Positions 1 through 52,206 of a stretch of DNA of 52,206 nucleotides are shown one piece after another (position 1 is the first letter of the stretch; each line of letters begins with the position of its first letter). The stretch comes from Cytophagales bacterium (GTDB lineage Bacteria; Bacteroidota; Bacteroidia; Cytophagales; Cyclobacteriaceae): NCBI GenBank assembly GCA_020403045.1, contig JADBYK010000024.1, positions 1-52,206 of the forward strand. Direction: 5' to 3'. A model generated the notes under the pieces. The model saw nothing but the letters and a program-made list of their open reading frames with translations, had not been told where the DNA came from and searched no databases. Position numbers and translations under genes: made by a program.

Positions 1-292
1 CTGTGGGCACCACACGAACATGATACATTCTATTGCCTTACTTTACCCCTTAGTGCGACAAAATACAAATTTTATGGGCGCAGTGAATTGAAAATCAACG
101 ACTTAATTTTTTGAAAAATTTACCGCGGACAAGTCAGGAAGGCGGTTGGGAAGCAATGAAGTTTTTTACAGAGGCGAAGAATGTATGTGTGAAGATTTAG
201 TTAACAAACGTACAACAAATAGACAACCTTGAACAAGGATCGAAGATCTCGTTGAGCCAATGAGTATAACTTAAAAACGAGAGTTCTTAACG
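1..292. other. Window-edge region without a recognised gene
   Basis: No open reading frame with a recognisable protein was found here on either strand. The stretch is AT-rich and lies downstream of the minus-strand sensor kinase, so it should hold the end of that transcript. The only structure seen is a weak CCTTG-AA-CAAGG palindrome near 228-239, which has no T-run and does not make a convincing terminator. Confidence 0.4.
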
Positions 293-2125
293 TCACGCGA
301 AAGGTATCGAAATAGCTAAAAGTGTACCCTTCATTGGCTGTGAACTAATTTCAAGTTGCCCTTGGACAGACTCGACTCTCGCATGCATTTGTGTAAACCC
401 AAGGCCATTGCTGCTAGACTGAATGTTGAACCCCTGACCGTCATCTTCAATGGTGATTACTAGTTCTTTGCCATGATAAAATAATTGTATGTCAGCGTTA
501 CTCGCTTTCGAATGTTTAAAAATGTTGTTACATGCCTCTTGAACAACCCTGTAAATCTGTTGCACGATATCCTCAGGAATTTTTTCAGGTATATCATAAT
601 ATTGAAAGCTGAATTTTGTTTTCGGGTTATTAAAACTTGCGATCAACTCTGAAATCAGCTGGGGGAGGCCTTTTAAATGACCCCCTGGGGTTGCTAATTG
701 ATGTGACAGATTCCGAATATCATCAGAGAGTGTTGCTATTTGGCTTTCTATATACTCTTGCTTGACCTGCGTATTGGAAGACATCCTTCGTAAATTTGAA
801 AGCCGGCTGCCAATATCATCGTGAAGATCGCCAGCAATTCGCTGACGTTCTTTTTCAATACCTTGAATGTAGGCTTTCATCATTTCATTTTGATGTTTTG
901 AAATTTTGGTGGCAAACAGATTCCTTTCGTCCACTGCTTTTTTAATTTGAAAACTAATTCCCAATGAGAATACAATAATTTCCATTAAAGCCCCTATAAA
1001 AAGCGGATTTAATGACAGTTTTTCAATCCATCCCAAATCTTCCATCACTACTAGTGCGCCTGCAACAAAAGTGATACAATAGGCAATCAAGTAAAAGATG
1101 GCAGTTTGCCGTTGAAACTTTACTGAGTACAGCGCGCCCGTCAGGCAGGCCAAATTAGCAACCAGGGTGTGGCCCAAAACCAACGGAACAAATATTTTAC
1201 TGTTTTTAAAATAGAACTTGGAAAGAAAAGGCGTTAGTAAAGCAAGAGCCAGAAGAGCTACCAGTACATAGTTTAGAATCCGATTACTTCCGGGCGAATA
1301 TTTTTTAAGATGTAGAAATGTCTTTGAAAAAAGAATGAGCGATATGGATGAAAAGCCAGTAGTGAGGACTCTGAAAAGGCTGTTGAAATTTATACTGGAT
1401 GGGTATAAATATTGAAAACTAAAACCTTCTCCCGTTGCCAGAAACAAGATGGCAGTAAACACAAACAGAGAATACAACAATTCGATTTTAGACTGTAGCA
1501 GTAGACCCGAAAAAAGACTGTAGGCGGCCACCAACAGCATCATGCCAAAACAAATACCATAGAAAAGATCGTTCCTTGTTTCTTGTGCCACAAAAGCACT
1601 CGTACTCCACAGTGAAACAGGTATTAAAAGTGATGAGTTTCTTTTGTCAATGCGCAGGATAATCCAAGAAGCCGTTTCGCCACGGCCTTCGATCGGCCAA
1701 ATAAAATTTCTGTGGTTAAAACTTCTCGTATCAAACGATACGTTGTCCCCTGTCTCTTTTCCAAACGGCACAACATTCTTATCTGATAGCCAATAGGCCT
1801 GAACATAGTCAATATGTGGGTTTGCTATTTCCAGGAGTACCGATTGTTTTTCTTTCAGGTCATTTTTTACCGGGATCACCAGCCAAAAGATGTCTGCGGT
1901 ATATCCTTGGTTTACCTTTTCAAATACTGAAAGAGCTCGGCCGAGGGTGATTTTTGTTACTACTTCCTCCACCGTAACCTCGGCAGGTGTAGTCAGGTAA
2001 TAGGCCTTACCCGTCAGGTTGATTTTTTGGTGCACGTTACTTAACGAAATAGGCTGTATCGGTTCGCCCAAAGCTTTCAATGCCAATAGAAGAAACAGGA
2101 AAAAACTAAAGCAATTTATTTGCAT
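293..2125 (-). CDS. 7TMR-DISM sensor histidine kinase (HisKA_3 type)
   Basis: This is a membrane sensor kinase expected to autophosphorylate and signal to the LuxR-type regulator encoded just upstream. An N-terminal signal peptide is followed by an extracytoplasmic beta-rich domain (7TMR-DISMED2 type, about residues 35-165). Next come seven hydrophobic helices (about 185-390), a short coiled linker, a HisKA_3 phosphoacceptor with the motif DLHDDIG (His about residue 435) and an HATPase domain with N box EACNNI and G box DDGQGF. A GTG start at 2152 is possible, but ATG at 2125 puts the signal peptide at the N-terminus and gives a 610-residue protein, so it is preferred. The start overlaps the regulator's end by 20 bases, which suggests translational coupling. 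7TMR-DISM domains often sense carbohydrates or other small ligands; the ligand here is unknown. Confidence 0.9.
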   Translation of the reverse strand: MQINCFSFFLFLLLALKALGEPIQPISLSNVHQKINLTGKAYYLTTPAEVTVEEVVTKITLGRALSVFEKVNQGYTADIFWLVIPVKNDLKEKQSVLLEIANPHIDYVQAYWLSDKNVVPFGKETGDNVSFDTRSFNHRNFIWPIEGRGETASWIILRIDKRNSSLLIPVSLWSTSAFVAQETRNDLFYGICFGMMLLVAAYSLFSGLLLQSKIELLYSLFVFTAILFLATGEGFSFQYLYPSSINFNSLFRVLTTGFSSISLILFSKTFLHLKKYSPGSNRILNYVLVALLALALLTPFLSKFYFKNSKIFVPLVLGHTLVANLACLTGALYSVKFQRQTAIFYLIAYCITFVAGALVVMEDLGWIEKLSLNPLFIGALMEIIVFSLGISFQIKKAVDERNLFATKISKHQNEMMKAYIQGIEKERQRIAGDLHDDIGSRLSNLRRMSSNTQVKQEYIESQIATLSDDIRNLSHQLATPGGHLKGLPQLISELIASFNNPKTKFSFQYYDIPEKIPEDIVQQIYRVVQEACNNIFKHSKASNADIQLFYHGKELVITIEDDGQGFNIQSSSNGLGFTQMHARVESVQGQLEISSQPMKGTLLAISIPFA

Positions 2126-2741
2126 GTGCAAAATTTGTGAGTTCAATAGCACTATTGATTTTTAGTTTACGAAAAATGTTTTTTCGATGGGTATCAACCG
2201 TCAACGGGCTTAGTCGTAATTCTTTGGCAATAGAACTTGAAGACTTCCCTTTTGCCAGGTGTGGAATCAGCTCTAATTCGCGAGGGGTTAATTTTGATTT
2301 ATGTGCAAATTGATCTCTTACTAGACTTAAACTGGCGGTTTCAGCTTTGAGCGTGGAAGACAGATGAAAGGGCATTTCGTATACGCTTTTCAACGCTTGA
2401 AGGATTTCACTATTGGAGGCGTTTTTTTGGAGGTAGGCATTGCCACCTAATTTTTTGACACGTTTTATCAAAAAATCATCTCGATACATGGTGAGAACTA
2501 TAATTTTTAGATCGGCATCAGCCAATCTAATTTGCTCAATTAGTGTAAGGCCATCAATATCAGGTAAGTGTAAGTCTAATAAAAGGATATCTGGCTTTAC
2601 TTTTTGAAGTGCTTTTAAAAGCTCATTGCCAGTAGTCGCGTGCCCGATGAGTTTGTAACTATTTTGTTCGAATAAGACAGATAATCCATCTATAATGATG
2701 GGATGGTCGTCACAAATAAAGACTCGATTTGGAAAGGCCAT
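2106..2741 (-). CDS. NarL/FixJ-type (LuxR-HTH) response regulator
   Basis: A 211-residue two-domain regulator. The receiver domain (about 5-120) has the acidic pair DD near residues 11-12, the phosphoacceptor Asp56 in LLLDLHLPD and the conserved Lys in YLQKNAS. The C-terminal LuxR helix-turn-helix (about 148-205) has the typical LTPRELELI start and the STAIELTNF-like end, here NSAIELTNF. It is the first gene of a two-gene transcript with the DISM kinase, whose start lies inside its 3' end, so the kinase is its probable partner. A candidate promoter lies directly upstream at 2759-2786. The target genes are not evident from the window. Confidence 0.92.
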   Translation of the reverse strand: MAFPNRVFICDDHPIIIDGLSVLFEQNSYKLIGHATTGNELLKALQKVKPDILLLDLHLPDIDGLTLIEQIRLADADLKIIVLTMYRDDFLIKRVKKLGGNAYLQKNASNSEILQALKSVYEMPFHLSSTLKAETASLSLVRDQFAHKSKLTPRELELIPHLAKGKSSSSIAKELRLSPLTVDTHRKNIFRKLKINSAIELTNFAHANKLL

Positions 2742-2758
2742 TTTGGAATTAGCTTTCT

Positions 2759-2786
2759 CAAAAATACCTGATTTTTTTGTTTCAAC
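2759..2786 (-). promoter_or_regulatory. Candidate Bacteroidota promoter of the two-component operon
   Basis: Read on the minus strand, TATTTTTG at 2766-2759 fits the -7 consensus TAnnTTTG. GTTG at 2786-2783 could serve as the -33 element, with a 16-base spacer that is slightly short. The regulator ATG follows at 2741, which leaves a leader of about 10 nt. The spacing makes this only a fair match. Confidence 0.35.
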
Positions 2787-2830
2787 TCGGCCTTTGCAGT
2801 TGGAGGCAAAATCTGCCCGGAGGGCTGAAG

Positions 2831-2854
2831 AATACTGACTGTACCGTCAGTATT
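2831..2854. repeat. Hairpin with GTACC-type loop
   Basis: A perfect 9-bp stem (AATACTGAC at 2831-2839, partner 2846-2854) encloses the loop TGTACC. The CTGAC-nGTACC-GTCAG core is shared with the last hairpin of both copies of the 226-bp element (loop AGTACC). The stem can be extended outward with one bulge. It ends at TCAGGG, directly before the palindrome GGGTTAACCC (2859-2868), so it may be the right end of an older related element. Confidence 0.55.
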
Positions 2855-2865
2855 TTCAGGGTTAA

Positions 2866-2967
2866 CCCACTACGAGTCTGATATGACTGTAGGAGTCATC
2901 AGACTTGACCGAAATGCGATGCGTTTTGCGTCAATCGTAGGCAAATTTTGCTACCGCAAAATTTGGG
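2866..2967. repeat. Candidate 102-bp palindrome-rich mini-element (CCCA...TGGG ends)
   Basis: This segment starts with CCCA after TTAA and ends with TGGG before TTGAA, the same end pattern as the neighbouring 226-bp element. Inside is an interrupted stem (arms about 2875-2888 and 2894-2905, two-base bulge). A second, perfect 10-bp stem runs CAAATTTTGC at 2942-2951, loop TACC, partner 2956-2965. No long coding frame is credible. The boundaries are inferred from end similarity only; no second copy exists in this window, so its mobility is unproven. Confidence 0.4.
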
Positions 2968-2998
2968 TTGAATTTCATCGTCAAGCAATTCTTTTAAA

Positions 2999-3224
2999 CC
3001 CAAACTATGCATTAGGAATGCATAGTTTGCCCATGGGGTTGACGATCTGCCTGAGGCGGATGTCAAGGTTAAACCTCGTGACGCTTTCGGTCAGAGTCAG
3101 ACATTTATCGTCTGACCTGACAATGAAAATTACCAACTTGGTTTTCTTACTTGGGGCTAAATCGTTGATTTTCATACGTCAATTATGCAATGCTGACAGT
3201 ACCGTCAGCATTGCATAATCTGGG
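2999..3224 (+). mobile_element. Hairpin-rich MITE-like element, copy 1
   Basis: A 226-bp non-coding element about 95% identical to copy 2 at 13676-13900, differing by ten substitutions and one indel. TTAAA flanks both ends (2994-2998 and 3225-3229), consistent with a target duplication. The ends are imperfect inverted repeats: CCCAAACTATGCA against CCCAGATTATGCA when the right end is reversed, 11 of 13 matching. Most of it folds. P1 is a 13-bp stem with loop AGG (3001-3029). P2 is a short stem with loop TGA near 3046-3062. P3 is a stem around 3100-3131. P5 is a perfect 16-bp stem with loop AGTACC (3182-3219). No transposase is present, so it would need to be mobilised in trans. Confidence 0.85.
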
Positions 3225-3283
3225 TTAAATATTTGGACGGTTGCGAGTTTTATATTGTGCAAAATTACCGACCACGTCAAGGT

Positions 3284-4072
3284 TTAGATGATCGTGTCTG
3301 AATTCAACGAAATACCTTTGCCCGCAAGATATTTTTTATGTAACAGCCATATCGCACCAACAGCTATTGCCGCGCAACTGAACACCATTGTTGTGTATAC
3401 TAAATCATTACCGATAAATTCTTGCGTACTCTTGAAAACATCTGCTTCCGGTGTAAGCATCACCCCAACAAATGACGCCAAATTATTGATTAGGTGAATC
3501 AGAATTCCAGGCAATACTGATTGGGTTTTCCAATAAATCCAACCCATCAATATCCCACCCATAAATGCCCCAACTCCTTGAGATAAATTGCCATGAACCA
3601 GCGCAAATAAAAAGGCACCAAACAAAATTGCTTTCCAGGGCTGATAATTTTTTAACAACCCGTGCAAAATCACGCCTCTAAATAATAGCTCTTCAAACAA
3701 TGGTGCAGCAAGTACAGCCATTATAAAGAAGGCAATAGGTTGTTGGATAGTTTCCTCAATCATTTTCTTTACGATGTCAGATAAAGGAATGAGATTGGTA
3801 AGCGGTTCTAATGCTAATTGAGCGCAGAGAATCGCCAGTGATCCAATAACTACAATCCATGGAGAAAACCACTTAAACGGAAAAGTAAAATCCTTCCGAA
3901 TAAATAGAGCGATTACTATCGTAAGGCTAATCGATAAAGTATAAATGATCGTCATGCCTATCCCGCTTTCAAACGAAAAGAAAGGAAGCACCACAATAAC
4001 ACTCAGAATAGTGCAGAGAAGAAAGATGAGTAATAAACCGAATGATTGCAGGTAGGTGGGGTATGATTTCAT
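3284..4072 (-). CDS. CPBP family intramembrane glutamic endopeptidase
   Basis: A 262-residue multi-pass membrane protein of the CPBP (Abi/CAAX-protease-like) family. About seven or eight hydrophobic helices are visible. The catalytic motifs appear in order: EELLFRG (the EExxxR motif, about residues 126-132), the His of FALVHGN about 30 residues later, and HLINN near residue 193 (the HxxxN motif). These are the metal-binding or catalytic residues of the family, which cleaves within membranes. Its substrate cannot be told from the sequence. In other bacteria members process peptides, support immunity to bacteriocins or act as housekeeping proteases. It stands alone, just downstream of the palindrome block. 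Confidence 0.9.
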   Translation of the reverse strand: MKSYPTYLQSFGLLLIFLLCTILSVIVVLPFFSFESGIGMTIIYTLSISLTIVIALFIRKDFTFPFKWFSPWIVVIGSLAILCAQLALEPLTNLIPLSDIVKKMIEETIQQPIAFFIMAVLAAPLFEELLFRGVILHGLLKNYQPWKAILFGAFLFALVHGNLSQGVGAFMGGILMGWIYWKTQSVLPGILIHLINNLASFVGVMLTPEADVFKSTQEFIGNDLVYTTMVFSCAAIAVGAIWLLHKKYLAGKGISLNSDTII

Positions 4073-4230
4073 GAAACTGGTATTTGCTTAAAGCTAAATT
4101 TAGAAATAAATTTTATTGGATTTCATAGTATCTCTAAATTGACGGGTAATGAACTTATTCAACCCCCAGTCCACCTTATTTAACCCCTTCGGCCTTTATC
4201 AAGCTAGGAGTATTGGCGTGAATAGAAGTA

Positions 4231-4533
4231 TTAAGACTTATCGATTCGATATTTTGGGTTTTGTCGGCCATCCCAAAAAGAAACAACTTCAATGTAAAGC
4301 TGGCTTACTTCATAGAAGATGAGGAAGTCATCTTTTACAATTACTCTGGTTTCTTTGTTTTCTGTTAGATGTCCTAAACCTGGGTAGGTAATTAGGAGGT
4401 TTATGGATTTCTCTACTCGATCCAATATTTTTGCGGAGTACTTGCTATTGCCATTTCTCTCAATATAAAAATCAAGGATATGTAGCAATTTTTTTTCTGC
4501 CCGAGCGGATCAAATTATTTTTCTTTTATCCAC
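4231..4533 (-). pseudogene. ParE/RelE-type toxin with in-frame TGA at codon 8
   Basis: The open part from TTG at 4488 gives 85 residues with a clear ParE fold pattern, including the YPGLGHL segment, the RVIVKDDFLIFYEV strands and a final SFWDGRQNP. Typical ParE proteins are 95-100 residues and start with a strand ending in IIWSxRAE. Reading the same frame upstream from GTG at 4533 gives VDKRKII, stop, SARAEKKLLHIL. That is exactly the expected N-terminus except that TGA (4512-4510) stands where TGG for Trp is expected. The full frame would be 100 residues and would overlap the antitoxin end by 19 bases, the usual arrangement. The toxin is therefore probably inactivated by a nonsense mutation. 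A shortened protein from the internal TTG is possible but would lack the first beta strand. Confidence 0.75.
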
Positions 4534-4751
4534 TCGCGTGCACTTTTCGTAACCATTTCATGGTCTTTAAAGTCACCTTTTTTTATCTGTTTGCGGCTAA
4601 TGGCTATGCTCTTTTTTTGGGCATCAGTAAGTGGAAATAAATTATCTGCATTAATGCTGATAAGCTTCAAATCCTCCATTCCACTCAATAGCTTTTTGGC
4701 TTTGGGGTTGATGATTTTTATTTGAACAGTTTCCATAGCTTTGAATTTCAT
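4515..4751 (-). CDS. Antitoxin of the ParE-type toxin-antitoxin pair
   Basis: A 78-residue charged protein encoded immediately before the ParE-like toxin on the same strand. The alternative start at Met6 (4736) begins METVQIKIINPKAKKLL, which looks like a more usual start. The C-terminal pattern, ISRKQIKKGDFKDHEMV followed by REWI, resembles the toxin-wrapping tail of ParD-like antitoxins. No DNA-binding motif is obvious in the N-terminal part. The pnuC gene begins only 24 bases upstream on the opposite strand, so the two promoters must overlap each other or the coding ends. The antitoxin frame is intact although its toxin partner is interrupted. Confidence 0.65.
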   Translation of the reverse strand: MKFKAMETVQIKIINPKAKKLLSGMEDLKLISINADNLFPLTDAQKKSIAISRKQIKKGDFKDHEMVTKSAREWIKEK

Positions 4752-4775
4752 TTAAAGTTACGCTAAAAATATTGA

Positions 4776-5444
4776 ATGACAGATTTCTTCTCTCACCAAT
4801 CTATCTTTTTCACTGCCTTTGGCTACTCTATGAGCTACCTCGAGTTTTTCGGTACGCTGGCTGGAGCAATTGCTGTTTTCCTTTCTGCCAAAGCGAATGT
4901 ATGGAGTTGGCCGTTGGGCATTATCAATGTAGTGCTGTTTTTCTTTTTGTTTTATCAGGTGCAGTTGTATCCCGATATGTTTTTGCAGGTGTTCTTTTTT
5001 GTAACCAACTTGATGGGCTGGTGGCGATGGACAAACCCGCGGCTAGGTGAAGAAGACATGAAAAATCAGTTAAGGGTAACTAAGATGGCACCCCCCGCGT
5101 GGTTGCTTTTTTTTGCGATCGGGTTGATCGGTACTTTGCTATTTGGATCATTGGCGAAAAACCTTCACTCATTATTTCCAGTATTGTTTAGTCAGCCCAG
5201 TGCCTTTCCATTTGCCGATTCGTTTGTTACAGTTATGAGCATTGTTGCCACCTACCTAATGGTACAGAAAAAAATGGAATGTTGGCTCGTTTGGATTTTA
5301 GTAGATGTAGTAGCGTGTTATTTGTATTTTTCAAAAGGCATCATGTTGGTTGGGATTGAGTATGTCGTCTTTTGTTTTATTGCTGCTTTTGGCTTTTGGC
5401 ATTGGCTTCAAGAGTACAGCAAAGCTCAGACCCAGAAAATATGA
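4776..5444 (+). CDS. pnuC: PnuC-family nicotinamide riboside transporter
   Basis: A 222-residue inner-membrane protein with about seven hydrophobic helices. It has the family signature LMGWWRW (about residues 80-86) and an early segment AKANVWSWPLGIINVVLFF that fits PnuC. It is expected to move nicotinamide riboside by facilitated diffusion, the substrate then being trapped by phosphorylation. The adjacent nadR, joined by an ATGA overlap, supplies that kinase and supports nicotinamide riboside rather than thiamine as substrate. Only 24 bases separate it from the divergent antitoxin gene, too little for a leader riboswitch. Confidence 0.92.
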   Translation: MTDFFSHQSIFFTAFGYSMSYLEFFGTLAGAIAVFLSAKANVWSWPLGIINVVLFFFLFYQVQLYPDMFLQVFFFVTNLMGWWRWTNPRLGEEDMKNQLRVTKMAPPAWLLFFAIGLIGTLLFGSLAKNLHSLFPVLFSQPSAFPFADSFVTVMSIVATYLMVQKKMECWLVWILVDVVACYLYFSKGIMLVGIEYVVFCFIAAFGFWHWLQEYSKAQTQKI

Positions 5445-6403
5445 AGCGAGGTTTAGTCATTGGAAAATTCATGTCCGTTCATAGGGGTCATATGGCACTA
5501 ATCGAATTTGCACTAGCGTACTGCGATGAACTAATTGTGTCAATGAGCTATACAAACTCTGATCCGATTCCACACACGCTTCGATATGGCTGGCTGCAAA
5601 GTCTATTCAAAGAGAATTCCAAAATAAGAGTAGAAGAATCGTTTGATGACTTTGATGATGAAAATCTTCCGCTTGACGAACGTACCAAGTTGTGGGCTAC
5701 CTTTATTGAAAGGCGATTCCCAAAAATAGATGTTGTTGTTAGCTCAGAAGAGTATGGAATACCTTTTGCGAGGCATCTAGGTGCCGTTTCTGTTTCGTAC
5801 GATCCGCTACGGAATCAAGTGCCGGTTTCGGCAACGAAGATACGCAACAATCCTTTTCTCTATTGGGATTTTATTCCGGAGGTTGTCAAACCCTATTTCG
5901 TAAAACTAATTTGCTTTTACGGGCCGGAGAGTACGGGTAAATCTACTATGGCGATGCAGATGGCAGCTCGTTTTCAAACAGAGTACGTACCCGAAGTAGC
6001 GAGGGAAATAGTATCGTCCAACGATTTCACTCTTGATGACATAGTACGAATTGCGAAGGCACAAAATGAACGCGTGAAAGAGAAAATGAAAACAGCCAAC
6101 AAGCTTTTGTTTTGTGATACTGATTTAATTACCACGCAGATCTATTGTCGTCATTATCTAAAAACTGTTCCCGCCATTTTGTATGAATTAGAGAAGGAGA
6201 TCAAGTACGATCAATATTTTTTGTTTGATATCGATGTGCCCTGGGTGGCAGATGGTTTGCGCGATTTGGGCTCAAACCGGATGGAGATGTTTCAAACGTT
6301 TGAAATGGAATTGAGCAACAGGAAGATTTGCTATCAATTAGTAACAGGAACGTGGGGTGATCGTGAGAAGGCGATTACAAAAAGTGTGGATATGCTTTTT
6401 TGA
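5441..6403 (+). CDS. nadR: NadR-like NMN adenylyltransferase / ribosylnicotinamide kinase
   Basis: A bifunctional NAD-salvage enzyme: it phosphorylates nicotinamide riboside and adenylates NMN to NAD. Starting at ATG 5441 gives 320 residues. The nucleotidyltransferase part shows GKFMSVHRGH (HxGH, His14-His17) and SATKIRNN (about 130-137). The kinase part begins with the P-loop GPESTGKST (161-169). An HTH repressor domain, present in enterobacterial NadR, is absent. The start overlaps the pnuC stop as ATGA, so the two are translationally coupled. Longer starts would run back through the pnuC coding sequence and are unlikely. Confidence 0.93.
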   Translation: MKRGLVIGKFMSVHRGHMALIEFALAYCDELIVSMSYTNSDPIPHTLRYGWLQSLFKENSKIRVEESFDDFDDENLPLDERTKLWATFIERRFPKIDVVVSSEEYGIPFARHLGAVSVSYDPLRNQVPVSATKIRNNPFLYWDFIPEVVKPYFVKLICFYGPESTGKSTMAMQMAARFQTEYVPEVAREIVSSNDFTLDDIVRIAKAQNERVKEKMKTANKLLFCDTDLITTQIYCRHYLKTVPAILYELEKEIKYDQYFLFDIDVPWVADGLRDLGSNRMEMFQTFEMELSNRKICYQLVTGTWGDREKAITKSVDMLF

Positions 6404-6428
6404 GAATAGCCTTCTTTCCCTATATTTG
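6399..6428 (+). promoter_or_regulatory. Near-consensus Bacteroidota promoter of the efflux cluster
   Basis: TTTG at 6399-6402, an 18-base spacer and TATATTTG at 6421-6428 match the TTTG-N(17-23)-TAnnTTTG consensus with no mismatch. It overlaps the last bases of nadR. Transcription should start about seven bases after 6428, at or next to the ATG at 6436, so the first mRNA codon may have no leader. Confidence 0.65.
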
Positions 6429-6435
6429 CTGCCTA

Positions 6436-6795
6436 ATGAAAACGTCCTTATCTTCTTTTAGGCACTATACATCGCGCTATGCCATGGTAATGGTTGTTTT
6501 CTTCAGCCTATTTCTTGTTTATCAATTAGGTGCGTCTGGCTTTTCTTTAAATTCTATCGGTCAATCAGAATTTGTTTACAGTGACGAAGATATTGAGCAA
6601 AGCCCAACACGTCATTTAGATGAACTTAGAACGAACTCAACAACACCTACTTTTGCGAAACTGCTTTTTTGTGTCGATTCGGTTGTAAGCAGCATATATC
6701 AAATCTCAATTTGTTCAGAGCGAATTGGTTCGCTGAGTCTTTTCAGCCTTTCGCCTAGGAATAGTATTCTCCTTTTTGGTGCGCTAAGAATTTAA
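6436..6795 (+). CDS. Small hypothetical membrane protein at the head of the efflux cluster
   Basis: This protein is not recognised. From ATG 6436 it has 119 residues with one clear hydrophobic segment (about residues 16-35), then an acidic stretch SDEDIEQSP, a Cys-containing segment FAKLLFCVDSVVSSIYQISIC, and a hydrophobic end. The start at 6400 is a TTG inside the -33/-7 promoter and is rejected. It precedes the outer-membrane barrel and RND pump genes on the same strand, which suggests an accessory or regulatory role in efflux. Its cysteines and acidic residues could bind metal, but this is a guess. Confidence 0.5.
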   Translation: MKTSLSSFRHYTSRYAMVMVVFFSLFLVYQLGASGFSLNSIGQSEFVYSDEDIEQSPTRHLDELRTNSTTPTFAKLLFCVDSVVSSIYQISICSERIGSLSLFSLSPRNSILLFGALRI

Positions 6796-6819
6796 AAATT
6801 AGTCTCCACTAATTTTTAA
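6792..6819. promoter_or_regulatory. Perfect 12-bp inverted repeat between small ORF and barrel gene
   Basis: TTAAAAATTAGT at 6792-6803 is repeated in inverted form at 6808-6819 around the loop CTCC. It overlaps the stop of the small membrane-protein gene and lies 27 bases before the next start. There is no T-run, so an operator or an mRNA-processing or stabilising hairpin is more likely than an intrinsic terminator. Confidence 0.45.
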
Positions 6820-6846
6820 CAACACCAAATTCGAAATTCTTTTTCC

Positions 6847-8007
6847 ATGTTGAGATTTTATTCTTTTTCAATTTTTTTATTATTTTTTTCTTTTGCAGGG
6901 CGTACCCAAACGGTTGTACCCTCCGCCAACATTCCTTGGTCAGTGCCAAACAGACCAGGTAAGCTCGTCATTAACGGCTATTTTGATTTTATCTATGCCG
7001 CAGGTTTTCATGACCCCAATCGCCCTGCCGGTGTTGATTTTGGTAGACGACAATACACTAGCTCGCCTTTGTTCTCCGATAAGTTTACATTACCCTATGC
7101 CTATTTAGGAGCAACCTACGAAGTGAACAAATTAACATTTCGATTGGCATTTCATACTGGTGACATTGTTGAATCTTTGTATGCCCAAGAAATAGAGTCG
7201 ATGCGGCTGGTGAGAGAGGCTAGTCTCAATTATCAATTTTCAGATAGGTTTTCAGTTGAGGCTGGAATTTTTCCCTCCTTGTACGGATTTGAAATATTTT
7301 TAAGCAAAGAGAACCTCCATGCAACCCGTGCCTACATAGCAGATTTTGCACCTGACTATGAAGCGGGCATTCGATTTAAGTACCAAATCAGTAAAAGCTG
7401 GTCGGCTCGCTTGATGGTGTTGAATGGGTGGCAAGAAATCAAGGATTCAAATGGTAAGAAAGCACTAGGTATTGTCGTGCAGAAGGACAACCAACGAAAT
7501 TCCTTTTTTAATTGGGGAGTCTATTTTGGAGATGTGCGTGAGATAGGCGAGTCATTCTACCGCAATCGAATGTATCACAATATCTTTTGGAAGTACTCAA
7601 AAAAGAAGTGGACATTTGTGCCTATGCTCGATGCCGCCTATCAACGCCAATTAGAAACTACTGATAAGGAGATTTACATGATAGCTCCAGCATTCTCAAT
7701 ACGCTATCGATTCCATACTAGTTGGTCACTTGCTTCAAGGTGGGACATGGTAAATGATCCAATGAATATGATTCCAGAATTGAATGGTAAGCTGGTAACT
7801 CCATCGCTAATTAATTCTGGCAACAACCCTAATGGATGGCAGTCAAATAGCGTAACTTTGACTCTAGAGAGAGCCCTAAATGAAAATTTTGGTGTTCGCG
7901 TGGAAAGTAGATACGCGCTAAATAAGGATAAGTTATTTTTGGATGGGCCAAGTAAGTTAGTTGACTATGATGGTTATGTACTTTTATCGATGGCCGCAAA
8001 TTTTTAA
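6847..8007 (+). CDS. Outer-membrane beta-barrel protein (porin-like, BBP2/OmpL type)
   Basis: A 386-residue protein with a signal peptide (about 1-20, ending FAGRTQ) and then alternating amphipathic strands throughout. It begins with KLVINGYFDFIYAAGF and ends with the aromatic terminus LSMAANF, features of outer-membrane barrels. Blocks such as YEVNKLTFRLAFHTGD and FSVEAGIFPSLYGFEIF fit the BBP2/OmpL-like porin family of Bacteroidota. It sits 3 bases upstream of the RND pump gene and is almost certainly cotranscribed with it, so it may give substrates or metal ions a route across the outer membrane. The exact solute is unknown. Confidence 0.75.
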   Translation: MLRFYSFSIFLLFFSFAGRTQTVVPSANIPWSVPNRPGKLVINGYFDFIYAAGFHDPNRPAGVDFGRRQYTSSPLFSDKFTLPYAYLGATYEVNKLTFRLAFHTGDIVESLYAQEIESMRLVREASLNYQFSDRFSVEAGIFPSLYGFEIFLSKENLHATRAYIADFAPDYEAGIRFKYQISKSWSARLMVLNGWQEIKDSNGKKALGIVVQKDNQRNSFFNWGVYFGDVREIGESFYRNRMYHNIFWKYSKKKWTFVPMLDAAYQRQLETTDKEIYMIAPAFSIRYRFHTSWSLASRWDMVNDPMNMIPELNGKLVTPSLINSGNNPNGWQSNSVTLTLERALNENFGVRVESRYALNKDKLFLDGPSKLVDYDGYVLLSMAANF

Positions 8008-8010
8008 GAA

Positions 8011-11000
8011 ATGATTGACAAACTAATCATATTCAGCGTTCGTAATAAGTTGTTTGTCGGCTTAATGGTGTTGGCGCTGATAGCGTGGGGAAGTTTTTCG
8101 CTTTCTAAACTGCCCATCGATGCTGTACCTGATGTTACCGGCAATCAGGTGGATGTGATTACCAATAGCCCAAGCCTGGCGGCTTTGGAAATAGAGCGTT
8201 TTATTACAGCACCACTTGAAATGTCATTGTCAAATATCCCTGGGCTGTTGGAAATGCGCTCGGTGTCAAAGTTTGGTTTGTCGGTAGTGAAACTCGTCTT
8301 TGATGATGATACTGACGTGTACTGGGCGAGGCAACAAGTGTTTGAACGGCTGGAGTTAGTAAAAGCCGAAATTCCGCAAGAACTGGGTAAGCCGTATATG
8401 GGACCTGCCTCAACTGGTCTTGGTGAAGTTTTTCAATATGTCATTAGGCCAAAAGACCCGAAAGACAAATCGTTCTCATTGATGGAGATACGCACCCTCC
8501 AAGACTGGACTATCCGCAGGCAATTATTAGGTATCAAAGGTATTGCAGAGGTGAGTGGTTTTGGTGGCTATAAAAAGGAATACCAGGTTACACTCAATCC
8601 TGAGCGGATGCGCGCATTGAACGTCACCATTGATGATTTATTTGAAGCACTAAGTACAGGCAACAGCAATACAGGCGGTGCCTACATTGAGAAAGATAAT
8701 AAAGCCTTTACCATTCGGGGTATTGGGCTTGCGACCACACTGGAAGAGATTGGCAACACCGTGATAAAAGTAAATAAGCGTGTTCCGATCTTAGTAAAAG
8801 ATGTGGCGGACGTCAACTTTGGCCACAGCATTCGCTATGGCGCCATCACGGTCAATGGCGAAGGAGAAGCCGTAGGTGGAATCATCATGATGGTGAAGGG
8901 CGAGAACGGAAGTGCAGTCATTAAGCGAATTAAGGATCGGATGAAGATCATTCAGGCTCGCTTACCGGAAGGATTGGTGATAGAGCCCTTCATTGATCGC
9001 TCCAAAATTGTTTCCAAGGCTATAACAACGGTCGGCACCAACTTGGTTGAGGGAGCCTTAATAGTAGTGTTGGTGATTTTGGTATTCCTAGGAAATTGGC
9101 GAGCCAGTTTATTGGCTGCATCTGTTATTCCATTGTCAATGCTTTTTGCCTTTGTGTTGATGCGACAGTTTGATGTAGTGGGTAACCTGATGAGCCTTGG
9201 CGCGATTGATTTCGGTTTGCTGGTCGATCCTTCGATTATTGTGGTGGAGGCAGTGGTTTTTTATTTAGCATATGAGTTGGGCAAGCACCCTTCAGGGGAA
9301 GGGATGTCGCAATTGGAAAAAGAGAAAATAGTAATCAAGGCTACGCAAGATTCCAAAAAATCGGTTGTGTTTGGCGGGTTGATTATTTTGATCGTGTACT
9401 TCCCCATCTTAACGCTCACAGGCATTGAAGGTAAAATGTTTGGCCCAATGGCTAAGACGGTAAGTTTTGCCATTTTGGGCGCCATTATTTTGGCGCTCAC
9501 CTATGTACCCATGTTGGCCTCTGTTATTTTGGAGTCGCCAAAGTCTGCGGATCATCATGGCCCTTCCGAAGTTATTGTACAATTCATGTTTCGGTTGTAT
9601 GAACCGATCATTCGGTTTGGTCTTAAGGCCCGCCATCTAATCGTGGTGATTGCTTTTGGTATTTTGATTTCAGGCTTTGTTGCCTTTCGATTTATTGGAG
9701 GTGAGTTTATACCCAAGTTGGCCGAGGGTGATTTGGTGATTGAAACAAACTTGCCGGTTGGTACTTCCATGAACGAGACAATTGACCTCAGTCAAAAGAT
9801 TCAGAAAATGTTGTTGGATGCCTATCCGGATGAAATTGAAAGGATCGTTTCCAAGATAGGAACTTCAGAAGTGCCCGTGGACCCGATGCCGATGGAGGCA
9901 CAAGAAATAGTGGTAGTGTTAACCGACAAAAAGCAATGGACGAAGGCACACGATCAGGAAGAGTTGGTCGTGCAAATCGCAAAAATGCTGGAACAGTTCC
10001 CCGGGATCGTTAACTCTATCCAACAGCCCATTGAAAACAGAGTGAACGAACTAATGAGCGGTGCGCGCACAGACGTGGTGGTAAAACTTTTTGGAGCCAA
10101 TCTGGATACCATGGTGGTGAAGGGCAATCAAATTATTAAGCTAATTAAAGGCGTAGACGGAGCTGCGGATGTGCAGGAAAATAAAATTTTTGGTCTGCCT
10201 CAGATAAATATTAAATACGACCGGAGAGCCATGGCAACGTATGGTGTTACGGTTACTCAAATAAACAGATCGATTCAAACAGCTTTTGCCGGTGCCATTG
10301 CTGGTATTGTGTATGAAAACGACAAACGATTTGATCTGGCCTTGCGCCTGGCCGGTGACGAGCGTGCAAAGGCTGAGAACATTCGCAACCTGATTATTAC
10401 CGACAAAGATGAGAACCCCATTCCACTCAAAGAGTTGGCTGATATCACCGAGGAGATTGGCCCATCAGAAATCGGACATGAAAACCTGCAACGAAGAATG
10501 AACATCGGCTTTAACGTGCGGGGGCGTGATCTTGAATCAGTCGTGAATGACGCGATGAAAGCAATCAATTCAAAAGTTATTTTGCCAGCCGGTTATAGTG
10601 TTGATTTCGGTGGTGAATTTGAAAATTTTAGAAGAGCCAAAGCACGGTTGGCGATTGTAGTACCCCTTTCCCTTCTGATCATTTTCGGATTACTTTTTGC
10701 CACATTTGGCAATGTGAAAGACAGCCTATTAATTTATTCGGTCGTACCACTTTCCGCTGTGGGTGGAGTATTTTCATTGTTATTTAGAGGAATGAATTTT
10801 AGCATATCGGCAGGTGTGGGTTTTATTGCCTTATTTGGAATTGCGGTGTTGAACGGAATTCTTATCATCAGTCGTTTTAATGAGCTGGAAAAAGAAGGGA
10901 TTACGGATGTTCATCAGCGAGTGCTTCAGGGGCTGCGTGGAAGATTTCGTCCTGTGTTGATGACCTCGGCTGTAGCCGCTTTGGGTTTTTTGCCAATGGC

Positions 11001-12354
11001 CCTTTCTACCAGTGCTGGCGCAGAAGTTCAAAAACCTTTGGCAACGGTAGTTATTGGTGGTTTGTTTACGGCAACTATTTTGACATTACTCATTCTACCG
11101 GTGATCTATACTTATTTTGTGAAACAGCCAAAGGAAAAATCCGGTAATTGGACTCCCGAGGTGACCGCACTAATCATACTATTGTTCTTATCGTCTCAGG
11201 CTATCGCACAGCCGGCACAAAAGCCCATCGGTTTGGATAGTGCCGTGGCCATGGCAAAAAAGAGAAATCCTGAGATGCTATTGGCGCAGCAGCGGATCGA
11301 GCAACAGGTGGCACTCAAGCCGGCATCTTTTAGTTTGTCTACCCCCGATTTAGTTTTTGAAGCACCAACGGGCGATGACTTACGGCCTGGCTTACTGCAG
11401 GTAATTGATTACCCTGGCGTTTACACAGCGCAAGGAAGAGCGCAGAGAAGTAAAATTGCTGTAACAGAAACAGAACTGAAAATTTCCGCCAACAACATTG
11501 TGTATCGCGTTCGGGTTTCGTACAACCAGTTACAGTATTTGATTGAGCGGACACGGCTGCTGTACAGCCAAGATTCTGTATTTGACGATTTGATAAAAGT
11601 GAATGAAATACGGTATCGAGTGGGACAAATCTCAGCACTGGAGAAACTCAACGGAGTTTCGCAATACAAAAGAATTCAATACGCATTGAAAGTAGCTCGC
11701 TCAGAATTGAGAAATGCCAAGTATCAATTTAATCTATTGCTTGGCCAGCCAAACGACACAACACATATCCCCGCAGATGTATTACGAAAAAATAGCTTGA
11801 TCGTTGATATCACACGTGTTGATACGGCCTACACGATGGGTAACCCCTTGTTAGCTTTCAGTAGGCAACAACAAAACTACAGCCTCAACCAGCTCAAAGT
11901 AGAGAGAAGAAAAAGAATTCCGGGAGCTGTAGTTGGTTTCTTAAATCAGGGGACACCTCAAACACCGATCACTCCTCGCCTTAGGCTGGGTATTACATTG
12001 CCTATTTGGCAATGGACTTACCAGGCAAATATCAATGCTGCCAAAAAGGGAATTCAGATAGCGGAGACACAAAAGAGAATTACTTCATTTCAGTTGAATA
12101 CTGAGTACGCAAAGGCACAAGCGGATTACCGTCAATTTCAGGATAACCTGGCTTATTTCGAAACGACTGGTTTGCCCGAAGCTGCAGAAATCCTGAGAAA
12201 TTCGAAAGAAAGTTTTCGACTGGGGAGCATTAATTATTACCAGTACTTGCAAAACCTCGAGCTCGCTTATTCACTTCGTCAAAATTATTTAGAAACGTTG
12301 CGAAATTACAATCAATCAATCATCACGCTCACCTATTTGAAAGGTGACTATTAA
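8011..12354 (+). CDS. CzcA/CusA-family heavy-metal RND pump fused to TolC-like outer-membrane factor
   Basis: A 1447-residue protein. Residues 1 to about 1045 are a complete heavy-metal-efflux RND pump, with a first transmembrane helix near 10-30 and large periplasmic loops. TM4 reads AIDFGLLVDPSIIVVEA, which supplies the proton-relay acids Asp400, Asp406 and Glu413. Residues about 1067-1447 are a TolC-like outer-membrane factor made of long coiled helices. Between them, residues 1051-1066 form a hydrophobic segment ending SQAIA before QPAQ, which looks like a type I signal peptide. Such CzcA-TolC fusions are known in Bacteroidota. The adaptor gene follows 15 bases downstream. The expected role is export of divalent or monovalent heavy metals using the proton gradient; the metal cannot be assigned. 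The usual Gly after Asp406 is replaced by Pro-Ser. Confidence 0.92.
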   Translation: MIDKLIIFSVRNKLFVGLMVLALIAWGSFSLSKLPIDAVPDVTGNQVDVITNSPSLAALEIERFITAPLEMSLSNIPGLLEMRSVSKFGLSVVKLVFDDDTDVYWARQQVFERLELVKAEIPQELGKPYMGPASTGLGEVFQYVIRPKDPKDKSFSLMEIRTLQDWTIRRQLLGIKGIAEVSGFGGYKKEYQVTLNPERMRALNVTIDDLFEALSTGNSNTGGAYIEKDNKAFTIRGIGLATTLEEIGNTVIKVNKRVPILVKDVADVNFGHSIRYGAITVNGEGEAVGGIIMMVKGENGSAVIKRIKDRMKIIQARLPEGLVIEPFIDRSKIVSKAITTVGTNLVEGALIVVLVILVFLGNWRASLLAASVIPLSMLFAFVLMRQFDVVGNLMSLGAIDFGLLVDPSIIVVEAVVFYLAYELGKHPSGEGMSQLEKEKIVIKATQDSKKSVVFGGLIILIVYFPILTLTGIEGKMFGPMAKTVSFAILGAIILALTYVPMLASVILESPKSADHHGPSEVIVQFMFRLYEPIIRFGLKARHLIVVIAFGILISGFVAFRFIGGEFIPKLAEGDLVIETNLPVGTSMNETIDLSQKIQKMLLDAYPDEIERIVSKIGTSEVPVDPMPMEAQEIVVVLTDKKQWTKAHDQEELVVQIAKMLEQFPGIVNSIQQPIENRVNELMSGARTDVVVKLFGANLDTMVVKGNQIIKLIKGVDGAADVQENKIFGLPQINIKYDRRAMATYGVTVTQINRSIQTAFAGAIAGIVYENDKRFDLALRLAGDERAKAENIRNLIITDKDENPIPLKELADITEEIGPSEIGHENLQRRMNIGFNVRGRDLESVVNDAMKAINSKVILPAGYSVDFGGEFENFRRAKARLAIVVPLSLLIIFGLLFATFGNVKDSLLIYSVVPLSAVGGVFSLLFRGMNFSISAGVGFIALFGIAVLNGILIISRFNELEKEGITDVHQRVLQGLRGRFRPVLMTSAVAALGFLPMALSTSAGAEVQKPLATVVIGGLFTATILTLLILPVIYTYFVKQPKEKSGNWTPEVTALIILLFLSSQAIAQPAQKPIGLDSAVAMAKKRNPEMLLAQQRIEQQVALKPASFSLSTPDLVFEAPTGDDLRPGLLQVIDYPGVYTAQGRAQRSKIAVTETELKISANNIVYRVRVSYNQLQYLIERTRLLYSQDSVFDDLIKVNEIRYRVGQISALEKLNGVSQYKRIQYALKVARSELRNAKYQFNLLLGQPNDTTHIPADVLRKNSLIVDITRVDTAYTMGNPLLAFSRQQQNYSLNQLKVERRKRIPGAVVGFLNQGTPQTPITPRLRLGITLPIWQWTYQANINAAKKGIQIAETQKRITSFQLNTEYAKAQADYRQFQDNLAYFETTGLPEAAEILRNSKESFRLGSINYYQYLQNLELAYSLRQNYLETLRNYNQSIITLTYLKGDY

Positions 12355-12369
12355 AACGATACTTAGGTT

Positions 12370-13548
12370 ATGAAAAGCATTTACTATTTAATTTTTTCCA
12401 GCGGGTTGGCCATCGCGATATCAGCTTGTTCTGGTAAGAAGACAGAAACTGCACTAACGACCCCTGAAAACTCGGGCTATGTATCAATTACCGATAGTTC
12501 ACTTGCTCTCATGGACGTAGTATTGGTCAAGCCAGAACTGAAAGTGATTCAGTCGAATATTTATTTGGCAGGAAAGGTAATTGCAATGCCCAATTATCGG
12601 GCATCCGTTAGTACAGATATTTCCGGAAAGGTTGAACGAATTTTTGTGCGAGAAGGAAGTTATGTAAAAAAGGGAGCACCTCTTTTTTCGCTGCGCAGTA
12701 TGGAACTGATTGAACTTCAAAACCAGTATTTTGAAGCAAAAGCGCAAATGGATTTTCTAAGCTTAGAATTTAAGAGGCAGGAAGAGTTGATTAAGAATAA
12801 CATTGGCGCGCTGGTTGATTTTCAAACGACTGATGCACGACTAAAAGCTGCCATTAGCAAAGTGAACGCGCTGATGGCGAAATTGCAATTGTTAGGATTT
12901 TCAAAAGAATTCATCAACAGTCCTGAGGTAGCTTCTTCTGTCTCCATTCCATCACCTATTGACGGCTTTGTATTTAAATTACCCGTGCAAGTGGGTACAT
13001 TGGCCACAACAGAAATCACGCTCGCAGAAATTGTAAACAACAATGAATTGATGGCTGATGTGTTTGTCTATGACAAAGACCTGGACAATATTTTTGAAGG
13101 GCAGGATGTGGAAATTGATTTCGTGACTCATTCTTATCCTTCCGTAGTGGGTAAAGTAATGCACATATCCAGGGCCATTGATCCGCAGACGAAAGCGGTG
13201 ACTGTCCATGTTAAGTTCACAGCGCCACGAGGAAAGATGATCTTGCCTGAGATGAGCGTACGATGTGTGGTTGTCCAGCGCGCAAGTCTGACTCCGCAGT
13301 TAACAGTTCCCAATTCGGCCGTACTCAGAGAGGAGGATCATGCGTTTGTGTACTTGGCCTTCGATCAAGAAAAAAGTGGGACAACCAATTCACTGCATAA
13401 ATATAGAGTTGAGATCGGCAGCCAAAGCGAGCAACAGACACAAATAAAGTTTTCTAATCAGCCAAAAGAAAGCTTTCAATTGGTTTCCAAGAATGTGGCT
13501 ATTGTGGAGAACGAACGGAAAAAGAGGACGGGCGCGGTTTTAGAGTAA
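12370..13548 (+). CDS. RND efflux periplasmic adaptor lipoprotein (CzcB/CusB type)
   Basis: A 392-residue membrane-fusion protein that should bridge the RND pump and its TolC part. It carries a lipoprotein signal with lipobox AISAC (Cys20). A lipoyl/barrel-sandwich half follows (VSTDISGKVERIFVREGSYVKKG, about 80-103), then a short coiled-coil hairpin (about 115-165), the return lipoyl half (SIPSPIDGFVFKLPVQVG) and beta-barrel and membrane-proximal domains (about 215-385). It is the last gene of the efflux cluster. Beyond it lies the minus-strand SMP-30 region, so the transcript should end just after 13548, but no strong terminator is visible there. Confidence 0.9.
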   Translation: MKSIYYLIFSSGLAIAISACSGKKTETALTTPENSGYVSITDSSLALMDVVLVKPELKVIQSNIYLAGKVIAMPNYRASVSTDISGKVERIFVREGSYVKKGAPLFSLRSMELIELQNQYFEAKAQMDFLSLEFKRQEELIKNNIGALVDFQTTDARLKAAISKVNALMAKLQLLGFSKEFINSPEVASSVSIPSPIDGFVFKLPVQVGTLATTEITLAEIVNNNELMADVFVYDKDLDNIFEGQDVEIDFVTHSYPSVVGKVMHISRAIDPQTKAVTVHVKFTAPRGKMILPEMSVRCVVVQRASLTPQLTVPNSAVLREEDHAFVYLAFDQEKSGTTNSLHKYRVEIGSQSEQQTQIKFSNQPKESFQLVSKNVAIVENERKKRTGAVLE

Positions 13549-13576
13549 GCTATTTGGCTGACGTAATTGACCAAGC

Positions 13577-14671
13577 CTATTTTATACCGACTGTCGCAAT
13601 TCTAAAAATCTCGACACACTTTCGATCCTGCATGGTAACATAGCAGGTCTTCCCATCGGGGCCGCCAAAATTTAACCCAAACTATGCATTCCTAATGCAT
13701 AGTTTGCCCAGGGGGTTGACGATCCGCCTGAGGCGGATGTCAAGGTTAAACCTCGTGACGCTTGCGGTCAGAGTCAGACATTTATCGTCTGACCTGACAA
13801 TGAAAATCACCAACTTGGTTTTCTTACTCGGGGCTAAATCGTTGATTTTCATTCGTCAATTATGCAATGCTGACAGTACCGTCAGCATTGAATAATCTGG
13901 ATTTAAATTACTGGGTTTCATCCCCCTCATGTTTACCTCGTGTAAAATTTCGCCTTTCGGGGAAAAAATGGCTACGGTGCCTTTGCCATGACGAGTAACA
14001 TATAGATTTCCCTCAAGGTCACACTTCATTCCATCCAAACCAAAATCATCGAAAGAGGCAAAAAGTGTTTGGTTACTTACTTCGCCTTTGGCGTTAACAT
14101 CAAACATCCATATTTTTCGTTGAGCACTTTCGTTCACATAGAGAGTGTTTTCGTTGGGACTGAGCGCGATGCCATTGGTGGTGCCCATATTTTCTTTCAG
14201 CAAAACCGAACTGCCATCCACTTCAATGCGCCATAGTTTACCCGTTCCCTCCTTCCAATTGGGGTCTGAGGCGAAGAGTTGCCCCTTTTTATTAATGCAG
14301 ATGTCGTTGGGTTGATTGAAGGATTCGCTATGAACAAAAACCGAAACGGTTTTTGATTTCATGTCCACTCTCAAAATGTTATGCCCTTTGAAATCAGCGA
14401 GCAGCATATGTCCTTTTTTATCAAACTGTATTGCATTCGCGATACTACCCTCGGGTAACGTTACAAATAACTCTGTAGTGCCATCCTGCTTTACCGCGCC
14501 AATGGTTCCGTTCGTTTTGTAGTTGACGACATACAAGATTCCATTTTTGAAGCAGGGGCCTTCAATATTTTCAGAAAATAAATTTTCTTTGGTAAAGTCT
14601 GATGCTTGATAAGTTTGAGCGAATGTGCTAGTAGATACAATCAGCGAAAGGAAAAGAAAAACAATTCTCAT
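13577..14671 (-). pseudogene. SMP-30/gluconolactonase-family gene split by the MITE-like element
   Basis: The remaining open frame (13856-14671) encodes 271 residues: a signal peptide (MRIVFLFLSLIVSTSTFAQ) and most of a six-bladed SMP-30/gluconolactonase propeller, with the motifs NDICI, SDPNW and TTNGIALS. The last 15 residues come from the inserted element. Beyond the insertion, the minus strand from 13669 to 13577 continues in the same frame with FGGPDGKTCYVTMQDRK and a natural TAG stop, which is the expected family C-terminus. Removing the 225-bp element and one 6-bp duplication gives a continuous 287-residue protein. The family hydrolyses sugar lactones in the periplasm; the neighbouring sugar transporter supports a sugar-use role. 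Loss of the final strand and its GGPDG loop probably weakens or abolishes folding. Confidence 0.85.
13676..13900 (+). mobile_element. Hairpin-rich MITE-like element, copy 2 (inside the SMP-30 gene)
   Basis: A 225-bp near-identical copy of the element at 2999-3224, flanked by the exact direct repeat ATTTAA (13670-13675 and 13901-13906). The first stem-loop, 13678-13706, has the loop CCT where copy 1 has AGG. The internal stem ATCCGCC-TGA-GGCGGAT is perfect here, as is an 11-bp long-range stem with arms AATGAAAATCA and TGATTTTCATT. The last hairpin has one mismatch. The short open frame across it (13695-13895) is not supported as a gene. The reading frame restored on excision proves insertion into an existing gene. 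Confidence 0.92.
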
Positions 14672-14700
14672 TTTGTTTGATTTTTCACACTAATGTATCC

Positions 14701-14814
14701 TCACTCCGCACTGAATTCCCAAATCGGAGGACTCTGTGACGAAGCAAACGGCTCCACACAATTCTTGTCTTGCAGCGTTACATAATAGACTTTTCCTTGG
14801 CAGCTAATCCTCAT
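14701..14814 (-). pseudogene. C-terminal remnant of a second SMP-30-like gene
   Basis: A 37-codon frame begins at an ATG overlapping the transporter stop (ATGA, 14814-14811) and ends at 14701. Its product includes GKVYYVTLQDKNCVEPF, which aligns with GKTCYVTMQDRKCVEIF at the C-terminus of the split SMP-30 gene 30 bases downstream: GK, YVT, QD, CVE and F are shared. It is most simply the 3' end of a deleted tandem paralogue. It could also be translated as a short peptide through coupling to the transporter, but no function is evident. Confidence 0.55.
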
Positions 14815-16067
14815 GCCGACTTGCCGACTTTATAACCCTTGATGGCATAGTAAAATATATAGATATATAAAGGTATCATTATAATATAGGCCGTTTGTCG
14901 GTTGGTGACGTCACTTATTGCACCATAGGCAAGCGGCAGGATCGCTCCGCCAGCGATACCCATAATCAACAAGGCTGACCCTGTTTTTGTAAACCTGCCT
15001 AGATTATCGAGAGCTAAAGGCCAAATACATGGCCACATTAACGTATTAGCAAAACTCAACAAAATAACAAAGACAATGGAGTTACCCCCACTTGATATGA
15101 GTGTACTAAATGTAAACACAATCCCTAAAACGGCACTTACAATAAGGGCGTTTCTCTGAGAGATATATTTAGGCATAACCACTATGCCCAATATATAACA
15201 TGCCACAAGGGTAATTAAACTATAAATACCAAACTTACTTGATGTGTTTAGATCAAAGCCCTGATACTGGCCATACAAACCTATTGTATCTATTGCGATC
15301 ACCTCGACTCCTACATACATAAAAATGCAGATTACCCCAAGAATCAAGTGAGGAAAGTCGAATATGGATTCCCTCTTTTTGCTGGTTACACCAGTTGCAC
15401 TGTCATTGTCTTCAGGATTGATTTCAGGCAGCGGTGCTTTTAACAACATCGCAGCCAAGCCAAATAAAACAATTGCCATACAAGTGTATGGGGCAATGAC
15501 TCTGGACGCTAATGCGTCTAGTTCTGCGGCCAGGTCGCTCCCGCTTAAGGATTGAATTCTTTCTGTGATTGCTTTGGTATCACTAAAGAGCAACTCAACC
15601 AAGATATAAATCCCAATCATTCCGGCTACCTTATTGCATATTCCCATGATGCTTATTCGTTTAGCCGCACTTTCAATTGGCCCTAGAATTGTCACATAAG
15701 GATTCGAAGCGGTTTGCAAAAGAGTCAAACCCGTACCTTGAGTGAATAACCCTATAAGAAACAGCGGATATGATCGCATTTGCGCAGCTGGTATAAAAAC
15801 AAGAGAACCTATACCCATCACGGCTAATCCTAAAGACATGCCTTTTGTAAACCCGGTTTTCTTTAATATGTAGGATGAGGGGATAGCCATTACGAAATAA
15901 GAAATGTAGAACGCAAGTGTCACAAAATAGGCTTGGAAATTCGTAAGTTCACATGCCTGCTTTAGAAAAGGTATTAATACGCTGTTGAGCCACGTGACAA
16001 AACCAAAAATGAAAAAGAGTAAGCCAATGATGGAGATGGAAAGCACATAATTCTTATTTGAACTCAT
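14811..16067 (-). CDS. FucP/GluP-family sugar:proton symporter (MFS)
   Basis: A 418-residue major facilitator protein with 12 hydrophobic helices. Signature segments of the fucose/glucose-galactose branch are present: FFIFGFVTWLNSVLIPFLK in TM1, the FQAYFVTLAFYISYF segment, and QTASNPYVTILGP near residue 120. It is expected to import a hexose across the inner membrane with protons. It precedes the SMP-30 remnant and the split SMP-30 gene on the same strand, which points to uptake and oxidation or lactone hydrolysis of a sugar. Its stop codon overlaps the ATG of the small remnant frame. Confidence 0.9.
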   Translation of the reverse strand: MSSNKNYVLSISIIGLLFFIFGFVTWLNSVLIPFLKQACELTNFQAYFVTLAFYISYFVMAIPSSYILKKTGFTKGMSLGLAVMGIGSLVFIPAAQMRSYPLFLIGLFTQGTGLTLLQTASNPYVTILGPIESAAKRISIMGICNKVAGMIGIYILVELLFSDTKAITERIQSLSGSDLAAELDALASRVIAPYTCMAIVLFGLAAMLLKAPLPEINPEDNDSATGVTSKKRESIFDFPHLILGVICIFMYVGVEVIAIDTIGLYGQYQGFDLNTSSKFGIYSLITLVACYILGIVVMPKYISQRNALIVSAVLGIVFTFSTLISSGGNSIVFVILLSFANTLMWPCIWPLALDNLGRFTKTGSALLIMGIAGGAILPLAYGAISDVTNRQTAYIIMIPLYIYIFYYAIKGYKVGKSA

Positions 16068-16178
16068 AATCTAAAAGTATGATGGTAAAGCCTTATTTTT
16101 GAACTTATATCATTCGTTCGCAATGCGAACTTGAAAGTTGGCAATTTATTTCTGGTTTCAATATATCACAATATCAAT

Positions 16179-17108
16179 ATGGCAGTAAAAAAATCAAAAA
16201 GCTTGTTGGTTATGGCCGCGGGCATGGGTAGCCGGTATGGTGGAATAAAGCAAATTGATGGATTTGGCCCGAGTGGTGAAACCATCATGGATTACTCTTT
16301 GTATGATGCAATTAGGGCCGGTTTTACAAAAGTGGTGTTCATCGTGCGCGATGAGATTAAATCAACAGTAGAAGAGCTTTTTCTCCCCAAACTAAAAGGG
16401 AAAGTGGAAGTTTTCTTTGAGGTACAATCGCTGGATCGATTTGTGCCCAAAAATTATGGAATAGTGAACCGTAAAAAACCATGGGGCACCACGCACGCCA
16501 TGCTTTGTGGCAAAGACGTTATCAACGAGCCGTTTGCCGTGATCAATGCCGATGATTTTTATGGCAAAGAGGCGTTCGAATCGCTGGCTGCTTTTTTTGA
16601 TACAGCTGCACCGGACCATCACGCAATGGTAGGATACACATTAAAAAATGTGTTGTCAGAACATGGCAGTGTGTCGCGCGGAGTAGCAGAAGAACGAGAT
16701 GCGCAAGGATTTTTGAAGAAGCTGAGCGAGCTTACAAAAATTGTAAAAGAAGATGCCCACCTGCCGGACGGGCAGGGAAAAATTGTTTCTAAAGAGGATA
16801 CCGGTGATCGTGAACTAGATCCGTTGTTCCCCGTTTCTATGAATTGCTGGGGCTTTCAGCCGGGCGTATTTGCTATCGCTGAAAAGATGTTTCACGAGTT
16901 TGCAGAGAAAAACAAAGAAAATCCCTCAGCAGAATTTTACATTGCGCTGTTGACAAATGAAATCATCAGGCAGAATCTGGGCAAGGTGCATATACTTGGT
17001 GGTGGCAAAACCTGGTTTGGAGTGACCTACAAAGAAGACAAAGAGGAGGTGTCAGGCAAAATTAAACAACTCGTAGAGAGTGGTGTATATCCGGCAAGGT
17101 TGTGGTAG
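16179..17108 (+). CDS. Sugar-phosphate nucleotidyltransferase family protein
   Basis: A 309-residue cytoplasmic protein with the nucleotidyltransferase start LLVMAAGMGSRYGGIKQIDGF (residues about 8-28), including the Gly-rich loop and the Lys that contacts the substrate. It also has a VINADDFYG metal-binding motif (about 125-133). It resembles the Bacteroidota group annotated only as nucleotidyltransferase or NDP-sugar pyrophosphorylase-like, so the sugar and nucleotide are uncertain. The start at 16179 (MAVKKSKSL) is preferred over 16131, which adds an unrelated tail. A palindrome CCTGCC-GGACG-GGCAGG lies within its codons at 16760-16776. Confidence 0.78.
   Translation: MAVKKSKSLLVMAAGMGSRYGGIKQIDGFGPSGETIMDYSLYDAIRAGFTKVVFIVRDEIKSTVEELFLPKLKGKVEVFFEVQSLDRFVPKNYGIVNRKKPWGTTHAMLCGKDVINEPFAVINADDFYGKEAFESLAAFFDTAAPDHHAMVGYTLKNVLSEHGSVSRGVAEERDAQGFLKKLSELTKIVKEDAHLPDGQGKIVSKEDTGDRELDPLFPVSMNCWGFQPGVFAIAEKMFHEFAEKNKENPSAEFYIALLTNEIIRQNLGKVHILGGGKTWFGVTYKEDKEEVSGKIKQLVESGVYPARLW
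16760..16776. repeat. GGCAGG-type palindrome inside a nucleotidyltransferase gene
   Basis: CCTGCC-GGACG-GGCAGG forms a 6-bp stem and encodes LPDGQG in a loop-like region of the protein. A similar sequence (CCTACCCGGACAGGCAGG, 22965-22982) lies in the N-terminal linker of the RicT gene. Both are GC-rich for the window and may be a short REP-like motif that has entered coding sequence. Confidence 0.4.
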
Positions 17109-17195
17109 TGATCTGTTGCTGGTTTTCGGTAATCTGTAGCCGGTAGGCTAAAATTCTGACTCCTAAATTCTAACTCCTATATTCTTTTTATTTAC

Positions 17196-17936
17196 ATGGA
17201 AAAAGCAGAAACAATTTTTGGAACGCGTGCCGTAATTGAAGCAATCAAGGCTGGGCGGGAGATTGAAAAGATTTATATTCAGTCGGGGTTAAACAATGAT
17301 TTGATAAAGGAACTAATCAATACAGCGGCTACTCATAAGGCTCCCTATTCGTTTATTCCGCAAGTTAAACTAGACCGGCTCTCCAATAAAAATCATCAAG
17401 GAGTAGTTTGCGTGCTGTCTGCCGTACAGTATGTGCCATTGGAGAACATTATCGACAAATGTTACAGCGAAGGGCGTGAACCGTTTTTTTTGATTGTTGA
17501 TAGAGTCACGGATGTTCGAAATTTTGGGGCATTGGCTCGCACCGCGGAGTGCGCGCAAGTGGATGCGATGATCATTGCCGATAAAGGAAATGCGCCTATC
17601 ACAGGCGATGCGATGAAAACATCTGCCGGAGCACTCAACCATTTGCCGGTTTGCCGCGTGAAGGACATGAAAAAAACATTTCAATTGTTGAAAGACAATG
17701 GCATTCAAATTATCGCCTGTACGGAGAAGGCCACTAGCACGATCTATCAGATTGATTTGAATACACCGATAGCGATCATATTGGGCTCCGAAGAAGACGG
17801 CATTTCACCACAAATGTTAAAGGATGCTGATCACCTCGCTAAAATCCCATTGATGGGAAGCATCGAATCACTAAACGTATCCGTTGCCGCTGGAATTGTT
17901 GTTTACGAAAAAATCAGGCAGAGGGATTACAAATAG
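17196..17936 (+). CDS. rlmB: 23S rRNA 2'-O-methyltransferase RlmB (TrmH/SpoU family)
   Basis: A 246-residue SPOUT methyltransferase that should methylate the ribose of the guanosine equivalent to G2251 in 23S rRNA. An N-terminal substrate-binding domain begins with FGTRAVIEAIKAGREIEK. The knotted catalytic domain carries the three SpoU motifs: DRVTDVRNFGALARTAE (motif 1), IILGSEEDGIS (motif 2) and IESLNVSVAAGI (motif 3). The 87-base gap before it holds tandem ATTCTnACTCCT-like units and no other gene. Its 3' end overlaps the convergent mannose-1-phosphate guanylyltransferase by 10 bases. Confidence 0.93.
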   Translation: MEKAETIFGTRAVIEAIKAGREIEKIYIQSGLNNDLIKELINTAATHKAPYSFIPQVKLDRLSNKNHQGVVCVLSAVQYVPLENIIDKCYSEGREPFFLIVDRVTDVRNFGALARTAECAQVDAMIIADKGNAPITGDAMKTSAGALNHLPVCRVKDMKKTFQLLKDNGIQIIACTEKATSTIYQIDLNTPIAIILGSEEDGISPQMLKDADHLAKIPLMGSIESLNVSVAAGIVVYEKIRQRDYK

Positions 17937-19003
17937 TCGCTACTGTTTGGTTTGCTCTTAAGGTCGTTCACAAATTTTCGAAAAAGGTCTTCCTTATCTT
18001 TTTCGCATACAATCACCACGTTGCCAAAAGCGCCCACCAAGTAGCCGTTGAGTCCTTGAGTCACTACCAATTTATTTGCATCGCCTTTAATAATGGAATT
18101 ACGTGTCTCGTAGGTGAGTGCATCCACGCCAATTACATTGTTGTTGGAGTCTTTAGCTGAATATTCATACAGAGATCCCCATGAACCTAAGTCAGACCAC
18201 GCAAAAGAACTTAGCCAAACATAAACGTTGTCAGCTTTTTCCATGATGGCATAGTCAATCGAAATATTCTTGGTTTGCGAGTAGGCCGCTTGTATCGCCT
18301 GCTTTTCGTCATCGGTGGAGATGCTTGGTGACGCCTCGTCAAAGATCTCAGTCATTTCTGGTAAGTACTTGGCAAAGGCGTGATGAATTGCCTGCACACC
18401 CCAAATAAAAATGCCCGCGTTCCAGACGAAATCACCACTTTCTAAAAACTTGTTTGCCAGGGCTAATTCTGGTTTCTCCGTAAAGGTTTTTACCTTTTTT
18501 AAGGTGCTTTTGTTTTCGATATACTGGATGTAACCATAGCCGGTTTCAGGTCTGGAAGGCTTGATTCCCAGCGTAATCAACTTATCCTGGTTTTTTGCAT
18601 GTTCGGCAGATTTTAGAATAGTCTGTTGAAAGTCAGATTCGTTTAAGATAAGATGATCTGTCGGACTCACCACTACCACGGCTTGCGGATTGATCTTAGA
18701 GATCTTATGGCAAGCATACAAGATACAGGGTGCCGTGTTCTTTCTCATTGGCTCCGCCAATATTTGTGACTCAGATAATGTGGGTAACTGTTCTTTTGTA
18801 AGCATTCGATGCTCTTCATGCGTGACCACAAAAATATTTTCCGGTGGGCAAATGGGCAAAAAGCGATCATAGGTCGATTGAAGAAGTGTTTTTCCCGTTC
18901 CTATCACATCCAAAAACTGTTTTGGCTTGGCATTTCGGCTATACGGCCAAAATCTGGTTCCAACTCCACCTGCCATCAACACCACAAAAAGATTAGTATT
19001 CAT
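17927..19003 (-). CDS. manC: Mannose-1-phosphate guanylyltransferase
   Basis: A 358-residue enzyme that makes GDP-mannose from mannose-1-phosphate and GTP, supplying surface polysaccharides and glycans. It has the start MAGGVGTRFWPYSRNAKPKQF (residues 10-30), the EPMRKNTAPCI motif (about 84-94), the PTDHLI metal site and the FTEKPE motif. The C-terminal isomerase domain of the bifunctional form is absent. The gene converges on rlmB with a 10-base overlap, so no separate terminator fits between them. Confidence 0.92.
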   Translation of the reverse strand: MNTNLFVVLMAGGVGTRFWPYSRNAKPKQFLDVIGTGKTLLQSTYDRFLPICPPENIFVVTHEEHRMLTKEQLPTLSESQILAEPMRKNTAPCILYACHKISKINPQAVVVVSPTDHLILNESDFQQTILKSAEHAKNQDKLITLGIKPSRPETGYGYIQYIENKSTLKKVKTFTEKPELALANKFLESGDFVWNAGIFIWGVQAIHHAFAKYLPEMTEIFDEASPSISTDDEKQAIQAAYSQTKNISIDYAIMEKADNVYVWLSSFAWSDLGSWGSLYEYSAKDSNNNVIGVDALTYETRNSIIKGDANKLVVTQGLNGYLVGAFGNVVIVCEKDKEDLFRKFVNDLKSKPNSSDYL

Positions 19004-19259
19004 TCGAAAATGGCTTTTATAGATTTAAAACGCTAAAATAGTGAACTATCGTGAATCTTTAGCCGGATGCAAACGTTGCCACAGAAGCAAATAACCGGTG
19101 ATCAAACTATTTTTCCATTTATCGCAACATTAGCAGGATTTGATGCTTTACGCTAACTATGGAATAATCATCTATTTCCTATATGCTTTGCTTCTTGTCA
19201 GATTTTAATTATCTTCAATTTCCTAAAAAATATAAATCAGAACTTTATTACAAGGTATT

Positions 19260-21443
19260 ATGGTAGTGGCAGAAGAGAAAGATGAACTGAAGGCGAAACT
19301 CAAGGAAATATTCGGCTACGGAAATTTCAGGGGAAATCAAGAGGTTGTAATCAGAAATATTCTTACCGGAAGGAACACATTTGTAATTATGCCCACGGGG
19401 GCAGGCAAATCCTTGTGTTATCAACTTCCTGCTATGATGTACGATGGCTTAGCCATCGTGATATCACCGTTGATCGCGCTGATGAAGAATCAGGTAGATC
19501 AGATGAACGCTTATGGAGTTAACGCGAGATTTTTAAATTCAACACTTAGCAAAGGCGAAATAACAAAACTTAAGAAGGACTGCGTGTCCGGTTTAGTGAA
19601 GTTGTTGTATGTGGCACCCGAATCGTTGAACAAAGAAGAGAATATTGAGTTTTTACAAAAAGTGAATGTGTCCTTTGTTGCCATTGATGAGGCCCATTGT
19701 ATTTCAGAGTGGGGCCACGATTTTCGCCCGGAGTATCGCAAGATCAAAACGATGATTGGACAGCTTGGTAAAAAGTCGGTCATCGCGCTGACCGCTACAG
19801 CAACACCAAAAGTTCAATTAGATATTCAGAAGAATTTGCAGATGGAAGACGCAGACGTGTTCTTGTCTTCGTTCAATCGCAAAAATTTGTATTATGAAGT
19901 ACGCCCCAAGAAAGAGACTAAAAAGCAACTCATTCGCTTTTTAAAACAGCACAAAGGGAAATCGGGAATCATCTATTGCCTCAGCCGTAAAAAAGTAGAA
20001 GAGATTGCGCAGTTGTTGAATGTAAATGGATTTAAGGCGGCACCGTATCATGCTGGTTTAGATCCGGATGTGCGCATGAAAAATCAAGATGATTTCTTGA
20101 ATGAGGAGGTAGACATCATTACAGCAACAATTGCGTTTGGTATGGGCATTGATAAACCGGATGTTCGGTTTGTGGTGCATTATGATGTTCCGAAATCATT
20201 GGAGGGATATTATCAAGAAACCGGACGCGGAGGTCGTGATGGATTGGAAGGTATCTGTTTGATGTTTTACAGCCACAATGACTTGAACAAATTAGAGAAA
20301 TTTAACAAAGATAAGTCTGTACAGGAGCGAGAGAACGCGCGCATTTTGTTACAGGAGATGGAGTTTTATGCCGAGTCGCCTGTTTGTAGGCGGAAGCAAC
20401 TACTCCACTACTTTGGTGAAGAATATAAAGAAGCCAACTGTGGTGCATGCGACAATTGTTTGAATCCACGCGAGAGATTCGAAGGTATGGATTCTGTAAA
20501 GATTGCTATTGAAGCAGTTAAACAGACAAGTGAGCGATTTGGACTTCCACACTTGGTAAATGTGATTCGTGGCACCGAGGATGAATACGTGAAGAGCTAT
20601 GGCCATTTTGATTTAGCCATTTATGGCAAAGGCGACACGGAAGATGCTGATTTCTGGAAAGCGGTCATTCGTCAGGCATTGATCTATCAATATTTGGAAA
20701 AAGATATTGAGAACATAGGAGTGTTGAAAATTACGGAGAAAGGTCATGCTTTCCTGAAAAAGCCACATTCCATCGAACTGGCCAGAGATCATGATTTCAG
20801 CACCGAAGTAGGCGAAGAAGAGTCATCCGAGCGGGTGATTATCAACTCAAAATCCTACGACATAAAATTGTTCGAGATGCTGAAGGCGCTTCGCAAGAAA
20901 ATCGCCAAAGAAAAAGACTTGCCACCTTATGTCATCTTCCAAGATCCTTCGCTAGAGGAGATGGCGACAACATACCCAACCAACAAAGAAGAATTGGCTT
21001 CAGTGAATGGAGTGGGCATGGGCAAGGTGAATAAGTTTGGTAAAGAGTTCATCGAGTTAATTGAAAAATATGTAGATGAAAATGATATCGAGACCGCCTC
21101 TGAGGTGGTGGTGAAGTCTTCGATTAATAAATCAAAAATAAAAATATTCATCATCCAACAAATAGATCGCAAGGTGGATCTGGAAGAGATAGCGGAGTCA
21201 AAAAGTTTGACGTTTGATGAACTGTTGACGGAGATGGAAAATATTTGCTACTCCGGTACAAAACTTACGATAGACTATTACATCGATGAAGTGCTGGATG
21301 ACAATAAGCAAGAAGAGATTTATGATTACTTCCTTAATTCGGAGACCGATAGCATGGAAGAGGCGATGGCAACCTTAACAGATCAATCGGAAGATGATGT
21401 TCGTTTGATGCGTATTAAATTTTTGAGCGAGTACGCGAATTAG
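19260..21443 (+). CDS. recQ: ATP-dependent DNA helicase RecQ
   Basis: A 727-residue superfamily 2 helicase acting in recombination and stalled-fork repair. It shows the Q-motif region FGYGNFRGNQ, Walker A PTGAGKS (45-51), DEAH at 143-146, SAT-like ALTATAT, and motif VI ETGRGGRDG. The zinc-binding Cys set follows (CRRKQ, then CGACDNC). Then come the winged-helix domain (about 405-510), an HRDC domain (about 530-600) and an additional C-terminal helix-rich tail of about 100 residues typical of Bacteroidota. A strong terminator directly follows. About 255 bases upstream hold no gene and no clear promoter. Confidence 0.96.
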   Translation: MVVAEEKDELKAKLKEIFGYGNFRGNQEVVIRNILTGRNTFVIMPTGAGKSLCYQLPAMMYDGLAIVISPLIALMKNQVDQMNAYGVNARFLNSTLSKGEITKLKKDCVSGLVKLLYVAPESLNKEENIEFLQKVNVSFVAIDEAHCISEWGHDFRPEYRKIKTMIGQLGKKSVIALTATATPKVQLDIQKNLQMEDADVFLSSFNRKNLYYEVRPKKETKKQLIRFLKQHKGKSGIIYCLSRKKVEEIAQLLNVNGFKAAPYHAGLDPDVRMKNQDDFLNEEVDIITATIAFGMGIDKPDVRFVVHYDVPKSLEGYYQETGRGGRDGLEGICLMFYSHNDLNKLEKFNKDKSVQERENARILLQEMEFYAESPVCRRKQLLHYFGEEYKEANCGACDNCLNPRERFEGMDSVKIAIEAVKQTSERFGLPHLVNVIRGTEDEYVKSYGHFDLAIYGKGDTEDADFWKAVIRQALIYQYLEKDIENIGVLKITEKGHAFLKKPHSIELARDHDFSTEVGEEESSERVIINSKSYDIKLFEMLKALRKKIAKEKDLPPYVIFQDPSLEEMATTYPTNKEELASVNGVGMGKVNKFGKEFIELIEKYVDENDIETASEVVVKSSINKSKIKIFIIQQIDRKVDLEEIAESKSLTFDELLTEMENICYSGTKLTIDYYIDEVLDDNKQEEIYDYFLNSETDSMEEAMATLTDQSEDDVRLMRIKFLSEYAN

Positions 21444-21460
21444 GTTAAGTAAACCCATCG

Positions 21461-21499
21461 AAAAGCCCTTTGAATGCCAACATTCAAAGGGCTTTTTTT
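21461..21499 (+). terminator. Intrinsic terminator after recQ
   Basis: A perfect 16-bp stem (AAAAGCCCTTTGAATG at 21461-21476, partner 21481-21496) with the loop CCAA is followed by a T-rich end. It separates recQ from purD. Confidence 0.92.
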
Positions 21500-21547
21500 A
21501 TTAGACTTTTGTGAATTCCAACTTATATTTGAAGCTTATCAGTTATT

Positions 21548-22822
21548 ATGAATGTTCTACTTATTGGTAATGGTGGCCGCGAACACGCGCTCGCATGGAA
21601 AATCAAACAAAGCCCATTGTGTGAAAAACTATTTGTTGCCCCCGGTAATGCCGGGACTTCAATAGTTGCGGAGAATATATCAATTGGGGTCAGCGAATTT
21701 GAAAAATTGGGGGCATTCTGCCTTGACAATAAAATTGAGTTAGTTGTAGTTGGCCCTGAAGTTCCTCTGGTAAATGGCATTCGCGATTATTTTGAGGCTG
21801 ACCCGAAATTGAAATCAATTTGGATGGTGGGGCCGGGCAAAATGGGTGCTCAATTGGAAGGAAGCAAGGATTTTTCAAAGCAATTCATGTTGCGTAACGG
21901 AGTACCTACTGCGAAGGCAAGAACGTTTTATGCAAATCAATTTGTAGAAGCAGCCATTTACCTTGAAACCTGCAAGCCACCTTTGGTTTTAAAGGCCGAT
22001 GGGTTAGCCGCAGGCAAGGGGGTGATCATCACTTCTGATTTGGCCGAAGCAAAAGTGACCATGCGCGAAATGTTGGAAGAAAAAAAATTTGGCGAAGCCA
22101 GCGCGAAGGTATTGGTAGAAGAATTCTTAAATGGTATTGAGCTTTCTGTTTTTGTGTTGACTGATGGTGAGGATTATGTGATTTTACCAGAGGCAAAAGA
22201 TTACAAACGTATTGGCGATGGCGACACGGGGCCAAACACAGGTGGCATGGGTTCAGTTTCTCCTGTGCCTTTTGCCAATGCAGATTTCATGCAAAAAGTA
22301 GAGGAGAAAGTAGTCAAGCCCACCATTGCAGGATTAAAGAAAGAGCAAATCTCTTTCAAAGGATTTATTTTTGTTGGGCTTATGAATGTGAGTGGCGAGC
22401 CGTATGTGATTGAATACAATACGCGCATGGGTGATCCGGAGACGCAATCGGTAATGGCGCGCATACAAAGTGATTTTTTGGCATTACTGCTGGCAGCTGC
22501 CAAGGGAGAATTGAAAGACAAGACCATTGAAGTTGATCCGAATTTTGCTTTGACGATTGTTGTGGCTTCTGATGGCTACCCTGATGAATTTGAAAAAGGT
22601 AAAACGATTAGCGGCTTAGAAGAAGCTACTGGTGCGTTGGTATTCCATGCCGGAACAAGAAAGCAGAACAATGTGGTGTTGACCGATGGGGGCCGTGTGT
22701 TGGGTATTACGGGCAAGGGAAAAACATTGAAAGCAGCACAAGCCAATGCTTATGCAGCTGCAGAAAAAATTAACTGGGACGGTGTTTATTACAGGTGGGA
22801 TATAGGGAAGGATTTGATGTGA
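21548..22822 (+). CDS. purD: Phosphoribosylamine-glycine ligase PurD
   Basis: A 424-residue ATP-grasp enzyme of purine synthesis that joins phosphoribosylamine and glycine to give GAR. Clear signatures are MNVLLIGNGGREHALAWKI at the start, VVGPEVPLVNG (about 57-67), LKADGLAAGKGVI (about 147-159), and the family signature RMGDPETQSV near residue 297. Length and domain order are normal for the family. The gene follows the recQ terminator and stands alone; a TATATTTG motif lies at 21524-21531, but its paired upstream element is too close to be convincing. Confidence 0.96.
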   Translation: MNVLLIGNGGREHALAWKIKQSPLCEKLFVAPGNAGTSIVAENISIGVSEFEKLGAFCLDNKIELVVVGPEVPLVNGIRDYFEADPKLKSIWMVGPGKMGAQLEGSKDFSKQFMLRNGVPTAKARTFYANQFVEAAIYLETCKPPLVLKADGLAAGKGVIITSDLAEAKVTMREMLEEKKFGEASAKVLVEEFLNGIELSVFVLTDGEDYVILPEAKDYKRIGDGDTGPNTGGMGSVSPVPFANADFMQKVEEKVVKPTIAGLKKEQISFKGFIFVGLMNVSGEPYVIEYNTRMGDPETQSVMARIQSDFLALLLAAAKGELKDKTIEVDPNFALTIVVASDGYPDEFEKGKTISGLEEATGALVFHAGTRKQNNVVLTDGGRVLGITGKGKTLKAAQANAYAAAEKINWDGVYYRWDIGKDLM

Positions 22823-22932
22823 ATTTATTTCTAACCTGGTACTGTGAAGTCATTAGCTTTCAGCTGGAAAGAACTCCTTGCCTTTACCCCTCTAACGCAC
22901 TACCTTTAACCTTTTAATCAATATCTTAAACG

Positions 22933-24363
22933 ATGGGCTGTGCTTGTGGAACGAAAAAAGAAGGCCTACCCGGACAGGCAGGAAAGGTTTCCGGCTGCAA
23001 TAACAATGGTGCCTGTGGCACGGGTGGCTGTAATAAAATGAATGTATTCGATTGGCTGTCGAACATGGATATGCCAGTACAGGACCGCTTTGACGTGGTG
23101 GAGGTACGATTCAAAAGTGGCCGAAAGGATTTTTATCGCAATACAGAAAATCTCTTACTGACAACAGGTGATGCCATTATTGTCGAGACACAGTCAGGGC
23201 ATCATTTAGGGCATGTCTCGCTGCAAGGCGAATTGGTGCGCCTTCAAATGCAAAAGAAGAAGGTCGCTAACGATGAAGAGATCAAGAAAATTTACCGCAT
23301 CGCGCATCAACGCGACTTAGAAAAATACGAAGAAACGAAAAAGCGAGCCGCTCCTACGCTCTATCGCTCTCGAGAGATAGTGAAGCAGTACAAGCTAGCG
23401 ATGAAGCTCTCTGATGTTGAATACCAGGCTGACAATACCAAAGCAACTTTCTTTTATTCTGCTGAGGATCGAGTGGATTTTCGCGAATTGATTAAACAGT
23501 TAGCTGGAGAATTTAAAGTGCGCGTAGAGATGCGACAAATCAGCCTCCGCCAAGAGGCAGGCCGTTTAGGTGGCATTGGTGTTTGTGGCCGCGAGTTGTG
23601 TTGCTCTACCTGGCTTAGTGATTTTAAAAATGTGGCGACTAGCGCTGCCCGTTATCAAAATCTGTCTCTTAATCCGAGCAAACTATCCGGGCAATGTGGG
23701 CGTTTGAAATGCTGCCTGAACTACGAGTTGGAGACCTACATGGATGCGCTGAAGTACATCCCTGATGTGAATGCGCCACTGCTGACAGAGCAAGGAGAAG
23801 CACGATTGCAAAAAACGGACATCTTTCGGAAGATAATGTGGTTTGGCTACAAAGAAGATAATAACTGGTATCCGCTGAATGTAGATCGCGTCAATGAAAT
23901 ATTGGCATTAAACAAAGAGGGAAAAAAACCTGCAACACTTCAAATAGATAAAGAAGAAGTTCGTGCTCCTTTAAGTGTGCTCAATAGCGATTTAGCTAGC
24001 ATGGATCGCAAATTCAAAAACAAAGCCAACAAGAATAACGACAGAAGAGGGCGCGGGCGCGATGACCGCGGGAATCGAGAAAATAGGAGCAACAATCAAG
24101 TACGAGAGGGTAATTCCCCAAAACCCACGGGGCAAAAGCCTTCAGGGGGTAATCCAAACAAACCGAATAACGATCAAAATCCTAATCGCAATAGGAATCA
24201 AAATAACCCAAATCGTACCAATCCAAATAGGAATCAGAATCCTAACCGCAACCCAAACAATCCGAACCCTAATCGCAATCAAAATAATCCCAACCGTAAC
24301 CAAAATAATCCCAACCGAAATCAGAACAAGACAAATCCTGATAAGGATAAACCGCTAGGTTAG
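22933..24363 (+). CDS. ricT: RicT/PSP1 (YaaT-like) protein with Asn-Pro-Arg-rich tail
   Basis: A 476-residue PSP1-domain protein. The N-terminal 40 residues are Cys-rich (GCACGT, GCNNNGACGTGGC). The PSP1 core, about 45-320, carries the family Cys sets GVCGRELCC and CGRLKCC. Related RicT proteins belong to a Fe-S complex that affects RNA processing in Firmicutes; the role in Bacteroidota is not established. The C-terminal 110 residues are a disordered tail that ends in tandem NRNQNNP-like heptads. The gldH gene follows within 50 bases, an order commonly seen in this phylum. Codons 11-17 overlap a palindrome of REP-like character. Confidence 0.82.
   Translation: MGCACGTKKEGLPGQAGKVSGCNNNGACGTGGCNKMNVFDWLSNMDMPVQDRFDVVEVRFKSGRKDFYRNTENLLLTTGDAIIVETQSGHHLGHVSLQGELVRLQMQKKKVANDEEIKKIYRIAHQRDLEKYEETKKRAAPTLYRSREIVKQYKLAMKLSDVEYQADNTKATFFYSAEDRVDFRELIKQLAGEFKVRVEMRQISLRQEAGRLGGIGVCGRELCCSTWLSDFKNVATSAARYQNLSLNPSKLSGQCGRLKCCLNYELETYMDALKYIPDVNAPLLTEQGEARLQKTDIFRKIMWFGYKEDNNWYPLNVDRVNEILALNKEGKKPATLQIDKEEVRAPLSVLNSDLASMDRKFKNKANKNNDRRGRGRDDRGNRENRSNNQVREGNSPKPTGQKPSGGNPNKPNNDQNPNRNRNQNNPNRTNPNRNQNPNRNPNNPNPNRNQNNPNRNQNNPNRNQNKTNPDKDKPLG
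24160..24345 (+). repeat. Coding minisatellite (NRNQNNP-type repeats)
   Basis: About 21-base units encoding Asn-Arg-Asn-Gln-Asn-Asn-Pro and near variants are repeated in tandem through the 3' end of the RicT gene. Units such as CCCAACCGTAACCAAAATAAT recur nearly unchanged at 24290-24330, so slippage can change their number without a frameshift. Confidence 0.7.
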
Positions 24364-24412
24364 AATTATGATTAAAGAATTACGATTTATGATTTTAGAG
24401 GTAGTAAGATCG

Positions 24413-24928
24413 ATGGATGATGCAAAGGGTCAGTTAACATTGTCTTCAGTTAATCCTCGTCTTGTTCTGTTTTTAGTTGTTCTCGTCTTTATGTTAAGTT
24501 CCTGCGATTCTAACCGTGTGTACGAAGACAATATAGAGTTCAAAGATCGCACCTGGAAAACCACAACACCGGCTGAATTGGAGTTTGACGTAAGCGACAC
24601 CACTCAAGTCTACAACCTCTATTTAGACGTACGCAATTCACTTGATTATCCCTACGCGCGACTTTTTGTAAACTATCAATTGGTTGATCCAAACGGGTCT
24701 GTGGTAAAAAAGGAAATGTTGACCGAGAATCTCTTTGACATTAAAACAGGAGAACCAAATGGTCGCAGTGGCTTAGGCGATGTGTACGATCATCAGTTTG
24801 GTTTTTTAACAAACTACTCCTTTGAAAAAGCCGGCAAACACAAAGTCCGTTTCGAGCAGTTTATGCGACAAGACACCCTGCCAGGCATTTTAGCTGTTGG
24901 GTTAAGAGTGGAAACAATCCAGAAGTAA
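24413..24928 (+). CDS. gldH: Gliding motility lipoprotein GldH
   Basis: A 171-residue lipoprotein with a hydrophobic signal and lipobox MLSSC near residue 31. The mature part matches GldH in its order of features: DSNRVYEDN start, the W-containing EFKDRTWKT segment, YNLYLDVRNSLDYPY, the LFVNYQL strand, and ending FEQFMRQDTLPGILAVGLRVE. GldH is required for gliding and type IX-linked motility in Flavobacterium. Starting at ATG 24413 gives a normal signal peptide; the start at 24368 adds a stretch resembling AT-rich spacer. It lies directly after the RicT gene. Other gliding genes are not in the window. Confidence 0.87.
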   Translation: MDDAKGQLTLSSVNPRLVLFLVVLVFMLSSCDSNRVYEDNIEFKDRTWKTTTPAELEFDVSDTTQVYNLYLDVRNSLDYPYARLFVNYQLVDPNGSVVKKEMLTENLFDIKTGEPNGRSGLGDVYDHQFGFLTNYSFEKAGKHKVRFEQFMRQDTLPGILAVGLRVETIQK

Positions 24929-24932
24929 TCGG

Positions 24933-26552
24933 CTATTTAACAGTTGACTTTTTGCTTTCCTTCGCCATCTTCACGGCTTCATAGGCATTTACCAATCCTC
25001 CTGAAGAGCTCAGTTCGCTAAATGAAACGAGTTCTTTACTGCCCGGCTTTTGCACTTTGAGGTTATCAAATTTGCGAGTAGATTTTTCTAAAATATCTTT
25101 CACTTCAATAGCAGTAAGGTTTGGGAAGTAAGACATTAATAGTGCAGCCACTCCCGCAGTAGAAGGACTGGCCATGCTTGTGCCGTCTTCATTTTTGTAG
25201 GTGTTGCCGGGCGTGGTTGAATAGATTTGAACGCCTGGGGCAAATAATGAAACACCTTTTTTTCCATAATTGGAAAAGCTACCCACAAAATTTTCGTCAC
25301 TACCCCACGAAGATGCACCTACTTCAATCCAGTTTTTTGCTTCCTTTCCGTTCAAGTATTTTTTGGTCGGAAAGTTTTTCTCCACGTCAATATCATCGCC
25401 TTCATTTCCTGCAGCATGAATCAACAACACGCCCTTTTGTTCGGCATACTTCACCGCGCGATCGACTACTTCTTTTTCGGGTGAAAATGATTTACCGAAA
25501 CTCATATTGATAATTTTGGCTCCATTGTCTACTGCGTAAATAATTGCATTGGCCACATCTTTATCTCTTTCATCACCGTTCGGCACCGCGCGCACGGCCA
25601 TTATTTTCACATTGTCCGCAATCCCCTTGATACCCAGATTATTTTTACGATCAGCAGCAATAATTCCGGCCACATGCGTGCCATGTAGCGGGTCTGGCCC
25701 TTTAACGTCATTATTTCCATAGCCTTTTTCAAAAAAATCTGAATAGTTGTCGCCCACTATTTGTCGAGAGTCAAACTCGGCATTGTAGCCATATTTTACA
25801 ATCACTTCGAAATAGTCTACCCCCTCTTTCACCTGGCTAAGGTATTCGTCCAAGGGAGCATCATCACCTGCTGTTTTATAAACTCGTCCAATCACGCTCT
25901 TTGCAAAGAGTAAGCTCGGTCGGTCGGTGGTAAGGTTTTTTACATCATCGGGTACCAACTTATCTGTTTTAAAGTACTGTTTCAGTGTGTCGATACTTGC
26001 TTTGGTGTATTTGAACAGGCCGGAGTACAATAGGTACTGTTGCTCATTCTTGACTTTCAGTTTTTGGTATTTGTCTTTTAGTTTCAAATAAGCTGCGTAT
26101 TCCGTTTTTGCTTTTTTCCTATTCTTTACTGAATCAGCCGTATCATATTTTTTTGAAAGGCGCATGTATTCGCGGGTAAGCTCGTAGGTGTCGGCATTTA
26201 CATTTCCCTTTTTGCCACCAATAAAATTCCAGCCATGCACATCGTCTACATAGCCATTTTTATCATCGTCAATGCCATTGCCGGCAATCTCTTTTTCGTT
26301 CACCCAAATGACACTTTTCAAGTCTTCGTGGTCGATATCAATCCCAGAATCGATGACGGCAACTAAGACCATCTTCGATGGTTGGCCTTTTAACAAAGTT
26401 TCATAAGCTCTTTCGGCACTCACTCCCTGCAAACTGTCGTTTTCAGGATCAAGCAAAAACCAATTTTTTGGTATTTTTTTTTCGGCAGGCTGGGCCGCGG
26501 CAAGAACGAGAATGAATAATTGGAATAGAACTGAGAGCGTAAATTTCTTCAT
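24933..26552 (-). CDS. Secreted subtilisin-like serine peptidase (S8)
   Basis: A 539-residue exported protease with a signal peptide (MKKFTLSVLFQLFILVLAAAQ). The catalytic triad is visible: Asp68 in VIDSGIDIDHEDL, His293 in HGTHVAG and Ser459 in GTSMASP. The Asn of the oxyanion hole is in AAGNEGDD. The gap between Asp and His is long (about 225 residues), because a charged, helix-rich insert lies at about 120-260. No type IX C-terminal domain is visible; the protein ends shortly after the catalytic domain. It is convergent with gldH. It may be periplasmic or outer-membrane associated. Confidence 0.9.
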   Translation of the reverse strand: MKKFTLSVLFQLFILVLAAAQPAEKKIPKNWFLLDPENDSLQGVSAERAYETLLKGQPSKMVLVAVIDSGIDIDHEDLKSVIWVNEKEIAGNGIDDDKNGYVDDVHGWNFIGGKKGNVNADTYELTREYMRLSKKYDTADSVKNRKKAKTEYAAYLKLKDKYQKLKVKNEQQYLLYSGLFKYTKASIDTLKQYFKTDKLVPDDVKNLTTDRPSLLFAKSVIGRVYKTAGDDAPLDEYLSQVKEGVDYFEVIVKYGYNAEFDSRQIVGDNYSDFFEKGYGNNDVKGPDPLHGTHVAGIIAADRKNNLGIKGIADNVKIMAVRAVPNGDERDKDVANAIIYAVDNGAKIINMSFGKSFSPEKEVVDRAVKYAEQKGVLLIHAAGNEGDDIDVEKNFPTKKYLNGKEAKNWIEVGASSWGSDENFVGSFSNYGKKGVSLFAPGVQIYSTTPGNTYKNEDGTSMASPSTAGVAALLMSYFPNLTAIEVKDILEKSTRKFDNLKVQKPGSKELVSFSELSSSGGLVNAYEAVKMAKESKKSTVK

Positions 26553-26805
26553 TGGGTGTTGAATTTTCTAAAGATTAGCCTGTTAATCGTTTTATCTTGC
26601 TCATTTGTTGAGCCTTTGGCATTACTAAAACTGACCAGCAATATAGTTTCAAACGGGTTTTAGAGCCTGCTTTATTATTTAAAAGGTAAATGACTTTCGA
26701 AATTTGTTAAAAATCACATTTAATATTACTTCCGTAGGCGGCTCAGCCTTTTTGTAAGAACTGGGTGACTGCAAACCGACAATTTTGTGACACGAATTAA
26801 ATGAA

Positions 26806-26898
26806 ATGGTTATGCAAATTTTATTATCTGTCGGGTTGTTCTTTTCGCTATTCTTTGTCCTTGCTTATCGCTGCCAGAAAGTAGCACAGCGGGGCTAG
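26806..26898 (+). CDS. Possible 30-residue single-span membrane peptide
   Basis: The frame starts ATG GTT ATG and encodes MVMQILLSVGLFFSLFFVLA followed by a positively charged tail (YRCQKVAQRG). Short hydrophobic peptides of this kind can be real, but a 30-codon frame can arise by chance in AT-rich DNA. No homology, ribosome site or neighbour supports it. Confidence 0.15.
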   Translation: MVMQILLSVGLFFSLFFVLAYRCQKVAQRG

Positions 26899-26949
26899 CC
26901 GAGAAAACAATCAGTTTTCAACTTTTTTCGGGGTGTTTGCCCGCGCAAC

Positions 26950-26980
26950 TTTGTAAGAGGCTTGTGCGGGGTTACCTTTC
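26950..26980 (+). promoter_or_regulatory. Candidate promoter of the WD40-caspase gene
   Basis: TTTG at 26950-26953, a 19-base spacer and TACCTTTC at 26973-26980 match the Bacteroidota consensus with one mismatch. A 9-bp inverted repeat (CCCGCGCAA, partner TTGTGCGGG, about 26940-26970) overlaps the spacer, and GTTACC at 26971-26976 pairs with GGTAAC at 27001-27006 across the expected start site. These could be operator or leader structures. The gene starts at 27034. Confidence 0.45.
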
Positions 26981-27033
26981 TGGATTTTGCCGATAAAATT
27001 GGTAACTTTCAGCTACTAGTCTGGTAATCGATT

Positions 27034-30000
27034 ATGAAAAAGATTTCCCCCATTGTCGTTGCTTTTAGTCTTGCTACATTTTCTGTATTTGCTCAGTTGA
27101 GCACCCCTCGCGTTGTCATCAATTCTATGGGTCATTCGGCCAGGGTACAGAACCTTAACTTCACCCCAGACGGCCAGAAAATCATTTCGGTTTCCGAAGA
27201 TAAGACCGTTCGTGTTTGGAACGCCCACACGGGAGAAATGCTTAAAAAATTTGAGTCAGAGATAGGCGATGGTTCAAAGGGCATGTTCTATGCTTCTGAC
27301 GTTTCACCAGATGGAAGTCTCTTGGCTGTGGCGGGATATACCGTAACAACCGACAACCAAATCTATATCACAATCATTGATCTAAATAAAGGTATTCAAG
27401 TTGCAACAGCGCTTGGTCATAAGGATGTAATCAACAGCCTGGCATTTACAGGCAACGGAAAATATTTGGTGAGTGGCAGTAATGATGGAACCCTGAAGGT
27501 ATGGAAAGTAGATGCGGCTACTCCGATGTATAGCCAGGAGTTGTCCATTGAAACTGGCGCACCCGTCAAGTATCTAGCCATGAATTTGGTGAATATGGAC
27601 GTGGCAGTCGCACTGGAAGGAAAAACTGAAGTGCGCATTTATAGTTTGGCCATTCTAGAAAAGGGTGGCAGTAAATTCAATCCGAGATTTTGGAAAAAGC
27701 ACCTGGGCGAAGTGAACAAATTAGCCTATTCAAACGATGGTATGTACCTGGCGTCTAGTAGCTATGAGAAGGAGTTTTTCTTGTGGAGTAATACAGGTTC
27801 GGTGATCAAACAGTGGAGTAGAGATGCCTCGGTGAATGCAATTGCTTTCTCTCGTGACTCGAAAATATTGGTCGGCTTGGACGACACCGGTCATGGCATA
27901 AGTTATGGGGTGCCCGAAGGGAATAAATTCACCGATTTTAGGGGACATGACAATGCGGTTTTTGCGGCAGTCTTTTCGCCTCTCGACAATGGAAGCTATC
28001 AGGTTGCCTCAGCAGGCGGAAATAATAATGAAATTTATTTATGGAATCCGATTAATGGTAAAGCGCTTCGCAAAGTGAAAGGAAAAGGTAGCGCTATTCA
28101 TGATTTAGCTTTTGGTGCGGGTCTAGAGTTGTTTGTATCCCAAGACATTAATGCCAAGCCAAATGAGTTTCAACGCAGTTTTGATTTCAATGCCATGAAA
28201 CTCAACGTTAACTCGCTTAAGTTTTCGCCACCTGTAGAGAATTTTGGAAAAGGCATTTCTCAAGTTTCTGAAACGGAATTGAGTCTTCCAAAAGGTAAAA
28301 AAATTCAAAACATTGATGGCGAAGATGGGCGTATCTTAGATTTCCAGGCTTCACGTGAAGGGGATGTAATCGTTGCAAGTGATTACTCACTTAGAATGTT
28401 TGATCGCAATGGGGCTTTTCAGAAGGAATTTGTTGGGCATGTGGGTGGCGTGAGAGCAGTTGCAATTAGTCAGGATGGTAGATACTTGGCTTCAGGGGGC
28501 GAAGATCAGACCATTGTGCTTTGGAAATTGAGTGAGACCGGTGCAGCACCCACGATGCGTCAACATCCCGAGTTAAGCGATGCCGCTTGGGGTGCTTATT
28601 TTGAATCTCTTCCTGTAGACTCTCTAACTCGTGAACCTTCTAGGAAAGCTTGGCGAGCGGTTATCGACTATATGAAAGCTCATGGTGAGAAAAACTATAA
28701 AGCAATCGAAGAGGTTTATAAAAATTTAGGTGAGACCGTGCTTCCTTTTGCCACGTTGTTTTTGACTGAGGATAATCAATGGGTTTGCTGGGCTTACAAG
28801 GGCTATTTCGCTTGCACATCCGCAGGAGGTCAGTATTTTGGCTGGCACTTGAATCGCGGCATAGATAAACTGGCAGACTTTTATGCGGCCGAACAATATT
28901 TCAAAATTCTGTACAGACCTACTCAAATGCAGAAAAGCATTGCGCAAGGGAAACGGGTAGAAGATATCCTTCGCGAAGAAGGCGAGCGCATTTTTGATTT
29001 GACTAAGTTACACCGACCCTCAGCGGGCTTCTTTACTACCGAGGTACTACATGATAAAGGCCTAATCGACTACCAAAGTGGCAAGCTCGTTACGACTCAG
29101 CAAACGTTGAAATTAGATGTTGAGATTTTTGATGGAGGTAGCGGGATAGAAGAAGTCAACATTTATCAAAATGATAAACTGATACTGAGTGACACCACGG
29201 TAGAGACCAAAGGTGAGAATGATAAAGTGTTAAAATCGTACAACGTTGAAATGTTGAATGAGACCAACGAATTCAAAGTCGTTGTTGTGAACTACCAGCG
29301 GATCGAGTCAAGGCCTGAGATTTTGAAAATTGACTACGTGGGTAAAGTCATTCTCAACTCTACCTTGCATGTGATGGTGGTAGGCATTAATAAATACCAA
29401 AACTCTCAATACAACCTGAATTATGCTCAGCCGGACGCAAAGGCATTTGCAGAAAAAATTTCTTCACAGGGTCAACGGATATTTAAAGCCATCAACATTG
29501 TGGAGCGTTATGATGAGAATGGTACGAAAGCGAAAATTGTTGAAGGCTTCAAGTCAGTTGCCGCAAAGGCTCAGCCACAGGATGTCTTTGTATTCTTCTA
29601 CGCGGGCCACGGTAGTTTAGATGAAGAAAACAAAGACAAAGATGGCGACAGTCCGTTTTATTTTGTACCAACAGATGTAACGAAGATTTATGGGGACACG
29701 AAGCAGCTAACAGCAAAAGGTATTTCGGATGTTGAATTAAAAGAGTACCTGACAAAAATAAAATCAACGAAACAAATTGTTTTGATGGATGCCTGCCATT
29801 CGGGTGGAGCTTTGAAAAACATGAGCACACGTGCATTGGGTGGTGATGAAAAAGCTATCGTACAATTGGCGCGTAGTTCGGGTGTGGTATGGATTGCGTC
29901 TTCCGGTTCAAAACAGTTTGCTACTGAATTTGATGTGTTAAAACATGGTGTATTTACCTACGCCCTTTTAGAAGCTCTTGATGGTAAGAGCAACAACAAT

Positions 30001-30159
30001 AGCGACAACAAGATTACGGTAAACGAATTGAAGTTTTATATGGAGGAACGTGTGCCGGAACTTACGAAGCAATACGGTGGAGATGCTCAGTACCCTACCA
30101 GTTATATTCATGGCAACGACTTCCCGATCACCGTAACTGCCAAAGAGGGCGAAAACTAG
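27034..30159 (+). CDS. Secreted WD40-repeat protein with C-terminal caspase (peptidase C14) domain
   Basis: A 1041-residue protein with a signal peptide (about 1-21, ending SVFAQ). About seven or more WD40-type blades follow (about 30-500), with repeats such as SVSEDKTVRVWN, SGSNDGTLKVWK and SGGEDQTIVLWK. A mixed linker (about 515-780) comes next, then a C14 caspase-like domain (about 785-1010). The catalytic pair is visible: His859 in FYAGHGS and Cys921 in MDACHSGG. Aspartates follow the His as in metacaspases. The expected activity is cleavage after Arg/Lys, often calcium dependent, in the periplasm or on the surface. The propeller may bind the partner or substrate. It stands alone. Domain assignment is firm, but the biological role is unknown. 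Confidence 0.88.
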   Translation: MKKISPIVVAFSLATFSVFAQLSTPRVVINSMGHSARVQNLNFTPDGQKIISVSEDKTVRVWNAHTGEMLKKFESEIGDGSKGMFYASDVSPDGSLLAVAGYTVTTDNQIYITIIDLNKGIQVATALGHKDVINSLAFTGNGKYLVSGSNDGTLKVWKVDAATPMYSQELSIETGAPVKYLAMNLVNMDVAVALEGKTEVRIYSLAILEKGGSKFNPRFWKKHLGEVNKLAYSNDGMYLASSSYEKEFFLWSNTGSVIKQWSRDASVNAIAFSRDSKILVGLDDTGHGISYGVPEGNKFTDFRGHDNAVFAAVFSPLDNGSYQVASAGGNNNEIYLWNPINGKALRKVKGKGSAIHDLAFGAGLELFVSQDINAKPNEFQRSFDFNAMKLNVNSLKFSPPVENFGKGISQVSETELSLPKGKKIQNIDGEDGRILDFQASREGDVIVASDYSLRMFDRNGAFQKEFVGHVGGVRAVAISQDGRYLASGGEDQTIVLWKLSETGAAPTMRQHPELSDAAWGAYFESLPVDSLTREPSRKAWRAVIDYMKAHGEKNYKAIEEVYKNLGETVLPFATLFLTEDNQWVCWAYKGYFACTSAGGQYFGWHLNRGIDKLADFYAAEQYFKILYRPTQMQKSIAQGKRVEDILREEGERIFDLTKLHRPSAGFFTTEVLHDKGLIDYQSGKLVTTQQTLKLDVEIFDGGSGIEEVNIYQNDKLILSDTTVETKGENDKVLKSYNVEMLNETNEFKVVVVNYQRIESRPEILKIDYVGKVILNSTLHVMVVGINKYQNSQYNLNYAQPDAKAFAEKISSQGQRIFKAINIVERYDENGTKAKIVEGFKSVAAKAQPQDVFVFFYAGHGSLDEENKDKDGDSPFYFVPTDVTKIYGDTKQLTAKGISDVELKEYLTKIKSTKQIVLMDACHSGGALKNMSTRALGGDEKAIVQLARSSGVVWIASSGSKQFATEFDVLKHGVFTYALLEALDGKSNNNSDNKITVNELKFYMEERVPELTKQYGGDAQYPTSYIHGNDFPITVTAKEGEN

Positions 30160-30161
30160 TT

Positions 30162-30629
30162 CTAAAATCGTAACACAAGAGAAGCGCTTGTTCCATAGAA
30201 ATGGAAGGATGGCCTAAGTCGGTGACTGGAACTGGGAACACCAGAATTATAAATTTCTATCGCATTAAATGCATGTCCTCTGAATGAGGAGTTGAAAGGA
30301 AGAGAAATCAGAAAAAGAACTCCTCCAGCACCTACAAAGGCCCATTCTGGTTGCCCTCCGGCAACAGCTGTGATGAGAGGCACAGCAACCAGTAGGCCAC
30401 TGGTAAAACCAATGACGTTTCCAATCAACGCCTTTCTTTTGGCAACTTTAAATTCTTTGTAGGCCTGTTGGTTTTGTTGCAAAATCATAGAAACTTGTTT
30501 GGAACTGACTGAAGTAGAATCCATTTCAAAAACAACCCCGCCAAACGTTTTGTAAATAGAGAGTCTTTTCTGGCAAAATAGTTGTCCTAAAACAAGTACA
30601 AGGAGTAGTGTTGTAATACCCAATTTCAT
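30162..30629 (-). CDS. Hypothetical exported membrane protein
   Basis: This 155-residue protein is not recognised. It has an N-terminal signal (MKLGITTLLLVLVLGQLFCQ), a helix-rich charged middle (MILQQNQQAYKEFKVAKRK), two hydrophobic segments (about 68-90 and 97-115) and an aromatic strand at the end (FHFYGTSASLVLRF). The last strand ending in Phe hints at outer-membrane association, but two internal hydrophobic helices argue for the inner membrane. It lies convergent to the WD40-caspase gene with 2 bases between the stops, and 21 bases downstream of the serine dehydratase gene, so it may share that transcript. Confidence 0.6.
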   Translation of the reverse strand: MKLGITTLLLVLVLGQLFCQKRLSIYKTFGGVVFEMDSTSVSSKQVSMILQQNQQAYKEFKVAKRKALIGNVIGFTSGLLVAVPLITAVAGGQPEWAFVGAGGVLFLISLPFNSSFRGHAFNAIEIYNSGVPSSSHRLRPSFHFYGTSASLVLRF

Positions 30630-30650
30630 GATTTCTTTTCTTAAAGTCGA

Positions 30651-31556
30651 CTAAATTGTTCCTTCGTCTGGCAACATTTCAATGTCACGTATCAGCACTC
30701 GTTTAGAAATGGCCTTACCTGTTTTGGTTGCAGCCAATCCACCAAGAGCTGTTTCTTTATAGCGGGTTTCCATACTGGCACCAATTTCTCCCATGGCCTC
30801 AATTACTTCATCAACGGGAATTACGCTGCTTACATTTGCCAATGCAATTTGTGCAGAGCTGTTCGCGATTGCCGCGGCACTTGCATTGCGCACCACGCAA
30901 GGAACTTCCACTAATCCGGCAACAGGATCACAGACTAAACCTAACATGCACTGCACGGTGATAGCCACCGCATTAAAAATCTGATTCGTATCTCCACCCA
31001 GGCAATAGACAATTGCGCCAGCGCCCATGGCTGCAGCGGTACCAGTCTCCGCCTGACAACCTCCAACAGCTCCGGCAATAGAAGCTTTTTGTTCCATGAT
31101 GAGCGCGATACCAGCGGCTAATAACATGGCCTCTAAAATCTTTTTGTCTTCTATTTGATGTATCTCTTGCAACGTAAAAAGAACGCCCGGCATTATACCA
31201 GAGGCACCTGCGGTGGGTGCGGCTACAATTCTACCCATGCAGGAATTGACTTCCTTGGCAGCAAGTGCGCGCGAAATTAGATTTTGAAATTCTTTAGAGA
31301 GAACCGGTTTCGGGTAATTGTAGACTTTTTTTGCTCCGTTGTTAATCATGCCAGAACGAGAAGTCATTTCTTCTGTAAGACCAGTATGCACAGCATCTTT
31401 CATCACCTCCCATGCAATGCCTAAGCCTTCCCAAATTTGCTGTTCACTTCGCCCTTTTTGTTCTAGTTCGTATTCTAATACGGCAGTCACAAGAGACACA
31501 TTCTTTTCCTTGCAATAGTTTCTCCAATCCTCAAACGATTCAAACAAAAAAGCCAT
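30651..31556 (-). CDS. sdaAA: L-serine ammonia-lyase, iron-sulfur alpha subunit
   Basis: A 301-residue alpha subunit of the 4Fe-4S L-serine dehydratase, which converts serine to pyruvate and ammonia. Typical segments are CMGRIVAAPTAGASG (about 107-121), GGCQAETGTA (about 166-175) and QCMLGLVCDPVAGLVEVPC (about 203-221), which supply the cluster cysteines. The beta subunit is not adjacent, so it must lie elsewhere or be dispensable. The fused single-chain form would be about 450 residues; this gene is only the alpha part. GcvP, encoded nearby, links to the same glycine-serine metabolism. Confidence 0.9.
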   Translation of the reverse strand: MAFLFESFEDWRNYCKEKNVSLVTAVLEYELEQKGRSEQQIWEGLGIAWEVMKDAVHTGLTEEMTSRSGMINNGAKKVYNYPKPVLSKEFQNLISRALAAKEVNSCMGRIVAAPTAGASGIMPGVLFTLQEIHQIEDKKILEAMLLAAGIALIMEQKASIAGAVGGCQAETGTAAAMGAGAIVYCLGGDTNQIFNAVAITVQCMLGLVCDPVAGLVEVPCVVRNASAAAIANSSAQIALANVSSVIPVDEVIEAMGEIGASMETRYKETALGGLAATKTGKAISKRVLIRDIEMLPDEGTI

Positions 31557-31833
31557 GGTGTGTATAATTTGTTGCTACGAAGTACGAGTGTAAATACTTG
31601 TTTTTCAAACCTTTGAATAAAAATAAAAGAATTTAATAGACCGTTTCCATAATCTTATCGGTAGATTCACTCATAATCACCTATTTTTCAACATCAAAAA
31701 TTCAAATGATATAAAATGGCCATTAAGAAGCTCTACACTCAATGGTATGATAATCCCGGCCATTCCATGCCTGCGTGCCGAAATGCCACTACGGCATGCA
31801 GGCATGTGAACTTAAAAAACTAAACATTAACAC
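31557..31833. other. Divergent spacer between sdaAA and the M28 peptidase gene
   Basis: No gene is visible. The main content is the long hairpin at 31766-31806 described separately; the rest is AT-rich and should contain the two divergent promoters, none of which matches the consensus well. Confidence 0.4.
31766..31806. repeat. REP-like 15-bp stem hairpin
   Basis: CATGCCTGCGTGCCG (31766-31780) pairs with 31792-31806 around the loop AAATGCCACTA. All 15 positions pair, one as a G-T wobble. It is GC-rich compared with its surroundings and has no T-run, so it looks like a repetitive extragenic palindrome rather than a terminator. Confidence 0.65.
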
Positions 31834-33207
31834 ATGAAATCAATTCTTTTCAGTTTTCTCTTTCTATCCTTTTTTCTTGTGCGAGCGCAGAGCTCCGACA
31901 AAGAATCGATCAAAGAAATATATAACCAGGCACTCAGTAAAGGTAAATCCTATGACATGCTCTATGATTTATGTGTAAACATCGGGCCACGACTGTCAGG
32001 ATCGCCAGGGGCGGCAGCAGCCGTTGAATGGAGCCGCCATAAGATGGAAGATTTGGGATTTGATTCCGTGTGGTTACAGCCTATGATGGTGCCACATTGG
32101 GTTCGCGGCCAACAGGAGATAGGTCGTATTATCAATTCAAAAAAAATTGGAACGAAAGAAGTAGTTGTTACTTCTTTGGGTGGATCGATCGGTACCGGGC
32201 CTTCAGGAATTTCAGCGGGTATTGTGGAGGTCAAGAATTTTGATGAGTTAAAGCAACTAGGCACAAAGAATGTGCAGGACAAGATTGTTTTTTTTAATCG
32301 GGCGATGGACCCCACGAAAATTAATACGTTTGCCGCCTATGGTGGAGCTGTTGATCAAAGAGGAAATGGTGCAGTAGAGGCGGCAAAGTTAGGAGCGGTA
32401 GCAGTCATTGTTCGATCAATGGGCTCGGGAGTTGAAACATACGCACATACAGGTGGGATGCGCTATGTGACTGGTGTAAAATTGATTCCTGGTGTCGCGA
32501 TAAGCACGCAGCACGCGGAGTTATTGAGTAAACTTCTAAAAGAGGAAAGGGATTTACAGTTTTATCTGGAAACTCATTGCCAGATTTTGGACGATGCTCC
32601 CTCTTTTAATGTAGTAGGCGAAATAAAAGGTGGCGAACACAAAGATGAAATTATTGTAGTGGGGGGGCATTTGGATTCGTGGGATTTGGCACAAGGCGCA
32701 CATGATGATGGCGCGGGCTGTATTCAATCCATTGAGGTATTAAGATTATTCAAAGCAATGGGCTATAAACCTAAACGCACCATTCGAGCTGTTATGTTCA
32801 TGAATGAAGAAAATGGATTGCGAGGCGGTGCCAAGTATGCCGAGCTTGCATTGAAAAATAAGGAAAAGCATATTGCTGCAATGGAATCAGACAGGGGTGG
32901 TTTTACCCCTCGTGGATTTACGATGTCGGCTACCGAAGGTGTTAAGACAATCATACGAGGCTGGAAGCCACTTTTTGAGCCTTATGATGTCTGGGATTTT
33001 AGTCAGGAAGGTGGAGGCGCAGACATTGGGCCATTGGCGTCACAAGGCGTACCTTTAATAGGTTTTCTTCCAGACTCGCAGCGTTACTTCAGCGTTCATC
33101 ATACTTCAGAGGACACAATAGATAAGGTTGACAAGCGGGAACTGGAACTCGGAGCCGCTTCGATGGCTGCTCTTGTTTTTATGATCGATAAGTACGGACT
33201 AAAATAA
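31834..33207 (+). CDS. Secreted M28-family zinc aminopeptidase with PA domain
   Basis: A 457-residue exported peptidase similar to plasma glutamate carboxypeptidase (peptidase Q). It has a signal peptide (about 1-18), then a split by a PA-type insert (about 115-250). The catalytic M28 domain has HLDSWDLAQGAHDDGAG (first zinc His and bridging Asp), NEENGLRG (catalytic Glu and zinc Glu), ESDRGG (zinc Asp) and HHTSEDTID (last zinc His). It probably trims peptides or dipeptides in the periplasm or outside the cell. It stands alone on the plus strand, convergent with the DUF3299-like gene after 5 bases. Confidence 0.9.
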   Translation: MKSILFSFLFLSFFLVRAQSSDKESIKEIYNQALSKGKSYDMLYDLCVNIGPRLSGSPGAAAAVEWSRHKMEDLGFDSVWLQPMMVPHWVRGQQEIGRIINSKKIGTKEVVVTSLGGSIGTGPSGISAGIVEVKNFDELKQLGTKNVQDKIVFFNRAMDPTKINTFAAYGGAVDQRGNGAVEAAKLGAVAVIVRSMGSGVETYAHTGGMRYVTGVKLIPGVAISTQHAELLSKLLKEERDLQFYLETHCQILDDAPSFNVVGEIKGGEHKDEIIVVGGHLDSWDLAQGAHDDGAGCIQSIEVLRLFKAMGYKPKRTIRAVMFMNEENGLRGGAKYAELALKNKEKHIAAMESDRGGFTPRGFTMSATEGVKTIIRGWKPLFEPYDVWDFSQEGGGADIGPLASQGVPLIGFLPDSQRYFSVHHTSEDTIDKVDKRELELGAASMAALVFMIDKYGLK

Positions 33208-33212
33208 CACAG

Positions 33213-33659
33213 CTAGAAATCCACCGCTCCCAAGAATTCTGCTTTTTCTAAGATATAAATCATCTTATCGGGATTTTTATCATTCAGAATTAATCTGCCT
33301 TTTATCTCAACGGGCTTGTCGGTGTATCCAATTGGTTCGAGCAAAAATACCTCTATGATAGTTTCGGGGCCACCTACACCACAGAAGAAGCACGCGTTCA
33401 AAGGTAAAGAAGAGAGCATAAAATGAGTTCCTTTCATTCCACTTTCAAAAGGCACCATGTAGCCGGGCAATGTGATCACTTTGTTGGCAAGAGACTGTAC
33501 ATCTTTTGAAAAAAGCGGTTTGTCATAATCACCTTCTTTTCTGTACTCTATGGCGTATAGTTTTGGCCAGACCAAAGAAGGCAATCCTTTGTAAATGCTC
33601 TTTTGCGCTTGGCTTGAAATAGCTATAATCAAGAGTAAGGCAAAGAAGATCTTTTTCAT
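33213..33659 (-). CDS. Secreted DUF3299-like protein
   Basis: A 148-residue protein from ATG 33659 with a signal peptide (MKKIFFALLLIIAISSQAQ). The mature part shows the DUF3299 pattern: ITLPGYMVPFE strand, a FMLSSLPLNACFFCGVGGPE segment with two Cys, and VEIKGRLIL at the end. The longer start at 33776 adds 39 residues that run into the GcvP 3' end and look like shadow coding. DUF3299 proteins are periplasmic with no firm function; some are found beside ABC permease/lipoprotein genes. Here it only follows gcvP on the same strand, about 61 bases after its stop. Confidence 0.6.
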   Translation of the reverse strand: MKKIFFALLLIIAISSQAQKSIYKGLPSLVWPKLYAIEYRKEGDYDKPLFSKDVQSLANKVITLPGYMVPFESGMKGTHFMLSSLPLNACFFCGVGGPETIIEVFLLEPIGYTDKPVEIKGRLILNDKNPDKMIYILEKAEFLGAVDF

Positions 33660-33720
33660 TTGGTGGCAAGGGCATTCAAATTTCAAAATGGTGTAAAACT
33701 CCAAATGTTGAAGTTTGATA

Positions 33721-36573
33721 TTAACTGACGTACTCTTCAATCGGCAAACAGCTACACACCAAATTCCTATCGCCATAGGCGTTGTCTACACGACTTACTG
33801 TTGGCCAGAATTTAGCTTCTTTCACAAATGAAAGTGGGTAAGCAGCTTTTTGCCTGCTGTATGGAAGGTTCCAACTATCGGCAGTTATTACTGCCGCTGT
33901 ATGAGGTGCGTGTTTCAAGACGTTGTTTTCTTTATCCGCTTTGCCTTCTTCTACTTCACGGATTTCGTTCCGTATTTCAATCAAAGCATCAACAAAGCGA
34001 TCCATCTCCGCCTTGGGTTCGCTCTCAGTGGGCTCGATCATAATGGTACCAGCTACCGGGAATGAAACGGTTGGTGCATGGAAGCCATAGTCCATCAGTC
34101 GTTTTGCAATATCCTCTACCTCAACTCCGAATTTTTTAAAGTCGCGGCAGTCCACAATCATTTCGTGGGCACAACGGCCTTGTGTGCTCGTGTACAGAAT
34201 TTTGTAGTGCCCACTCAATCTTTCTTTAATATAGTTAGCATTGAAGATGGCGAGCTTAGTAGCATTGGTCAATCCTTCACTTCCCATCATGGCGATATAG
34301 GCGTAAGAGATGGCGAGGATGCTAGCGCTTCCCCAAGGTGCGCCCGATACGGCACTAATCGCTTTTTCACCTCCTGTTTTCACAACGGCATGACCCGGAA
34401 GAAAAGGTTTCAATTTATCATTGCAACAAATCGGGCCCATGCCAGGACCCCCTCCTCCATGGGGAATACAGAATGTTTTATGAAGGTTGAGGTGACAAAC
34501 ATCTGCACCGATGTTAGCAGGTGATGTTAAGCCAACTTGTGCATTCATATTGGCTCCGTCCATGTAAACCAATCCACCATTTTGGTGAATCGTTTCGCAG
34601 ATGTCGATTATGGCTTCTTCAAAAACACCATGCGTAGATGGATAGGTCACCATCAAACACGCCAGATTATTTTTATACTGTTCTGCTTTCGCTTTTAAGT
34701 CGGCTACATCTATTTTTCCCTCGGCATCGGATTTCGTGACAACTACTTCCATACCTGCCATTACTGCGCTCGCAGGATTGGTTCCATGAGCTGATGATGG
34801 AATTAATGCAATATTGCGATGATGATCTCCTCTGTTTTGGTGGTAGGCTCTGATCACCATCAATCCTGCATATTCACCTTGCGCCCCGCTGTTGGGTTGT
34901 AGTGAAATTCCTGTAAACCCGGTAATCTCTTTTAACCAAACCTCCAGATTAGAAATCATTTCGGAATAGCCTTGTGTTTGATCACTTGGAGCAAATGGAT
35001 GAATCTGCCCCATCTCAGGCCAGGTAACCGGAATCATTTCGGTAGTGGCATTTAATTTCATCGTGCAAGAGCCCAATGAAATCATAGAATGCACCATCGA
35101 TAAGTCTTTACTTTCTAATTTCTTGATGTAGCGCAGCATTTCATGCTCGCTGTGATGTGAATTAAAAATAGGATGAGTTAAGAAATTGGATTTCCTGACT
35201 AGCGAAGCCGGTAGAGTGGTTGTCGCCTTCAACCCATTCGATGAGGTGGAAACGCCAAAGACCTTCAAGATTGCATGAATATCTTTCAAAGAGGTTGTTT
35301 CGTCCAATGATATTCCTACATAGTCATCATTAAAATAACGGAAATTCAGTTCATGCTTAATGGCTTCCCGCTCAATCGCTTTCTTATCCGCCACAGCAAT
35401 TTTTAGCGTATCGAAGTAGGCAGCGTTTACTTGTTTAAACCCAGCCGCTTTCAAATTTGACTCCAGAACATTGGCAAGACCATGGATACGGCCAGCGATT
35501 TTTTTCAATCCTTCAGGGCCGTGATACACCGCGTACATGCTGGCCATTACGGATAATAAAACTTGTGCAGTGCAAATATTGGAAGTCGCTTTTTCTCTTC
35601 GAATATGCTGCTCACGCGTCTGCAAAGCCATCCGATAGCCGGGATTGCCTTCTGCATCTTGCGAAATGCCAATAATTCTCCCGGGCATTTGTCTTTTAAA
35701 CTCATCTTTGGTGGCGAAAAAAGCAGCATGAGGACCACCGAAACCCATCGGCACTCCGAATCGTTGAGAGCAACCCACCACTACGTCAGCGCCCATTTCA
35801 CCAGGTGATTTTACCAATAGCAAACTCATTAAATCGGCACCCATCACTACGAAAACCTCTTTCTCATGAGCCGACTCAATCAGTGACGTATAGTCTTTTA
35901 CTTCGCCATTGTTATTTGGATTTTGAATATAGATTCCAAATAAGTTAGGCTCTGTTAGATCCAGTTTTGATAGATCACCCACCACGAGATCAACACCAAT
36001 CGGGTTTGCCCGTGTTTTTAGCAGGTCAATTACTTGAGGAAAAGTATGTTCATCAACAAAAAACTTGTGAGCATCTTTTTTAGACGATTTCTTTGATGCG
36101 TATAAAAGATGCAGAGCTTCAGCGGCAGCGGTTGCCTCGTCCAATAATGAAGCATTAGCGATTTCCATACCCGTCAGGTCGATCACCATCGTTTGATAAT
36201 TGATCAACGCTTCCATGCGACCTTGTGCAATTTCTGCTTGATAGGGTGTGTAAGCCGTATACCATCCCGGATTTTCTAAAATATTTCTTAGAATGACTCC
36301 CGGAGTAATGCAGTTATAATATCCGGTGCCTATGTATGATTTATAGATCTTGTTTTTGGAAACCATCTTTTTGAATTCGTTTAAGAATTCAAACTCTGAT
36401 TGTGCTGCCGGCAAGTTCAACGCTTTTTTCAAGCGGATGTTGGCCGGTACGGTTTGATCGATCACTTCGTCCACTGATTTGGCTTTTACCACCTTTAGCA
36501 TTTCGGCTATTTGGTTGGCATTGGGTGCATTGTGTCGCGACTCAAATTTTTCGGAGTAGGTTGGATCGATCAT
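33721..36573 (-). CDS. gcvP: Glycine dehydrogenase (decarboxylating), P-protein
   Basis: A 950-residue PLP enzyme of the glycine cleavage system that decarboxylates glycine and passes the methylamine group to lipoyl-GcvH. It has the two-half structure of the single-chain form: [20 protein letters not shown] near residue 80, [15 protein letters not shown] (about 500-515), and the PLP lysine in [21 protein letters not shown] (about 690-710). Length is normal for the family. The other glycine cleavage genes are not nearby. The 145-base gap upstream holds inverted repeats described separately. Confidence 0.96.
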
Positions 36574-36718
36574 TCGTTTATGGTTATTGGTTGTTGGATG
36601 TTCGTTGTTCTTGCATTAGGCAATACAGAACAATGAACGACATGCAATTGTTAAAAAAAATAGTGTTGGATGTTGTGAGCACTCGCGATCGACTACCAAC
36701 GAACAACCAACAACTAAT
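36574..36718. repeat. Intergenic inverted repeats of a TTGTTGGTTGTTCGTT-like motif
   Basis: Between gcvP and ndk, a GT-rich arm (36591-36615, GGTTGTTGGATGTTCGTTG) faces two AC-rich arms, GAACAATGAACGACATG near 36630 and CCAACGAACAACCAACAAC near 36697. They can pair in alternative ways into long imperfect hairpins. No coding frame is supported. This looks like degenerate repeat DNA. Confidence 0.5.
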
Positions 36719-37138
36719 TTAAAATCTTTCAAACTGCGAGAAGAAGAAACTGCCTTCAATCTCCGCATTGGCGTCTGAGTCAGAACCATGGATTGCATTT
36801 GCATCGATCGACTTTGCAAACAATGCGCGTATGGTGCCGGGTTCTGCTTTTTTTGGATCCGTTGCGCCAATCAGTTTGCGAAAATCCTCCACTGCGTTAG
36901 CTTTTTCAAGGATCATCGGAACAATGGCACCTGATGACATATAGTTAACCAGCTCGCCATAGAAAGATCGCTCTTTATGAATTTCATAAAATTTGCCAGC
37001 CAATTCGCTGCTCAATCTTGTCTTCTTCATTGCAACGATGCGGAAGCCTGCCTCTTCAATCATTTTGATAATTGCACCTGAATTATTTGCAATAGTTGCA
37101 TCAGGCTTAAGCATTGTAAAAGTTCTGTTTCCTGCCAT
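36719..37138 (-). CDS. ndk: Nucleoside diphosphate kinase
   Basis: A 139-residue enzyme that transfers phosphate from ATP to other nucleoside diphosphates. The start at 37138 gives [15 protein letters not shown], the normal N-terminus; the upstream start adds 23 unsupported residues. The catalytic His117 lies in NAIHGSDS, and the nucleotide-binding segment [16 protein letters not shown] is present. It has its own transcript between gcvP and nrnA. Confidence 0.95.
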
Positions 37139-37250
37139 TTTAGTTGTTTTTTGAGGTTTTTTAGTTGAATTATTCGGGCGCAAAAGTATTAAAAGAACAG
37201 GGAACATAGAAGCCCGAATCCAGAATCATTGATTATTTTTGCCCCCTTAA

Positions 37251-38270
37251 ATGAAAGACCTGCAAGGACTGAAAACACTACTGGCATCACCGAAGAAAGT
37301 GGTTATTGTGACCCATTTTAAGCCGGATGCAGACGCTTTGGGTTCTTCCTTAGGCCTGGCAGGCTATTTAGTAAAAAAAGGACATTCTGTTGCGGTAATC
37401 AGCCCAAGCGATTACCCTGACTTTTTAGCGTGGATGCCAGGTAAAGAAATGGTTATTGCATTGACAAAGGACTCAATCGTTCCACAGCAAAAAGCAAAAG
37501 CGTTGATCGAGGCCTGTGATATCCTTTTCTGCCTTGATTTTTCGAGTTTGAAGAGGATAAATGAAGTTGGAGACATGGTGAAAACATCGACCGCAAAAAA
37601 GGTCATGATAGACCACCATCTGGAACCGGAAAAATTTGCAGATTTTGAGAAGTGGGATGTCAGCTCTGCGTCAACAGCCGAGTTGATTTTTGAACTGATC
37701 GATGAATGGGGAGATCTTGAGTTAATCGATCAAGACATTGCCAACTGTTTGTATGCTGGGCTGATGACTGACACGGGCGGATTCAGGCACAACAACACTA
37801 CCAACAAGGAATTTTTGATTGCCTCCGAATTGGTGAGCCGTGGGGCGAATCCAAGCGAAGTAGCTAAGAAAATATACGATACTAACTCACTAGAGCGTTT
37901 GCGTTTGACGGGATATGCACTCAGCCAAAAGCTGGTTGTGTTGCCAGAGTATAACACGGCTTATATGACATTGACCTGGGAGGAACTCAGGCAATTTGGT
38001 TCGCAAACTGGCGACACTGAAGGCCTTGTTAATTATGGCCTTTCCATTAAGGGTATTAAAATGGCGGTATTGATGTATGACCGAAAGGAAGAAATAAAAC
38101 TGTCTTTTCGTTCGTTAGCAGATTTTGACGTGAATGCCTTGGCGCGCAAACATTTTGAAGGAGGAGGACACAAAAATGCATCAGGGGGGCAGTCAAAACA
38201 AAATCTAGAGGAGACTTTGAAGAAATTTTTGGCGATCTTGCCGGAATATAAAGCAGATTTAAACAAGTAA
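37251..38270 (+). CDS. nrnA: DHH-family phosphoesterase NrnA (nanoRNase / pAp phosphatase)
   Basis: A 339-residue protein expected to degrade 2-5 nt RNAs and possibly pAp or cyclic dinucleotide products. The motifs are HFKPDADALGSSLGL (DxD, about 18-32), DFSSL, MIDHHLEPE (DHH, about 116-124), TDTGGFRH and the DHHA1 motif EGGGHKNASGG near residue 310. It heads a plus-strand run with three FKBP lipoprotein genes and rdgB at short spacing (32, 8, 18 and 0 bases). Confidence 0.92.
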   Translation: MKDLQGLKTLLASPKKVVIVTHFKPDADALGSSLGLAGYLVKKGHSVAVISPSDYPDFLAWMPGKEMVIALTKDSIVPQQKAKALIEACDILFCLDFSSLKRINEVGDMVKTSTAKKVMIDHHLEPEKFADFEKWDVSSASTAELIFELIDEWGDLELIDQDIANCLYAGLMTDTGGFRHNNTTNKEFLIASELVSRGANPSEVAKKIYDTNSLERLRLTGYALSQKLVVLPEYNTAYMTLTWEELRQFGSQTGDTEGLVNYGLSIKGIKMAVLMYDRKEEIKLSFRSLADFDVNALARKHFEGGGHKNASGGQSKQNLEETLKKFLAILPEYKADLNK

Positions 38271-38302
38271 TCAACCAATTCTATTTCAAATAAAACCACA
38301 CA

Positions 38303-39223
38303 ATGAAAAATTCACTTATTGCCCTTCTTTTCGTATCTCTTTTTGTTGCCGCTTGTAGTGGTTCCAAAGAGACACCTTCAGGTTATAAATTCAATGTCGT
38401 ACGCAAAGGAGATGGCGTCAAAATAGATTCCGGCAAATTTGTCGTGATGAATTTGCTTTTTATGGATGGTAAAGACTCCGTTTGGAACGATTCAAAGAAG
38501 AATGGCTTCCCAGCGGTCATTCAGATGCAGGGAACGGTGCCCAAAGGAGATGCTGTTTTAGAAGTCATTAAAATGATGTCGAAGGGAGACAGCGTTGTAT
38601 TTAAGGTTCCCGCAAAGAAACTGTTTGAAAACACTTTCCGCCAACCTTTACCTTTTTCAGTTGACTCTACTTCATCATTCACTTTCCAGATTGGTTTGTC
38701 TGCCGTACTCAATCAGGAGGAAATGAATAAACTCCAAACTGAACTGGTAGCAAAGCAAAATGAAAAGATGCTTCAGGATCAGAAGGCTCAATTAGGAAAA
38801 GACATTACTGCAATTGACGATTTCTTGAAGGCGAAAAATGTGACTGCTCAAACCACTACTTCAGGGCTTAGGTATATTATTACAAAACCCGGAACTGGTG
38901 AAAATGCTAAGGCTGGGCAGCAAGTGAAAATTGATTATTTGGGTTATTTGTTAAACGGCAAGTATTTCGATACAAGTATCGAATCCGAGGCAAAGAAAAA
39001 CAACCTGTATACGCAAGGGCGCCCGTATTCCCCGCTAGAATTGACAGTGGGTGCTCAACAAGTAATTCCAGGTTGGGAAGAAGCCATCCAATTAATGAAT
39101 AAGGGTGCTAAGATGACTGTCTACATTCCCTCTACGTTAGCCTATGGTAATCAACGAAGAGGTGATGTGATTGCTGAAAATTCTGTGTTGGTTTTTGATA
39201 TGGAGTTAATTGAAGTTAAGTAA
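38303..39223 (+). CDS. FKBP-type peptidyl-prolyl isomerase lipoprotein (first of three)
   Basis: A 306-residue lipoprotein with lipobox VAAC (Cys18). It has two FKBP-like parts. The first (about 28-145) is degenerate. The second (about 190-306) is complete: VKIDYLGYLLNGKYFDTS, VIPGWEEAIQLMNKGAKM and YIPSTLAYG, with the FD, W and Tyr residues that line the active site. It resembles GldI-like FKBPs that assist folding of exported proteins. It is the only one of the three tandem genes that keeps a canonical active site. Confidence 0.88.
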   Translation: MKNSLIALLFVSLFVAACSGSKETPSGYKFNVVRKGDGVKIDSGKFVVMNLLFMDGKDSVWNDSKKNGFPAVIQMQGTVPKGDAVLEVIKMMSKGDSVVFKVPAKKLFENTFRQPLPFSVDSTSSFTFQIGLSAVLNQEEMNKLQTELVAKQNEKMLQDQKAQLGKDITAIDDFLKAKNVTAQTTTSGLRYIITKPGTGENAKAGQQVKIDYLGYLLNGKYFDTSIESEAKKNNLYTQGRPYSPLELTVGAQQVIPGWEEAIQLMNKGAKMTVYIPSTLAYGNQRRGDVIAENSVLVFDMELIEVK

Positions 39224-39231
39224 TTGTAAAA

Positions 39232-40104
39232 ATGAAACGTATAATTTTTTTATTGTCTGTAGTTGTTTTCGGGTTGTGTGGGTGTAGTATCGATACACCC
39301 AAGCCCGTGACATTCGAAGATCAGTTAGCGAAAGATAGAGCGGCCATTGATTCTTATCTGGTCAGCAAAGGTATTGTAGCGTTGACTGATCCTGATGATT
39401 ATGGTGTCAAGTACTTAGTAAATGTCGAGGGCACGGGAATTAAGCCTTTAGGGGCTTCTGATTCGGTTACGGTAAATTACACGCTTCGATTGCTACCTTC
39501 TGAAGCGGAAGTTGAAAAATCGAGTGCCCCAGTCCGTTTTCTGTTGGGAGATTTAATTGCAGGTTGGCAAATTGGCCTTCCTTTGATCAAGCAAGGGTCA
39601 AAAGCGAATTTTTATGTTCCCTCTGGTTGGGCCTATGGTTCTACTCAGAAAAATACTATTCCGCCAAACTCGAATTTGATCTTTGAGGTGGAGTTGCTGA
39701 AGGTGTTTCCTCAGCTGAGAAAAGATACACTTGCAATTAGTGACTACCTCTTAGCCAAAGAGATTCAGAATGTGTTTAAAGGACCAGAAGGGTTAAAATA
39801 CACCATCACCTCGTTAGGTACGGGAGCAACCCCCAACTCAGCAAGCACTGTCTCGTTTACTTATACGGGAAGAATACTCAGCATAACGAATCCCACTATT
39901 TTCGATCGATCCAGTAGCCCAGTGACCTATGCTTTAAGCGGATTGATTAGGGGTCTAAGACTTGGTATGACGTTGATCCCAGTCGGGACAAAGGCCACTT
40001 TTTATATTCCTTCAACACTTGGTTATGGCCTCCGTGGTAGTGGTTCAATTCCTGGCAATACAAATTTGATTTTTGAAATTGAGTTGACAGCTAGCACTAA
40101 CTAG
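39232..40104 (+). CDS. FKBP-like lipoprotein (second of three)
   Basis: A 290-residue protein with lipobox LCGC and two tandem FKBP-like domains, about 50-160 and 180-290. The folds are recognisable from GWQIGLPLIKQGSKANFYVPSG and from LRLGMTLIPVGTKATFYIPS, each followed by a tyrosine-glycine and an NLIFE strand. Active-site positions are partly changed: the first domain lacks the FDxS motif, while the second keeps IFDRSS but has RGL in place of PGW. It is probably a paralogue of the preceding gene that has partly lost isomerase activity. Confidence 0.82.
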   Translation: MKRIIFLLSVVVFGLCGCSIDTPKPVTFEDQLAKDRAAIDSYLVSKGIVALTDPDDYGVKYLVNVEGTGIKPLGASDSVTVNYTLRLLPSEAEVEKSSAPVRFLLGDLIAGWQIGLPLIKQGSKANFYVPSGWAYGSTQKNTIPPNSNLIFEVELLKVFPQLRKDTLAISDYLLAKEIQNVFKGPEGLKYTITSLGTGATPNSASTVSFTYTGRILSITNPTIFDRSSSPVTYALSGLIRGLRLGMTLIPVGTKATFYIPSTLGYGLRGSGSIPGNTNLIFEIELTASTN

Positions 40105-40122
40105 CGTTCCAGCAAAGAAACT

Positions 40123-40989
40123 ATGAAGGGCTTCCTTTCTGTTGCAGCAATTTTTATTTTGTTTGCTCAGTGCAGTGATGAGGAGGTGAGCTTGGCTTAT
40201 AGAGACCAATTGGCAAAAGACATTTCGTTGATTGACGAACACCTTGCTTCTAATAATGTTCCGGCAGAAACAGATACCTCTGGATTAAGGTATTCAATTG
40301 TTACAAAAGGGTCGGACTTCAAGCCGCAATTGGTCGATTCAATTCAAGTTGTTTACTCGCTGAAGTTACTTGATGGACAACCCATCTTTTCGGAGGGCAG
40401 CAACACATTCCTGCTTAGTAAATTGATTCGTGCATGGCGCATCGCATTGCCGCTGGTTGGCGAAAATGCAAAGCTAAAATTGTTTGTGCCTTCGGGCTTG
40501 GCCTACGGCAACTACAGAACAGGCCCCATACCCGCCAATTCCAATTTGATCTTTGACATTGAATTGAAGAAAGTAATTCGTGACTACGCAATTCAATTAA
40601 CTCGAGACCTGGTTACAATCGATGCATTCCTGCTCTCGAAAAACATTGTAGCGCGCAAAGATGCCGCCAATCTTCGGTATGTAATTACCAGTGCTGGCGG
40701 TTCCACTGCGCTGGCACCACTTTTAACCGACTCGGTTGTTTTAACCTACACGGCAAAATCATTGCCAACGGAAGCAGTTGTTGAACCAGAAGTTTCAAAG
40801 GGCCTGAAGCTAAACGCGCGATCTACCTTGCCAGCATGGAAAATTGTACTGCCCTTGTTTCGTGAGGGTACTAAGGCAACCGTATATGTTCCCTCTGGAT
40901 TAGGCTATGGCGCCTACGGCAATTCAAGTGTCGCGCCTTATGTTAATCTGATTTACGAGGTAGAAGTAAAAAAAGTAATCCGTAAGTAA
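40123..40989 (+). CDS. FKBP-like lipoprotein (third of three)
   Basis: A 288-residue lipoprotein (signal with QC near residue 14) that again holds two FKBP-like domains, about 40-150 and 165-285. It is most like the second paralogue: AWRIALPLVGENAKLKLFVPSG and AWKIVLPLFREGTKATVYVPSG. Neither domain has the FDxS motif, so catalysis is doubtful; binding or structural duty is more likely. The stop codon is followed directly by the rdgB start codon, so the two should be translated from one mRNA. Confidence 0.8.
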   Translation: MKGFLSVAAIFILFAQCSDEEVSLAYRDQLAKDISLIDEHLASNNVPAETDTSGLRYSIVTKGSDFKPQLVDSIQVVYSLKLLDGQPIFSEGSNTFLLSKLIRAWRIALPLVGENAKLKLFVPSGLAYGNYRTGPIPANSNLIFDIELKKVIRDYAIQLTRDLVTIDAFLLSKNIVARKDAANLRYVITSAGGSTALAPLLTDSVVLTYTAKSLPTEAVVEPEVSKGLKLNARSTLPAWKIVLPLFREGTKATVYVPSGLGYGAYGNSSVAPYVNLIYEVEVKKVIRK

Positions 40990-41565
40990 ATGGAACTTTG
41001 CTTCGCTACAAATAACCTTCACAAAATTCAGGAGGTGCAAGCGATTTTAGCAGGGCGACATACCATTCTTGGCCTTGCTGATATTGGATGTACCGAGGAA
41101 CTGCTCGAAGAGCAAGACACTATTCCCGGAAATTCTTTTCAGAAGGCAGACTATGTTTTCAGAACGTATAATGTCCCTTGTTTTGCAGACGATTCTGGCC
41201 TTGAAGTGGAAGCCTTGAATGGTGCTCCGGGGGTTCACTCGGCTTACTTTGCCGGCCCTCAACGCAGTCATCAAGACAACATGAATTTGGTTTTGTCTAA
41301 ACTGAGCAATACCGAAAATAGAAGAGCACAATTCCGAACGGTGATTACACTCGTGACGGCTTCGATGACTCAACAATTTGAAGGTGTACTTCGGGGCACA
41401 ATTCTCACTGAAAAGAGAGGATATGGAGGGTTTGGTTACGATCCCATTTTTTTACCCGATGGATATTCCAAAACACTTGCCGAGATGAGTGCTGAGGAGA
41501 AAAACCAAATTAGTCACCGTGCTAGGGCCATCGCCCAATTGATTGAATTTCTAAAGGACAAATAA
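40990..41565 (+). CDS. rdgB: dITP/XTP pyrophosphatase (RdgB/HAM1)
   Basis: A 191-residue house-cleaning enzyme that removes non-canonical purine triphosphates such as dITP and XTP. The signatures are FATNNLHKIQEVQAIL at the N-terminus, CFADDSGLEVEALNGAPGVHSA (about 60-81) and GYGGFGYDPIFLP (about 140-152), plus the terminal NQISHRARA. Length is normal. It ends just before a strong hairpin terminator shared with the convergent secDF. Confidence 0.95.
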   Translation: MELCFATNNLHKIQEVQAILAGRHTILGLADIGCTEELLEEQDTIPGNSFQKADYVFRTYNVPCFADDSGLEVEALNGAPGVHSAYFAGPQRSHQDNMNLVLSKLSNTENRRAQFRTVITLVTASMTQQFEGVLRGTILTEKRGYGGFGYDPIFLPDGYSKTLAEMSAEEKNQISHRARAIAQLIEFLKDK

Positions 41566-41594
41566 AAAGAGGCGGGATTTTGTCCCGCCTCTTT
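41566..41594. terminator. Bidirectional terminator between rdgB and secDF
   Basis: A perfect 12-bp stem (AAAGAGGCGGGA at 41566-41577, partner 41583-41594) encloses the loop TTTTG. On the minus strand the stem continues into a T-rich tract (TTTTTATTT); on the plus strand it is followed by CTTATT. It should stop both convergent transcripts, best for secDF. Confidence 0.9.
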
Positions 41595-41618
41595 CTTATT
41601 GCTAATCAAATTATTTAA

Positions 41619-44600
41619 CTACGCCTTTGCCGTCTTTACCTCAGGTTTGGTATTCGGGTCTTTACTCTTATCAAAATCTAACACAATTGGAGCGGCAATG
41701 AATATAGAAGAATAAGTACCGATTCCAATTCCCACCAGTAGTGCAAATGAGAATCCTCTTAACACTTCGCCACCAAATAGTAAAAGCACAACCACAACAA
41801 TCAACGTTGTTCCGGAAGTAATCAATGTTCTACCCAGTGTGCTGTTAATAGCGTCATTGAATATTCTGTTTCGATCATGACTGGAACCAAAGGCAATGTA
41901 CTCGCGAATACGATCGAAGATAATTACCGTGTCGTTGATCGAGTAACCAATGACAGTGAGTATAGCAGCCACAAACACCTGATCAACCTCAAAATTGATT
42001 CCAAGAAGCCCCAGGATGGCGAACGAAGCAAATACGAACAGCGTATCATGGATCAATGCAATGATAGCACCAGCGCTGTATTGCCATTTGCGGAAGCGAA
42101 CAAGTATGTACAGGAAGATGGCAATGATAGAGAATAGCCCGGCCTCTAGCGCTGAGCCCTTTATGTCATCGGCTATAGTAGCACCCACTTTCGATGACGA
42201 AGAAATGGTAAAATGTGTGTCATCAATTTGTGCATCGTTTTCAGAGTATTGTAAGCCACTAAATTTCGATACTCCGTCAATCAATGCCGCTTTCACTTTA
42301 TCATCGGCCTTGTCGGACTCATCATCAATCAAATAAGACGTGGTCACTTTCATGACTTTGTCATTGCCGAAGTTTTTCACTTCTGTACCGGCATTTTCAA
42401 AACCACTTGCGAGGGCAACTTTCACATCCGTAGCAACCACTGGCTTGTTAAATGATACTACATAGGAGCGACCACCTTTGAAGTCTACACCTAAATTTAA
42501 TCCGCGAACTGCAATTAGGGCGAGGCCGATAATAATCACAGTACTTGAGAAGATATAGGCGATCTTTCTATTTCCCATGAAATTGTAATCCTTACGCTTT
42601 TTTACGGCTCCCGCGAGACTGGTTGCAAAAGTAATTTTGGAGTCGTCTCCTTTCCGAGTCATCCATTCTACAATCACGCGGGAAATGTACACAGATGAAA
42701 AGAAGGAAGTGGCAATACCAATCATCAACACAATGGCGAAACCTTTCAACGGCCCCTGGCCAAGAACAAAAAGAAACATTGCGGTGAGGAATGTGGTAAT
42801 GTTCGAGTCAAAGATGGAAGAGAAGGCGCGTTCGTATCCTTTGCGAATCGCGTCCACCAATTTTCTGCCCTGAGCAAGTTCTTCTTTAATGCGTTCGTAA
42901 ATCAATACGTTTGCGTCAACAGCCATACCCATCGTAAGCACAATACCGGCCATACCAGGCAGCGTAAGTGCCGCGTTAAACTGTGCTAATATTCCAAGGA
43001 TAAAAAAGATGTTGAACAAGAGCGCAATGTTGGCTACCCAGCCTCCCTTTGAGTAGTAGGCAATCATGAACAAAACAACAATGCCGAGTCCACAAGCCAT
43101 TGAAATCAAACCCTGGTTTTGCGCCACCTTTCCTAATGAAGGTCCAACGATTGCTTCTTCAACAATGCGCGTAGGAGCAGGCAACGAACCCGCTTTCAAT
43201 ACGTTTGCTAAATCTTTTGCTTCTTCATTGGTAAACGTACCTGTAATCTGAGAATTACCACTAGGGATTTCTCCATTTACCGAAGGAGCGGTGTACACAT
43301 AGTTATCTAACACAATGGCGATTTTACCTTGTGGCTGTTTTGCTGCAGCTGCTGCTGTTACTTTAGCCCATGTCTTTGAACCAGCTGCATTCATGGTCAT
43401 GCTCACTGCGGGGCGGGCAAACTGGTCGAAATCCAAACGTGCATCATTGATTACTTCGCCTGTTAACAATGGTTTTCCATTGCGTCCGACATTTACAAAA
43501 TTGAGTTGAATGTCTTCTACACCGGGCGTTACTTCTGGATTTGACTTTACGTCCCAAAACAAACCAACGGTACGGGGTAGCAATGCACGAACATCGGCTC
43601 TTCTGAAAATCGCATTGATAACTGCCGTATCTTTCACTTGGTAATAGAAAGGAAGAGATTGGCTACTAAGTGCGAACAATGGAGAAGAGGTGGCCGCGCG
43701 AAGAGAATCCAAAGCGTTTGTCCCAGTGCTATCTTTCGAAGCCGTGCTCAGCGCTTCTTCAAGAGCCGACTTTACCGTATCGGATTTAACATCCTGTGTT
43801 TTTACGGTTACATCGGTGGTAGAGGCCGCGATAGTTTCAGCTTTCTTTTCGTTCTGTTCCTTCAACAATAATTGATTAATCGCTCCTAAAGACTGGCTTA
43901 ATTGAGGGTCGAAAGGCTCTACAATTTCCCAGAACTCGAGGCGAGCAACACCTTGCAACAATTTGCGAACGCGTTGCGGGTTGTCTGCACCCGGGATTTC
44001 AATCTGAATGCGCCCAGTGCCCTGTAATCGTTGAATGTTGGGTTGCGAAGTTCCGAATTGATCGATACGTGTTTTTAGAATGGTGAATGAGCGGTCAATC
44101 GCACTTTCAATTTCCGAATTTAAAAATTTCATTACAGTGGCATCGTCATCAGAAAGCTTTACGCGGTCTTTGTTCGCTGCCGATGTGAATAAAGAAGCCA
44201 TCGTTTTATCAGGATTAGCTTCTTTGAAAGCTTTGAAGAACAAGGCTGAAAAATTTTCAGTGCTTGTTTTCTGAAGCTCGCTTGCTTTTTGAAGAGCCGC
44301 AACAAAGGCAGGATCTTGGTTGTTTCCGCTCAATCCGCGAATGATGTCGATGGGAGAGATCTCCAATACCACATGCATTCCACCTTGTAAGTCAAGGCCG
44401 CGGCTTAGTTCACTTTCCTTCACCTCTTTATAAGTGTATTCGGCACCGAATAAATTATAGACAGGCTTGTTCCATAGAGAATCCAAATAGTTTTGCTTCT
44501 TGACCAAGTTGATAGATCCACTTTTATCAGTGGCCTGGTCGATCGCATCTTGCTGAATTTTGGTGGATATGAAAGTAAACGACAAGTAATAGAGGCATAA

Positions 44601-44648
44601 TGCCGTGATGATAATGGTAAGAACTACCACAAAACCTTTGTTGCGCAT
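41619..44648 (-). CDS. secDF: Protein translocase fused SecDF
   Basis: A 1009-residue inner-membrane protein that uses proton flow to help Sec-dependent export. The SecD half (about 1-640) has GLDLQGGMHVVLE near residue 85, a large periplasmic domain (about 100-440) and GLGIVVLFMIAYY, GIVLTMGMAVDANVLIYERIKEE and FDSNITTFLTA. The SecF half (about 690-1000) has NLGVDFKGGRSYVV, GYSINDTVIIFDRIRE and TSGTTLIVVVVLLLFGG. A low-complexity Ser/Thr/Ala-rich insert lies at about 255-320. Fusion of SecD and SecF is usual in this phylum. It lies convergent with rdgB. Confidence 0.96.
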   Translation of the reverse strand: MRNKGFVVVLTIIITALCLYYLSFTFISTKIQQDAIDQATDKSGSINLVKKQNYLDSLWNKPVYNLFGAEYTYKEVKESELSRGLDLQGGMHVVLEISPIDIIRGLSGNNQDPAFVAALQKASELQKTSTENFSALFFKAFKEANPDKTMASLFTSAANKDRVKLSDDDATVMKFLNSEIESAIDRSFTILKTRIDQFGTSQPNIQRLQGTGRIQIEIPGADNPQRVRKLLQGVARLEFWEIVEPFDPQLSQSLGAINQLLLKEQNEKKAETIAASTTDVTVKTQDVKSDTVKSALEEALSTASKDSTGTNALDSLRAATSSPLFALSSQSLPFYYQVKDTAVINAIFRRADVRALLPRTVGLFWDVKSNPEVTPGVEDIQLNFVNVGRNGKPLLTGEVINDARLDFDQFARPAVSMTMNAAGSKTWAKVTAAAAAKQPQGKIAIVLDNYVYTAPSVNGEIPSGNSQITGTFTNEEAKDLANVLKAGSLPAPTRIVEEAIVGPSLGKVAQNQGLISMACGLGIVVLFMIAYYSKGGWVANIALLFNIFFILGILAQFNAALTLPGMAGIVLTMGMAVDANVLIYERIKEELAQGRKLVDAIRKGYERAFSSIFDSNITTFLTAMFLFVLGQGPLKGFAIVLMIGIATSFFSSVYISRVIVEWMTRKGDDSKITFATSLAGAVKKRKDYNFMGNRKIAYIFSSTVIIIGLALIAVRGLNLGVDFKGGRSYVVSFNKPVVATDVKVALASGFENAGTEVKNFGNDKVMKVTTSYLIDDESDKADDKVKAALIDGVSKFSGLQYSENDAQIDDTHFTISSSSKVGATIADDIKGSALEAGLFSIIAIFLYILVRFRKWQYSAGAIIALIHDTLFVFASFAILGLLGINFEVDQVFVAAILTVIGYSINDTVIIFDRIREYIAFGSSHDRNRIFNDAINSTLGRTLITSGTTLIVVVVLLLFGGEVLRGFSFALLVGIGIGTYSSIFIAAPIVLDFDKSKDPNTKPEVKTAKA

Positions 44649-44739
44649 GAATAAATTGAATTTAGAATTTAGAAAATAGAATAGATAAGTGATTAGTCAA
44701 GAAAACGCTTGACGTTGTGAGCCTTGAATTTTGAATCGA

Positions 44740-45087
44740 CTAGGGCGCGTTAGGCGAAATAATCACCCGGAAGAGTGTATTGAAAAAAGAAACAAACGCC
44801 TTCTTTACAACAGTCAATGACTGTTTTCTTATTTCCGTGTCTGCTAATTTTTCGTTGACCTCGGCTGGGGGATGATTAACAACTACAGCATTGCTATGTG
44901 ATACAATATCTGATGGAGCTGAGATAGACGTGCCATCTGTCGAGTGTTTATCGGCAGATTGTTCGGTGGCTACTTTCTTTTGGAATGGCTGTATCGGCTC
45001 GTAAAACACCTGAGAAAGCACAATAACAACTACAGCCATAATGCCTGCAATCATTAAAAACCCTCGTTTTAGCGCTTTTTGGTTCAT
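44740..45087 (-). CDS. Hypothetical single-span membrane protein
   Basis: This 115-residue protein is not recognised. After a short basic start (MNQKALKRG) comes one hydrophobic helix (FLMIAGIMAVVVIVLSQVFY). The outer part is hydrophilic, Ser/Thr/Ala/Pro-rich, and ends in a moderately hydrophobic helix (AFVSFFNTLFRVII). It lies upstream of secDF on the same strand, 91 bases from its start, but has its own candidate promoter. No function is proposed. Confidence 0.55.
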   Translation of the reverse strand: MNQKALKRGFLMIAGIMAVVVIVLSQVFYEPIQPFQKKVATEQSADKHSTDGTSISAPSDIVSHSNAVVVNHPPAEVNEKLADTEIRKQSLTVVKKAFVSFFNTLFRVIISPNAP

Positions 45088-45115
45088 TTTGGCCGAATTT
45101 TCATTTCGGGCTTGG

Positions 45116-45145
45116 CAAAAGTATCAAATAGAAGTCAAAATGCAA
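45116..45145 (-). promoter_or_regulatory. Candidate promoter of the small membrane-protein gene
   Basis: Read on the minus strand, TACTTTTG at 45123-45116 fits TAnnTTTG, and TTGC at 45145-45142 could be the -33 element with an 18-base spacer. The ATG is at 45087, which gives a leader of about 20 nt. Confidence 0.45.
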
Positions 45146-45220
45146 GGCAAATGAACAGCACATAGGTTCTAGAACCTTTTTTGATAGCGATTTGTCATTC
45201 TAAAAATTCAGCGGAGCGAC

Positions 45221-45328
45221 AAAAAAAAGCGGACCTGCTTTTAAACAAGTCCGCTTACCAGGAGTATATGCTTTCTTCGCTAAACCCAGAATACTCCTGA
45301 TACTTCAATGAATAACCATGAAAACTCG
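45221..45328 (-). ncRNA. Candidate small RNA (about 105 nt) with terminator
   Basis: On the minus strand, TACCTTTG (45339-45332) fits the Bacteroidota -7 element and should start a transcript near 45325. The transcript folds into a perfect 9-bp hairpin (arms 45299-45291 and 45267-45259, sequence CAGGAGTAT with partner). It ends in an 8-bp GC-rich hairpin (arms 45256-45249 and 45234-45227) followed by eight T. No open frame of credible length is present. A -33 element is not clear. The terminator may alternatively belong to the kinase operon ending at 45454. Confidence 0.5.
45227..45256 (-). terminator. Intrinsic terminator of the candidate sRNA or kinase operon
   Basis: The stem AAGCGGAC at 45227-45234 pairs with GTCCGCTT at 45249-45256 around a 14-base loop. 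Read on the minus strand it is followed directly by eight T (45228-45221), the form of an intrinsic terminator. Confidence 0.75.
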
Positions 45329-45453
45329 ATACAAAGGTAAAGAACAGAGGAAGTGATTTGGATTTCATCTAATTAGAAAGAGATTAGAATTTATCCGAAA
45401 TCCTTGAAGCCGCCTTTGGCATTTTAATAGGATGCGGTCGTTATTAAGCTAAA

Positions 45454-46824
45454 TTATAATTTGGTGTAAAAAACCACTGTGACTTGGGTTCCTTCGCCTA
45501 CCGTGGATTCTATTTCGATAACCCCATTGTGCAAATCAATAATTCGTTGGCTCAGGGAGAGGCCGATGCCATGTCCCTTTACTTGAGATGTCTTATTTGA
45601 ACGATAAAACGGTTGGAATATGTTCTGCAATTCTGTGGGTTCAATGCCTGGTCCCTTGTCAAAAATCCGAATTTCTAATTCAGTGGGTGAGCAAAAGAGA
45701 GATACGGTGGCCACGTTGTCATCTGAAAATTTGCAGGCATTCTCAATTAAATTTTGAATGGCTGTTTTTAACAGATGCGAATTTGCCTGCAAATACAAAC
45801 CAGCTTCATTCACGGGCATTGAAACAGTGTGAAAGTTTACTTTGTAGGCTGGATTGATCGATTGAACGATATCTCGTATCTCCCAAAGAATTTCATCGAT
45901 TCTTACTTTGGTTGTGGAAATGCTAACCTCAGGCTGACTCAATGAAGCGAGATCCAACAAGCTGTTCGAGAGTTGGTTTAGCTCCTTGATGTCTTCTAAA
46001 ACAGATTGAATAATCTCCTTGTATTCGCTGGCAAGCCGATCTTTAAATAGCGTAACTTCTAACTGGGAAGTTATCTTAGTAAGTGGATTTTTTAATTCGT
46101 GGGAAACATTTGAAACAAAAGTTTTCTGAAGGGTAAAAGCGTTGTCTATTCTGCTGAGTAGATGATTAAAAATGATGACCAGCTTTCCGATTTCATCTGG
46201 GTTTTTACTCTCGCGCAAGCGATGACTTAAGTTGACGGTGGAAATGCGTTGGACTTCATTCATTACCTTTTTTATAGGTGCCAGGGCACGTCCGGAGTAA
46301 AACCAACCAGCCCACCCGACAATGGCGACTAAGACTACAAACAGCAGGGACAGTAGTCTTCGAAGCGTCATGAGGCGCGTATGGCCATCACTATCTACGG
46401 CCTCTGCCAAAAGCGTATACTGCTTATCTTGATTGGAAAAGAGAATTCCCACAGCACTGAACTCATTTCTACTAAAGGTTATCTCACCTCTTTTTTTAAT
46501 TCGTGAAAACAGGCTTTGGGTGGTGTCAAAATGAATGGTGTCGTTGCTGGTATAGATCTCAAAGCCCTGATCATCATAAATAGAGATATTTTCGCGATAC
46601 AAATTGTCTTTTTTGTAAAGATCAATTGTTTTGAGTAGCGTAGAGTCGACTTCTTTTACCTTCAAAAGCAAAATCGCTGACGATATTGCCTTTTGCCTTA
46701 ATCGCTTGTGAAAATCATGCGAAGTATACTGGTCGGCCAGCACGTAAATAAGGATAAAGGATCCACAAATAATAGCGCTCACCAATAGGGTAAATTGCAG
46801 GGTTAACTTAGTGCGAATCTGCAT
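45454..46824 (-). CDS. HAMP-containing sensor histidine kinase
   Basis: A 456-residue inner-membrane kinase. It has two transmembrane helices (about 10-30 and 158-177) around a periplasmic sensor of about 125 residues, a HAMP domain (about 178-232), a HisKA domain with FVSNVSHELKNPLTK (His242) and an HATPase domain with N box NLIENACKF and G boxes DKGPGI and GHGIGLSLS. The architecture is like CusS or ArlS. It starts 3 bases after the OmpR-type regulator, its partner. The sensed signal is unknown; envelope stress, metal or ions are possible given the neighbouring nhaD. Confidence 0.92.
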   Translation of the reverse strand: MQIRTKLTLQFTLLVSAIICGSFILIYVLADQYTSHDFHKRLRQKAISSAILLLKVKEVDSTLLKTIDLYKKDNLYRENISIYDDQGFEIYTSNDTIHFDTTQSLFSRIKKRGEITFSRNEFSAVGILFSNQDKQYTLLAEAVDSDGHTRLMTLRRLLSLLFVVLVAIVGWAGWFYSGRALAPIKKVMNEVQRISTVNLSHRLRESKNPDEIGKLVIIFNHLLSRIDNAFTLQKTFVSNVSHELKNPLTKITSQLEVTLFKDRLASEYKEIIQSVLEDIKELNQLSNSLLDLASLSQPEVSISTTKVRIDEILWEIRDIVQSINPAYKVNFHTVSMPVNEAGLYLQANSHLLKTAIQNLIENACKFSDDNVATVSLFCSPTELEIRIFDKGPGIEPTELQNIFQPFYRSNKTSQVKGHGIGLSLSQRIIDLHNGVIEIESTVGEGTQVTVVFYTKL

Positions 46825-46826
46825 GG

Positions 46827-47504
46827 TTACGCAAGCTTAAGAATATACCCCATACCAAATTGGGTGTGAATCAATTTTAGATCATACCCTTTATCGATTT
46901 TGTTGCGCAGGTAACTTACATAAACTTCTACCATATTAGTGCCAGTATCAAAGTCAACCTTCCAAATGTTTTTGGCTAATTCGGCTCTCGAGATAACTTT
47001 CCCTGGATGACGCAAGAAATACTCCAGCAGGGCGAATTCTTTTACTGTAAGCTCGATTTGTTTTCCATCTCGCTTCACTTGTTTACGTTCAACATCTAAA
47101 GATAACCCTGCTATTTTGAGAATGTTGTCCTGTGCTTTTATTTTTGAATGGCGTTTAGTTAAAGCTTTTATTCGAGCCAATAGTTCTTGAAACTCAAATG
47201 GCTTTACCAAATAGTCATCAGCGCCCACATCAAAACCAACAACAATCTCTTTGGTGGAGCCTAATGCGGTTAGCATTAAAATCGGTGTGTCGATGGATGC
47301 TTTTCGCAGCGTTTTGCAGATCTCCCGACCATCCATACCAGGTAAGATAATATCCATGATAACCAGTTGATAGCTGTTTTCCAGCGCCAGATGAAGTCCG
47401 ATTTTCCCATCCATGGCAGATTCTACTTCAAACCCGTTTTCCTCTAGCCCCTTTTTAAGATAATGAGCTGTTTTTACCTCATCTTCAATAAGCAAAATTT
47501 TCAT
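46827..47504 (-). CDS. OmpR/PhoB-type response regulator
   Basis: A 225-residue regulator. The receiver has acidic residues IEDE near the start, Asp51 in VIMDIILPGMDG as phosphoacceptor, and the Lys of YLVKPFEF. The C-terminal winged helix (about 130-225) includes LTVKEFALLEYFLRHPG and VEVYVSYLRNKID. It is first in the regulator-kinase operon. It is divergent from nhaD with 127 bases between starts, so nhaD is a possible target. Confidence 0.94.
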   Translation of the reverse strand: MKILLIEDEVKTAHYLKKGLEENGFEVESAMDGKIGLHLALENSYQLVIMDIILPGMDGREICKTLRKASIDTPILMLTALGSTKEIVVGFDVGADDYLVKPFEFQELLARIKALTKRHSKIKAQDNILKIAGLSLDVERKQVKRDGKQIELTVKEFALLEYFLRHPGKVISRAELAKNIWKVDFDTGTNMVEVYVSYLRNKIDKGYDLKLIHTQFGMGYILKLA

Positions 47505-47631
47505 AGGTTAAACATACTGGAAGTGGATATCACATCAGATTGAAAGAAATTAGAATTTTGTTAGAATGTCTATTCGAAGCAAGCTGTTTTCCTTTCTTTA
47601 TTATCTTGAAAGTAAATAGAATTGATCTGGT

Positions 47632-48981
47632 ATGGAAATTTATATTATTGTCTTATTCGTTGTTGGGTACGGTGCAATCGCGCTTGAGCATCCGCTAAAA
47701 ATTAATAAAACAGCGACTGCTCTTATTACAGGTGTGCTGTGCTGGACACTATTTGCGCTTCAGCCTCCTACTGCAACTTTTGTGGAATCCGGACATTTCA
47801 AATCTTTCGCAGAGAACTTTACCAATCTCCATCAAGCTGAAATTTATCAGTCTTTTATAAAAACAGAATTATCGCATACCCTTGGTCAGATTGCTGCCAT
47901 TCTCTTCTTCTTGATGGGCGCCATGACGATTGTTGAATTGATCGATGCGCATCACGGGTTCAGGTTTATTACTGATCTGATTAAAACCAAGGATGTGCGT
48001 GTTCTGCTGTGGACCATCTGTCTGGTTACGTTCTTTCTATCAGCTATCCTCGACAACCTGACCACTGCTATCGTAATGGTATCGCTCATTCGAAAATTAA
48101 TTCATGATAAACAGACGCGGTTGTTTTTTGCCGGGATGATCATTATTGCAGCTAATGCGGGTGGTGCGTGGTCTCCTATTGGCGATGTAACCACTACCAT
48201 GCTTTGGATAGGCGGTCAAATTTCAGCAACCGCCATTGTTAAAAACCTGATATTACCAAGCTTAGTCTGCTTATTCGTGCCGCTTATCTATTTGAGTTTT
48301 AAGCTGAAGGGCAATTTGCCGAGTACAGGTGAAAAGTTAAAAACAAATGCGGAAGCGCATGTGCATGGTGGGATGATCATGCTATTGGTAGGAGTTGGCG
48401 CTCTTATATCAGTTCCGATTTTTAAAGCTATTACCCACTTGCCACCCTATATGGGAATTTTGGGCGGCTTAGGAATCTTGTGGGTCGTTTCTGAATTGAT
48501 CAACCCGGATCTAGATGATTTTCAAAGGCAAAAATATTCTGCTGCTAGTGCCCTTTCACGTATTGACGTATCAAGTATCCTGTTCTTTTTTGGAATACTA
48601 TTAGCTGTGGGAGCCTTGGAGTCAATGCAAACTCTTCATCACTTTGCAGAGTACGTTAGCCTGTTGTTGGGCGATAATCGGATTATCATTACGCTAATTG
48701 GCGTAGTGTCTGCCATTGTTGATAATGTGCCTTTGGTAGCCGCCTGCATGGGCATGTATTCGCTCAACGTTTATCCGATTGATTCAATGGTTTGGGAATA
48801 CCTTGCCTATTGTGCCGGAACAGGAGGCAGCTTGCTGGTAATCGGTTCGGCAGCCGGGGTTGCCGTAATGGGAATGGAGAAGATGGATTTTATCTGGTAC
48901 CTGAAGAAAATCAGTCTTCTCGCTTTAATGGGGTATGCGGGCGGGGCTGCGGTATACTTGTTCTTTCAAGGTATCGGTTAA
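47632..48981 (+). CDS. nhaD: NhaD-type sodium:proton antiporter
   Basis: A 449-residue inner-membrane antiporter of the ion transporter superfamily, with about 12 helices. Family segments include LSAILDNLTTAIVMVSLIRKL, AANAGGAWSPIGDVTTTMLW and VSAIVDNVPLVAACMGMY, the two Asp-Asn pairs of the two repeat halves. It should export sodium (or lithium) in exchange for protons, fitting a salt-exposed or alkaline habitat. The HEAT-type pairing with the adjacent two-component system is unproven. It is convergent with the uridine kinase gene after a 100-base gap holding the hairpin CTGCTCT-AC-AGAGCAG (49027-49042). Confidence 0.92.
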   Translation: MEIYIIVLFVVGYGAIALEHPLKINKTATALITGVLCWTLFALQPPTATFVESGHFKSFAENFTNLHQAEIYQSFIKTELSHTLGQIAAILFFLMGAMTIVELIDAHHGFRFITDLIKTKDVRVLLWTICLVTFFLSAILDNLTTAIVMVSLIRKLIHDKQTRLFFAGMIIIAANAGGAWSPIGDVTTTMLWIGGQISATAIVKNLILPSLVCLFVPLIYLSFKLKGNLPSTGEKLKTNAEAHVHGGMIMLLVGVGALISVPIFKAITHLPPYMGILGGLGILWVVSELINPDLDDFQRQKYSAASALSRIDVSSILFFFGILLAVGALESMQTLHHFAEYVSLLLGDNRIIITLIGVVSAIVDNVPLVAACMGMYSLNVYPIDSMVWEYLAYCAGTGGSLLVIGSAAGVAVMGMEKMDFIWYLKKISLLALMGYAGGAAVYLFFQGIG

Positions 48982-49081
48982 CGAGTATGACATTAGTAAT
49001 GCATTAATTTTGAAAATCTAGTTTTGCTGCTCTACAGAGCAGTTCGTTGCTAGTTGTTCAAATCAATTTCGAATTAAATCG

Positions 49082-49699
49082 CTACCCAATTTTGGTCTTC
49101 AAGTAGGTTGAGAGAAGGTCCAACGCTTTTTTGAAATGCTTGTTATTAGGAATAATCAGATCGGCATTGTGCTTTAGTGGTTCTATCTGATTTTCAAAAA
49201 TAGGCATCACATGGTATTGATACCGATAGAGAACATCGTCCAGGTCGTATCCTCGCTCTACTTGATCGCGCTTGATGCGCCTGCCCAACTTTACGTGGTC
49301 TTTTGCTTCGATAAAGATTTTAAGATCGATCTCTTTGGCAATTTCATCAAAGTACTGCACAAACAACCCCTCGACAATTAAAACGGGAGCCGTTTTGAAT
49401 TCTAGCATATGTGGCTCGGCAGATGGATTATTAAAAGTGTACTCCTTCTTTATTACATTCTGTCCAGATTTTAATTTCAATAAATCGTTCAGAAATTCTT
49501 CATGATCAATGGATATGGGCAGATCGAAATTTTTGACGCCATTTTCATCAATTGGCTGTTGCTCTCTGGGCTTATAGTAATTGTCTTGCGAGATGAGGCA
49601 TATTTCCTCTGGCTTGAATAGAGCGGATAGTTCTTGCAAAAAGAAGGTTTTGCCTGATCCGCTGCCGCCTGTTATTCCGATGGTGAAGGGTCGATTCAT
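49082..49699 (-). CDS. udk: Uridine kinase
   Basis: A 205-residue P-loop enzyme that phosphorylates uridine and cytidine to UMP and CMP. The P-loop GITGGSGSGKTFF (about 8-20) is followed by the base-binding SQDNYY motif, the FDLPISIDHEEF segment and VEGLFVQYF. The RRIKRDQVERGYDLDDVLYRY segment matches the lid. Length fits the family. It is monocistronic on the minus strand. Confidence 0.94.
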   Translation of the reverse strand: MNRPFTIGITGGSGSGKTFFLQELSALFKPEEICLISQDNYYKPREQQPIDENGVKNFDLPISIDHEEFLNDLLKLKSGQNVIKKEYTFNNPSAEPHMLEFKTAPVLIVEGLFVQYFDEIAKEIDLKIFIEAKDHVKLGRRIKRDQVERGYDLDDVLYRYQYHVMPIFENQIEPLKHNADLIIPNNKHFKKALDLLSTYLKTKIG

Positions 49700-49802
49700 A
49701 TTTTTCAGACGGCCAAATTACATTTTTCGGCAATTTGATTTTTAAAATCGACAATTCATTTAAAGCAAACCTGTAGCTTTATTCTTCAAATAGTTAAGAG
49801 TG

Positions 49803-50186
49803 ATGGAAATGTTCAAGAAAAAATCCGATTATTTTGTTGCGGGGCTAATTTTCGCAATTATTGGGTTGCTATTGGTTGTAAGTTTCGATTCACTTTTTTC
49901 TCCACCTATTCATTTGAAAGGGCAAATCGTTGAGAAGATTTTTGTTCCAGCTCATATTGTCACGGGTGGACCATATGGGGGCAATCGCAGAGGGAATTAC
50001 ATGATCACTACTGCTGCTGAAGAACAGTGGATTGCGATTGTTAAAACCGACACTGGCGACACTTTAAAAGTTCATTGTCATGCCAGTCATTATGAGGACA
50101 AGAATGTGGGTGACATGATCGCCTTCAATAAATATGATGGACATTTGTTTCACATCGACTACTTTGCGCACAACGAAGAGGAATGA
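49803..50186 (+). CDS. Small membrane-anchored hypothetical protein
   Basis: This protein of 127 residues from ATG 49803 is not recognised. It has a single hydrophobic helix (about 12-32, YFVAGLIFAIIGLLLVVSF) and an exported or cytosolic beta-rich domain with WIAIVKTDTGDTLKVHCHASHYEDKNVGDMI. That domain is reminiscent of small OB-like or DUF3592-like folds. The stop overlaps the XdhC start as ATGA, so the two genes are translationally coupled, which suggests a linked role. Confidence 0.55.
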   Translation: MEMFKKKSDYFVAGLIFAIIGLLLVVSFDSLFSPPIHLKGQIVEKIFVPAHIVTGGPYGGNRRGNYMITTAAEEQWIAIVKTDTGDTLKVHCHASHYEDKNVGDMIAFNKYDGHLFHIDYFAHNEEE

Positions 50187-51340
50187 AAGAGTTTAAATCT
50201 ATTTTAACTGCTTTTAACAATGTCAATTTTGCCGAGCGGAAAGCGGCTTTAGCAACGGTCGTTAAAGTGCGTGGATCGTCTTATCGCAGTCCGGGCGCAC
50301 GGATGCTGATCACCGATGATGGAAACTGGGTGGGCTCCATCAGTGGTGGTTGTCTGGAGGGGGATGCCCTCCGTAAGGCACGGCAGGTAATGACTTCCGG
50401 AGTGCCGAAAACTGTGACTTACGACACGCGTGAAGAGAGCAATCAGAACCTCGGGATAGGGCTTGGGTGCAATGGCGTAATTGATGTTTTGATCGAACCG
50501 ATCACAGCCCACAAAAATTCTATTCTGTTTTTTAAGCAACTTGTTGAAAAGAACCAACCAGCCGCTTTTGCTACTGTGTTTCAGGGACTATCCTGTAATG
50601 GCGAAACGTTGCTCATTACCGAAGATAGAGGTGTCGTGAGCCAGGTATCAAACCCGGCTTTATCAGATTTGATAGCCGAAGATTTAGTTACTGTATTCAA
50701 CACTCGGGTCTCACACGCAAAAGCGTTTTTGGTGAGTGGAATTGAGTATGAGGTATTTCTGGAGTTGATTCAGCCTTCTGTTTCACTTCTTATTTTTGGA
50801 GGCGGGTTTGATGCGCGCCCGGTGAGTCAGTTGGCCAAATCGTTGGGTTGGAGTGTAGAGGTTACCGATGAATGTGTGGCGCATATTGCTCCATTATTTT
50901 TCCCGGAGGCTGATAAGCTTTCTCTTTGCCAACGGGATTTTATCGACCGCGATTTTGAGATCACTCCATTTACTGCCTGCGTGCTCATGTCGCATAACTA
51001 TGAATACGACCGGGATGTGTTGAAAAAGATTATCCAAACGGAGTCCCCTTACATCGGCATCTTAGGGCCACAGAAAAGATTTGACAAAATGCTTGAGGAA
51101 TTTAAACGCGATGGGTTTGAACTAACAGATGAGCAGATGCAGCGTATTCATTCGCCCATTGGTTTGGATATTGGTGCTGAGGCGCCCGATGAAATTGCCC
51201 TAGCTATTGTTGCGGAAATTCAAAGCAAGTTTGCCAATCGCTCAGGCGGCTTTTTAAAAGAGCGCAGTGGACCAATTCATCAACGCCAACAAGAAACGGA
51301 TCAGGTATATAAATTTGTTTACCGAAGCGAGAATAGATAG
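50183..51340 (+). CDS. XdhC-family molybdenum cofactor maturation protein
   Basis: A 385-residue protein with an N-terminal XdhC/CoxI domain (GSSYRSPGARMLI and GSISGGCLEGDALRKA, about 31-70), and a C-terminal Rossmann-like domain (LIFGGGFDARPVSQLAKSLGW, about 200-220). XdhC proteins sulfurate or insert the molybdenum cofactor in xanthine-dehydrogenase-type enzymes. A MocA-like gene follows after 48 bases. No xanthine dehydrogenase subunit is in the window, so its target enzyme may lie just outside. Confidence 0.87.
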   Translation: MKEFKSILTAFNNVNFAERKAALATVVKVRGSSYRSPGARMLITDDGNWVGSISGGCLEGDALRKARQVMTSGVPKTVTYDTREESNQNLGIGLGCNGVIDVLIEPITAHKNSILFFKQLVEKNQPAAFATVFQGLSCNGETLLITEDRGVVSQVSNPALSDLIAEDLVTVFNTRVSHAKAFLVSGIEYEVFLELIQPSVSLLIFGGGFDARPVSQLAKSLGWSVEVTDECVAHIAPLFFPEADKLSLCQRDFIDRDFEITPFTACVLMSHNYEYDRDVLKKIIQTESPYIGILGPQKRFDKMLEEFKRDGFELTDEQMQRIHSPIGLDIGAEAPDEIALAIVAEIQSKFANRSGGFLKERSGPIHQRQQETDQVYKFVYRSENR

Positions 51341-51388
51341 TCATTCGATTTTCTTGAATGCATCAATGGAATCAATCAATTTTCGTAA

Positions 51389-51997
51389 GTGAGTAAACCT
51401 TTTTCAAATCGAGAAATAGCTATCCTGCTCCTGGCAGCAGGTTCATCTTCGCGCCTGGGTCGATCCAAACAATTGGTATCTATCAAAGGCCAACCGTTGT
51501 TGCTAAAGTCGATGAATGCAGCCATCGAATCAGGCATAGAGAACATCATAGTAGTCCTTGGCGCAAACGAGCAAGAGCACTATCAGGTAATTAAAGACGC
51601 AGGGGTTCAAGTGGTTGTAAATACAGCCTGGAAAAAGGGGATGGGCAATTCGCTTAAAGTGGGACTTTTCTACTTGTTACAACAAACGCCAAAAGCGGAG
51701 GCTGTTATTACGATGGTTTGTGATCAACCTTTGATCACCTCTGACCAGCTAAAAAAGTTAATTGCGGAGTACGAGAGCTCGCGAAGTGCAATCGTAGCTT
51801 CTTTCTACCAGGGAGTGGCTGGAGTTCCCGTGTTGTTTGATCGAACACTTTTTTCTGAATTGCTATCGATGTCGGATGAAGCGGGAGCAAAAAAAATACT
51901 TCAAGAGCATCCTCATTTAGTAAAGACAGTACCCTTTCCTGGTGGCGAAATTGACATCGACACAGAAGATGATTTGAGAAAATTTTTGATGCATTAG
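51389..51997 (+). CDS. MocA/MobA-like molybdopterin cytidylyltransferase
   Basis: A 202-residue nucleotidyltransferase with LLLAAGSSSRLGRSKQLV at the N-terminus (about 13-30), GMGNSLKVG (about 87-95), MVCDQPLIT (about 112-120) and GVPVLFDRTLF (about 148-158). These fit the MocA/MobA-like group that attaches CMP or GMP to molybdopterin. With XdhC upstream, CTP and xanthine-dehydrogenase-type enzymes are more likely. The start is GTG at 51389. Confidence 0.82.
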   Translation: MSKPFSNREIAILLLAAGSSSRLGRSKQLVSIKGQPLLLKSMNAAIESGIENIIVVLGANEQEHYQVIKDAGVQVVVNTAWKKGMGNSLKVGLFYLLQQTPKAEAVITMVCDQPLITSDQLKKLIAEYESSRSAIVASFYQGVAGVPVLFDRTLFSELLSMSDEAGAKKILQEHPHLVKTVPFPGGEIDIDTEDDLRKFLMH

Positions 51998-52206
51998 TTG
52001 ACTTGTAGGAGATTTCGCCAAGTTGATTAGCTCGAAGTTCTTCGATACGTGGATACTCACTACCTTTGCCATGTGCGACCCATTTTCCTGACTTTCGCAA
52101 AAAAGAGGTGTTGGCAATCTAATCCTTTAAATTTCTATAAAAACAAAGATTTTATGTTTGTTTTGGGTGTCCCCGATTCATCTTTTATTGTTATCAGATG
52201 TATGTA
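51998..52206. other. Right edge without a recognised gene
   Basis: No frame with a recognisable protein was seen in these 209 bases; the minus-strand frames here are shadows of the MocA-like gene end. No promoter or terminator stands out. Confidence 0.35.

Follow-up and report, generated by a model that had tools for sequence, protein, structure and literature searches.

Two copies of a hairpin-rich element

The window examined in this study, which is the whole 52,206-nucleotide stretch of DNA, carries two copies of a short element made largely of hairpins. Copy 1 spans positions 2999–3224 on the forward strand (226 bp) and is bordered by the target duplication TTAAA on its left (2994–2998) and right (3225–3229). 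Copy 2, on the same strand, spans positions 13676–13901 between repeats of TTTAA (13671–13675 and 13902–13906), and it carries CCT instead of AGG in the loop of its first hairpin and A instead of G as its last base. The preliminary description of this DNA reported two near-identical copies, and the regions 2994–3229 and 13671–13906, target repeats included, are indeed 94.5% identical over 236 bp by blastn. Boundaries defined by a covariance model move the end of copy 2 from 13900, as originally given, to 13901. The AT-rich target sites proposed at the same time stand for copy 1 (TTAAA), but the ATTTAA assigned to copy 2 gives way to a true repeat of TTTAA, because the apparent sixth base arises from copy 2 ending in A where other copies end in G. 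The related ends CCCAAACTATGCA and CCCAGATTATGCA are present in copies 1 and 2, and the right end of copy 1 matches the left end of copy 2 as an inverted terminal repeat at 17 of 19 bp, flank included.

Folding is much stronger in both copies than in dinucleotide shuffles: copy 1, folded as DNA, reaches z −9.0 and copy 2, folded as RNA, reaches z −8.6, and in neither case was any of 200 shuffles as good. The 16-bp stem near the 3ˊ end and the 11-bp long-range stem are present as well, the latter being perfect in copy 2 and carrying one mismatch in copy 1. The 26 complete elements of the most frequent type in the window's own genome measure 226–227 bp, and 12 copies from other genomes measure 151–225 bp. 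A mechanically called ORF of 111 amino acids crosses copy 1 (2883–3218), where an optional 41-bp module (H3, below) and the swapping of hairpin tips would break any reading frame.

A diverged element built on the same plan, here called family 2, occupies positions 2786–2967 of the forward strand and adjoins copy 1, 31 bp upstream of it. Its right end, read inwards, is CCCAAATTTTGCGGTAG, and its flanks (TTCAA and TTGAA) are not identical. A covariance model built without this element detects it with these boundaries (E = 2.4e-9), and the genome contains further relatives whose ends resemble CCCAAATTTTGCAGTAG. Between copies 1 and 2, both of family 1, the window also contains a 1447-amino-acid ORF (8011–12354) that, from inspection of its translation by eye, seems to be an RND efflux pump joined to a TolC-like outer-membrane factor.

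Hairpin anatomy and exchangeable modules

Structurally, the element forms four or five hairpins in series, and the tips of these hairpins are swapped wholesale between unrelated palindromes. In copy 1, where all hairpins lie on the forward strand, H1 (3001–3029) is composed of the 5ˊ terminal repeat and its fold-back, which pair in a 13-bp stem closed by the loop AGG, with double changes at alignment columns 5–30, 7–27 and 8–26. H2 (3039–3066) has a TTGAC...GTCAA base and an exchangeable tip, which in this copy is ATCTGCC-TGA-GGCGGAT. The optional hairpin H3 (3096–3116; GTCAGAC...GTCTGAC) is followed by the long-range hairpin H4 (3118–3181), whose consensus is TGACAATGAAAATCA...TGATTTTCATTCGTCA and which has changes in copy 1. 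The last hairpin, H5 (3182–3219), is the one with the 16-bp stem; it contains the 3ˊ terminal repeat and also has an exchangeable tip.

Among the 78 copies examined from the window's genome (G000), the tip of H2 is of the ATCCGCC type in 56, the AATACTGACGGTACCGTCAGTATT type in 14 and the AAAACATTGGTTTCCAATGTTTT type in six, with two unread. H3 is present in 52 copies, absent from 19 and unread in seven, and the 32 copies with a readable H5 include 26 with a long tip and six with a short one. These H2, H3 and H5 modules are found in several combinations. The arms of H4, by comparison, are the most conserved sequence across congeners.

In genome G010, an element (L049/L195) occupies the site orthologous to copy 1, with the same TTAAA and with 1-kb flanks that are 96.8 and 99.1% identical. 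It lacks H3 and has a short H5, so either the site received two insertions or modules were swapped once the element was in place. There are also simpler relatives, including one in genome G074 (L319) that has the same ends and equal TTTAA flanks without a terminal fold-back, as well as solo palindromes of approximately 40–50 bp. A separate 36-bp imperfect palindrome at positions 21461–21496 of the window is unmatched by the element model.

Target duplications and an empty site

Copies of the element start with CCCARAYTATGC and finish in its inverse. The 5-bp flanks are identical in 23 of the 31 copies from the window's genome for which both flanks are readable, compared with a mean of 6.0 and a maximum of 15 in 10,000 shuffles. 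This result upholds the earlier remark that the element makes target duplications, unlike usual REP elements. Flanks are unequal in the remaining eight; in one of these (L014) they become equal once a one-base deletion in the right end is allowed for, and the others possibly reflect recombination between copies or misassembly. Three solo palindromes examined in this genome (L032, L033 and L039) have unequal flanks. Over 198 bp, copy L132 (G000:C100:11248) and a G074 copy with TTTAT on both sides (L199) have left flanks that are 100% identical, but the right flank of L132 is TTCAA, a mismatch that either recombination between copies or misassembly would explain.

The left flanks of the 78 copies define the target motif WTNAW: all 78 have T as the second base and A as the fourth, and the first and fifth bases are A or T in 77 and 78 copies, respectively. 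In other genomes, flanks are identical for 38 of 75 copies (shuffle mean 5.5, maximum 13 in 5,000), and WTNAW fits the left flank in 59 and the right flank in 48 of these 75.

The insertion of copy 2 can be matched to an empty site, since genomes G010, G074 and G075 carry the uninterrupted sequence CCAAAATTTAAATTACT with flanks that are 89–94% identical. Copy 2 cuts an ORF with an SMP-30/gluconolactonase domain on the minus strand (13856–14671), and joining its flanks yields a 288-codon reading frame that spans the insertion site. Joining the flanks of the 21 insertions that have 400 bp or more on each side gave no spanning ORF of 100 codons in 17 cases. Together, the duplications, the empty site and the copy number given below support the earlier reading of a mobile, non-autonomous, hairpin-rich element.

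Copy number and distribution

The genome is represented by an assembly of 4.02 Mb in 124 contigs. A DNA search in which the best 40 of 163 candidates were scored yielded at least 101 matching pieces in this assembly. The end pattern gave 252 matches with up to two mismatches, compared with 31 for a reversed control pattern. The 5ˊ hairpin pattern, with up to three mismatches, gave 80 forward and 79 reverse matches with none for the control; because H1 is nearly palindromic, each copy is counted on both strands, and the number of copies is thus about 79. The possibility raised in the preliminary description that the genome has only the two copies in the window can accordingly be set aside, as about 79 copies bear the 5ˊ hairpin and additional partial ones exist. 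The 78 copies referred to throughout are those that are distinct and readable among the fetched loci. Many contigs of the assembly stop approximately 100–150 bp inside a copy, so many copies are visible only in part, and the element probably explains much of the fragmentation of the assembly.

The covariance model finds the element in 22 of 62 genomes of the genus, the window's own included. The number of matches is 47 in G000, 45 in G032, 30 in G074, 21 in G075, 17 in G029, 15 in G076, 14 in G002 and 12 in G012, with fewer in the rest; these figures are matches rather than copies, being derived from the best 44 candidates per genome under strict filters, and both strands of a copy may match. 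Across the order, where the best 14 candidates were scored for each genome, the model matches at least six of 194 genomes, of which four belong to this genus, one belongs to another genus of the family and one, elsewhere, matches weakly (E = 2e-4). Carriage by phages or plasmids was considered and rejected, as blastn searches of phage and plasmid collections gave no match to the element and viral contigs gave no exact match to a 28-base pattern.

Covariation and constraint in the stems

A covariance analysis of all copies was among the checks proposed at the outset, and the stems do covary. In a first alignment of 14 of the 22 copies extracted, 93.6% of cells are paired. The covariation score is 0.133 compared with 0.068 for shuffled and at most 0.044 for slid controls, and there are 32 double-changed cells compared with 11.3 for shuffled controls. 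In the same 14 copies, pairs with double changes (9 versus 6.5, reached by 30 of 500 shuffles) are not clearly above the control, and pair types (22 versus 22.3, reached by 334 of 500) are not above it. H1 is unpaired in two of the copies (from G012 and G027), and H4 is kept mainly as sequence, with nine of 15 pairs invariant and none double-changed.

In a larger alignment of 82 copies (81 distinct), 92.0% of cells are paired, 45 of 51 pairs have double changes, and double-changed cells number 424 compared with 102.8 after shuffling and at most 110 after sliding. This alignment was made to the model and so leans towards it, and the copies are related, so that the controls are not probabilities. 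It omits three duplicates, L267 (cut by a contig end), L289, L307, L309 and most G000 copies. Each terminal hairpin consists of a terminal repeat and a fold-back that covaries with it. In many G032 copies the two ends differ (CCCAGATGATGC on the left and CCCAAATCATGC on the right), as they also do in G000, and in G032 each inner arm nevertheless matches the outer arm with which it pairs.

Constraint on young copies was assessed with the 26 of 78 G000 copies that are complete and of the commonest type, which have a mean identity of 97%. Changed cells number 24 of 3068 in stems versus 73 of 2808 in loops (12 of the 73 at one site), and variable sites number 20 of 118 in stems versus 38 of 108 in loops (Fisher P = 0.002). 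The difference persists when the terminal repeats are excluded (14 of 89 stem sites, P = 0.002); of these 14 variable sites, 11 lie among the 60 of internal stems and three among the 29 of fold-back arms. The outer arms formed by the terminal repeats, taken alone, show no significant difference from loops (6 of 29 variable sites, P = 0.18). All 24 stem changes in these copies are single and uncompensated.

Older copies behave differently. In 28 copies from G032 with a mean pairwise identity of 82%, divergent cells are alike in stems (275 of 2677) and loops (206 of 1925). In this genome, both partners have changed in 30 pairs that are still Watson-Crick, a number above the expectation for independent change, although inherited subfamilies could explain this excess. 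Thus, relics decay and multiplying lineages keep their stems, a pattern that fits selection during propagation better than a function for the host.

IS1380-family transposases with matching ends

The preliminary description saw no matching transposase in the window and recommended a search of the genome for a transposase gene bounded by similar ends. A profile search of the 124 contigs with PF13701 gave a single match in the whole assembly, which lies on another contig (G000:C122) and whose frame is open, with no stops. The encoded protein (P0001) scores 267.5 bits against NF033539, the IS1380 equivalog of NCBIfam (cut-off 180), and 168.8 against PF13701 (cut-off 34.7). The gene is bounded by CCCAGATTATGCATTAGAA and by the inverse of CCCAGATTATTCATTC, the latter one base off, and its flanks, TTTAT and TTAAA, have the same target motif as the miniature elements but are unequal. 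The unequal flanks and the one-base change in an end suggest that the genome's own insertion sequence may be immobile. A known IS family with shared ends and target preference was what the preliminary description itself named as a refutation, and IS1380, whose ends in this genome are almost identical to those of the element and whose target motif agrees, is such a family. The initial suggestion of an undescribed family with no transposase is thus half right, and the lack of a known parent is not supported.

The same kind of ends is found beside IS1380 relatives in other genomes, namely L069 and L070 (47% identity) and L097–L102 (61–87% identity in the best segments). Four of these eight loci (L069, L070, L098 and L101) show the two ends, and the other four (L097, L099, L100 and L102) show one. 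A further IS1380-type subgroup, L068 (50%) and L073 (38%), has the ends CCCAGATTTTGCAGTAGAA except for one base in one L073 end, and these resemble the ends of the family 2 hairpin elements. This genome contains two IS1380-cognate families of miniature inverted-repeat transposable elements (MITEs). The IS1380 relatives that come from named records belong to metagenome-assembled genomes labelled Flammeovirgaceae, Flavobacteriaceae or Bacteroidetes. Two of them yield tblastn matches identical to those of congeners G034 and G035, which would probably place the genus in the Flammeovirgaceae.

Co-occurrence of the element and IS1380 across the genus is weak. PF13701 scores above its cut-off in seven of 62 genomes, including four of the 22 with the element and three of the 40 without it. 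The 18 element-bearing genomes with no PF13701 match over the cut-off include G032 and G002, both listed as 100% complete and with 45 and 14 element-model matches, respectively. Two genomes, G035 and G074, carry the element and only broken IS1380 genes. In genome G080, where the element model has no match, IS1380 matches number 22, most of them 51% identical to P0001.

Among the end matches listed for G032, inspection by eye revealed no other transposase between such ends. The one facing pair among them that is 0.3–6 kb apart and not a single short element (C57:29150–31086) encloses a region of about 1.9 kb that was considered as an alternative autonomous element and rejected, as its main ORF encodes a Fic-domain protein rather than a transposase. 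This gene (L312, 321–1943, minus strand) lies between two short elements.

Origin of the element and of its stems

The shared ends and target motif of the genome's own IS1380 gene and its relatives identify the elements as IS1380-cognate MITEs. Very probably, they owe their mobility to an IS1380-family DDE transposase acting in trans. Such a transposase would recognise CCCARAYTATGC-type ends, excise or copy the element and insert it at WTNAW with a 5-bp duplication, and the enzyme that moved the present copies may have been the C122 transposase or a lost close relative. The weak point of this case is that only four of the 22 element-bearing genomes have an IS1380 transposase match above the cut-off. 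A transposase from another, unrecognised family could instead mobilise the element, with the ends shared with IS1380 being an old coincidence or a capture, and both the many congeners with the element and no detectable IS1380 transposase and the reverse situation in G080 would agree with this. However, ends of approximately 15 bp together with WTNAW are common to several IS1380 relatives, the G032 copies are old, as relics would be if the insertion sequence had been lost, and the one such facing pair among the ends listed for that genome encloses the Fic-domain gene. A different transposase therefore appears highly unlikely.

A second alternative, a family of structured RNAs or regulatory palindromes kept because the RNA fold benefits the cell, would be consistent with the strong covariation across 82 copies and with the 17 of 21 insertions that interrupt no long ORF. 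It would also be consistent with an excess of G-T over A-C mismatches (145 versus 97 in the 82 copies and 57 versus 41 in G032, counted in an alignment fitted to the structure). However, the young G000 copies show no such excess (7 versus 7), copy 2 is inserted into a gene, and there is no Rfam match at gathering scores within the window. Given this negative search and the equal decay of stems and loops in old copies, a host RNA family was rejected as extremely improbable. The hairpins could also be maintained by fold-back template switching, a form of palindrome self-repair, rather than by selection, which would concern the stems and not the identity of the element as a MITE. An inverted hairpin loop may be a trace of switching inside a hairpin, and two of the 78 copies, one of them copy 2, have CCT in place of AGG as an inverted H1 loop; the double-changed pairs in G032 point in the same direction, though subfamilies could account for them. 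Against this mechanism, every stem change in the young copies is single and uncompensated, and their stems vary less than their loops even without the terminal repeats, so we consider template switching a somewhat unlikely explanation of the pairing. A role or origin of the stems in propagation fits better than a host RNA function.

For an IS1380-cognate MITE, the most likely source of the terminal hairpins is a deletion that left an IS end folded back on itself. Judging from the module combinations, internal hairpins would then have been added, with recombination or gene conversion exchanging them among copies afterwards. Probably the stems persist because poorly folded copies cease to multiply; a hairpin might, for example, offer the transposase two sites instead of one or do less harm to the host. 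More speculatively, and in our judgement unlikely, the hairpin chain might be a working part of the life cycle, with ends that are folded as cruciforms or single strands, each a terminal repeat paired with its covarying fold-back, being handled by the transposition or replication machinery, hairpins exchanged like cassettes, and an IS1380-type system that selects on DNA secondary structure. In this well-sampled MITE family, with 22 of 62 genomes of the genus and about 79 copies in a single genome, structure is kept by compensatory change in multiplying lineages and lost in relics. The family therefore makes it testable whether the hairpins of miniature elements are products of erroneous copying, aid transposition or shield the host.

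Comparison with known elements

The known part of this element is its status as an IS1380-cognate MITE, and what is unusual is its modular build, a series of interchangeable hairpins that related species have retained. The literature compared includes the accessible text of PMC3281130, PMC4133298, PMC9330008, PMC3733652, PMC10813416 and PMC3542288. Within the PMC literature searched, which excludes subscription journals and ISfinder, we found no description of this family, nor, in the text accessible there, of a modular series of covarying hairpins in which the terminal repeats fold back.

The IS1380-family genes examined here (NF033539, PF13701) are bordered by terminal repeats and a WTNAW target like those of the element. 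A 5-bp direct repeat is listed for the member IS1247 in the accessible text of PMC3281130, and the MITE copies likewise make 5-bp repeats. The MITE differs in having no transposase gene, a length below 230 bp, terminal repeats placed in hairpins and a body of several hairpins. REP/BIME elements with RAYT are also palindromic and repeated, but the present element has long inverted ends and 5-bp duplications. Target duplications are not known for REPs.

The contrast with usual IS-derived MITEs that was drawn in the preliminary description proves overstated, since MITEs folding into robust secondary structures have been described, with RUP, NEMIS, ERIC and Nezha named in the accessible part of PMC3733652. 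As described there, these are likewise small and present in high copy number, with inverted ends and strong folding, and they are non-coding, as the present element may be. Going by these descriptions, the present element appears to be set apart from them by four or five serial hairpins, wholesale exchange of tips, terminal repeats that covary with their own fold-back and a cognate IS1380. The Tn3-derived TIMEs are also miniature, and they are mobilised in trans, as the present element very probably is, but they have Tn3-type ends and transposase according to the accessible text of PMC4133298, and the present element is of IS1380 type. Finally, IS1380 is taken as the outgroup of piggyBac transposons in the portion of PMC10813416 consulted, where piggyBac ends mostly begin with CCC and the target is TTAA. 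The CCC ends and TTNAA targets of the element would fit such a kinship.
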